Positions 1 through 44,853 are shown, numbered from the stretch's first letter. The stretch: DNA of 44,853 bases from Candidatus Copromonas avistercoris (nom. illeg.) (GCA_018713185.1 DVFQ01000071.1:1-44853); one strand, 5' to 3'. Made by a program: numbers and translations. Notes: generated from the letters alone by a model not told the origin.

Positions 1-65
1 TGGGACAAGATATTGTTTTGTTATGTAAATTAGTGGAAAATAATAGAAAAGTGGGGAAAAACCGT

Positions 66-94
66 TTGATTTTTGCATAAAAAGGGGATATAAT
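66..94 (+). promoter_or_regulatory. Sigma-A-type promoter for xerD (TTGATT, 17 bp, TATAAT)
   Basis: -35 at 66-71, -10 at 89-94, 17 bp spacer. Confidence 0.6.
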
Positions 95-145
95 GTAGGA
101 ACACTGGCCTTTTAAAGGCCAAATGGGGGAAATAGGGGCGGAAGG

Positions 146-1027
146 ATGAAAGAGGATATTCAAAACTTTTTTAACTATCTGGAACAGGAGCGGCACGCGT
201 CAAAGAATACCCGGCTGGCTTATCAGAGGGATCTTCAGCAGATGATTGCTTATCTGGAGGAGCAGGGGATTACGGAAAGCGGGAAGGTTACGAAGACGGT
301 TTTGAACTCCTTTCTGATAAATATGGAAAAAAGCGGGAAAGCGCCGTCTACAATATCCCGGATGCTGGCTTCTATTAAGGCGTTTTTTCATTATGAGTTT
401 AAGCTGGGAAATATCCGCAGGGATCCGTCCGAGTCGATCCATGCCCCCAAGATCGAAAAAAAAGAACCGGCGATTTTAACGCCGGATGAAGTGGAACGGC
501 TTTTGGCTCAGCCGTCGGGAACTGCGGCGAAAGAGCTGCGGGACAAAGCGATGCTGGAACTGATGTATGCGACGGGGCTTCGTGTTTCAGAGTTGATCCA
601 TCTGAAGGCGGAGGATGTGAATCTTTCCGTCGGCTTTCTTACCTGCCGGGATGAACACCGGGAAAGAACGATCCCCTTTGGAAAAGAGGTGCGGGCCGCG
701 CTTTCCCGGTATATGGAATCCGCCAGGGAGCAGCTTTTAAAGGGCCGGGAATCCCAGTGGCTTTTTGTTAATTGCAGCGGCGGTGTTATGAGCCGCCAGG
801 GGTTCTGGAAAATTATTAAATTTTACGGACAGCAGGCCGGCATCGAGGCGGATATTACGCCGCACACGCTGCGCCACTCCTTCGCCGCGCATCTTTTGGG
901 GAACGGGGCGGACATGAAGGCGGTTCAGACGATCATGGGCCACTCGGACTTGGCGACAACGCAGATGTACGCGGCGTATTTTGGGCAGCAGGCCGGCGAG
1001 GAAAGACGAAGGGAGTCTATTAAATAG
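146..1027 (+). CDS. xerD: Tyrosine recombinase XerD/XerC
   Basis: SAM-like N-terminal domain and catalytic motifs ATGLRVSEL, HTLRHSFAAHLL, MGHSDLATTQMY. Confidence 0.9.
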   Translation: MKEDIQNFFNYLEQERHASKNTRLAYQRDLQQMIAYLEEQGITESGKVTKTVLNSFLINMEKSGKAPSTISRMLASIKAFFHYEFKLGNIRRDPSESIHAPKIEKKEPAILTPDEVERLLAQPSGTAAKELRDKAMLELMYATGLRVSELIHLKAEDVNLSVGFLTCRDEHRERTIPFGKEVRAALSRYMESAREQLLKGRESQWLFVNCSGGVMSRQGFWKIIKFYGQQAGIEADITPHTLRHSFAAHLLGNGADMKAVQTIMGHSDLATTQMYAAYFGQQAGEERRRESIK

Positions 1028-1172
1028 ATGACTGCGGATGGACGTAGGAGTCTTTGCGAATATCGCTGACCTGTTGAGTTATTGCGTTCCCGCCGAAGTA
1101 ATGATATGATAAATGCATTCATGAAGAAAGACATCCTTGTAAAAATTTCAAGGAGAAGCAAAGGAGAGGCCA

Positions 1173-1895
1173 ATGGCGGGAAATGTTGCGGTTCCTCTGT
1201 ATCAGCAGGTAAAAGAGGATATTAAGGCGGCGATCGAACAGGGAAAATATAAGCCGAAGGAGAAGATCCCCACAGAGCCGGAGCTGAGCGCCGAATATTC
1301 GGTGAGCCGGATCACGGTGCGCCGGGCGGTGGAAGAGCTGTGCAGCGAAGGCTATCTTGTGAAAATGCAGGGACGGGGGACCTTTGTCAGCTCCCCAAGA
1401 GTTCACCGGAAGGTTCGGGAGGGAAAGCAGATCCAGGGGTTTACCCAGTGCTGCGAGGAGCAGGGGATGAAAGCGGGCGCGAAGCTCCTTAACCGGATGA
1501 TCGTTCCAGCCCGGGCGGACGAACAGGCTTTTTTCGGAGTTGGACAGGACGGGCTGCTTCTTTATATCCAGCGTCTGCGTACGGCGGACGGACTGCCGGT
1601 GCTGCTGGAAAATATTTTCCTTCCTTATATGGAATACAGGGAACTGATGGAGGCAGAGTTAACGGACTGCTCTATTTTTGGCGCCATTGAGCGGATCGGC
1701 GGACGAAAGGTAGAGGCGCTCGCCAGGAGGACCCTGGAAATTACGCGGGCGTCGGCGGAGGAAGCTAGACTTCTTGCGGTTCCGGCGGGGGAGCCTTTGT
1801 TTTATCTCAACGCATATTTTACGGACCGGGAGCAGAGGCCGGTTTGTATTGGCCGGCAGTATTATGTGGGGAGCCGGTACCTATTCGAGATATAA
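1173..1895 (+). CDS. GntR family (HutC/UTRA) transcriptional regulator
   Basis: N-terminal wHTH (PLYQQVKEDIKAAIEQGKYKPKEKIPTEPELSAEYSVSRITVRRAVEEL) and UTRA-type C-terminus. Confidence 0.9.
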   Translation: MAGNVAVPLYQQVKEDIKAAIEQGKYKPKEKIPTEPELSAEYSVSRITVRRAVEELCSEGYLVKMQGRGTFVSSPRVHRKVREGKQIQGFTQCCEEQGMKAGAKLLNRMIVPARADEQAFFGVGQDGLLLYIQRLRTADGLPVLLENIFLPYMEYRELMEAELTDCSIFGAIERIGGRKVEALARRTLEITRASAEEARLLAVPAGEPLFYLNAYFTDREQRPVCIGRQYYVGSRYLFEI

Positions 1896-2054
1896 TACAA
1901 AATGATCATAAAAATAGAGTCAAGAAGGACGGTGTGGAATACCGGGGCGGACGCGATGCCGAAAGGACGCAGCCGCTCCGGTATTTTTGCAGCCGCACGG
2001 TTTGGGATGAAGGTCGGAAGATTTGCGGCGCCTTCCAATTTATTATTTTGGGGA

Positions 2055-2115
2055 TTGACAAATTCATAGCAGCGGATTATTATATGGATATAATCATTAT
2101 AATGATATAATGATT
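2055..2115 (+). promoter_or_regulatory. Promoter plus candidate GntR operator
   Basis: TTGACA (2055-2060), 17 bp, TATTAT (2078-2083); 9-bp inverted repeat AATCATTAT-aatgat-ATAATGATT at 2092-2115. Confidence 0.5.
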
Positions 2116-2220
2116 AGAAACACAAAACATTCTTAAATGCAAGGGAAAGCGAATGCCCGAATCAGACGGAGGCGTATGAAATCCTCTGGATATGACGGGC
2201 AGGCTGAGAGGAGAAGAAGA

Positions 2221-3204
2221 ATGAGCATTGAAATGAACAGACCGAAGGAAATCGTGGCAGATATCCTGGCCAAGGGCGTAAAGATTGAGAATATTGTTTT
2301 TGTCGGCTGCGGAGCGTCCATGGCGGAGTCTTATCCGGGCCGGTATTTTTTGGAATCCTGCGCGAAAAAGCTGCGGATCTTCCACTATACCGCCAGCGAA
2401 TTTAACTGGAATACGCCGGCATGGCTGGGTGATACCTCGGTGGTGATCAGCGTATCGATGGGAGGAAATACGCCGGAGACGGTGCAGGCAAATTCCGTTG
2501 CAAAAGCGGCCGGGGCGACGGTGATTTCTGTGACGCATGTGGCTGGATCTCCGCTTACGAAGGAAGCGGATTACTGCGTGATCCATGATTTTGAGACAAA
2601 CTATGCCGCCAAATTGGAGCGGATGGGATATACCATGGCGCTGGCTTTAGAGCTTCTCCAGCAGACAGAGGGGTACGAGCATTATGATAAAATGCTGGAC
2701 GGATTCGCCAAGATCTTTGACCTGGCGGAGTCTTCTGCCCAGGCGTCCCGCCGGGTGGCAAGGGAGTTTGCCAAGGAGTACCAGAATGCCCCGGTGATCT
2801 ATGTGATGTCCAGCGGCGCTTCGACGGAAGTGGCCTATTCCACGTCGGTCTGCATGCTGATGGAGATGCAGTGGATCCATTCGGGCAACTGCCATTCCGG
2901 AGAGTTCTTCCACGGCCCCTTTGAAATCGTGGAGAAGGATGTGCCGTTTTTGCTGCTGATGAATGACGGACGGACCCGGGCGGTGGATTCCAGAGCGCTG
3001 ACCTTCCTTCACAGATTCCAGGCGAAGACCACGGTGATCGACGCGAAGGATTACGGTCTGTCCTCGGTGATCGACGGCTCGGTGGCGACATTCTTTAATC
3101 CGCTGCTTCATACGGCCGTGTACCGCGTCTTTGAGGAGGAGCTGGCCAATGTCCGGGAGCATCCTTTAACGAAGCGCCGCTATATGTGGAAGCTGGAATA
3201 TTAA
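2221..3204 (+). CDS. SIS domain protein, fructosamine-6-phosphate deglycase-like (FrlB/AgaS type)
   Basis: VFVGCGASMAESYPGRYF and VISVSMGGNTPETVQ (SIS motifs), HSGEFFHGPFEIV; ATG at 2221 is more likely than the ORF-track start 2137. Confidence 0.8.
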   Translation: MSIEMNRPKEIVADILAKGVKIENIVFVGCGASMAESYPGRYFLESCAKKLRIFHYTASEFNWNTPAWLGDTSVVISVSMGGNTPETVQANSVAKAAGATVISVTHVAGSPLTKEADYCVIHDFETNYAAKLERMGYTMALALELLQQTEGYEHYDKMLDGFAKIFDLAESSAQASRRVAREFAKEYQNAPVIYVMSSGASTEVAYSTSVCMLMEMQWIHSGNCHSGEFFHGPFEIVEKDVPFLLLMNDGRTRAVDSRALTFLHRFQAKTTVIDAKDYGLSSVIDGSVATFFNPLLHTAVYRVFEEELANVREHPLTKRRYMWKLEY

Positions 3205-3277
3205 TCTGCTGGAATATTCCTTTGCTGAGATAGGAAAGCAGAAAATCTGCTCAGAGGTACGGTCGGCAAGGAAGAAG

Positions 3278-3324
3278 GAGCCTGTGGAAATACCAAACCG
3301 CGTTTTCGCAGGCTCTTTTTATTT
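3278..3324 (+). terminator. Rho-independent terminator after the SIS gene
   Basis: GAGCCTG...CAGGCTC followed by TTTTT. Confidence 0.7.
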
Positions 3325-3545
3325 CTCGAATTATTTTCTGAATTTTCCCTCAATTTTGAAACTGACTGATCTATAATCATATAGTGATAAGATTATATAA
3401 ATAATTACAGATAAAACTTGATTCAAGACGTGGGAGCATGGTAGAATGAATTCATAGCGCGGGAAATGCGTCCGGCTAGGCCAAAGAAGGAGGAAGCCCG
3501 GCGTATTTTGCTTGAGAAAGTTCAGGGAAAAGGAGATGGGAGCTT

Positions 3546-5378
3546 ATGAGCAGACTGGAGATCATTTCTCCAAACAGGGCGAAGATCGTGATGGAGGGGC
3601 TTTATAAGGATCTGGAACGCCGGATCGAATCCAGCCCGCCGGGACTCTGTCCTGTGGATATGGCGCGGGCGTTTTTGGAGCTGTGCCATGCGCAGACATG
3701 CGGAAAATGCGTGCCGTGCCGGATTGGCCTCGGACAGCTGAACCAGCTGATCCGGGATGTGCTGGATGGAAAAGCGACGATGGAAACGCTGGATCTGATG
3801 GAAAAGACGGCGCTTTCGATCCGGGAAACGGCGGACTGCGCCATTGGCTATGAGGCCGCCAACATGGTCTACAAGGGCCTGATCGGCTATCGGGACGACT
3901 ATATCGGACATATTAAAAATGGAAGATGTACCTGTACCTATAATCAGCCGGTGCCCTGCGTAACGCTCTGTCCGGCTCATGTGGATATTCCGGGTTATGT
4001 GGCTTTAGTCGGCGCGGGACGGTACCAGGACGCGATCCGTCTGATCCGCAAGGACAATCCGTTCCCGACCACCTGCGGCTTTATCTGCGAGCATCCCTGC
4101 GAGGCCCGCTGCCGGAGGAACATGGTGGACGCGCCCATCAATATCCGGGGGCTGAAGCGGTTCGCTGCGGATTACGCGGGCGAGGTGGATCCGCCGGCCT
4201 GCGCTCCGTCAACAGGAAAGCGGGTGGCGATTGTCGGCGGCGGTCCCGGAGGCTTAAGCGCGGCGTACTATCTGCAGCTAATGGGGCATCAAACGACGGT
4301 GTATGAGATGCTTCCCAAACTGGGCGGAATGCTGCGGTATGGTATCCCCAACTACCGGCTTCCCAAGGCGCGGCTGGAGGATGATATTAACACGATCTTA
4401 AAGACGGGCGTCCAGGTGAAATATGGGGTTAAGATCGGTCAGGACATTACGATCCAGCAGCTGCGGAACAATTATGACGCGGTATTGATCACCATCGGAG
4501 CCAGCGCCGATAAAAAGCTGGGCTTAGAGGGCGAGAACGCGGAAGGCGTTCTTTCCGCCGTGGAATTCCTGCGGGAGGTAGGACTGGAATCGCTGCCGGA
4601 TATGACGGGAAAGAACGTAGTAGTGATCGGCGGCGGCAACGTATCTATGGACGTTGTTCGTACGGCGAAGCGGCTGGGAGCGAAGAAGGTCAGCATCCTC
4701 TACCGGCGGCGCCGCCATGATATGACGGCTTTGCAGGCAGAAATCGAGGGAGCTGTGGCGGAGGGCGTTGAGCTTCTGACTTTAATGGCTCCGGCGGCCT
4801 TGGATGTGGATGAAAACAACCGGATCCGCGGCGTTTGGGCGGCCCGCCAGATGATCGGAGCGATCAAGGACGGCCGGGCCAGCGTGCGTTCCGCAGGCGA
4901 GCCCAATGTTTATGTTCCTTGTGATTTCCTGATCCGCGCCATCGGCCAGGCGATTGAGTACACCCATTTCGAGGAGGCCGGCGTGCCTGTCTCCAGAGGA
5001 AAGATTATTACCAAGAGCACCGGAGACTTTGAGAATATGCCGGGCGTGTTTGCCGGCGGCGACTGCGCCAGCGGACCGGCGTCGGTGATCCAGGCCATCG
5101 CGGCGGCGAAAGTGGTCGCGGCCAACATTGACGAGTATCTGGGATACCGGCATGAGATTACCTGCGACGTAGAGATCCCGGATCCCAATATGGAAGACCG
5201 GCTGCCCTGCGGACGGGTCAGCATGACCGAGCGGGAGGCCGGAGAGCGGGTCTGCGATTTTGAGGCAGTGGAGAACTGCATGACCGAGAAGGAAGCGCAC
5301 CAGGAGGCGGGAAGATGCCTGCGCTGCGATCATTTTGGATATGGAATCTTTAAGGGAGGCAGGGAGAAGTTATGGTAA
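3546..5378 (+). CDS. NuoF-type 4Fe-4S domain fused to GltD-like FAD/NAD(P) oxidoreductase, probable hydrogenase partner
   Basis: N-terminal CGKCVPC...DCAIG (NuoF N3-cluster-like), then GltD-like Cys motifs (CTLCPAHVDIPGY, CGFICEHPCEARC) and Rossmann motifs VAIVGGGPGGLSAAYYL and VVVIGGGNVSMDVVRTAKRLG. Confidence 0.85.
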   Translation: MSRLEIISPNRAKIVMEGLYKDLERRIESSPPGLCPVDMARAFLELCHAQTCGKCVPCRIGLGQLNQLIRDVLDGKATMETLDLMEKTALSIRETADCAIGYEAANMVYKGLIGYRDDYIGHIKNGRCTCTYNQPVPCVTLCPAHVDIPGYVALVGAGRYQDAIRLIRKDNPFPTTCGFICEHPCEARCRRNMVDAPINIRGLKRFAADYAGEVDPPACAPSTGKRVAIVGGGPGGLSAAYYLQLMGHQTTVYEMLPKLGGMLRYGIPNYRLPKARLEDDINTILKTGVQVKYGVKIGQDITIQQLRNNYDAVLITIGASADKKLGLEGENAEGVLSAVEFLREVGLESLPDMTGKNVVVIGGGNVSMDVVRTAKRLGAKKVSILYRRRRHDMTALQAEIEGAVAEGVELLTLMAPAALDVDENNRIRGVWAARQMIGAIKDGRASVRSAGEPNVYVPCDFLIRAIGQAIEYTHFEEAGVPVSRGKIITKSTGDFENMPGVFAGGDCASGPASVIQAIAAAKVVAANIDEYLGYRHEITCDVEIPDPNMEDRLPCGRVSMTEREAGERVCDFEAVENCMTEKEAHQEAGRCLRCDHFGYGIFKGGREKLW

Positions 5379-7120
5379 ACATTACGATAGACGGAAACCG
5401 GTTATCGGTAAAAGAGAACACAACGATCATGGAAGCTGCCGCCCAGTGCGGGATTCCGATCCCCAAGCTATGCTATTTAAAGGATATCAACGAGATCGCG
5501 GCCTGCCGGGTCTGCGTTGTGGAAGTGGAAGGGAAAAACCGGCTGGTGACTTCCTGCAACAACCTGGCGGAGGAGGGTATGGTGATCCATACCAACAGCC
5601 CCAAGGTCCGCAATCACCGCCGCAATACGGTTCAGCTGATCTTGTCCCAGCATGACGTGGACTGCGTGGTCTGTCCCAGAAGCGGCAACTGCAGCCTCCA
5701 GGACATTGCCAGAGACTTGAATATTTTGGAGATCCCCTTTAAGAAAGAGCCGGAGTACCGGGAATGGAACAAGGAGTTTCCGCTGATCCGGAAATCGGAG
5801 AAATGTATTAAATGCATGCGCTGCGTACAGGTCTGCGATAAAGTCCAGGGCCTGGGGATCTGGGACGTGGAGGGAACCGGTTCCCGTACCACGATCAATG
5901 TTTCCGGCCTTAAGACCATCGAGCAGGCGGACTGCTCCCTCTGCGGCCAGTGTATTACCCACTGTCCCGTGGGCGCTCTGACGGAGCGGGACGATACAGA
6001 GAAGGTATGGGCGGCCATCGAGGATCCGGAAAAGATCGTCGTAGCCCAGGTGGCGCCGGCGGTCCGGGCAGCCTGGGGCGAGGAACTGGGACTTGCGCCG
6101 AAGGACGCTTCGATCGGAAAGATTTTTGACGCGCTGAAACGGATGGGCGTGGATTATGTATTTGATACGGTATTTTCGGCGGATCTGACGATCATGGAGG
6201 AGGGGACGGAATTTGTAAAGCGGTTCACCTCCGGAGAGCTGAAGGACCGCCCCATGTTCACCTCCTGTTGTCCCGGATGGGTACGGTTTGCTAAGAGCCA
6301 GTTCCCCCAGCTGGTCAAATATCTGTCCACGGCAAAATCGCCGCAGCAGATGTTCGGCGCTGTCATGAAGACTTATTTTGCGGAAAAGATCGGCGTAGAT
6401 CCGGAAAAGATCTATACGCTCTCGATCATGCCCTGCGTTGCTAAAAAGGGCGAGCGGGAGATGGAGCTTTATTACGGCGAATATGCGGGTCATGATATTG
6501 ACGCGGTTCTTACGACGAGAGAGCTGGTAAAAATGATCCGCGCCGCCCATATCAGTCCTAAAACATTAAAGGAGATCGAAAGCGACAGCCCGATGCACGA
6601 CGGTACCGGCGCAGGCGTGATTTTTGGCGCTACCGGCGGCGTTATGGAGGCGGCACTCCGTTCCGCCTATTACCTGATCCGGAAGGAAAATCCGCCGGCC
6701 GACGCGTTTAAAGCGGTTCGGAGCCGCGGATTCAACGCCAACGAGGGCGTCCAGGAGGCGGAGTTTGCCATCGGAGACATTACGGTGCGGACGGCCGTTG
6801 TCAGCGGGTTAGGCAATACCAGGCGGCTTTTGGAGCAGATCGAGCGCGGCGAGGTCCACTATGACTTTGTAGAGGTCATGGCCTGTCCCGGCGGCTGCGT
6901 CGGCGGCGGCGGCCAGCCGATCCACGATGGAGAGGAGCGGGCCTTTGAACGCGGGAAACGGCTGTATTTCCTGGATGAGCATGCCGAAATCCGTTATTCC
7001 CATGAAAATCCGGATATCCAGAAGCTTTACAGCGAATATTTCGGATCGCCGTTGTCCTACCGGTCCCATATGCTTTTGCATACGGAGCATGAGAAATCGG
7101 AGCATGACGTTCCTCAGTAA
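5372..7120 (+). CDS. hydA: [FeFe] hydrogenase, group A
   Basis: N-terminal 2Fe-2S and 4Fe-4S motifs; H-cluster signatures TSCCPGWVRF, MPCVAKKGE, ACPGGCVGGGGQP; C-terminal small-subunit-like domain. Confidence 0.93.
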   Translation: MVNITIDGNRLSVKENTTIMEAAAQCGIPIPKLCYLKDINEIAACRVCVVEVEGKNRLVTSCNNLAEEGMVIHTNSPKVRNHRRNTVQLILSQHDVDCVVCPRSGNCSLQDIARDLNILEIPFKKEPEYREWNKEFPLIRKSEKCIKCMRCVQVCDKVQGLGIWDVEGTGSRTTINVSGLKTIEQADCSLCGQCITHCPVGALTERDDTEKVWAAIEDPEKIVVAQVAPAVRAAWGEELGLAPKDASIGKIFDALKRMGVDYVFDTVFSADLTIMEEGTEFVKRFTSGELKDRPMFTSCCPGWVRFAKSQFPQLVKYLSTAKSPQQMFGAVMKTYFAEKIGVDPEKIYTLSIMPCVAKKGEREMELYYGEYAGHDIDAVLTTRELVKMIRAAHISPKTLKEIESDSPMHDGTGAGVIFGATGGVMEAALRSAYYLIRKENPPADAFKAVRSRGFNANEGVQEAEFAIGDITVRTAVVSGLGNTRRLLEQIERGEVHYDFVEVMACPGGCVGGGGQPIHDGEERAFERGKRLYFLDEHAEIRYSHENPDIQKLYSEYFGSPLSYRSHMLLHTEHEKSEHDVPQ

Positions 7121-7142
7121 TGCGCGGAAATGATAAAAACTT

Positions 7143-7208
7143 GCCGGGGAGGCGGGTCGGGAAACTGACTTTAGCCTCCCCGGCTTTTGAAACTTTGGCC
7201 TCCCCGGC
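7143..7208 (+). terminator. GC-rich terminator-like hairpin with a duplicated 3' arm
   Basis: GCCGGGGAGGC (7143-7153) with two identical complements GCCTCCCCGGC (7174-7184, 7198-7208). Confidence 0.55.
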
Positions 7209-7308
7209 ATTTTAAAAGGTCTTGTGCGGCGGGGAAAAACCTGCTAGAATGATAAGTCCAGGGGCGCTGCAAAGGGCCCTTAATGGCATAAAGGAGAACG
7301 ATTCGACT

Positions 7309-7887
7309 ATGATATTAATAGCAGGTCTCGGGAATCCGGGAAAGGAATATGAAAACACAAGACATAACGCCGGATTCCTGGTTTTGGATACGTTAGCCCA
7401 AAAGCTGGGGGCCGATCTTTCTGAGCGGAAGCACCGGGCGCTCTGCGGAAAGGCGGTGATCGGCGGGCAGAAGGTGATCCTGTTAAAGCCGCAGACTTAT
7501 ATGAATTCCAGCGGGGAGAGCATCCGGGCGGCGGCGGACTATTATAAAGTGCCGCCGGAGGATATTTTGGTGGTCTATGACGATATCAGCCTGGCGCCGG
7601 GGCAGCTGCGGATCCGCGCCAAGGGAAGCGCCGGCGGCCATAATGGAATTAAGAGCATCATCGCCCATCTTGGGACCCAGGAATTCCCCCGGGTAAAAGT
7701 GGGAATCGGAGAAAAGCCGCCGAGGATGGATCTGGCGGACTACGTTCTGGGACATTTTTCCTCGGGAGAAAAAAAGATCATGGAGGAGGCCGCGAAAGAG
7801 GCGGCGGACGCCATCTGCGAGATCGTAAACGTGGGGATTGAGCAGGCGATGAACGATCACAACCGCAGGAAAGAGGAGCAGAAGTAG
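7309..7887 (+). CDS. pth: Peptidyl-tRNA hydrolase
   Basis: MILIAGLGNPGKEYENTRHNAGF, LLKPQTYMNSSG, GSAGGHNGIKSI; AAGGAGA RBS upstream. Confidence 0.95.
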   Translation: MILIAGLGNPGKEYENTRHNAGFLVLDTLAQKLGADLSERKHRALCGKAVIGGQKVILLKPQTYMNSSGESIRAAADYYKVPPEDILVVYDDISLAPGQLRIRAKGSAGGHNGIKSIIAHLGTQEFPRVKVGIGEKPPRMDLADYVLGHFSSGEKKIMEEAAKEAADAICEIVNVGIEQAMNDHNRRKEEQK

Positions 7888-7968
7888 AAAAAGCAGAAGC
7901 GAAGGAAAGCAGACGCAGAGCAAAGAAGAGATAGAAAAAAGCAGGAGCAAGAAGGAGCAGGGCTGGGA

Positions 7969-10900
7969 ATGGGAGAGGTTTTTGCGAATCCATTGACGGA
8001 GCTGGCGGAATATATAGACATGAAGCAGGCCCTGGATAAAGGGAAGGGGCCGATCCAGGCAAGCGGAGTGACGGATTCCCAGAAGGTTCATGTGATGCAT
8101 GAGCTTTCGTCGGGGCGGGCATGGAAGTTAGTTATAACTTACGACGATACCCGGGCGCGGGAACTTTATGAGGATTTTACGTATTTCGAGAAGAATTCCT
8201 GGCTGTACCCGGCCCGGGACCTTTTGTTTTACAGTTCGGATATCCATGGAAATCTTCTGACCAGGGAGCGGCTCCAGGTATTCCGCCATCTTTTGGAGGA
8301 CGAGGGCGGCGTGGTGGTGACCACCGTCGATGGGCTGATGGATCATCTGCTCCCTCTTTCGATGCTTCATGAGGCGTGTCTGTCCATAGAGGCGGGAATG
8401 CCGCTAGATATTGAAGAGATCAAAATCCGGCTGGCCGCCATGGGCTATGAGCGGATGGGACAGGTGGACGGTATGGGCCAGTTTTCCGTCCGCGGAGGTA
8501 TCATCGATATTTTCCCGCTGACGGAGGAGCTGCCGGTGCGGATCGAGCTTTGGGGAGACGAGGTGGATTCGATCCGCTCGTTTGACGCGGAAAGCCAGCG
8601 GTCGATCCAGCAGATGGAATCGGTGACCATCTACCCGGCGGCGGAGGTGACGCTGACAAAGGAGCGGCTGGAGGCGGGAATTTCCGGGATCGAGGCCGAT
8701 GGGAAGCGGCAGGAAAAGGCGTTTCGGGACGCTGGGAAGCATGAGGAAGCCCACCGGATCCGCACGGCGGTGAACGAGCTGTGCGAGGCGCTGCGGGAGG
8801 GCTTTGACGTTCAGCGGCTGGACGGATATATCCGGTATTTCTGCGGAGAGACGGTTTCCTTCCTGGATTACATGAAGGCGGCGGGAAGCGCCGGCGGTCT
8901 GGCGGTTTTTCTGGACGAACCCCAGCGGATGCGGGAAAAAGCGGAGACGGTGGAACTGGAATTTCGGGAGAGCATGACCCAGCGGCTGGAAAAGGGCTAT
9001 CTGCTTCCGGGACAGGCGGATCTTTTGTTTTCCGCGAAGCAGGTGCTGGCGGCGCTGGAGCTTCCGCAGACGGTTTTTATGACCGGTCTGGATCAGCGGC
9101 TTCCCGGCATGACGGTGAAAGAAAAATTCAGCTTGACGGGAAAAAACGTCAATTCCTATCAGAATGGCTTTGAGCTTTTGATCAAGGATTTAAAACGCTG
9201 GAAAAAGGAAGGCTGGAGAGTGGTGCTTTTATCCGCTTCCCGCACCAGGGCCAGCCGCTTGGCCGGGGATTTAAGGGAATATGATCTTTTCGCTTACTGT
9301 CCGGAGGATCCGTCCCGCCCGGTGAAGCCGGGAGAGATCCTGGTGACCTACGGAAAGCTCCATAAAGGCTTCGAGTATCCGATGATCAAATTCGTTGTGA
9401 TCACCGAAGGCGACATGTTCGGAACGGAAAAGCAGAAGAAAAAGCGGAAGCGGTACCATTACGAGGGGAAAAAGATCAGCAGCTTTTCCGAGCTTTCCGT
9501 CGGGGATTTTGTGGTTCATGAAAGCCATGGCCTGGGAATTTACCGGGGAATCGAAAAAATCGAGCAGGACCATGTCATCAAGGACTATATCAAAGTAGAA
9601 TATGCCGACGGCGGGAACCTTTATCTTCCGGCGACCCGCCTGGACGGGATCCAGAAATACGCCGGTTCGGACGCGAAGGCGCCGAAGCTCAACAAGCTGG
9701 GCGGAGCGGAATGGAACCGGACCAAGACAAAGGTGCGGACGGCGGTACGGGAGATCGCCAAGGAACTGGTGGAGCTTTACGCGGCCAGACAGGACGCGGA
9801 AGGCTTTCAGTACGGCCCCGATACGGTCTGGCAGAAGGAATTTGAGGAGATGTTTCCCTATGAGGAAACGGAGGACCAGCTGACGGCCATCGAGGATACG
9901 AAAAAGGATATGGAGAGCCGGAAGATCATGGACCGGCTGATCTGCGGAGACGTGGGCTACGGAAAGACGGAGATTGCCCTGAGGGCGGCCTTTAAGGCGG
10001 TGCAGGAAGGAAAACAGGTGGTCTATCTGGTGCCGACGACGATCCTGGCGCAGCAGCATTACAACACCTTTGTCCAGAGAATGAAGGATTTTCCGGTGCG
10101 GGTGGATCTTTTATCCCGTTTCCGGACTCCGGCGGAAATGAAAAAGACGCTGGAGGGATTGAAAAAGGGGTATGTGGACATTGTGATCGGAACCCACCGG
10201 GTTTTATCAAAGGATGTGGAATTTAAGAGCCTGGGACTCCTGATCATCGACGAGGAGCAGCGGTTCGGCGTGGCCCATAAGGAAAAGATCAAGCAGATGA
10301 AGCAGAACGTGGACGTCCTGACGCTGACGGCGACGCCGATTCCCAGAACCCTCCATATGAGCCTGATAGGAATCCGGGATATGAGCGTTTTGGAGGAGCC
10401 GCCGGTGGACCGGGTGCCGATCCAGACCTATGTAATGGAATATAATGACGAGATGGTGCGGGAGGCGATCCACCGGGAGCTGGCCCGGGGCGGACAGGTG
10501 TACTATGTGTATAACCGGGTCAAGGGAATCGATGAGATCACGAACCATATCGCGGCCTTGGTACCGGAGGCGTCGGTGGCCTTTGCCCACGGACAGATGC
10601 ATGAGCGGGAGCTGGAACGGATCATGCTGGATTTCGTCAACGGCGACATCGACGTTTTGGTTTCTACAACGATCATCGAGACGGGGCTGGATATCCCCAA
10701 CGCCAATACCATGATCATTCACGACGCGGACCGGCTGGGCCTGTCTCAGCTGTATCAGATCCGGGGGCGGATCGGCCGTTCCAACCGGACCTCCTACGCG
10801 TTTTTGATGTACAAGCGGGATAAGCTTTTAAGGGAAGAGGCGGAAAAGCGGCTCCAAGCGATCCGGGAGTTTACGGAGCTGGGTTCCGGAATTAAGATCG

Positions 10901-11532
10901 CCATGCGGGATCTGGAGATCCGCGGAGCGGGAAACATTCTGGGGGCGGAGCAGCATGGCCATATGGAAGCCGTAGGCTATGATCTGTACTGCAAGATGTT
11001 AAACGAGGCAGTGCTGGCTTTAAAGGGCGAGCGGCCTGAGGAAGAGAACTTTGAAACGGCGGTGGACTGCGATATCGACGCCTTTATTCCGGACGGCTAT
11101 ATTAAGAATGAATATCTGAAGCTGGATGTATATAAACGGATTTCCGCCATCGAAACGGACGAGGAATACATGGATATGCAGGATGAATTGATCGACCGCT
11201 TCGGGGACATCCCGCAGCCGGTGGAGAATCTTCTCCAGGTGGCGGAGCTGAAAGCGATGGCGCATCGGGCCTACGTGACGGAGGTGGATATTAACCGCCA
11301 GGAAATCCGGCTGGAGCTGTTTTCCAAAGCCCGGCTGGACGTGTCGGGGATCCCGGCGCTGGCGGCGGAGTATAAAAACGAAATGCGCCTGATCCCGGGA
11401 GAAAATCCGGTGATCCTTTATCAGGATAAGAAGCGGAAAAATAAGGACTGCGGGCCGATGATGGAGCGGGCGAAGGAACTGATCGGAAAGCTAGAGAAGC
11501 TGACGCCGCCGCGCGGATCAGAGCGGTCTTGA
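7969..11532 (+). CDS. mfd: Transcription-repair coupling factor Mfd
   Basis: 1187 aa; CarD-like RID (SVGDFVVHESHGLGIYRGIE), helicase motifs (CGDVGYGKTEIALRAAF, IIDEEQRFGVAHKEKIK), TRCF C-terminus. Confidence 0.96.
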   Translation: MGEVFANPLTELAEYIDMKQALDKGKGPIQASGVTDSQKVHVMHELSSGRAWKLVITYDDTRARELYEDFTYFEKNSWLYPARDLLFYSSDIHGNLLTRERLQVFRHLLEDEGGVVVTTVDGLMDHLLPLSMLHEACLSIEAGMPLDIEEIKIRLAAMGYERMGQVDGMGQFSVRGGIIDIFPLTEELPVRIELWGDEVDSIRSFDAESQRSIQQMESVTIYPAAEVTLTKERLEAGISGIEADGKRQEKAFRDAGKHEEAHRIRTAVNELCEALREGFDVQRLDGYIRYFCGETVSFLDYMKAAGSAGGLAVFLDEPQRMREKAETVELEFRESMTQRLEKGYLLPGQADLLFSAKQVLAALELPQTVFMTGLDQRLPGMTVKEKFSLTGKNVNSYQNGFELLIKDLKRWKKEGWRVVLLSASRTRASRLAGDLREYDLFAYCPEDPSRPVKPGEILVTYGKLHKGFEYPMIKFVVITEGDMFGTEKQKKKRKRYHYEGKKISSFSELSVGDFVVHESHGLGIYRGIEKIEQDHVIKDYIKVEYADGGNLYLPATRLDGIQKYAGSDAKAPKLNKLGGAEWNRTKTKVRTAVREIAKELVELYAARQDAEGFQYGPDTVWQKEFEEMFPYEETEDQLTAIEDTKKDMESRKIMDRLICGDVGYGKTEIALRAAFKAVQEGKQVVYLVPTTILAQQHYNTFVQRMKDFPVRVDLLSRFRTPAEMKKTLEGLKKGYVDIVIGTHRVLSKDVEFKSLGLLIIDEEQRFGVAHKEKIKQMKQNVDVLTLTATPIPRTLHMSLIGIRDMSVLEEPPVDRVPIQTYVMEYNDEMVREAIHRELARGGQVYYVYNRVKGIDEITNHIAALVPEASVAFAHGQMHERELERIMLDFVNGDIDVLVSTTIIETGLDIPNANTMIIHDADRLGLSQLYQIRGRIGRSNRTSYAFLMYKRDKLLREEAEKRLQAIREFTELGSGIKIAMRDLEIRGAGNILGAEQHGHMEAVGYDLYCKMLNEAVLALKGERPEEENFETAVDCDIDAFIPDGYIKNEYLKLDVYKRISAIETDEEYMDMQDELIDRFGDIPQPVENLLQVAELKAMAHRAYVTEVDINRQEIRLELFSKARLDVSGIPALAAEYKNEMRLIPGENPVILYQDKKRKNKDCGPMMERAKELIGKLEKLTPPRGSERS

Positions 11533-11564
11533 CGGGCGGAACGGAAACCTGTAGACTGGAAGAA

Positions 11565-11594
11565 AGAGGCTCCGGCGCTAACGCCGGGGCCTCT
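11565..11594. terminator. Bidirectional terminator-like hairpin between convergent mfd and ABC ATPase
   Basis: AGAGGCtCCGGCGctaaCGCCGGgGCCTCT. Confidence 0.5.
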
Positions 11595-12357
11595 GCTTCG
11601 TATAGAAAAGCTCCGCCAGTTTTCCCGAGGTCATCGCTTTGCGCTCCTCTCCTTTAAGATCCAGGACGATACGGCCGGAGTCCAGCATGATGGTGCGGTC
11701 CCCGACGGAGAGGGCATAGTCCATATCGTGGGTGATCATTAAGGTCGTGATCCGGTCCCGGGCCACGATTTTTTCTGTTACAGCCATTACCTTTTCCGCG
11801 GCGCCCGGATCCAGGGCGGCGGTATGCTCATCCAAAAGGAGGAGCTTCGGTTGGGCAATGGTGGACATTAAAAGGGAGGCTGCCTGCCGCTGTCCGCCGG
11901 AGAGAAGTCCCATCTTTGTTTTCATGCGGTTTTCCAAACCCATGTCCAGCTCGGAAAGAAGCTCGCGGAAATATTCATGGTCCTTCCGGTTGACGGCAAA
12001 GAAGGAACGGGAGGCCTTCCGGGTATAAGCCAGAGCCAGATTTTCTTCAATGGTCATATTGGGAGCCGTGCCCCGCAGGGGGTTCTGATAAAGGCAGCCG
12101 ATGTTGAAGGCACGTTTGTAGTCCTTCTGCCTTGTAATATCCTCGTCTCCAAGAAAAATCTGGCCGCTGTCCGGAAACAGGCGTCCCAGAATGGTATTAA
12201 AAAGCGTTGTTTTTCCGGAACCGTTGGAGCCTAAAACGGTAATAAACTGTCCGGCCGGAACCTCCAGATCCAGATGATCCAGGGCCAGCTTTTCATTGAC
12301 GGTTCCCGGTTCAAAAACCTTCGTCAGCTTTCGGATCGAGAGCGGGCTGCTGCTCAT
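11578..12357 (-). CDS. ABC transporter ATP-binding protein (TrpZ-like)
   Basis: Walker A GSNGSGKTT, signature LLSGGQRQAASLL, Walker B LLLLDEHTAALDP. Confidence 0.88.
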   Translation of the reverse strand: MSSSPLSIRKLTKVFEPGTVNEKLALDHLDLEVPAGQFITVLGSNGSGKTTLFNTILGRLFPDSGQIFLGDEDITRQKDYKRAFNIGCLYQNPLRGTAPNMTIEENLALAYTRKASRSFFAVNRKDHEYFRELLSELDMGLENRMKTKMGLLSGGQRQAASLLMSTIAQPKLLLLDEHTAALDPGAAEKVMAVTEKIVARDRITTLMITHDMDYALSVGDRTIMLDSGRIVLDLKGEERKAMTSGKLAELFYTKQRPRR

Positions 12358-13310
12358 AGGGAATCGCCTCCTTTCTTATTGCCTGACAGCTTCTTTTTCA
12401 GCAGAGGAAGCGCCAAAGCGGCCACAACGATCAGCGTGGATAAAAGCTTGACCGCGTAGCTGGGCATATCGATCATGTAAGCCGCCTGGATCATGATCCG
12501 GTATAACAGGGAACCGGCCGCGGCGGAAATCAGTCCGCCGACGATCCCTCTGTCACCGAAGATGACCTGGCCGATGATCACGGAGGCCAGCCCCATGACC
12601 AGCATACTGCTGCCGCAGTTCAAATCCGCGTACCGCTGCTGCTCGCAGAGAAGAGCGCCGGATAGGGCTACTAAAGCATTGGCCAACATGACGCCGGCAG
12701 TTCGGGTCAGATCCGCGTTGATGGAGGAGGAACGGACCATTTCCTCGTTGTCACCGGTGGCGCGCACCGCCATGCCCGGCCGGGTGAAGAAGAAAACGCT
12801 TAAGGCCGCCACCAGGATCACAACGATCACGCCGGTCAACAGGAAAACCTGCGCGTTGGAGTCCAAGTACGGGGATTGAATCCCGCTTAAAAGAGCGGAA
12901 AAATTCTTGTAGATCGTCGGACTGGCTTCGTTGACCTGCGCTCCCACGGAATTGGTCGTGGTATATTGCAGATACAGGTTGGACTGGCCGCCCAGGACGG
13001 CGTAGTTGACGGTATAAAGTCCGGCCGCCACCAGGATCCCGGACAGGATGGCCTCAATTTTCAGCTTCGTCTGCAGGAAGGCCGTAAAGAAGCCCGCCAG
13101 AGCGCCGGCGGCGGCTCCGGCGAAAAGGCCGAGGACCGGATGGCCGGCGATGGTAACGGCCGCGCAGACCGTCATGCCGAAAACAAAGCTTCCGTCTACG
13201 GTCAGATCCGGCGTTTTCAAGATCCGGAAGGTTACGAACACGCCGAGAGCCATGGGAGCGTAAAGCATCCCCTGGCTCAAAGCGGAAATCAGCATACTGT
13301 AAAAAACCAT
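12354..13310 (-). CDS. ABC transporter permease (TrpY-like, BPD_transp_2 family)
   Basis: Polytopic protein, TPDLTVDGSFVFGM; 4-bp overlap with the ATPase gene. Confidence 0.85.
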   Translation of the reverse strand: MVFYSMLISALSQGMLYAPMALGVFVTFRILKTPDLTVDGSFVFGMTVCAAVTIAGHPVLGLFAGAAAGALAGFFTAFLQTKLKIEAILSGILVAAGLYTVNYAVLGGQSNLYLQYTTTNSVGAQVNEASPTIYKNFSALLSGIQSPYLDSNAQVFLLTGVIVVILVAALSVFFFTRPGMAVRATGDNEEMVRSSSINADLTRTAGVMLANALVALSGALLCEQQRYADLNCGSSMLVMGLASVIIGQVIFGDRGIVGGLISAAAGSLLYRIMIQAAYMIDMPSYAVKLLSTLIVVAALALPLLKKKLSGNKKGGDSL

Positions 13311-13325
13311 ATCTGTTCTGCTCCC

Positions 13326-14444
13326 TTATTGATTGAAATGGCTGGTGCCGTCGGCTTCCACCAGAACCTCGTAGCCCTCATAGGCGGATTCCGGGAAATC
13401 GGCGCCGAACCGGCCGGCAGCCTGGAGATTCACATACTGGGCGTAATTACTCAGAGTTTCGTAGGGAAGCTCGGAGGGCGCCGCGCCGTCCATGATCTTA
13501 AGCGCTATGTCGGCTACCTGCTCTCCCAGCTGGACATAATTGACTCCGACGGTGGCAAAGCCTCCATCCGCGACCATGGAATCCGCGCCGCAGTAGATGG
13601 GGATTCCGGCCGCGTAGGCGGTATCCGTGTAGGTGGCCATAGCAGATGCGATGGCATTGTCATTTCCGGTATAGAGGGCGTCCACTCCATCGGCGATCAG
13701 GGATTCCGCCGCGGTCTGCAGCTCGGAAAGATTGGCGATGGCAGCTTCCTCATAGGCGATTCCCGCTTCATCACAATAAGCCTTGGCGGCATTGATGGTG
13801 GATACGGAATTGGTCTCGCTGGAGGTATAGAGGAAACCGATGGTTTCACAATCCGGCTGGAAATTGAAGATCAGCTTTACAATTTCAGCGGCGGGGATGT
13901 TGTTGGAAACACCGGTGATATTCTGGCAGTCGTCTCCGGTGAGGCCGGCCGCTGCCGGATCGGAAACCGCGGCGAACACGATCGGGGTGGAGTCGCCGTC
14001 AAACACCGTTTTGGCCGACTGGGCGGTGGAGGTGGCGATGGGGATCACCAGATCCGTCCCTTGGGAACGGACGTTGTTAAGGATCGTCGCCAGAGCGGAC
14101 GTATCGTTGTTGGCGTTTTCTGTCGTGATTTCAATGTTTTTTCCGGAAGCCTCCAGGCCGGCGATGATCGTATCCCGGATCTGATCCAGAGAAGTATGGC
14201 TCATGGGCTGTACGATGGAAACGCGGTACGGCTCTCCTGTCTGGGCGGAGCCAGAAGCTGCGGCAGAGGTCTCAGAGCTGCCCGCTGTGTTTTCTTCGTT
14301 TTCCACAGCCGTGCTGCTTTCCGCGGCCGCGCCGGGCGCCTCTGCCCCGGAAGCCGATGTCTCGGAAGCGGACGTCTGGCTGCAGGCGGAAAGAGAAGCG
14401 GCAAGGAATACGGTTGTTAATAAAATAGAAATATTTTTTTTCAT
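13326..14444 (-). CDS. ABC transporter substrate-binding lipoprotein (TrpX-like, ABC_sub_bind family)
   Basis: Lipobox LSACSQ; PIATSTAQSAKTVFDGDSTPIVFAAVSDP, YTGNDNAIASAM. Confidence 0.85.
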   Translation of the reverse strand: MKKNISILLTTVFLAASLSACSQTSASETSASGAEAPGAAAESSTAVENEENTAGSSETSAAASGSAQTGEPYRVSIVQPMSHTSLDQIRDTIIAGLEASGKNIEITTENANNDTSALATILNNVRSQGTDLVIPIATSTAQSAKTVFDGDSTPIVFAAVSDPAAAGLTGDDCQNITGVSNNIPAAEIVKLIFNFQPDCETIGFLYTSSETNSVSTINAAKAYCDEAGIAYEEAAIANLSELQTAAESLIADGVDALYTGNDNAIASAMATYTDTAYAAGIPIYCGADSMVADGGFATVGVNYVQLGEQVADIALKIMDGAAPSELPYETLSNYAQYVNLQAAGRFGADFPESAYEGYEVLVEADGTSHFNQ

Positions 14445-14478
14445 GATCGGATCCTCCTGGTTTTAATTTTGTGAGATG

Positions 14479-15423
14479 TTATTGCGGGCAGTGATCGCTT
14501 TCGTTGATGGAAGCGGCCATTTCAATATGCCGGCGGATTACTTCGCAGGATGCGTTGAACTGTTCTTTTTCATCGGGAGACAACTCCAGCTCGATCACGG
14601 CTTCCACGCCGTTTCTTCCGATCCGGCAGGGAACGCCGCAGTGGATCCCGGTCTGACCGTATTCGCCCTGCAGCAGGACGGAGGCTGGAAGGATCCGCTT
14701 CTCATCCCGCAGGATGCAGGCGGCCATTTCCGTCAGCGCGCGCCCGATGCCGAATTCGGTGGAACCTTTTCCTTCAATGATGTCCATACCGGCCTGGCGG
14801 GTCTTTGTCAGGATTTCTTCTTTATTCAGATTCAGCTTTGCAAAGGGAACGCCGCCAATGGTGACGGAGGAGAAGGGGATCATGGACGAATCCCCGTGTT
14901 CTCCCATGGAGAACGCTTGAATGCTTCTGCGGTCCGCGCCGGAAGCCTGGCTTAAGCAGCGGATCAGGCGGGCCGTATCCAAAAGAGTGCCGGTACCGAA
15001 GCACTGGCGCCGGTCCATGCCCAGCTTTTTCCTTAAAAAATCAGCGGCGATATCCGCCGGGTTGGTGATGGTCACCACCGGACAGGTTAAGGAAAGCGGT
15101 TTCAGCTCATTTGCCAGAACGCTTAACAGTTCCACGGAGCGGCCCAGGAGATCCAGCCGGGTCTGGCCCGGAAGCCTCGGTTCGCCGATGGCGACGACGG
15201 TCAGCGCCGCGTCCCGGCATTCAGAGCAAGAGCCCGCCCGCACGGAAACGGCATGGTCCATAAAGCTGACGCTGTCGGCCACATCCAAAGCCTGCGCTTC
15301 GGCTTTTTCCTTTATGAGGTCCACAAGGACGATCTCCTCACAGATTCCGGATGCCGCAAGGGCATAGGCGCAATGGCTGCCCACATGTCCGGCTCCGATG
15401 ATAACGATTTTTCGGTTTTCCAT
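14479..15423 (-). CDS. L-lactate/malate dehydrogenase-family 2-hydroxyacid dehydrogenase
   Basis: MENRKIVIIGAGHVGSHCAYAL Rossmann motif, catalytic GEHGDSS, TRLDLL; RBS just upstream; ORF-track start 15555 is over-extended. Confidence 0.88.
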   Translation of the reverse strand: MENRKIVIIGAGHVGSHCAYALAASGICEEIVLVDLIKEKAEAQALDVADSVSFMDHAVSVRAGSCSECRDAALTVVAIGEPRLPGQTRLDLLGRSVELLSVLANELKPLSLTCPVVTITNPADIAADFLRKKLGMDRRQCFGTGTLLDTARLIRCLSQASGADRRSIQAFSMGEHGDSSMIPFSSVTIGGVPFAKLNLNKEEILTKTRQAGMDIIEGKGSTEFGIGRALTEMAACILRDEKRILPASVLLQGEYGQTGIHCGVPCRIGRNGVEAVIELELSPDEKEQFNASCEVIRRHIEMAASINESDHCPQ

Positions 15424-15490
15424 TCTACATTCCTCCTTGATCAAGTGATGGATCAACTGCGCTGGAAGTGGGCAAAGCCGTTCGTGAAAT

Positions 15491-15529
15491 AAAAAAAGCC
15501 CCTGACCCGAATATATACGGGTCAAGGGC
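15491..15529 (-). terminator. T-box leader intrinsic terminator
   Basis: On minus strand: GCCCTTGACCCGTATATATTCGGGTCAGGGGC + TTTTTTT. Confidence 0.85.
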
Positions 15530-15762
15530 GAAATATACAAATTCCGCGGTGCCACCTTGATTCAGTCCTCTTCTAAAAAAGAAAGAAGGACCCTCCAGCG
15601 GGATACCAGCATATCCCCGACGGGTAACGTCCGTCCCAACGTCGGCCCATTTCGGACCGCCCTCCGCAGACCATATTACTCAGATTCCCATGGGAAGCTT
15701 CCACCGTCCTTCCCTCTCTGCAATGAGAATTACCTGCCTTTTTCCTGCATCATCGGTTTATG
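15491..15762 (-). ncRNA. T-box leader, probable tRNA-Trp type
   Basis: On minus strand: AGGUGGCACCGCGG T-box, AGAGAG/GGUGGAAG Stem I motifs, terminator; UGG at complement(15671-15673) in the hand-folded specifier loop; antiterminator UGGC predicts G73. Confidence 0.85.
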
Positions 15763-15768
15763 GCAGTC

Positions 15769-15797
15769 ATTATACGGGATGGTCTGGGAATTGTCAA
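15769..15797 (-). promoter_or_regulatory. Consensus sigma-A promoter driving the T-box operon
   Basis: TTGACA complement(15792-15797), 17 bp, TATAAT complement(15769-15774). Confidence 0.85.
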
Positions 15798-15954
15798 GAG
15801 GTTTTTTGATCCAGGAGTTTTTTGTCAATTCTTCTCCCCAAACCCGCGGAAATGAGATATAATGGAGGCAAGTGATCCTACAGGGGAGGCTGCTATGAAA
15901 ACGATCGGAGGAATCCGTTCAGTAAAGAATCAAAATTAAAGGAGGACGAGACAA

Positions 15955-17118
15955 ATGGATGAAAATCAGATGAAACGGGAGATCGCCGATCTGGCGGACG
16001 CGCACAAGGAAGAATTTGAGGCGGTATCGGCTCATATTTTTGAGAATCCGGAGCTGGCGTTCCATGAGACGGAGGCGCAGAAAACGCTGTGCAGCCTGCT
16101 GGAAAAGCACGGGTTTTCTGTAACGCGCGGCGCCGGTTCCCTGGATACGGCGTTCATTGCCGAGTACGACAGCGGGAAGCCGGGCCCGACCTTTGCGTTT
16201 ATGGCCGAATACGACGCCCTTCCCGCGCTGGGACATGCCTGCGGACATAACCTGATTGGTACCAGCGCGGCCGGAGCGGGAGTTGTTTTAAAGCAGGTGA
16301 TGGAGGAGCATGGGATCGGCGGAAAGCTGCGGGTTTTAGGGACTCCGGCGGAGGAAAACGGCAGCGGAAAGATCACCATGGTGGAGGAAGGGATTTTCTC
16401 CGACGTGGACGCGGCACTGATCATGCATCCCAACGATGTTTCCATTGCGGACGACATTTCGTTTGCCGCGGTGAACATGACTTATACGTTTACCGGGAAG
16501 CCGGCCCATTCGGCGGCCTGCCCCTGGGTGGGCGCGGACGCCATGACGGCGGTGAACCTGATGTACACGGCGGTGGACAGCCAGCGCGTTCATATGAAGG
16601 ATTATACCAGAGTCCATGGGATCGTTCTCGAGGGCGGAACTGCGGTAAATATTATTACGGAGAAGGCGGTCTGCCAGTTCAATATCCGGGCGCTGGATTA
16701 TGAGTACATGGAGCAGATCGTGGAGATCGTGAACCGCTGCGCCAAGGGGGCGGCTCTCTGCGCCGGCGTTGAGGTTTCCATCCAGCAGAGCGGCTACGCG
16801 ATCAAGAATGTGAAGAACGATAAGCGGCTGGTTTCCATGGTGGAGAAAAATATGGATCTGATCGGCGAGCATCATATCCCCCGGGACATGACCCAGGGCA
16901 TCGGCTCAACGGATGTGGGAAATGTGACCCATGCGATTCCGGCAGCTCAGTTCTATATCGGCCTTAAGGAGCATATTGGCACCCATACGGCGGCATTCGC
17001 CGAGGCGGCCGGCGGCCCCGAGGGACGGCGGGCGTTAAACGCGGCGGTGAAGGTATTGGCGATGACGGGACTGGATGTGTTCGCGGGGAGCAACGGGAGC
17101 GGTCATACGTTTTCTTGA
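15955..17118 (+). CDS. M20 family metallopeptidase/amidohydrolase
   Basis: YDALPALGHACGHNLIG, GTPAEENGSGK, dimerisation domain GKPAHSAACPW. Confidence 0.88.
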   Translation: MDENQMKREIADLADAHKEEFEAVSAHIFENPELAFHETEAQKTLCSLLEKHGFSVTRGAGSLDTAFIAEYDSGKPGPTFAFMAEYDALPALGHACGHNLIGTSAAGAGVVLKQVMEEHGIGGKLRVLGTPAEENGSGKITMVEEGIFSDVDAALIMHPNDVSIADDISFAAVNMTYTFTGKPAHSAACPWVGADAMTAVNLMYTAVDSQRVHMKDYTRVHGIVLEGGTAVNIITEKAVCQFNIRALDYEYMEQIVEIVNRCAKGAALCAGVEVSIQQSGYAIKNVKNDKRLVSMVEKNMDLIGEHHIPRDMTQGIGSTDVGNVTHAIPAAQFYIGLKEHIGTHTAAFAEAAGGPEGRRALNAAVKVLAMTGLDVFAGSNGSGHTFS

Positions 17119-17241
17119 TTCGTGATGAATCTGTAAAGTACAGGGAAAATATTTAAAGCTGATTGGAAGCCGCAGCATTGCAAAAGGATAGGCACCTGAC
17201 AGGAACTTATTCTTATTTGGGAAAGGAAAGGGGTGTTTACT

Positions 17242-17543
17242 ATGAATCGTTCCATGGAATACTATCAGGAGCTGGTAAGGTTACTTGCAGCACTGCCTAC
17301 AGAAGTTGAATGACTACCAAAGAAGACAGAATTCGTACATGCTATATGACAGCATGTCTTTCATATGTGACGTCTAGAGCGGTGACGAATTCTGATATCC
17401 GGGCTGTGTTTGGACTTGACGGTGGGAAGGGCAAAGTGAAAGCGTCAAGGATCATCCGTGACACGGTGGAGACAAAGCTCATCAAAGCGGTGGATCCATC
17501 AACGGCTCCGCGGTATATGAAATATGTTCCATTTTGGGCTTGA
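17242..17543 (+). pseudogene. Internally deleted AlbA_2-type putative DNA-binding/ATP-binding protein remnant
   Basis: MNRSMEYYQELVRLLAALPTEVE* (N-terminus) followed directly in another frame by MTTKEDRIRTCYMTACLSYV...TAPRYMKYVPFWA (C-terminal wHTH-like end); central domain missing. Confidence 0.6.
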
Positions 17544-17548
17544 TAAAA

Positions 17549-17678
17549 ATTTAAGTTTTTTTAAGTTTCATCAAGAGCCGGTTGCGCTTTGAACTCAATA
17601 TTATAAACTGCTGAAAAACGCTTAAAATGCAGGAAATAATAAAAAAGGCAGTACGAAATTTAAGTTTCCTTAAGTTTC
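17549..17678. repeat. Pair of 22-nt direct repeats AATTTAAGTTTYYTTAAGTTTC-like
   Basis: 17549-17570 AATTTAAGTTTTTTTAAGTTTC and 17657-17678 AATTTAAGTTTCCTTAAGTTTC (20/22 identical). Confidence 0.6.
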
Positions 17679-17711
17679 TTCCGGCAAGTTTCATCCCTCT
17701 GAAAGAACCCC

Positions 17712-17740
17712 TTGACAAATCCCGCCTGCTTCCATATAAT
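17712..17740 (+). promoter_or_regulatory. Consensus promoter for the tyrS T-box leader
   Basis: TTGACA 17712-17717, 17 bp, TATAAT 17735-17740. Confidence 0.85.
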
Positions 17741-17746
17741 CGGGAC

Positions 17747-18042
17747 TATAGTGGAAACAGCGAAGATGGGAACAAGTAGCAAGGGCCAATGCTGAACAGA
17801 AAGCAGCCGGCGGATGAGAGGCGCGCAGTATGTTTTTGCGAATACCTCCCGGAGCTTCACACCGAACGGGACGCCAAGTAGGCTGTGACGGAGAGCGCAC
17901 GTTAACGCGCAGAGTCGGAAGCTGGCCGCAGGGCTGCAATGACTCACAGAGCCAAAACGGCGTGAGCCTTTTGGGAACAACAGGTGGTAACACGAAGCGG
18001 ATATGCCTCGTCCTTTTGAATAAGGACGGGGCTTTTTATTTG
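17747..18042 (+). ncRNA. T-box leader (Tyr) upstream of tyrS
   Basis: GAA-TAC specifier candidate (TAC 17843-17845), AGGTGGTAACACG T-box with UGGU (A73), terminator GCCTCGTCCTT...AAGGACGGGGC-TTTTT. Confidence 0.85.
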
Positions 18043-18165
18043 CCGGGAGCCTTGTCTGCCTGAGAAATGATCGCCGCCTGACGTGGGAAGCGGAATCCGA
18101 AGGATCGGACATACAAAGAATCCCGGACATACAAAGAATCAAAGAAAAAGAAAAGGAGAAGATCG

Positions 18166-19389
18166 ATGGGAGTTTATGAAGAGCTGCAGGCCAGAGGCCT
18201 GATCGCCCAGGTAACCAATGAGGAAGAAATTAAAAAGATGGTAAATGAGGGAAAGGCGGTATTCTATATCGGTTTTGACCCGACGGCGGACAGTCTCCAT
18301 GTGGGACATTTTATGGCGCTCTGCCTGATGAAGCGGCTGCAGATGGCCGGGAATAAGCCCATTGCTCTGATCGGCGGCGGCACCGGCATGATCGGCGATC
18401 CTTCCGGAAGAAGCGATATGCGCCAGATGATGACGCCGGAGATGATCCAGCATAACTGCGACTGCTTTAAAAAGCAGATGAGCCGGTTTATTGATTTTTC
18501 CGAGGGCAAGGCCATGATGGTAAATAACGCCGACTGGCTGATGGATCTGAATTATATCGAGTTCCTTCGGGAGGTAGGCCCCCACTTTTCCGTAAACAAC
18601 ATGCTGCGGGCCGAGTGCTATAAGCAGAGAATGGAAAAGGGCTTGAGCTTCCTGGAATTTAACTACATGCTGATGCAGAGCTATGATTTCTATGAGCTGT
18701 TTTTGAGATACGGCTGCAACATGCAGTTCGGCGGCGACGATCAGTGGAGCAATATGCTGGGCGGCACCGAGCTGATCCGCAGAAAGTTAGGCAAGGACGC
18801 CCACGCCATGACGATTACTCTGCTTTTGAATTCCGAAGGAAAGAAGATGGGAAAAACCCAGTCCGGCGCCGTATGGCTGGATCCCAATAAGACCTCGCCC
18901 TTCGAGTTCTATCAGTATTGGAGAAACGTGGACGACGCGGATGTGATCAAGTGCATGCGCCTTCTCACCTTCCTTCCGCTGGAGCAGATCGACGAGATGG
19001 CCAAATGGGAAGGCAGCCAGTTAAATCAGGCTAAGGAGATCCTGGCTTATGAGCTGACCAATCTGGTGCATGGTGAGGAAGAGGCGAAGAAAGCGCAGGA
19101 GAGCGCCCGGGCGCTGTTTGCCGGCGGAAGCGCGGCCCAGATGCCGGAAACCCAGCTGGAGGACGGCGACTTTACCGACGGAGCGGTGGATATTCTGGCG
19201 ATCCTTCAGAAATCCGGTCTCTGCGCGTCCCGTTCCGAGGCAAGAAGAAACGTAGAGCAGGGCGGCGTAACCGTAGACGGAGAGCCGGTAAAGGATATTA
19301 AGGCCTCTTATACAAAGGAACAGCTGTCCGGAGAAGGGATCGTTGTGAAGCGCGGAAAGAAGAATTTCCGCCGGATCACGGTAAAATAG
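18166..19389 (+). CDS. tyrS: Tyrosyl-tRNA synthetase
   Basis: [17 protein letters not shown] (HIGH-type), [12 protein letters not shown] (KMSKS-type), C-terminal S4 domain. Confidence 0.96.
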
Positions 19390-19425
19390 GGGAAAGCAGG
19401 ACGGCAACGGAAAGGAGAAGAAGAG

Positions 19426-20682
19426 ATGGAGATTTTTGAGGAAGCCAAAAAGAACTTTGATTACATGGTGAGGATCCGCCGCCAGATGCATGAGCATCCG
19501 GAGGTGACGGGACAGGAGTGCGAGACGTTAAAGATGATCCATAAAGAGCTGGACGCTCTTGGGATCGAACACGTGGAAGTGGAAGACGGAGGCATCATCG
19601 GCCAGATCCACGGAGGAAAGCCGGGAAAGACGGTCCTTCTTCGGGCGGATATGGACGCGCTTCCCATTGAGGAGAATCCGAGAAACCTGACGAAGGAAAA
19701 GGTCTGCGTTTCCAAGAACAAGGGCGTTTCCCACGCCTGCGGCCATGACGCCCATACGGCCATGCTGCTGGCGGAAGCTAAGATCTTAAACGAGCATAGG
19801 GACGAGTTGAACGGAAACGTGGTCCTTTGTTTCGAGCGGGGCGAGGAAGGCGGCGGACAGATTAAAAACCTTCTTCCCTACGCGGTGAACGTAATGGGCT
19901 TAAAGATCGACACCTGCATGGCGACCCATGTAAAATGGGATGTGCCGGTGGGAACGATTTCCGCCGAGCCGGGCGCTGTGTTCTCCGGCGCCTACGGCTT
20001 TATCATCAAGCTCCACGGACTGGCGGGGCACGGCTCCCGTCCGGATCTGGCCCACAGCGTTCTGGACTGCTTCGTGAATATTTATAACCATATGAATACG
20101 CTGCGGATGAAGTACGTAAGTCCTACGGACGTTCTGACTTTCTCCGTGGGAATTGTCAACTGCGGAACGGCCCGCAATATCGTTCCCGACGAGCTGACCT
20201 TCGGCGGTTCGGTGCGTACCTTTAACGTGGCCGGAGCGGGCACGCCCTTTATGGAGCATTTCATGGAGATCGTAAAGAAGGAGTGCGAGCTGTGCCAGTG
20301 TACCTATGAGATCGTTTATATGCGGGATCCGCTGTTTGAGTGCTACAATAACCCGACCTGCAGCAAGATCGCAAGGGACGCGGTGAAAAAGTACATCGGC
20401 GAGGACGCGGTGACGACGACTGCGCCCTGGATGGCTTCGGAAAGTATGCAGGCGTATCTGAAATACTGGCCGGGCGTGATCACCTTTACCGGGATCCAGA
20501 GCGAGGAAACCGGTTCCGGCGCCAACCACCATACGCCGGAGTTCGACGTGGACGAGCGCGGCATGATCTACGGAACGGCGGCGGCCCTGGGATATGTGAA
20601 GGATTTCCTGGATTACGAAGGCGAGATCCCCTTTACGCCCTTTGACGGAACCCTGGAGAACCTGGTGAACCGGAACCTGTAG
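19426..20682 (+). CDS. M20 family amidohydrolase
   Basis: RRQMHEHPEVTGQE, LRADMDALPIEE, HACGHDAHTAMLL, FERGEEGGG. Confidence 0.9.
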   Translation: MEIFEEAKKNFDYMVRIRRQMHEHPEVTGQECETLKMIHKELDALGIEHVEVEDGGIIGQIHGGKPGKTVLLRADMDALPIEENPRNLTKEKVCVSKNKGVSHACGHDAHTAMLLAEAKILNEHRDELNGNVVLCFERGEEGGGQIKNLLPYAVNVMGLKIDTCMATHVKWDVPVGTISAEPGAVFSGAYGFIIKLHGLAGHGSRPDLAHSVLDCFVNIYNHMNTLRMKYVSPTDVLTFSVGIVNCGTARNIVPDELTFGGSVRTFNVAGAGTPFMEHFMEIVKKECELCQCTYEIVYMRDPLFECYNNPTCSKIARDAVKKYIGEDAVTTTAPWMASESMQAYLKYWPGVITFTGIQSEETGSGANHHTPEFDVDERGMIYGTAAALGYVKDFLDYEGEIPFTPFDGTLENLVNRNL

Positions 20683-20741
20683 CTGGAAGCCGGAGCCTGC
20701 AGAAAACAGCGGCGCGGGATATGAACGAAATGTAAACAATG

Positions 20742-20776
20742 GAGACGCGGGGCGGTTTTGCCTTGCGTCTCTTTTT
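20742..20776 (+). terminator. Rho-independent terminator
   Basis: GAGACGC...GCGTCTC followed by TTTTT. Confidence 0.7.
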
Positions 20777-20961
20777 GGTATATGGTATCATTTTTATATT
20801 AAGAACATATTAAGACGTTGGAGCCGGAAGGCTTTGACGCAATTGGCGGTATGGTTTGGGGCGCTGCGGCGGCTGTTGTCTGCGGCGCTTTCTTTTTTAC
20901 TGGCCCGCGGCCGGAATTTTCAGAAGTCGCGCGGGAAAGACAGGAGGGATGGAACAGGAGA

Positions 20962-22485
20962 ATGAAGAAAAAATTAATGGAAAAATGGGGTGAGGCCCTG
21001 CAGGCGGTCCTGCCGATCATTGGTTTGGTGCTGGCGCTGTGCTTCTGTATCGCGCCGGTATCCCCCAGTATTCTGCTCTGCTTTCTGGCGGGCGCCGTCC
21101 TTTTGATGGTGGGGATGATGTTTTTTACCTTGGGCGCGGAGATGTCCATGTCCGTCATGGGCGAACGGGTGGGAGCCTGCCTGACGAAGACCAGGAGCCT
21201 TCCGGTGATGATCGGTCTTGGCTTTTTGCTGGGCTTTGTGATCACCATATCGGAGCCGGATCTGCAGGTATTGGCGGAGCTGGTGCCTTCGGTTCCCAAT
21301 ATGGTCCTGATCCTGGCGGTGGCCTGCGGCGTAGGGCTTTTCCTGGTGGCGGCCCTGTTGAGAATGCTGTTTTCCATCGCGCTGCCTCCGCTTTTATTTG
21401 TTTTTTACGGAGTGGTTTTTCTGCTCTCCGTTTTTGTGCCCAAGGATTTCCTGGCGGTGGCCTTTGACTCCGGCGGCGTGACCACCGGACCCATGACGGT
21501 CCCGTTTATTATGGCGTTGGGCGTCGGTATCTGCGCCATCCGAAGCGACCGCCACGCGGCGGACGACAGCTTCGGCCTGGTGGCCCTTTGTTCCGTGGGG
21601 CCGATCCTGGCGGTAATGGTGCTGGGAATGGTGTTCCGGCCGGGAGAAGGCGCCTATACGGCCTCGGCGATGCCGGAGGTGGGCGATTCGGTGGAAATGT
21701 TCCTTTTGTTTGCCGCGGCGCTGCCCCGGTATCTGGAGGAGATCGCGGTCTCTCTTCTTCCGATCATCCTGTTTTTCCTGGTGTTTCAGCTTCTTGTCCT
21801 GCGGCTTCCCAAGCGGCAGCTTTTAAAGATCGCGGTGGGCTTGATCTATACCTACGTGGGTCTGGTGTTGTTTTTAACGGGCGCCAATGTGGGCTTTATG
21901 CCCGCCGGAAATTATCTGGGGCAGGTATTGGCCTCCTTCCGCTATCCGTGGATCCTGGTGCCCATCGCCATGATCATGGGCTACTTTATCGTAAAAGCGG
22001 AGCCGGCGGTTTATGTATTGAATAAACAGGTGGAAGAAATGACCGACGGCGCCATTTCAGAGACGGCTATGGGCCATGCGCTGTCCATCGGCGTCGCCGT
22101 CGCGGTGGGCCTGTCGATGCTCCGGGTCCTGACGGGGATTTCGATCCTGTGGCTTCTGCTTCCGGGATACGCGGTGGCGCTGGGGATTTCGTTTTTTGTC
22201 CCGAAGATCTATACGGCCATTGCCTTTGACTCCGGCGGCGTGGCCTCCGGCCCGATGACTACGGCGTTTCTGCTGCCTTTAGCCCAGGGCGCTTGCGCGG
22301 CTTTGGGAGGAAACATTGTAACCGACGCCTTCGGCGTTGTCGCCATGGTGGCTATGACTCCGCCGATCACGATCCAGATCATGGGGCTGGTTTCCCGGTT
22401 CGCGGAAAAGAACGCCAAAGCGGCAGCCCGTGCGTCCGCCGGTACGTATGACGCGCTGGATGCGGATATGATCATTGAATTGTAA
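20962..22485 (+). CDS. DUF1538 domain membrane protein (tandem repeat architecture)
   Basis: Polytopic; two copies of AFDSGGV(T/A)(T/S)GPMT; ATG 20962 with GGAACAGGAG upstream preferred over TTG 20818. Confidence 0.8.
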   Translation: MKKKLMEKWGEALQAVLPIIGLVLALCFCIAPVSPSILLCFLAGAVLLMVGMMFFTLGAEMSMSVMGERVGACLTKTRSLPVMIGLGFLLGFVITISEPDLQVLAELVPSVPNMVLILAVACGVGLFLVAALLRMLFSIALPPLLFVFYGVVFLLSVFVPKDFLAVAFDSGGVTTGPMTVPFIMALGVGICAIRSDRHAADDSFGLVALCSVGPILAVMVLGMVFRPGEGAYTASAMPEVGDSVEMFLLFAAALPRYLEEIAVSLLPIILFFLVFQLLVLRLPKRQLLKIAVGLIYTYVGLVLFLTGANVGFMPAGNYLGQVLASFRYPWILVPIAMIMGYFIVKAEPAVYVLNKQVEEMTDGAISETAMGHALSIGVAVAVGLSMLRVLTGISILWLLLPGYAVALGISFFVPKIYTAIAFDSGGVASGPMTTAFLLPLAQGACAALGGNIVTDAFGVVAMVAMTPPITIQIMGLVSRFAEKNAKAAARASAGTYDALDADMIIEL

Positions 22486-22496
22486 GGAGGGGAGCT

Positions 22497-23180
22497 ATGT
22501 CCAGCTTATACTTTATGACGATCATCTGTGACCGGAACCAGACGCGGCGCTTTTTGGCCTTTTATAAGGAGCACGGAGTATCCGTAACCTTCCAGGCGCT
22601 GGGCCGCGGAACGGCGGCTTCGGAGATCCTGGACTCCTTTGGGCTGGAGGCCTCTGAGAAGGCCATGCTGTTTTCCGTAGTGACGGATTCCGAATGGCGG
22701 GAATTAAAGCGCGGCCTTGAGACGCAGATCAAGATCGATATTCCCGGAACGGGGATCGCGTTTATTGTTCCCCTCAGCAGCATCGGCGGCGGCCGGCAGC
22801 TGCAGTTTTTGATCGAGGGAAGGGAATTTAAAAAAGGAGAGGAGAGCGCATTGAAGGATACCAAATATGAGCTTCTGGTGGTGATCGCCAACCAGGGCTA
22901 TACGGAAATGATCATGGAAGCGGCCAGAAAGGCCAGCGCCACCGGCGGAACGGTGCTTCACGCAAAGGGAACGGGCATGGAAAAAGCCGAGACCTTTCTC
23001 GGCGTTTCGCTGGCCCAGGAGAAGGAAATGGTTTTTCTTGTGGTGAAAAAAGAAGCGAAAAACCCGATCATGCGCGCGGTCATGGAGGAAGCGGGCCTAA
23101 ACAGCAAGGCGAAATCCATCGTATTTTCTCTGCCGGTTACGGAAACTGCCGGCATGCGCCTGATCGAAGATACCATTTGA
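22497..23180 (+). CDS. Tandem PII/GlnB-like protein
   Basis: Two PII-like halves (SSLYFMTIICDRNQTRRFL... and KYELLVVIANQGYTEMIMEAARKASATGGTVLHAKGTG); 11 bp after the DUF1538 gene. Confidence 0.7.
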   Translation: MSSLYFMTIICDRNQTRRFLAFYKEHGVSVTFQALGRGTAASEILDSFGLEASEKAMLFSVVTDSEWRELKRGLETQIKIDIPGTGIAFIVPLSSIGGGRQLQFLIEGREFKKGEESALKDTKYELLVVIANQGYTEMIMEAARKASATGGTVLHAKGTGMEKAETFLGVSLAQEKEMVFLVVKKEAKNPIMRAVMEEAGLNSKAKSIVFSLPVTETAGMRLIEDTI

Positions 23181-23200
23181 GCGAGGCGCGCAGCTCCGTT

Positions 23201-24943
23201 TTAACGGTACTGCGCCTGGTGCATTTCATAATAGAAGCCCCGCTTTTTTAAGAGCTCCTGATGGGTGCCGCGCTCTACCACGTTTCCGTCCCGGACCACA
23301 AGGATGCAGTCGGCGTTGCGGATGGTTGACAGCCGGTGGGCGACGACAAAGCAGGTCTTATCCGCCATCAGATTGCGCATGGCCGCCTGGATCTGATGCT
23401 CCGTCCGGGTATCCACGTTGGAGGTGGCCTCATCCAGGATCAGCATCGGCGTTTTCATAAGCAGCGCTCGGGCAATGGTTAAAAGCTGCTTTTGGCCTTT
23501 GGAAATATTGGCGCCGTCGTCGATCAACAGGGTGTCGTAGCCCTTGGGAAGACTCTCGATGTAATTATGGATATGGGCGGCTTTGGCGGCGGCGACGACC
23601 TCCTCCCTGGTTGCCTCCGGACGGCCGTAAGCGATATTCTCATAGATCGTCCCGTAAAAGAGCCAGGTGTCCTGGAGAACCATGGAATAGGCCAGGCGCA
23701 GGCTCTTTCTTGTCAGCAGGGCGGCGTTCTTCTCGTCCACCAGGATTTTCCCCGACTGGATATCATAGAAGCGCATCAGCAGGTTGATAAAGGTGGTTTT
23801 TCCGGCGCCGGTGGGGCCGACGATGGCGATCATGCTGCCCTTATCCGCCTTCATGCTGAAATCCTTTAAGATCACCCGCTCCGGGGTGTAGCCGAAATTG
23901 ACATGGCAAAGCTCCACGTTTCCCTGGACGTTTGCGAGGGGTTCGGCCTCCGGCAGGTCGGCCGGCTCCGGTTCCTCGTCCAGAACCCGGAACACCCGCT
24001 CGGCGGCGGTCAAGGAGGACTGAAGCTCGCCGTAGATTTCCGCCAGCTCCCGGATGGGGCCGGTAAATTTTCGGGAATAGAGGACGAAGGCGGAAATGCC
24101 GCCGATGTCGATCTGCCCCCGCAGGTAGAGGATAGCGCCGAAGATCGAGATCAGGGCCAGAGCCAGGTTGTTGATGGCGTTGGTGGAGGGGCCCATGATG
24201 CTGGCGTAATAATCCGTCTTATAGTAAGCGTCCACCAGCTTTTTATTCTGCACGTTCATTTCATCAATGACGCGCTCTTCCTGGGTATAGGCCCGGAGCG
24301 TTTTCTGTCCGGAGATCATCTCCTCCACATATCCGTTTAATTCACCGGCGGCTCTGGAACGGGCCCGGAACATGGGCTGCACCATCTTCGTCAGATAGGA
24401 GGCCAGCACCAGGGCCAGCGGGATCGTGACCGTAAAGATCAAAACCAGCGTCGGGCAGATCCGGATCATCATGATCAAGGAGCCTGCGATGGTGACGGAG
24501 CTGGTCAGCACCTGCACCACGTCGTTGGCCAGGGAGGCGTTGATGGTGTCGATATCATAGGAAATGCGGCTTAAGATATCGCCGGTGGTGTTGCGGTCGA
24601 AAAAGCTGACCGGAAGCGTTACCAGACGGTTGAACATTTCCTTGCGCAGGTTGTAGGTGACCTTGCGGGACAAGGAGATCATGGATACGTTGACGACGTA
24701 GTTTAAGACCGAGCTGGAAATATAAAGGAAAAGCAAGAATACACAGCACCGGAGGATCAAAGGCATATCCATGCGGCCCGCGGCGGCGCCTTCGCTGATG
24801 AAATTGATGGCGGTTCCCGAAATTTCCGGCCCGGCCAGAGACAGCAGATTTCCCATGAGGGATAAAAACAGGATCAGGAACAGCTGCCCCTTAAAGCGGA
24901 GCAGATAGCCCAGGATCCGGGTCATGGTCGCTTTTTTCTTCAT
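23201..24943 (-). CDS. ABC transporter, fused permease/ATPase (multidrug type)
   Basis: ABC_membrane domain; GPTGAGKTT, ISKGQKQLLTIARALL, MLILDEATSNVD. Confidence 0.93.
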   Translation of the reverse strand: MKKKATMTRILGYLLRFKGQLFLILFLSLMGNLLSLAGPEISGTAINFISEGAAAGRMDMPLILRCCVFLLFLYISSSVLNYVVNVSMISLSRKVTYNLRKEMFNRLVTLPVSFFDRNTTGDILSRISYDIDTINASLANDVVQVLTSSVTIAGSLIMMIRICPTLVLIFTVTIPLALVLASYLTKMVQPMFRARSRAAGELNGYVEEMISGQKTLRAYTQEERVIDEMNVQNKKLVDAYYKTDYYASIMGPSTNAINNLALALISIFGAILYLRGQIDIGGISAFVLYSRKFTGPIRELAEIYGELQSSLTAAERVFRVLDEEPEPADLPEAEPLANVQGNVELCHVNFGYTPERVILKDFSMKADKGSMIAIVGPTGAGKTTFINLLMRFYDIQSGKILVDEKNAALLTRKSLRLAYSMVLQDTWLFYGTIYENIAYGRPEATREEVVAAAKAAHIHNYIESLPKGYDTLLIDDGANISKGQKQLLTIARALLMKTPMLILDEATSNVDTRTEHQIQAAMRNLMADKTCFVVAHRLSTIRNADCILVVRDGNVVERGTHQELLKKRGFYYEMHQAQYR

Positions 24944-26730
24944 TCGGAATCGCCTCCCATCTGGATTTCGCTGATTTCCCGATATACGCCGCAGGATTTT
25001 AAAAGTTCTTCGTGGGTTCCCAGGCCCTGGCAGACGCCGTCCTCCAAGACCAGGATCTGATCGCAGTGGAGGATGGAGCTGACCCGCTGGGCGATGATGA
25101 TGGTTGTGGCTGCTCCGTAGCGTTCTTCCAGTTCTTTTCGGAAGGCGGCGTCGGTTTTATAGTCCAGAGCGCTGGAGGAATCATCCAGGATCAGGATCTC
25201 CGGACGTCCAGATAAAGCCCTCGCGATCAAAACCCGCTGCTTCTGGCCGCCGCTTAGGTTCGCGCCCTTGACGGCGATCTGGGTATCGTATCCGCCGGCG
25301 GCTTCGATAAATTCCTCCGCCTGGGCCGTATGGGCCGCTTCTTTTATGGCATCCATGGAAAGCTTCCGGCCCATATCGATATTTTCCAGCAGCGTTTCCT
25401 TAAACAGCGTGTCATTTTGGAAGACCACGCCGAATTTTTGCCGCAGCTCTTTTAACGGGAAGGTCGTAATGTTCCTTCCGTCGATCCGGATTTCCCCGCT
25501 GTCCAGATCATAAAGACGCAAAAGCAGCTGAACAAGGGTGCTTTTTCCGGCTCCCGTCGGGCCGATGATGCCCAAGGACTGTCCGTGCTTTAAAGACAGG
25601 GAAATATGGCTCAAATTGGTTCGGGAGGCGGATTTATGGTAGGAAAAGGTTACGTCCCTAAGCTCGATGTGGGGCGCGGCTGCCGGTTTTTCGCTGCCGG
25701 CGGCCGCCGAAGAAGAGGTCTTAGCGTTTCCGGCCTCCGATGTTCCGGTGCCTCCGTTTTCCGACTCGGCCGGAAAGATCATCATATCCGGCGGCGTATT
25801 TAATACCTCCGCGATCCGGTCGGCGCTGGCCGCCGCCCGGGAATACATGGTGATCAGGCGGGATACGGCCATGACGGCGTTTAAGATAATGGTAAAATAG
25901 GTCAGGAAGGCGACGATGACGCCCGGTTTCATGCTGCCGGTGGAAACCCGCCAGGCGCCCACCAGGATAACAAGGACAAGCCCGGTATTTAACAGCATAT
26001 TGATCAGAGGGCTGGAAGCGGCCATGGTGATGCTGGCCGTCGACTCGTCCTTGGTCAGTTGCCGGTTGACCGTATCGTAGCGGTCCATCTCATACTGGCC
26101 GCGGCTTAAGGCCTTGATGACCCGGATGCCGGTGGAATTTTCCCGCACCACCCGGATCATGTTGTCGGCGGATTTCTGAGCCTGGATGAAAAGCGGAATG
26201 CTCTTTTTGCTGATATGGGCCACCACCAGGATCATAAAGGGCAGCAGGACGCAGAGGATGGCGGAAAGGTAAGGATCGATGGCCATGGTGATGGCGATGC
26301 CGCCCAAAAACAGGATCGGAGCGCGCACGCCCATTCTCTGGATCATATTCAGCATCCGGTGGAGATTGTAGGTGTCGGAGGTCATCCGTGTTACTAAGGA
26401 CGGAATCGTAAAGAAATCCACCTGGGAGCCGGATAAATAGGAGATCCGGTAAAAGAGGTCGTAGCGCAGCGCATGGATCACGTCCCGGGAAACGGCGGAA
26501 GCGATCCGGTTGGCCCAGACATTGGTAAGAAGCACCAGGGCCGCGCACAAGATCATCAAAAGGCCCCACCGGACCACAAGGCCGATATCGTTTTTCGGCG
26601 TTACCTCGTCTATGATATAGGAAAGAATATACGGGATCAGAAGGTCCATGATGGTGCCGGAAAATTTAATAAAAAATCCGAAGCACATGGTAAGGACATG
26701 CGGTTTTAGATATCTAAGGAAATATTTCAT
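24940..26730 (-). CDS. ABC transporter, fused permease/ATPase (multidrug type)
   Basis: GPTGAGKSTLVQLLLRLYDLDSGEI, LSGGQKQRVLIARAL, ILILDDSSSALD; overlaps neighbours by 4 nt. Confidence 0.93.
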   Translation of the reverse strand: MKYFLRYLKPHVLTMCFGFFIKFSGTIMDLLIPYILSYIIDEVTPKNDIGLVVRWGLLMILCAALVLLTNVWANRIASAVSRDVIHALRYDLFYRISYLSGSQVDFFTIPSLVTRMTSDTYNLHRMLNMIQRMGVRAPILFLGGIAITMAIDPYLSAILCVLLPFMILVVAHISKKSIPLFIQAQKSADNMIRVVRENSTGIRVIKALSRGQYEMDRYDTVNRQLTKDESTASITMAASSPLINMLLNTGLVLVILVGAWRVSTGSMKPGVIVAFLTYFTIILNAVMAVSRLITMYSRAAASADRIAEVLNTPPDMMIFPAESENGGTGTSEAGNAKTSSSAAAGSEKPAAAPHIELRDVTFSYHKSASRTNLSHISLSLKHGQSLGIIGPTGAGKSTLVQLLLRLYDLDSGEIRIDGRNITTFPLKELRQKFGVVFQNDTLFKETLLENIDMGRKLSMDAIKEAAHTAQAEEFIEAAGGYDTQIAVKGANLSGGQKQRVLIARALSGRPEILILDDSSSALDYKTDAAFRKELEERYGAATTIIIAQRVSSILHCDQILVLEDGVCQGLGTHEELLKSCGVYREISEIQMGGDSE

Positions 26731-27191
26731 TTTCCAGAACCTCCCATCTCTGATTCGGCGCGGTCAAGGAGCGCTTTCGCCCGGTCGGCCATAACGCCCA
26801 AAAGCCGGTCGAGGGTCTGCAGCTCTTCTTTGGAAAATCCTTCGGTCAGGATATCGGAAAACTGCTCGTCAAGTCCCCGGCCCTCCTGATGGATCCGCTT
26901 AGCGGCGGGAAGGGCGATGACCTTTTTGGAACGGCCGTCCTTGTCGTCCTCGACGCGGACTAAATAGCCCTTGGCCTCCAGCTTTTGGAGCGTCCGCGTG
27001 ATCATAGCCTTGTCAACGCTCAGATCTTCGGCCAGATGCCGCTGGCTTACCTCGCCGTGGAAGCCCACATGGCGGAGAAGCTGAAATTCGGACGGGGATA
27101 GATCCCCCTGGGTTCTATGGTTCATGGAATACCGCTGTCCGAGACGGTAGAGACGGCGGATTTTTCGATATAGAGAAATAGAAGCGTCCAT
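26727..27191 (-). CDS. MarR family transcriptional regulator
   Basis: LSPSEFQLLRHVGFHGEVSQRHLAEDLSVDKAMITRTLQKLEAKGYLVRVEDDKDGRSKKV; ATG at complement(27189-27191). Confidence 0.9.
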   Translation of the reverse strand: MDASISLYRKIRRLYRLGQRYSMNHRTQGDLSPSEFQLLRHVGFHGEVSQRHLAEDLSVDKAMITRTLQKLEAKGYLVRVEDDKDGRSKKVIALPAAKRIHQEGRGLDEQFSDILTEGFSKEELQTLDRLLGVMADRAKALLDRAESEMGGSGK

Positions 27192-27221
27192 TGCATTCAC
27201 CTCGAATCCGTGGATGATTCT

Positions 27222-27251
27222 ATTATAGGATGATAAAGTTGACATGTCAAC
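27222..27251 (-). promoter_or_regulatory. marR operon promoter with perfect 14-bp palindromic operator over the -35
   Basis: GTTGACATGTCAAC 27238-27251; -35 complement(27245-27250), 17 bp, -10 complement(27222-27227). Confidence 0.7.
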
Positions 27252-27399
27252 TGGTTGGAGGCGGGCGGAAAGCGATTGACAGCCGGAAAGGGGTATTGTA
27301 CACTGTAAGAAAAATGGTTGCGGTTTCGGGACGCCGGGTTTGGCATGGGATCGAAGCTGTCCCGCGGGACCCGAACCAAAAGCATGAAAGAAAGAGAGT

Positions 27400-28698
27400 G
27401 TGATTTTCTTGGACTCAGGGGAAGTCCTGCAAATTGGGATCGTGATCGGCCTTTTGGTTTTGTCGGCCTTGTTCTCGCTGGCGGAAACGGCGATGGCGGA
27501 CGTAAGCAAGATCCGGATCCGCGGCCTCGCGGAAGCGGGAGATAAGCAGGCGCAGATGCTGATGAAGGTGTTTGAGCGCCATGGGAAGATGATCAATACG
27601 ATCCTGATCTGCGATACGGCGGCCAATCTTGCGGCGGCGATTTTGATGACCCTTTTGGTAACCACCCATTTCGGAAGGCAGTACGTCTGGGCGGGAGCGG
27701 TCCCGGCGGCGTTTCTTGTCTTGATCTTAGGGGAGATCGCCCCGAAAACGGCGGCGGCTCTTTATGCGGAAAAGCTGTCGCTGGCTCTGGCGAAGCCGGT
27801 GTACGGCCTGATGGTCCTGTTTACTCCGGTCTTGTTTTTGGTGGAAAAGCTTTCCAATCTTGTCCTTCTGCTGTTTCGGATCAATCCGAAGAAGAAGCCG
27901 GAGGCGATCACGGAGGAAGACTTAAGGACGATCGTGGAAGTGGGCCATGAAGAAGGCGTGATCGAGTCGGATGAGAAGAAGATGATCTATAACGTATTCG
28001 ACTTCGGCGATTCTGTGGCAAAGGATATTATGGTGCCGCGGACGGATATGGCCTGTATCGACGCGGAGGCCACCTACGAGGAATTTATGGAGGTGGTCCG
28101 GGAGCAGATGTACACCCGGTACCCGGTCTATGAGGAAACGACGGACCATGTGATCGGCATCATCAACATCAAGGACGTGCTGCTGGCGGAGCGCCGCCAG
28201 GAATTTTGCATCCGGGATTACTTAAGAGAACCGTACTATACATACGAATACATGAAGACGGCGGATTTAATGGTGGAGCTTCGGAAGACCCAGAACAATA
28301 TCGCCATTGTGCTGGATGAATACGGAGCGACGGCCGGATTGATCACGCTGGAGGACATGCTGGAGGAGATCGTAGGCGAGATCCGGGACGAGTATGACGA
28401 GGACGAGGAAGACTTCATCCGCAGGCTCGGCCCGTCGGAATACGTGGTAGAGGCCTCGATGCATCTGGATGATCTCAACGATCTTCTGGGCCTTTCTTTA
28501 GAGTCGGAGGACTATGATTCCATCGGCGGCTTTATGATCGGTATGCTGGATCATCTGCCGGAGCAGGGCGAAGAGGTGACATTCCAGAATCTGCGCCTTG
28601 TGGCGGACCAGGTGGACGGCAACCGGATCGACAAGGTTCATATCTACCTGACGGAGGAGCCGAAGGAGCAGCCGGAGGAGAAAATGGCGAAAAATTAG
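27400..28698 (+). CDS. CNNM/CorC (HlyC/CorC) family transporter
   Basis: DUF21 membrane domain, CBS pair (DIMVPRTDMACID, VIGIINIKDVL, EYGATAGLITLEDMLEEIVGEI), CorC_HlyC C-terminus; GTG start. Confidence 0.9.
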   Translation: MIFLDSGEVLQIGIVIGLLVLSALFSLAETAMADVSKIRIRGLAEAGDKQAQMLMKVFERHGKMINTILICDTAANLAAAILMTLLVTTHFGRQYVWAGAVPAAFLVLILGEIAPKTAAALYAEKLSLALAKPVYGLMVLFTPVLFLVEKLSNLVLLLFRINPKKKPEAITEEDLRTIVEVGHEEGVIESDEKKMIYNVFDFGDSVAKDIMVPRTDMACIDAEATYEEFMEVVREQMYTRYPVYEETTDHVIGIINIKDVLLAERRQEFCIRDYLREPYYTYEYMKTADLMVELRKTQNNIAIVLDEYGATAGLITLEDMLEEIVGEIRDEYDEDEEDFIRRLGPSEYVVEASMHLDDLNDLLGLSLESEDYDSIGGFMIGMLDHLPEQGEEVTFQNLRLVADQVDGNRIDKVHIYLTEEPKEQPEEKMAKN

Positions 28699-28740
28699 CA
28701 AAAACTTAGCACAAAGTAGGGCGGGAAAAGCAAGTTCCTA

Positions 28741-28769
28741 TTGACAATTTTTGCTAAAACGGTTATAGT
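28741..28769 (+). promoter_or_regulatory. Promoter of the riboswitch leader
   Basis: TTGACA 28741-28746, 17 bp, TATAGT 28764-28769. Confidence 0.7.
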
Positions 28770-28776
28770 TTAACCG

Positions 28777-28866
28777 ACAAAGAGGGAGTAGTTAAAATGT
28801 ATCGTCAACATGCACGGCGGCAACGCCTGGCGGTGCATACCAGCTGTACAGGTAACGAGACTTTTT
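28777..28866 (+). ncRNA. yybP-ykoY-like (Mn2+) riboswitch aptamer
   Basis: AAAGaGGGAGTAG ... CGTCAACATGC ... TGCATACC ... GGTAACGAGACTTTTT matches the remembered yybP-ykoY consensus; downstream terminator uses the GAGAC strand. Confidence 0.65.
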
Positions 28867-28904
28867 GCAGATCGCAAGCTTTTCTGCAAAAGGTCTCTTT
28901 TTTT
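28856..28904 (+). terminator. Riboswitch expression-platform terminator
   Basis: GAGACTTTTTGCAGA...TCTGCAAAAGGTCTC + TTTTTTT. Confidence 0.85.
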
Positions 28905-29038
28905 GTCAGGGAAGGGCACACCGGCTTTTTCTAGGATAAGAAGCCTTGCCGCGCATGCTTTCTAAAAAAGAAAGCGCTGGGTTCGCGCGGCGTTTTGGCT
29001 GGAACGGCTGCTCGGTATAGTTTTAAGGAGGAATCTGT

Positions 29039-30166
29039 ATGGAATTTCTATGGGAAGGCCTATTGTCCATTACCTGGCAGCAGGCTGTAATGTATGTGGT
29101 GGGTGCATTATTGATCTACCTCGCGATCGAGAAGGATTACGAACCGTCCCTTCTTCTTCCGATGGGCTTTGGCGCGATCCTGGTCAACATTCCCGGAAGC
29201 GGCGCTCTGAACCAGTTTATGGAAGGCGCCGGGGAAACGCACGGTATCGTGCAGTGGCTGTTTGAAACCGGAATTGAGGCTTCGGAAGCATTCCCGCTCC
29301 TGCTGTTTATCGGTATTGGAGCGATGATCGACTTCGGTCCCCTTCTTTCCAATCCGAAGATGTTCCTGTTTGGCGCTGCCGCCCAGTTTGGTATCTTCTT
29401 TACCATCGTATTCGCGGCAATCCTTGGATTCGACATTAAGGACGCGGCTTCCATCGGTATCATCGGTGCGGCTGACGGCCCGACGTCCATCCTGGTATCT
29501 CAGGTATTAAAGTCCAATTATATCGGCCCGATCGCCGTAGCGGCTTATTCCTACATGGCGCTGGTGCCGATCATCCAGCCGGCTGTTATCAAGGTGGTTA
29601 CGACGAAGAAAGAGCGTTCGATCCATATGGCATATAAGCCGGGCCAGGTAACAAGATTTACAAGGATCGTATTCCCGATCATCGTTACTTTCGTCGCGGG
29701 TCTGGTAGCTCCGGCTTCCGTATCCCTGGTTGGTTTCCTGATGTTCGGTAACCTGATCCGTGAGTGCGGCTGCTTAAACAGCCTTTCTGAGACGGCTCAG
29801 AACACCCTTGCGAACTTGATCACTCTGCTCCTGGGTATTACGATCGCCTTCTCCATGCGTGCGGAAGACTTCGTAGCTCCTCAGACGATCATGATCATGG
29901 CTCTGGGACTGTTCGCGTTCGTATTCGATACGGTCGGCGGTGTTCTGTTCGCAAAGATCCTCAACATCTTCTCCAAGACGAAGATGAACCCGATGATCGG
30001 CGCTGCCGGTATTTCCGCGTTCCCGATGTCCGCCCGTGTAATTGAGAAGATGGGCGTATCGGAGGATCCCACGAACCATCTTCTGATGCATGCCATCGGC
30101 GCCAACGTATCCGGACAGGTTGCCTCCGCGGTAGCGGGCGGTATCATTCTCGGATTCTTTATGTAA
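29039..30166 (+). CDS. oadB: Sodium ion-translocating decarboxylase beta subunit (OadB family)
   Basis: DFGPLLSNPKMFLFGAAAQFGIF, IGIIGAADGPTSI, NPMIGAAGISAFPMSARV, ANVSGQVASAVAGG. Confidence 0.92.
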   Translation: MEFLWEGLLSITWQQAVMYVVGALLIYLAIEKDYEPSLLLPMGFGAILVNIPGSGALNQFMEGAGETHGIVQWLFETGIEASEAFPLLLFIGIGAMIDFGPLLSNPKMFLFGAAAQFGIFFTIVFAAILGFDIKDAASIGIIGAADGPTSILVSQVLKSNYIGPIAVAAYSYMALVPIIQPAVIKVVTTKKERSIHMAYKPGQVTRFTRIVFPIIVTFVAGLVAPASVSLVGFLMFGNLIRECGCLNSLSETAQNTLANLITLLLGITIAFSMRAEDFVAPQTIMIMALGLFAFVFDTVGGVLFAKILNIFSKTKMNPMIGAAGISAFPMSARVIEKMGVSEDPTNHLLMHAIGANVSGQVASAVAGGIILGFFM

Positions 30167-30178
30167 GGAGGAGAGATT

Positions 30179-30298
30179 ATGAGTGCAAATGTTCTTCAGG
30201 CCATCAACATTATGTGGATGGGCATGATCGGTATCTTTGTTGTAATTGGAATTCTTGCTCTGGTGGTTTATCTGCTGGCAAAGTTCGGAAACAAGTAA
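30179..30298 (+). CDS. Small OadG-like membrane subunit (39 aa)
   Basis: MSANVLQAINIMWMGMIGIFVVIGILALVVYLLAKFGNK; AAGGAGG RBS; single TM; immediately after oadB; below the ORF-track size cut-off. Confidence 0.75.
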   Translation: MSANVLQAINIMWMGMIGIFVVIGILALVVYLLAKFGNK

Positions 30299-30395
30299 AA
30301 TACGGGACAGGAGGTCTGTCCTGGAAATAAATGGTCGCGGGCTGCAAAAACGCGGCGGGAAAAGGGCGCTTGGGAATCGGTTCCGGGCGCTCTTT

Positions 30396-30755
30396 TTAGC
30401 TGATCATTCCGCCGGCCATTCCGCTGAGAGCGCACATGGCCAGTACGGAGAGGGGACGGATGGGCTCCGCCGTCATGCCGCCGCTTTGGGCCATGGACAT
30501 GCAAAACAGAAAGAGAAAGTAGAGGAGCCCGATGAGAAGGCCCCACAGGAAACGGCGGGTCTTCATGGTTTTTCCGGCAATGAGGCCGCCTAAGAGGCAG
30601 GACAGGATATAAACGGCGTTGACCGCCGCGTTGACCTCCGGCTCCCTTAGGTGGAACTGGAACAGGGCAAAGGAAAGGGCGGCTAAGAGGACCGCGGAGA
30701 TCACGTAGGTGACGATCAGGGTGCGGACAACGCGCCAGAGGGTATTGATCTGCAT
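30396..30755 (-). CDS. TIGR04086 family membrane protein
   Basis: About four TM segments; location beside SCIFF as typical for this family. Confidence 0.65.
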   Translation of the reverse strand: MQINTLWRVVRTLIVTYVISAVLLAALSFALFQFHLREPEVNAAVNAVYILSCLLGGLIAGKTMKTRRFLWGLLIGLLYFLFLFCMSMAQSGGMTAEPIRPLSVLAMCALSGMAGGMIS

Positions 30756-30920
30756 AAAAAACTCCTTTCAGGCCGGGCTTTGGATTTAGGGCCCGGGGTG
30801 TCACCACAATATATTCCGCCGGGCGTCCTGACATGCCTCATTATCCCTATTGCATAAAAGAAAATCGTATGATATAATTTCTTAACGAGTTTGAGAGTAG
30901 CGATATAGGAGGAACAGAAT

Positions 30921-31067
30921 ATGAGACACGTAAAGACATTAAGCTCCAACACATTAAAGAACAGCATGAAAAAGGGCGGCTGCGGCGAGTGCCAGACTTC
31001 CTGCCAGTCCGCATGCAAGACTTCCTGCACGGTTGGCAACCAGAGCTGCGAAAACAGCAATCGGTAA
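30921..31067 (+). CDS. scfA: SCIFF ranthipeptide precursor (48 aa, six Cys)
   Basis: MRHVKTLSSNTLKNSMKKGGCGECQTSCQSACKTSCTVGNQSCENSNR; AGGAGG RBS; upstream of a radical SAM maturase. Confidence 0.93.
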   Translation: MRHVKTLSSNTLKNSMKKGGCGECQTSCQSACKTSCTVGNQSCENSNR

Positions 31068-31088
31068 GCCGGGAAATCCAAATAATGG

Positions 31089-31108
31089 GGAGCCGGATGT
31101 CCGGCTCC
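31089..31108 (+). other. Stable hairpin between scfA and scfB
   Basis: GGAGCCGG-ATGT-CCGGCTCC, no U-tract. Confidence 0.6.
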
Positions 31109-31211
31109 GTGGGAAGACCCCTACGGTCCTATGACTGCAGGGGGATTCTTTTGAGAGCTTACAAGCTGCCGCGCCCTTGGGGGCGAAGGCAGAGAAATTG
31201 GAGATGCGACG

Positions 31212-32612
31212 TTGATACATCAATATAAAAATAACGGATATTACATCATTCTGGACGTAAATAGCGGCTCGGTCCATTCGGCGGACGCCCTTCTTTACGA
31301 CGCGGTGGAAATCCTTTCCGGGATTGTCCCGGATATGGAAACGCCGGCGCCTCTTACAAAGGAGCAGAAGCAGGCGGTCCGCACGGCCCTTGCGGGAAGG
31401 TACGAGGCGGCGGAGACCCTGGAGGTTCTGGAGGAGATCCAGGCATTGATCGACGCGGAAGAGCTGTTTACGGCGGATGTTTATAAAAATTATGTCATGG
31501 ACTTTAAGAAGCGGCAGACCGTAGTAAAGGCCCTCTGTCTCCATATTGCCCATGACTGCAACCTGGCCTGCAAATACTGCTTTGCCGAGGAAGGCGAGTA
31601 CCATGGACGGCGGGCGCTGATGAGCTTTGAGGTGGGAAAAAAGGCGCTGGATTTCTTGATCGCCAATTCCGGGAACCGGGTAAACCTGGAGGTGGATTTC
31701 TTCGGCGGGGAGCCGTTAATGAACTGGGATGTGGTAAAGCAGCTGGTGGAATACGGCCGTTCCCGGGAGAAGGAATGCAATAAGAAATTCCGCTTTACAA
31801 TCACCACCAACGGAGTCCTGTTAAACGACGAGATCATGGATTTCTGCAACCGGGAAATGAGCAACGTGGTTTTAAGCCTGGACGGACGCAAAGAGGTCAA
31901 CGACCGGATGCGCCCCTTCAGGAACGGCAGCGGAAGCTACGACCTGATCGTTCCCAAATTCCAGAAATTCGCGGAATCCAGAGGAACAAAGGACTATTTT
32001 GTCCGGGGAACCTTTACGAGAAATAATCTGGATTTTTCCAAAGATGTTCTTCATTTTGCCGACCTGGGCTTTAAAAAGCTTTCGATCGAGCCGGTGGTGG
32101 CGGATCCCAAGGAGCCCTATTCGATCCGCGAGGAGGATCTGCCCCAGATCATGGAGGAGTACGACCGCCTTGCCAAGGAATTTATTAAACGGAAGAAAGA
32201 GGGACGGGGCTTCCAGTTCTTCCACTTTATGATCGATCTGAACCAGGGGCCCTGCGTCGCCAAGCGGCTTTCCGGCTGCGGTTCCGGAACCGAATATCTG
32301 GCGGTTACGCCCTGGGGAGATTTCTATCCCTGCCATCAGTTCGTGGGCATGGAGGATTTCCTCTTGGGAAATGTGGACGAAGGAATTACCAACACGAAGG
32401 TGCGCGACGAGTTTAAGCTCTGCAACGTGTACGCCAGAGAAAAATGCAGGGACTGCTTTGCCAGATTCTATTGCAGCGGCGGCTGCGCGGCCAACGCGTA
32501 TAATTTCAGCGGGGATATTACCGGCGCTTACGAGATCGGCTGCGCGATGCAGAAAAAGCGGATCGAGTGCGCGATCATGATCCGGGCGGCCCTGGCGGAG
32601 GACGGAGAATAA
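31212..32612 (+). CDS. scfB: SCIFF radical SAM maturase
   Basis: CNLACKYCFAEEG radical SAM motif, SPASM-type Cys (CGSGTEYLAVTPWGDFYPCHQFVG, CRDCFARFYCSGGCAANAYNFSG); TTG start. Confidence 0.93.
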   Translation: MIHQYKNNGYYIILDVNSGSVHSADALLYDAVEILSGIVPDMETPAPLTKEQKQAVRTALAGRYEAAETLEVLEEIQALIDAEELFTADVYKNYVMDFKKRQTVVKALCLHIAHDCNLACKYCFAEEGEYHGRRALMSFEVGKKALDFLIANSGNRVNLEVDFFGGEPLMNWDVVKQLVEYGRSREKECNKKFRFTITTNGVLLNDEIMDFCNREMSNVVLSLDGRKEVNDRMRPFRNGSGSYDLIVPKFQKFAESRGTKDYFVRGTFTRNNLDFSKDVLHFADLGFKKLSIEPVVADPKEPYSIREEDLPQIMEEYDRLAKEFIKRKKEGRGFQFFHFMIDLNQGPCVAKRLSGCGSGTEYLAVTPWGDFYPCHQFVGMEDFLLGNVDEGITNTKVRDEFKLCNVYAREKCRDCFARFYCSGGCAANAYNFSGDITGAYEIGCAMQKKRIECAIMIRAALAEDGE

Positions 32613-32619
32613 GAGCTTT

Positions 32620-33768
32620 ATGAAATATGAGATTCTTGCAAAGGACGGACGGGCCAAACGGGCCCGGGTGGAAACGGTCCACGGCGTGATCGAAACGCCG
32701 GTGTTCATGAACGTGGGAACGGCGGCGGCGATCAAGGGCGCGGTTTCTACGGATGATCTCCGTCAGATCGGCACCCAGGTGGAGTTATCCAATACTTACC
32801 ATCTCCATGTCCGTCCCGGCGACCGGCTGATCAAGGAGCTGGGCGGCCTGCACCGGTTTATGAACTGGGACCGGCCGATCCTTACGGATTCCGGCGGTTT
32901 CCAGGTGTTTTCCCTGGCGGGTCTCAGGCGGATCAAGGAGGAGGGCGTTTATTTCAACTCCCATATCGACGGCCGGAAAATTTTTATGGGGCCGGAGGAG
33001 AGCATGCAGATCCAGTCTAACCTGGGTTCGACCATCGCCATGGCCTTCGACGAATGCGCGCCCCATCCCTGTACCAGAGAATATATGGAAAATTCGGTGG
33101 CGCGGACAACCCGCTGGCTGGAACGCTGCCGGATGGAGATGGACCGGCTGAACGCGCTTCCGGATACGATCAACCGGGAACAGCTGTTATTCGGCATCAA
33201 TCAGGGGGGAACCTTTGAGGATATCCGGATCCGCCATGCGGATACCATTTCCGGGATGGGCTGCGACGGCTATGCCTTAGGCGGCCTGGCGGTGGGCGAA
33301 AGCCATGAGGAAATGTACCGGATCCTGGATGTGACGGTGCCCCACCTTCCGGAGCGGAAGCCCACATATTTGATGGGAGTGGGAACACCGGCTAATATCC
33401 TGGAGGCGGTGGACCGGGGCGTAGACTTTTTCGACTGCGTCTATCCCACAAGAAACGGCCGTCACGGCCATGTATATACCAACCACGGAAAGCTGAATCT
33501 GTTTAACGAGCGGTTCGCAAAGGACATGCGCCCCATTGAAGAGGGCTGCGGCTGTCCGGCCTGCCGTTCCTACAGCAGAGCGTATATCCGCCATCTTCTG
33601 AAGGCGAAGGAAATGCTGGGAATGCGTCTGTGCGTTCTCCACAATCTTTACTTCTATAATACGATGATGACGGAGATCCGGGAAGCAATTGAAAATCACC
33701 GGTACGCCGAGTATAAGAAGCGCAAGCTGGAAGGCGTAACCGGAGATTATAAAGACAAGGAAAATTAG
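32620..33768 (+). CDS. tgt: tRNA-guanine(34) transglycosylase
   Basis: LTDSGGFQVFSLA, FGINQGGTFEDIR, GGLAVGESHEEMY, VDFFDCVYPTRNGRHG. Confidence 0.96.
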   Translation: MKYEILAKDGRAKRARVETVHGVIETPVFMNVGTAAAIKGAVSTDDLRQIGTQVELSNTYHLHVRPGDRLIKELGGLHRFMNWDRPILTDSGGFQVFSLAGLRRIKEEGVYFNSHIDGRKIFMGPEESMQIQSNLGSTIAMAFDECAPHPCTREYMENSVARTTRWLERCRMEMDRLNALPDTINREQLLFGINQGGTFEDIRIRHADTISGMGCDGYALGGLAVGESHEEMYRILDVTVPHLPERKPTYLMGVGTPANILEAVDRGVDFFDCVYPTRNGRHGHVYTNHGKLNLFNERFAKDMRPIEEGCGCPACRSYSRAYIRHLLKAKEMLGMRLCVLHNLYFYNTMMTEIREAIENHRYAEYKKRKLEGVTGDYKDKEN

Positions 33769-33787
33769 AAATGGAGGTGCAACGAGT

Positions 33788-34066
33788 ATGACAGGGAGCC
33801 CGGCATTTTGGATCGGATATGTGGTCCTGATCTTTGCGTTCATGTATTTTATCGCGATCAGACCTCAGCAGAAAGAGAAAAAGAAAATGCAGGAAATGAT
33901 GGCCAGCATTGCGGTCGGCGACAGCGTGCTGACGTCCAGCGGCTTTTATGGAGTCATTATTGATATGACGGACGATACGGTAATCGTAGAATTTGGAAAC
34001 AATAAAAACTGCCGTATCCCCATGCAGAAGCAGGCGATCGTTCAGGTGGAAAAACCGGAGCAGTAA
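33788..34066 (+). CDS. yajC: Preprotein translocase subunit YajC
   Basis: YFIAIRPQQKEKKKMQEMMASIAVGDSVLTSSGFYGVI. Confidence 0.93.
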   Translation: MTGSPAFWIGYVVLIFAFMYFIAIRPQQKEKKKMQEMMASIAVGDSVLTSSGFYGVIIDMTDDTVIVEFGNNKNCRIPMQKQAIVQVEKPEQ

Positions 34067-34074
34067 AAAGAAAA

Positions 34075-34115
34075 GACGCGTCTATACGGAGCTTTTCCGT
34101 ATCGGCGCGTTTTTT
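34075..34115 (+). terminator. Rho-independent terminator after yajC
   Basis: ACGCG...TATACGGA...TCCGTAT...CGCGT + TTTTTT. Confidence 0.7.
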
Positions 34116-35044
34116 TAATGCTGCTCTTTGATCTCGTTATTCCTGGAGTCAAACAGCTCCCGTAAAGCCGCCAGCTCCTTGGCGTACCGTCTGGAGGCGG
34201 CGGTGGGGTTGGAGCGGAAGCGGTTTCTTGTAAAGCGGATCTGTTTGGCGGTAATTCCGGTGAGGGCCTTTAGAAGCTTCAGCCTGCCGGCATACTTTTC
34301 CCGCCGTTCTTCGGCGCTCATATCCAGGAAGGTTTCCAGCCGGATCCCGGCCGACTTCCAAAGCTCGTCCAGGCTCATGCCCAGCAGGGAAGCCAGCTTG
34401 CCTTTCTGTGTTTCCAACTTTTCGCTGGCGGCCGCCAGACGGTCGCCGGCCTCCATTTTAAGGAGGGAGGTCTGAACCTGGAGGCTTTCCAGCTCCCTGC
34501 GGAACCGTTCCATTGCCTCCAAGGACCGGCCGAGAGCCAGAGCCGCTCTGGTGCAGACGATGGTATCGTAGAGGAAAACGGCGGATACGGCGGTGACAAA
34601 AAGGATATCCTGTCCGGCGGGGATCGCGAGGACGGCCCGGGCGATGGGACGGTGGACGATGTGGGTCATCAGGATCGTCAGGACGCCCCAGAACAGGGAA
34701 GATTCCAGGCAGATATATCCGTGAACATTGTATTTTTTATGACTGTAATCCCAGTAACGGATCTTAAACAAGCTTTCCATCGCCAGACCGGTCAGGTATT
34801 CCAGGGCGGTGGCGCCTACGACGCCGGAAAGATAGGTCAGGATCAGATTGTCCTGAAAGGGCAGGGAGACCCAGAGCATCATAACAGCCCCGCTGCCGTA
34901 AAGGGGCAGGAGCGGGATCCGGAGAAAGCCGCGGTTGACCGGGCGGTGCTGGAGGATCGATACATAGGACGATTCAAAGATCCATCCAAGGAAACAATAG
35001 AGATAGAAAAATGTAAGCCATTGGTACCAGGTGTATGTGTACAA
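34115..35044 (-). CDS. Putative ABC transporter permease (ABC_trans_CmpB/PF06541-like) with C-terminal coiled coil
   Basis: YLYCFLGWIFESSYVSILQHRPVNRGFLRIPLLPLYGSGA typical of the family. Confidence 0.75.
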   Translation of the reverse strand: MYTYTWYQWLTFFYLYCFLGWIFESSYVSILQHRPVNRGFLRIPLLPLYGSGAVMMLWVSLPFQDNLILTYLSGVVGATALEYLTGLAMESLFKIRYWDYSHKKYNVHGYICLESSLFWGVLTILMTHIVHRPIARAVLAIPAGQDILFVTAVSAVFLYDTIVCTRAALALGRSLEAMERFRRELESLQVQTSLLKMEAGDRLAAASEKLETQKGKLASLLGMSLDELWKSAGIRLETFLDMSAEERREKYAGRLKLLKALTGITAKQIRFTRNRFRSNPTAASRRYAKELAALRELFDSRNNEIKEQH

Positions 35045-35240
35045 GAGGCGGTCCTCCTTTGAAGTAAGTTCGGTTTTGCGCTAAAAATCTGCTAAGATGG
35101 CGGCGCAGTTTCATCATACGCTCCGAAAGCCTGTTTGACAAGGAAAAACAGGAGTCTTTTTGCTTACGATTTCATGAATGCGCCAACTTTTTCAACGAAA
35201 AAAACAGATCAGAGGAGATACAAAACAGGAGAACGACAAA

Positions 35241-35281
35241 ACAGGGCGTCTGGAGGCCGGTTGGCCGCTCAGACGCCCTGT
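35241..35281. other. Long intergenic hairpin
   Basis: ACAGGGCGTCTG...CAGACGCCCTGT 12-bp perfect arms, inner GGCC/GGCC. Confidence 0.6.
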
Positions 35282-35291
35282 CCGTGAGTTT

Positions 35292-35390
35292 AAAGGGGGA
35301 CCTGCCGGAATCTCACCGGCAGGATGAGTATGAAAAAGCTGTTGTCTGTTGACAGTGTTTAGTATGCCATGAAATTGTGTAGAAAGTGTG
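35292..35390 (+). ncRNA. Structured repeat element copy A (candidate ncRNA/leader)
   Basis: AAAGGGGGACC hairpin ATGAGTATGAAAAAGCT ... TGTGTAGAAAGTGTG; shares blocks and covarying hairpin with copy B. Confidence 0.55.
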
Positions 35391-35512
35391 GCGGGATTCT
35401 AAAATAACCGTGAAGATTCTAAAGAAAACCATAAGGAAAAAAGAAGAAAAAAATACAGGCACTAGGGATCGGAAAAGGATTCTTCCGGCGTCCGCAGCAC
35501 CTGTTTTCTCTG

Positions 35513-35656
35513 CAAAGGGGGACCGCCCCGAATTTCTTCGAGGCGGTATGAGTATGAAAAAGCTTTGTGTGTTCAAGTGCAACACTTGAAACAAAGGCAG
35601 GTTATCCTTTCGGATAACGTAAATGAATTATAAAGGATAGATGTGTACAAAGTGTG
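35513..35656 (+). ncRNA. Structured repeat element copy B (candidate ncRNA/leader)
   Basis: AAAGGGGGACC hairpin tATGAGTATGAAAAAGCT ... TGTGTACAAAGTGTG; further hairpins CAAGTG/CACTTG and GGTTATCC/GGATAACG. Confidence 0.55.
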
Positions 35657-35962
35657 AGTGATAAATGAAGAAATTATGAAGTTGCTTACAGTATGCTTAA
35701 GGCATACCCTTTGCGGGAGAAATTCTGCCGCCGCCGGGCTATGATGAGTTTTCGCCGGACATTTGCCGAAGTTTTGCCATTCTTTCGCTTGGGGTTTACG
35801 GGATTTTGCGATAACATTTTTTTCCGTTATCTGTTATACTGTAAGTGCCTGCCAAACCGTGAGAAGAAAACATGGACAAGGATACAGGCGAAACCACGAA
35901 ACAGCCACAGGGGAAAACGTGGACAAAACTTTGGATAATAAATGGAATGGAGTGAAAGGGCT

Positions 35963-37171
35963 ATGAGCAAATGGAAAGCCGGGCTGGCGGCAGCCGCCCT
36001 TATTTCACTGGCAGCGGCATTTCCTGCCTTCGCGACGGAGACCATCGATTTTGTAACGCTGGATATTTATATGGGAATCACGCCGGGAGAGAGCGGCAAC
36101 AATATGGGCGTCGGCGTGCGGTCGGACGGCTGCTATGTGGATGATTGGGAGATTACCAACGAATCCGGCGAATGGGAAGCGAGCGACCGGCCCAAGGTAA
36201 AGCTGATCGTACTGGCGGATGAGGAGTATGAATTTGCTTCGGATTTTTCCGCGGACAGCGTGGAGATCCTTGACGGCGCGGGAACCGTAACAAAGGTGGA
36301 GCGGGACGGAGACCAGACGTTATACGTCTACGCGACGATGCGCCGGATATCGGATCTGAATGATAAGTTTTCCGAGGACGATGATTACGATTCGGATGAC
36401 AAATATTCGGATGACGATGAGGATTATGACGACGGCTGCGACGAGGACGATGAGGATTATGACGAGGATTACGACGACGGCGATGATCACTACGATGACA
36501 GCGACGAGGATTACGACGAGTATGATGACGGCGATTCCTGGTATGATCTGGAAGTGTCGGGAGCCGGCTGGGATGATCAGGAAGGCGGCGTAGCTTACTG
36601 GGACGAGATGGACGATGCCAGACGGTACCAGCTGAAATTATATATCGACGATAAGCTGTATGAATCGGATCTGCTTTCGGAAGAAGCGTCCTATGATTTT
36701 TCTGAGTATTTTACCGAAGGCGGAAGCTACTATTATAAGGTAAGAGCGGTCCGCGGAAATAAGCGGGGCAGCTGGTGCGTTTCAGATGTTCTGGAGGTGT
36801 CGGATTCCGAGGCGGAACAGATTTACAGAAACGGCGGCTGGCAGGGAGACGAGGACTGGATCGACGACAATTCCGGCCCGGGAGCCGATCCGGCCGGTTC
36901 GGCCGTGTCCCCGACGGAGGGCGCTTGGTTAAAGGACGCGGTCGGCTACTGGTGGTGCAATCCGGACAAGACGTATCCGGTGAATTCCTGGAAGCTGATT
37001 GGCGGAAAGTGGTACTATTTTAATGAGCGCGGCTACTGTATGGAGAACGCCTGGATCCTGACGGACAATCAATATTATTACTGCGGCCAGGACGGAGCGA
37101 TGCTAACGGATACGGTTACGCCCGACGGATATTACGTGGATGGAAACGGCGTCTGGGTGTCCAGAAGCTGA
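35963..37171 (+). CDS. Secreted Asp/Glu/Tyr-rich protein with C-terminal cell-wall/choline-binding-like repeats
   Basis: Signal peptide MSKWKAGLAAAALISLAAAFPAFA; acidic tract DDDEDYDDGCDEDDEDYDEDYDDGDDHYDD; WKLIGGKWYYFNERGYCMENAWI repeats. Confidence 0.8.
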   Translation: MSKWKAGLAAAALISLAAAFPAFATETIDFVTLDIYMGITPGESGNNMGVGVRSDGCYVDDWEITNESGEWEASDRPKVKLIVLADEEYEFASDFSADSVEILDGAGTVTKVERDGDQTLYVYATMRRISDLNDKFSEDDDYDSDDKYSDDDEDYDDGCDEDDEDYDEDYDDGDDHYDDSDEDYDEYDDGDSWYDLEVSGAGWDDQEGGVAYWDEMDDARRYQLKLYIDDKLYESDLLSEEASYDFSEYFTEGGSYYYKVRAVRGNKRGSWCVSDVLEVSDSEAEQIYRNGGWQGDEDWIDDNSGPGADPAGSAVSPTEGAWLKDAVGYWWCNPDKTYPVNSWKLIGGKWYYFNERGYCMENAWILTDNQYYYCGQDGAMLTDTVTPDGYYVDGNGVWVSRS

Positions 37172-37336
37172 CGCTTTCGGAGACGGCAGAAAGAAATTTT
37201 ACAAAACCCCTTTAAAAACCCCTGACTTTTGTATATAATAAGGCTGATATTTTGCGCTCTGCCGTCCGGCGGAGCTGGAAGATAAAGGAAAGCAAAAAGT
37301 AAGTCGAGTGAAGCAGAGGAAAAACAGGAGGACAAA

Positions 37337-38344
37337 ATGGCACTGATGATGTCCAATGATATCGGGATCGATCTGGGTACGGCAAGTATCCTTGTCTATA
37401 TCAGGGGAAAGGGAGTTGTACTTAAGGAGCCGTCGGTGGTGGCTCTGGACCGGGAAACCAATAAGGTGATCACCTTTGGAGAGGAAGCGCGTCTGATGAT
37501 CGGACGTACTCCCGGAAATATCGTGGCGGTGCGGCCGCTGCGGAAGGGCGTGATCTCCGACTATACGGTTACGGAAAAAATGCTGAAATATTTTATTGAT
37601 AAAGCGGTGGGAAAGCGGACGTTAAGGAAACCGCGGATCGCCGTATGTATCCCCAGCGGAGCGACGGAGGTGGAGCGCAAGGCGGTTGAGGACGCGACCT
37701 ACCAGGCGGGAGCCAGAGAGGTCTGCATTATCGAAGAACCGGTGGCGGCCGCCATCGGCGCCGGGATCGATATTTCCAAGGCCTGCGGAAATATGATCGT
37801 TGATATTGGAGGTGGAACGGCGGATATCGCCGTGATCTCTCTGGGCGGAACGGTAGTCAGCACCTCGATCAAGACGGCGGGCGACGACTTCGACGAAGCG
37901 CTGGTGCGTTATATGAGAAAGAAGCACAACCTTTTGATCGGAGAACGGACGGCGGAAGAAATCAAGATCAATATCGGCGCGGCTTACCGCCGGCCGGAGC
38001 TGGTAACCATGGAGGTACGCGGAAGAAACCTGGTGACGGGCCTTCCGAAAACCATCGTCGTAACGTCGGATGAAACCCTTGAAGCGCTCAAGGAGCCGGC
38101 GATGCAGATCGTGGACGCCGTACACAATGTTTTGGAGCGGACGCCTCCGGAGCTGGCGGCGGATATCTTTGACCGGGGCATTGTCCTTACGGGCGGCGGT
38201 TCCCTTCTTTCCGGTTTGGACGCGTTGATTGAAGAGAAGACGGGGATCACGACGATGATCGCCGAGGAGCCGCTGACGGCGGTGGCCATCGGAACCGGAA
38301 AGTTCATCGAGTTCGCCCATGGCGGAAAAGGCATCGATAAATAG
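37337..38344 (+). CDS. mreB: Rod shape-determining protein MreB/Mbl
   Basis: GIDLGTASILVYIRGKGVVLKEPSVVA, IVDIGGGTADIAVISLGG, GIVLTGGGSLLSGLD. Confidence 0.95.
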   Translation: MALMMSNDIGIDLGTASILVYIRGKGVVLKEPSVVALDRETNKVITFGEEARLMIGRTPGNIVAVRPLRKGVISDYTVTEKMLKYFIDKAVGKRTLRKPRIAVCIPSGATEVERKAVEDATYQAGAREVCIIEEPVAAAIGAGIDISKACGNMIVDIGGGTADIAVISLGGTVVSTSIKTAGDDFDEALVRYMRKKHNLLIGERTAEEIKINIGAAYRRPELVTMEVRGRNLVTGLPKTIVVTSDETLEALKEPAMQIVDAVHNVLERTPPELAADIFDRGIVLTGGGSLLSGLDALIEEKTGITTMIAEEPLTAVAIGTGKFIEFAHGGKGIDK

Positions 38345-38347
38345 AAT

Positions 38348-40594
38348 ATGGCAACTGTAACAGGCTACGTGGAGAAAATCAAATACCGCAATGAGGAAAA
38401 CGGCTATTCGGTCCTTTCTGTGACCGACGGCAGTGAGGAATACGTTCTTGTAGGAAATTTTACCTATATCAGCGAAGGGGAACGGATCGAAGCGACCGGG
38501 CGGATGGTGGAGCATTCCATCTACGGAGAGCAGCTTGCGGTGGAGAGCTATGAAATCAAGGCTCCCGAAGACACACTGGCAATTGAACGGTATCTGGGCT
38601 CCGGCGCGATCAAAGGCGTCGGAGCCGCTTTAGCAAAAAGGATCGTTAAAAAATTCAAGGCGGATACGTTCCGTATTCTGGAGGAGGAGCCGGAACGCCT
38701 TTCGGAGGTCAAGGGGATCAGTGAAAAAATGGCGATGTCCATCAGCGCCCAGGTGGAAGAAAAGCGGGAAATGCGTCAGGCGATGCTGTTTTTGCAGCAA
38801 TATGGGATTTCTATGAACCTGGCGTTAAAGATTTACCGCCATTACGGGCAGAAGCTGTATTCGGTGATCCAGAACAATCCCTATCAGCTGGCGGACGATA
38901 TCCAGGGCGTCGGCTTTAAGATCGCCGATGAGATCGCTTCCCGCGTGGGGATTTTTACCGACTCGGATTACCGGATCAAAAGCGGGCTGTTTTACGCGCT
39001 TTTACAGGCCTCCGGGAACGGACATACGTACCTGCCGGAAGCGGAACTTCTACATAACGCTTCGGAGCTTCTTTCCGTGGAGATCGGCCGGATGGAGAAG
39101 CACCTGATGGATCTCCAGATGGAGAAGAAGCTGGTGGTAAAGGAAAAAGACGGGGAGAGAATCGTCTATCCGGCGCAGTTTTACTATATGGAGCTGAATA
39201 CGGCTCGGATGCTCCATGATCTAAACGTCCATTCTAAGATTCCGGCCCAGCAGATCAGGACCCGGCTTTTAAAGCTGACCGAGCAGGATCCCTTCCCCTT
39301 GGATGAGCTCCAGGAGCAGGCGGTTTATGAGGCGGTGAGCCACGGCCTTTTGATCATCACCGGCGGACCGGGAACGGGAAAAACGACGACGATCAATACG
39401 ATCATCCGGTATTTTGAACAGGAAGAAATGGAGATTCTTCTGGCGGCGCCCACCGGGCGCGCGGCAAAGCGGATGTCGGAGGCCACCGGGCGGGAATCGA
39501 AGACCATCCACCGGCTTTTGGAGCTGACCGGGATCCCGGCGGGGGATTCCGGAGCGGAGTCCGCTGGCGAGAGCCGGCTGGAAGGGATGCATTTTGAACG
39601 GAATGAGGAAAATCCTCTGGAAGCCGATGTGATCATCATCGACGAGATGTCCATGGTGGATATCAGCCTGATGCACGCGCTTTTAAAGGCGGTTACCGTT
39701 GGAACGCGCCTGATCCTGGTGGGGGATGTGAACCAGCTGCCCAGCGTGGGACCGGGGAATGTGCTGCGGGATATGATCGAGTCGGGAAAATTTCCGGTAG
39801 TAAAGCTTACGAAGATTTTCCGCCAGGCGGCGCAGAGCGACATTATCGTCAACGCCCATAAGATCAACGCCGGGGAGCAGGTGCCCTTGAATAAGAGAAG
39901 CCGCGATTTCCTGTTTATCCGGCGCGAGCATCCGGCGGATATCATAAAGGATATGATGGTCCTGATAAAGGACAAGCTGCCGGACTATGTCCATGCGCCG
40001 ATGGAAGAGATCCAGGTGATGACGCCGATGCGCAAGGGCGCCCTTGGGGTTGAGCAGCTGAACCGCCTTTTGCAGGAACGGTTTAATCCTCCCGGGCCGT
40101 CAAAGAAGGAAAAGGAGGCGGGCGGAACCGTATTCCGGACCGGCGATAAGGTCATGCAGATCAAAAACAATTATCAGCTGGCCTGGGAAGTGAGGAACCG
40201 GTACGGGATTCCGGTAAAAACAGGCGAAGGCGTTTTTAACGGGGATATCGGCATCGTCCGGGAAATCAATCATTTCGCGGAGACACTTGAAGTGGAGTTT
40301 GACGAAGGAAGGCGGGCGGAATACAGTTTCCGCCAGCTGGAGGAACTGGAGCTGGCTTACGCGATCACGATCCATAAGTCCCAGGGCAGCGAGTACCCGG
40401 CGGTGGTGATCCCAATTTATCCGGGGCCGCGGATGCTGATGACAAGGAACCTGATCTATACGGCCGTGACCCGGGCCAAAGCCTGCGTCTGCCTGGTGGG
40501 GATTCCGGAGGTATTCCAGGCCATGGTGGACAACGCGACGGAGCAGAAGCGGTATTCCGGATTAAAGGACCGGATTTTGGAAATCCTGAGGTAG
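38348..40594 (+). CDS. recD2: ATP-dependent RecD2-like DNA helicase
   Basis: ITGGPGTGKTTTINTIIRYF, APTGRAAKRMSEATG, IIDEMSMVD, AYAITIHKSQGSEYPAVV. Confidence 0.95.
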   Translation: MATVTGYVEKIKYRNEENGYSVLSVTDGSEEYVLVGNFTYISEGERIEATGRMVEHSIYGEQLAVESYEIKAPEDTLAIERYLGSGAIKGVGAALAKRIVKKFKADTFRILEEEPERLSEVKGISEKMAMSISAQVEEKREMRQAMLFLQQYGISMNLALKIYRHYGQKLYSVIQNNPYQLADDIQGVGFKIADEIASRVGIFTDSDYRIKSGLFYALLQASGNGHTYLPEAELLHNASELLSVEIGRMEKHLMDLQMEKKLVVKEKDGERIVYPAQFYYMELNTARMLHDLNVHSKIPAQQIRTRLLKLTEQDPFPLDELQEQAVYEAVSHGLLIITGGPGTGKTTTINTIIRYFEQEEMEILLAAPTGRAAKRMSEATGRESKTIHRLLELTGIPAGDSGAESAGESRLEGMHFERNEENPLEADVIIIDEMSMVDISLMHALLKAVTVGTRLILVGDVNQLPSVGPGNVLRDMIESGKFPVVKLTKIFRQAAQSDIIVNAHKINAGEQVPLNKRSRDFLFIRREHPADIIKDMMVLIKDKLPDYVHAPMEEIQVMTPMRKGALGVEQLNRLLQERFNPPGPSKKEKEAGGTVFRTGDKVMQIKNNYQLAWEVRNRYGIPVKTGEGVFNGDIGIVREINHFAETLEVEFDEGRRAEYSFRQLEELELAYAITIHKSQGSEYPAVVIPIYPGPRMLMTRNLIYTAVTRAKACVCLVGIPEVFQAMVDNATEQKRYSGLKDRILEILR

Positions 40595-40599
40595 ATGGA

Positions 40600-41310
40600 A
40601 TGATGATGGGACGGATTCTTGACGTTTTATTTCCAAGGCGCTGCCCGGTGTGCGGCGAGATCGTTGTTCCGGCGGGGCGGTTTGTCTGTCCGTCCTGCCT
40701 GGGGCGGCTGTCTCCGGTAAAGGAGCCCGTCTGCAAACGGTGCGGCAAGGAAATTTCGGATCCGTCGGAGGAATACTGCGACATCTGCCGCGGGAAAAAG
40801 AGGAGCTTTGAATCGGGGGTCGCGCTTTTGAATTATAATGAAGCGGCCCGAAAGTCCATGTCCCGGATCAAGTATGAGAATAAACGGGAATTTTTGGATT
40901 TCTATGGGGCGGCGCTGGCTTACCGGTACGAAAAGGAGATCAAAAGGATGCAGGCGGACTGTATTGTTCCGGTACCGGTCCACAGCTCCAGAAAACGAAG
41001 CCGGGGCTTTAACCAGGCGGAGGTTTTGGCGGATATCGTCGGTCAAAAGCTGGGGATTCCGGTGGAAAAGAAGCTTCTTGTCAGGCCGAAGAAAACAATG
41101 CCCCAGAAAAATCTTTCCGCGTCCCAGCGGCTTCGCAACCTATCCGGCGCCTTTGCGGCGGGAACGATCCCCAAAGGGATCCGGACAGTCCTGATCGTGG
41201 ACGATATTTATACGACGGGAAGCACGATCGAGGCCTGTTCCAGGGTATTAAAGGACGCGGGGATCGAGCGGGTTTATTTTGCGGTCCTCTGCGCGACCGG
41301 AGGCCGATAG
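40600..41310 (+). CDS. comF: ComF family phosphoribosyltransferase-like protein
   Basis: Zn-finger CPVCGE...CPSC...CKRCGK...CDIC; PRPP motif VLIVDDIYTTGSTIEAC. Confidence 0.92.
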   Translation: MMMGRILDVLFPRRCPVCGEIVVPAGRFVCPSCLGRLSPVKEPVCKRCGKEISDPSEEYCDICRGKKRSFESGVALLNYNEAARKSMSRIKYENKREFLDFYGAALAYRYEKEIKRMQADCIVPVPVHSSRKRSRGFNQAEVLADIVGQKLGIPVEKKLLVRPKKTMPQKNLSASQRLRNLSGAFAAGTIPKGIRTVLIVDDIYTTGSTIEACSRVLKDAGIERVYFAVLCATGGR

Positions 41311-41337
41311 ACAGGAAAACACGGCCTGGCACAGCAG

Positions 41338-42795
41338 TTTTGACAGGTAAAAATAATTCGCACTAAATCTATTGAAAATACACAGCTTCATTGCGAAAAT
41401 AGAACTATTATAAAAAAACTTTTTCGCAGTGAGGTTAAAATGGGAAGAAAAGAACGAAGGATTCAAAAGAAATTTGAGAAAAACCCAATCAGGGAACTGA
41501 ATAAGGTCCAGAACAGATTTTACAGCCAGCTCTTCTGGAAGTTTTCCCAGACAGAGGATCCCCGGCATCCAAGCTATATTACTTATACCAACCGTATGAT
41601 GCTCGGAACATTATACTATAAGGGGATCGCAGGGATAGACAGCATGCAGGAAATGACTGAAAAGTTTAATGATGAGGCGGTTTCTAAAAATCTGTCTGTA
41701 TTTATGGGTGAAACGGCAAAGGAGTATGTTCCCCACCATGTGACAGAGAATGCATATCTGGAGAGACTGGATCCAAAGGAGCTGGAAGAGATCAAGCAGG
41801 ATCTGGTGTATCATTTAATCCGAAAGCGATGCTTTGAGGACGCAAGGTATAAGAAGAAATGGCTGGTCATTGTAGACGGAACGCAGCTTTACTGCGGCCG
41901 GAGAAAGCTCAATGAGCACTGTTTGGAACGGTGCAGCAATAAAGGGACGGATAAAGAGAACACACTGTATCACCGGGATGTGCTGGAGGCGAAAATCTAT
42001 TTTGGTGAAAAGCTGGTAGCCAGCATAGGAAGTGAATTCATCGAAAATAACGGAGAAGACCGGAAACGTCAGGAAGGCATGAATGCAGAAGAGATCAAGC
42101 AGGATTGTGAAACAAAAGCATTCTTTCGGCTGGCGGAGCGGATCAAGAAGAGATTTCCCCGGTTACCGATCCTGCTGCTGGCAGACAGTCTGTATGCATC
42201 GAAACAGGTCATGGAACTGTGCAGGGAATATAAGTGGGAATTTCTGATCCGCTATAAAAAGGGAAGTATCCCGAGCATAGCGGAAGAATACGAAAAGATA
42301 CCGGAAAAGGGAAAAACGGAGAAGGCAGAATTCGTAAATGAGATCGATTATGAGGGAAAACCCGTACACGTATTAAGGTATCGTGAAGAAAAGGAGGGAG
42401 AAATAACAGAATTCCAATGGCTTTGCAGTATAAAGATCAGCAAAGAAAATGCAGAAAAAATGGCGGAAGCAGGAAGGAAACGCTGGAAGATAGAGAACGA
42501 AGGGTTTAACCGCCAGAAGAACTGGCAGGGGGACATCACCCATGCATGCAGCTGGAATGACCAGTCACAGAAGAACCATTATCTGATGGAGCAGATCTCG
42601 GATTTTATGAAACAGCTGTATGAGTATTATTATCTGAAGAAAAACGGGATAGAAAAGAAACAAAAAAATATATCTTCTGATTTGTTAGCCAGCTTTGGAC
42701 GGCAACTAACAAAAGAAGATATATTTCCAGTTGATGAATATACACAGTCATGCAACTGAGATAAGTATAGCAAAGGAAGTGATGCCTGCCAAGAG
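41338..42795 (+). mobile_element. Insertion sequence (approximate boundaries)
   Basis: Intact transposase; imperfect terminal inverted repeats TTTTGACAGGTA (41338) and TCTTGGCAGGCA (complement near 42794); no target-site duplication identified. Confidence 0.45.
41440..42759 (+). CDS. DDE-type IS transposase (IS4/ISNCY-like)
   Basis: 439 aa, WLVIVDGTQLY, LLLADSLYASKQVMELC, KRWKIENEGFNRQKNWQGDITHACSWN. Confidence 0.8.
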   Translation: MGRKERRIQKKFEKNPIRELNKVQNRFYSQLFWKFSQTEDPRHPSYITYTNRMMLGTLYYKGIAGIDSMQEMTEKFNDEAVSKNLSVFMGETAKEYVPHHVTENAYLERLDPKELEEIKQDLVYHLIRKRCFEDARYKKKWLVIVDGTQLYCGRRKLNEHCLERCSNKGTDKENTLYHRDVLEAKIYFGEKLVASIGSEFIENNGEDRKRQEGMNAEEIKQDCETKAFFRLAERIKKRFPRLPILLLADSLYASKQVMELCREYKWEFLIRYKKGSIPSIAEEYEKIPEKGKTEKAEFVNEIDYEGKPVHVLRYREEKEGEITEFQWLCSIKISKENAEKMAEAGRKRWKIENEGFNRQKNWQGDITHACSWNDQSQKNHYLMEQISDFMKQLYEYYYLKKNGIEKKQKNISSDLLASFGRQLTKEDIFPVDEYTQSCN

Positions 42796-42809
42796 GGAAA
42801 AGAACAGAA

Positions 42810-42861
42810 TTATCCACAAAAAGAAAGTATGGTAATAGGTGCGCTTATGGAATGTGGATAA
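42810..42861. promoter_or_regulatory. Two inverted perfect DnaA-box consensus sites
   Basis: TTATCCACA at 42810-42818 and TGTGGATAA at 42853-42861. Confidence 0.55.
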
Positions 42862-42970
42862 AAGGGGCGAAAAAAAATAAAATGGGGATAACATAATTTC
42901 TCAAGGAATTTTTGCTTTATGGCAGGCAGACATTTTTTTACCGTTCAAAACTGTATCATGCTGGTTTTTC

Positions 42971-42999
42971 TTGCAATGCCGGGAGTTATTGCGTATAAT
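42971..42999 (+). promoter_or_regulatory. Candidate guaA promoter
   Basis: TTGCAA, 17 bp, TATAAT. Confidence 0.5.
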
Positions 43000-43126
43000 G
43001 TAGGAGATATGAGAAGACCGGTGCAGAAAGCGGCTGGTTTTTGCAGGAGAAAAATGCAGACGGAAGTTCTGGCCCGCTTTGCGGGCAAGCAGAAAGTTTT
43101 GCAGTATGGTTTACAGGAGGAGTTTG

Positions 43127-44671
43127 ATGAATCAGGAAAAGATTGTTGTAATTGACTTTGGCGGACAGTACAATCAGCTGGTTGCCCGCCGTGTTCGTGA
43201 ATGCAATGTTTACTGCGAGATTTATTCATATAAGACGGATCTGGAACAGATCCGGGCAATGAAGCCCATGGGAATTATCCTTACGGGCGGCCCCAACAGC
43301 TGCTACGAGGAGGGAGCCGCTTCCTGCCGGAAAGAGCTGTTTGAAATGGGGATCCCGGTGCTGGGGCTTTGCTACGGCGCGCAGCTGATGATGCATGTTC
43401 TCGGCGGCCATGTCTGCAAGGCGCCGGTGCGTGAGTATGGGAAGATTGAAGTGACGGTGGATAAGACCAGCAAGCTGTTCGGGGATGTTTCGGAAAAGAC
43501 CATCTGCTGGATGAGCCATAATGACTATATCGAAAGGATCGCGCCTGGTTTCAGAACGGTGGCCCATACGGCGGACTGCCCGGTGGCCGCGGCTGAATGT
43601 GAGGAAAAGAAGCTGTATGCGATCCAGTTCCATCCGGAAGTTCTCCATACGCAGGAAGGCAGCAAAATGCTCCACAACTTTATTTATGAGGTATGCGGAT
43701 GCTCCGGAACCTGGAAAATGGACGCGTTTGTTGAAAACAGCGTAAAGGAGATCCGGGAGAAGGTAGGAAACGGCCGCGTTCTCTGCGCCCTGTCCGGCGG
43801 CGTGGATTCGTCGGTGGCGGCTGTTCTGCTCTCCAAAGCGGTGGGCGACCAGCTGACCTGTGTATTCGTGGATCATGGCCTTCTGCGTAAAAATGAAGGG
43901 GATGAGGTGGAAGAGGTATTTGGACCGAAAGGGCCGTATCGTCTGAACTTTGTCCGCGTCAATGCGCAGCAGAGATTTTATGATAAGTTAAAAGGCGTTG
44001 AGGAGCCGGAGCGCAAGCGGAAGATCATCGGCGAAGAGTTTATCCGTGTGTTCGAGGAAGAGGCGAAGAAGATCGGCGCTGTGGACTTCCTTGTTCAAGG
44101 AACGATTTATCCGGATGTGGTGGAGAGCGGCCTCGGCGGAGAGTCGGCTGTGATCAAGTCCCATCATAACGTGGGCGGACTTCCGGAGCATGTGGATTTT
44201 AAAGAGATCATCGAGCCGCTTCGGGATCTGTTTAAGGATGAAGTCCGTAAGGTGGGGCTTGAACTGGGAATCCCGGAAAAGCTGGTATTCCGTCAGCCGT
44301 TCCCGGGCCCGGGCCTTGGTATCCGGATCATCGGCGAGGTAACTGCGGAAAAGGTTCGGATCGTCCAGGACGCGGACGCCATTTATCGGGAGGAGATCGC
44401 CAATGCCGGTCTGGACCGCAGCATCGGACAGTATTTCGCGGCGCTTACCAATATGCGCTCTGTAGGCGTTATGGGCGATGAGCGGACCTATGACTATGCG
44501 GTGGCCCTCCGGGCGGTTAACACGATCGACTTTATGACCGCCGAGGCGGCAGAGATCCCGTGGGAGGTCCTTGGCCGCGCTGCGAACCGGATCGTCAACG
44601 AGGTGAAAAATGTAAACCGCGTGCTGTATGACTGCACGGGGAAACCGCCGGCGACGATTGAGTTCGAATGA
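43127..44671 (+). CDS. guaA: GMP synthase (glutamine-hydrolysing)
   Basis: [80 protein letters not shown]; true start at 43127 after ACAGGAGGAG. Confidence 0.97.
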
Positions 44672-44768
44672 TTTCAAGGGTCGAAAAAATCGCATAGTTA
44701 AGCGGTTTCTCGGCTTTTGAAATACCTCGTGGCAACGATTTGGCAACACTTTTTCATTATTCATAAAA

Positions 44769-44815
44769 AGAGAGCTAACTGATTTTGATTCGTCAGTTAG
44801 CTCTCTTTTTTATTA
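44769..44815 (+). terminator. Rho-independent terminator-like hairpin downstream of guaA
   Basis: AGAGAGCTAACTGA...TCAGTTAGCTCTCT + TTTT. Confidence 0.8.
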
Positions 44816-44853
44816 TAGTTACTGATTGTCGTAAAAATGATAATTTGAATTAT

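Follow-up and report, generated by a model that had tools for sequence, protein, structure and literature searches.

What role would a dehydrogenase play in a gene set placed under a Trp-specific T-box together with a tryptophan importer? This question is raised by a locus in the 44,853-nt stretch of Candidatus Copromonas avistercoris (nom. illeg.) DNA analysed here as a whole (GCA_018713185.1 DVFQ01000071.1:1-44853, the window). The initial annotation described there a consensus promoter, a T-box leader with terminator and four tightly spaced genes, and all of these are present on the minus strand from 15797 to 11578, in the order promoter, T-box leader, terminator, dehydrogenase, substrate-binding lipoprotein, permease and ATPase. 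The sigma-70-type promoter (TTGACA-17-TATAAT, 15769..15797) matches the consensus at 12/12 positions. It is followed by the leader with Stems I, II and III and the antiterminator (15521..15762), and by a competing terminator of 12 bp and T7 (15498..15529), the leader end folding at -29.7 kcal/mol (z -3.6). The first gene encodes a 2-hydroxyacid dehydrogenase of the LDH/MDH family (314 aa, 14479..15423, start ATG at 15423; PF00056 and PF02866). Behind it a TrpX-like substrate-binding lipoprotein (13326..14444; PF04392), a TrpY-like permease (12354..13310; PF02653) and a TrpZ-like ATPase (11578..12357; PF00005) stand in TrpX-Y-Z order. Because the gaps within the four genes are only 34, 15 and -4 nt, one transcript is likely for the dehydrogenase and the transporter, and the genes likely form the single operon that had been proposed.

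On comparative sequence evidence, we regard the leader as securely a Trp-specific T-box. The covariance model RF00230, run over the whole window, matched 15762-15521 on the minus strand with E 7.4e-14 and 72.3 bits at a relaxed threshold, which is lower than the Rfam gathering score of 93. The window's tyrS T-box, which is undisputed, also lies below that score, with 80.6 bits. Since both fall under the curated cut-off, a scan of the window at the gathering threshold reported neither, and both were found at relaxed thresholds. Alignment to the covariance model alone left an uncertainty of one or two bases in the specifier (AUG, UGG or GGU in register). The specifier was settled as UGG (15671..15673) on account of the spacing in the tyrS T-box, 15 related leaders and the G73-matching bulge. 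UGG stands one nucleotide before the 5-bp base helix UGCAG/CUGCG, exactly as in the tyrS T-box (UAC-C-UCCCG), between this conserved helix and the covarying Stem I helices, and it is invariant in 15/15 aligned leaders. The base that follows it varies in this alignment (U, A). By eye, this base is also G in L095, L096, L109 and L142.

In the 15-leader alignment, 96.4% of the cells of the written structure were paired, against at most 47% for slid versions. Changes on both sides were seen in 22 of 50 pairs, and none of 500 shuffles was as high. Stems I, II and III and the antiterminator are thereby backed by covariation, and the earlier hand fold of Stem I turned out to be correct, since compensatory changes in the 15 sequences preserve both its CAG/CUG pairing and its upper helix. 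The antiterminator bulge (15551..15554) reads UGGC, the complement of G73-CCA, and that of the tyrS T-box reads UGGU, both as previously claimed. Moreover, the tRNA-Trp(CCA) of the same genome ends in ...CCCCU-G73 and matches the UGGC bulge, so that structure, specifier and discriminator all bear out the Trp assignment. The reading was calibrated on other Clostridia, where UGG and the box AGGTGGCACCGCG stand before genes that we take, from their N-terminal sequences, to be trpE-, trpD-, trpB- and trpS-like. Transcription of the unit would be expected to respond to uncharged tRNA-Trp.

The association of the dehydrogenase with TrpXYZ extends well beyond this window. Loci were gathered by scanning named genomes with the dehydrogenase and were then annotated by tblastn. 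At least 18 further loci share the order T-box-LDH-X-Y-Z. The 18 named ones have T-box-dehydrogenase-X, followed by Y and Z as far as the contig allows; in 13 the full set was recognised by pattern, L091 lies on a short contig, and for L097, L108, L109 and L136 Rfam gave the confirmation. Their hosts include Anaerobutyricum hallii, Pseudoflavonifractor phocaeensis, Fournierella massiliensis and Youngiibacter fragilis. In addition, a genome of the same genus (G001) has the T-box and the dehydrogenase where a contig stops, and a later search gave two further units with UGG and the same binding-protein signature (L285, L288). The four-gene unit is rare and patchy; when 301 genomes of one family were sampled, 4 had it. 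This distribution suggests transfer. Two spirochaete MAGs (L104, L129) contain dehydrogenase-X-Y(-Z), before which no T-box was seen, and nest within Bacillota on the tree. Other arrangements exist: in L142 the order is T-box-X-dehydrogenase-Y-Z, and in L070, L112, L113, L118, L120 and L158 the dehydrogenase converges on an X-Y-Z unit with a UGG T-box of its own. As the partnership recurs in different gene orders, an accidental neighbour is unlikely, and on this gene-order evidence the link is a selected one. Our literature search found no paper joining T-box, trpXYZ and LDH, and none on indole-lactate uptake as a Trp source; lactate dehydrogenase goes unmentioned in the main texts of PMC2494555 and PMC3766115.

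The binding protein offers a clue to what is imported. Its best NCBIfam match is TrpX (NF041285) with 245 bits, under a cut-off of 390 that was reached by none of 292 sampled genomes of the class. With its PF02653 and PF00005 partners, this match upholds the TrpXYZ-like transporter of the initial annotation. The nearest solved structures are 3LFT and CD0873, which bind Trp and Tyr, respectively (PMC6816091). The ligand contacts of Streptococcus suis TrpX are T108, A127, T129, D152, N233 and Q273 (PMC9382623); unlike this protein, the window TrpX has Ser for T129, Asn for D152 and Tyr for Gln273, the last standing where the pneumococcal Trp binder has an indole-contacting Gln (PMC6816091). To judge from its charge, D152 may hold the amino group of the ligand. 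Asn occupies this position in 30/30 aligned dehydrogenase-linked TrpX proteins and Asp in 30/30 comparators of the class; Ser replaces T129 in 29/30 of the former, and Thr is unchanged in the 30 comparators. Hence the fixed differences between the two sets include two named ligand contacts. Binders of Trp, Tyr and Phe likewise have Asp at this contact. The comparators include three X-Y-Z units with a UGG T-box (L281, L282, L283), from genomes without a dehydrogenase of the window's family, whose TrpX keeps Asp, and Asn as a mere mark of Trp specificity was rejected on this ground; Asn tracks the dehydrogenase and not Trp as such. Multiple origins of Asn were considered, but the tree gave one clade and a single Asp-to-Asn event. 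Asp is kept in two more distant dehydrogenase-linked groups (the L119 type and the lone-TrpX type).

By profile, the dehydrogenase is closest to L-lactate dehydrogenases. It scores 299.4 bits against TIGR01771, under the equivalog cut-off of 303.55, and 254.9 bits against the best malate dehydrogenase profile, PRK06223, whose cut-off is 283. The catalytic residues R109, D168, R171 and H195 are all kept, and T246 and I250 are LDH-like. Residue 102 is Arg, not the Gln102 of LDH, in every Trp-linked member, and the a2G helix contains Gly; both features are usual in malate dehydrogenases. Arg102 is the main unexplained fact of this locus. It could be there to stack on the indole ring, but it could also point to a dicarboxylate substrate. 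The clade has a distinctive motif, GKxSTEFGIG (GKGSTEFGIG in the window). In Clostridium vitabionis (L100), the gene of a dehydrogenase of the same clade, with no TrpXYZ beside it, overlaps a CM_2 chorismate mutase gene, and this overlap makes a tie to aromatic metabolism plausible. Placing the enzyme in Trp metabolism, as the initial annotation did, has gained plausibility in this respect; the reductive Stickland role given to it is unsupported. A sister clade is found in MetN-MetI-dehydrogenase-MetQ-GlcD-aminotransferase loci, an arrangement that spells the conversion of hydroxyacid to oxoacid and then to amino acid. A search of 8 MetNIQ-dehydrogenase loci for a SAM/Met riboswitch found none at gathering scores, a threshold that weak T-boxes also escape.

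The genome background is partly consistent with a need for external Trp. Neither trpC nor trpB is present in this genome (83.6% complete) or in that of its sister species (G001, 92% complete), so the host is apparently a Trp auxotroph by gene content. Among 16 searched genomes with the co-directional unit, 10 lack both genes, 1 has trpB only and 5 have both. Auxotrophy is not the rule, since trpC occurs in 6 of the 18 genomes tested.

We tentatively propose, at a little under an even chance, that L-indole-lactate is imported, with or without Trp, oxidized to indolepyruvate and transaminated to Trp; what we infer here is the substrate, the direction of the reaction and a preference of the binding protein for the hydroxyacid. 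Uncharged tRNA-Trp would pair with the UGG specifier and, via G73-CCA, with the UGGC bulge, stabilizing the antiterminator and giving read-through into the four genes. The TrpXYZ-type importer would then take up a Trp-family aromatic compound, and the dehydrogenase would oxidize L-indole-3-lactate, the 2-hydroxy analogue of Trp, to indole-3-pyruvate, from which a transaminase encoded elsewhere would form Trp. The initial annotation had pointed to a paradox in Trp starvation inducing a Trp-consuming enzyme. The paradox is real and favours the oxidative direction, because a Trp-making reaction removes it. In favour of the indole-lactate reading stand the Trp T-box, the partnership kept in several gene arrangements, the Asn and Ser of the dehydrogenase-linked TrpX proteins, the chorismate mutase overlap in L100, the missing trpC and trpB, and the sister MetNIQ loci. 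However, several facts count against it. They are Arg102, the single origin of Asn, its presence in S. pyogenes TrpX as well (PMC9382623), the groups that keep Asp, the Tyr of the binding protein, the lack of a transaminase among the four operon genes, the genomes with trpC, and the convergent units, in which the dehydrogenase is outside T-box control. In addition, the NAD-linked oxidation of a 2-hydroxyacid runs uphill if it is not coupled.

The equilibrium of LDH-fold enzymes favours reduction, and this speaks for the opposite direction. Here the reduction of indolepyruvate to indole-lactate would serve as an electron sink or a Stickland branch, induced with the importer. Such enzymes exist, as an aromatic LDH of Bifidobacterium makes indole-lactate in vivo (PMC8556157). 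Such a reaction would waste Trp exactly at the shortage that the T-box reports, and 18 other loci have retained the T-box in front of the enzyme. The Stickland form fares no better in the genome content. An FldABC/FldBC cluster was sought in the 83.6% complete genome and not found. What the genome has is an adjacent 2-hydroxyacyl-CoA dehydratase pair (L276) near genes that, from sequence, we presume to be glutaconate CoA-transferase-like and decarboxylase-like. One subunit of this pair gives a HadB-like profile match below its cut-off, and we assign the pair to the HgdAB type in a Gct/Gcd/HgdAB-like cluster. The Fld-type reductive aromatic Stickland pathway likewise involves aryl-lactates, but it uses (R)-aryl-lactates and the FldBC dehydratase, whereas the LDH/MDH fold yields (S)/L acids. 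The reductive role thus loses its proposed Stickland setting, and we consider it improbable.

There are two other readings. If Arg102 means a dicarboxylate substrate, the enzyme would be malate dehydrogenase-like, acting on a non-aromatic compound such as oxaloacetate or 2-oxoglutarate, with an indirect tie to TrpXYZ, for example through redox balance in starvation. Arg102 in all Trp-linked members and the Gly of the a2G helix agree with this, but T246, I250 and the profile scores (299 bits for LDH against at most 255 for MDH) do not, and the linkage to a Trp importer is kept in several arrangements, with a chorismate mutase in L100; on balance this is rather unlikely. A plain Trp importer next to an enzyme broad on 2-oxo and 2-hydroxy acids (branched-chain, Met, aromatic), the Asn of TrpX being neutral for the ligand, is also unlikely in our view, if somewhat less so. 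Streptococcus pyogenes TrpX has Asn at the D152 position as well (PMC9382623), the change from Asp arose once, and sister dehydrogenase clades adjoin Met transporters. Nevertheless, Asp is kept in the UGG-T-box TrpX of genomes that lack the enzyme, and neutrality would have to account for fixed differences at two named ligand contacts.

Several known systems resemble the locus in part. The closest is S. suis trpXYZ, in which a Trp T-box also precedes genes for binding protein, permease and ATPase with a homologous TrpX, and whose leader was shown to be Trp-responsive and to require its specifier (PMC9382623); in the window, unlike in S. suis, a dehydrogenase lies between T-box and trpX. Trp-T-box-controlled trpXYZ is already known, and what differs here, as read from the sequence, is the dehydrogenase gene inside the unit together with the Asn and Tyr of TrpX. 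The Tyr-binding lipoprotein CD0873 of Clostridioides difficile shares family and pocket positions with the window binding protein, but has Asp and Glu263, the latter for the Tyr hydroxyl, in place of Asn and Ala (PMC6816091). The type 4 LDH of Bifidobacterium (aldh) is similar in being an LDH-type enzyme for indolepyruvate and indole-lactate, shown for aldh and presumed for ours, and we liken the two by description. In contrast to our locus, aldh adjoins a transaminase and a haloacid dehalogenase; the part of the source used here mentions neither importer nor T-box, and outside bifidobacteria no homologue was found there at an identity cut-off of 60% (PMC8556157).

A wider form of the indole-lactate proposal is possible, although we lean against it. 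The unit would be a dedicated system for scavenging the hydroxy analogue of Trp, induced by uncharged tRNA-Trp and made of a binding protein re-tuned to L-indole-lactate (Asp to Asn, Thr to Ser), its importer and an L-indole-lactate dehydrogenase. With the MetNIQ-dehydrogenase-GlcD-aminotransferase loci, it would belong to a general route by which anaerobes use hydroxyacid analogues as amino-acid sources. In any case, the T-box directly ties a dehydrogenase subfamily that falls under the cut-offs of both LDH and MDH models to a physiological state, Trp shortage. Indole-lactate is a well-studied gut metabolite made from Trp by Bifidobacterium (PMC8556157), and Trp auxotrophs could draw on what Bifidobacterium and other gut bacteria release. 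If our proposal is true, indole-lactate would also be a currency between gut bacteria, and the unit would mark a cross-feeding route from Bifidobacterium to Clostridia.

The tyrS T-box of the window (17754-18018, plus strand) scores below the Rfam gathering score and has a UAC specifier, and the antiterminator bulge UGGU that the initial annotation had read there is borne out. In Anaerobutyricum hallii (L095:7577-7935) the specifier is UGG, yet the bulge is GGUGGU instead of GGUGGC; either this bulge mismatches tRNA-Trp, for which G73 is expected, or the discriminator differs. In a spirochaete MAG, the leader 5′ of the dehydrogenase gene (L104:7780-7902) harbours an apparent Stem I 5′ half of T-box type, TTGATGGGAATAAAGTAGG...CAGAGAGC, which passes directly into the dehydrogenase coding start; an Rfam scan of this leader gave no match. 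This Stem I-like half is perhaps the relic of a transferred T-box.

The window's genome carries a second TrpX-like importer, divergent and of the Asp type (Asp at the S. suis D152 ligand contact), at G000:C150:7297-8415, where TrpY- and TrpZ-like genes adjoin the TrpX-like gene. At five other loci (L075, L076, L077, L079 and L081), a single TrpX-like gene w/o adjoining permease or ATPase genes is divergent from a dehydrogenase gene of the same subfamily. Near the end of the window, the AT-rich inverted repeat AAAAAGAGAGCT...AGCTCTCTTTTT (44755-44821) is probably a bidirectional terminator.

In Clostridium vitabionis (L100:821-2343), the dehydrogenase gene overlaps a chorismate mutase gene, whose product appears ACT domain-like by eye in its C-terminal part. 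Three loci (L071, L083 and L084) have the order MetN-MetI-dehydrogenase-MetQ-GlcD-aminotransferase-M20, in which no known riboswitch was found among the loci scanned. Their dehydrogenases fall in the LDH clade at 42-44% identity, and these loci may serve the use of methionine hydroxy analogue, both D- and L-.
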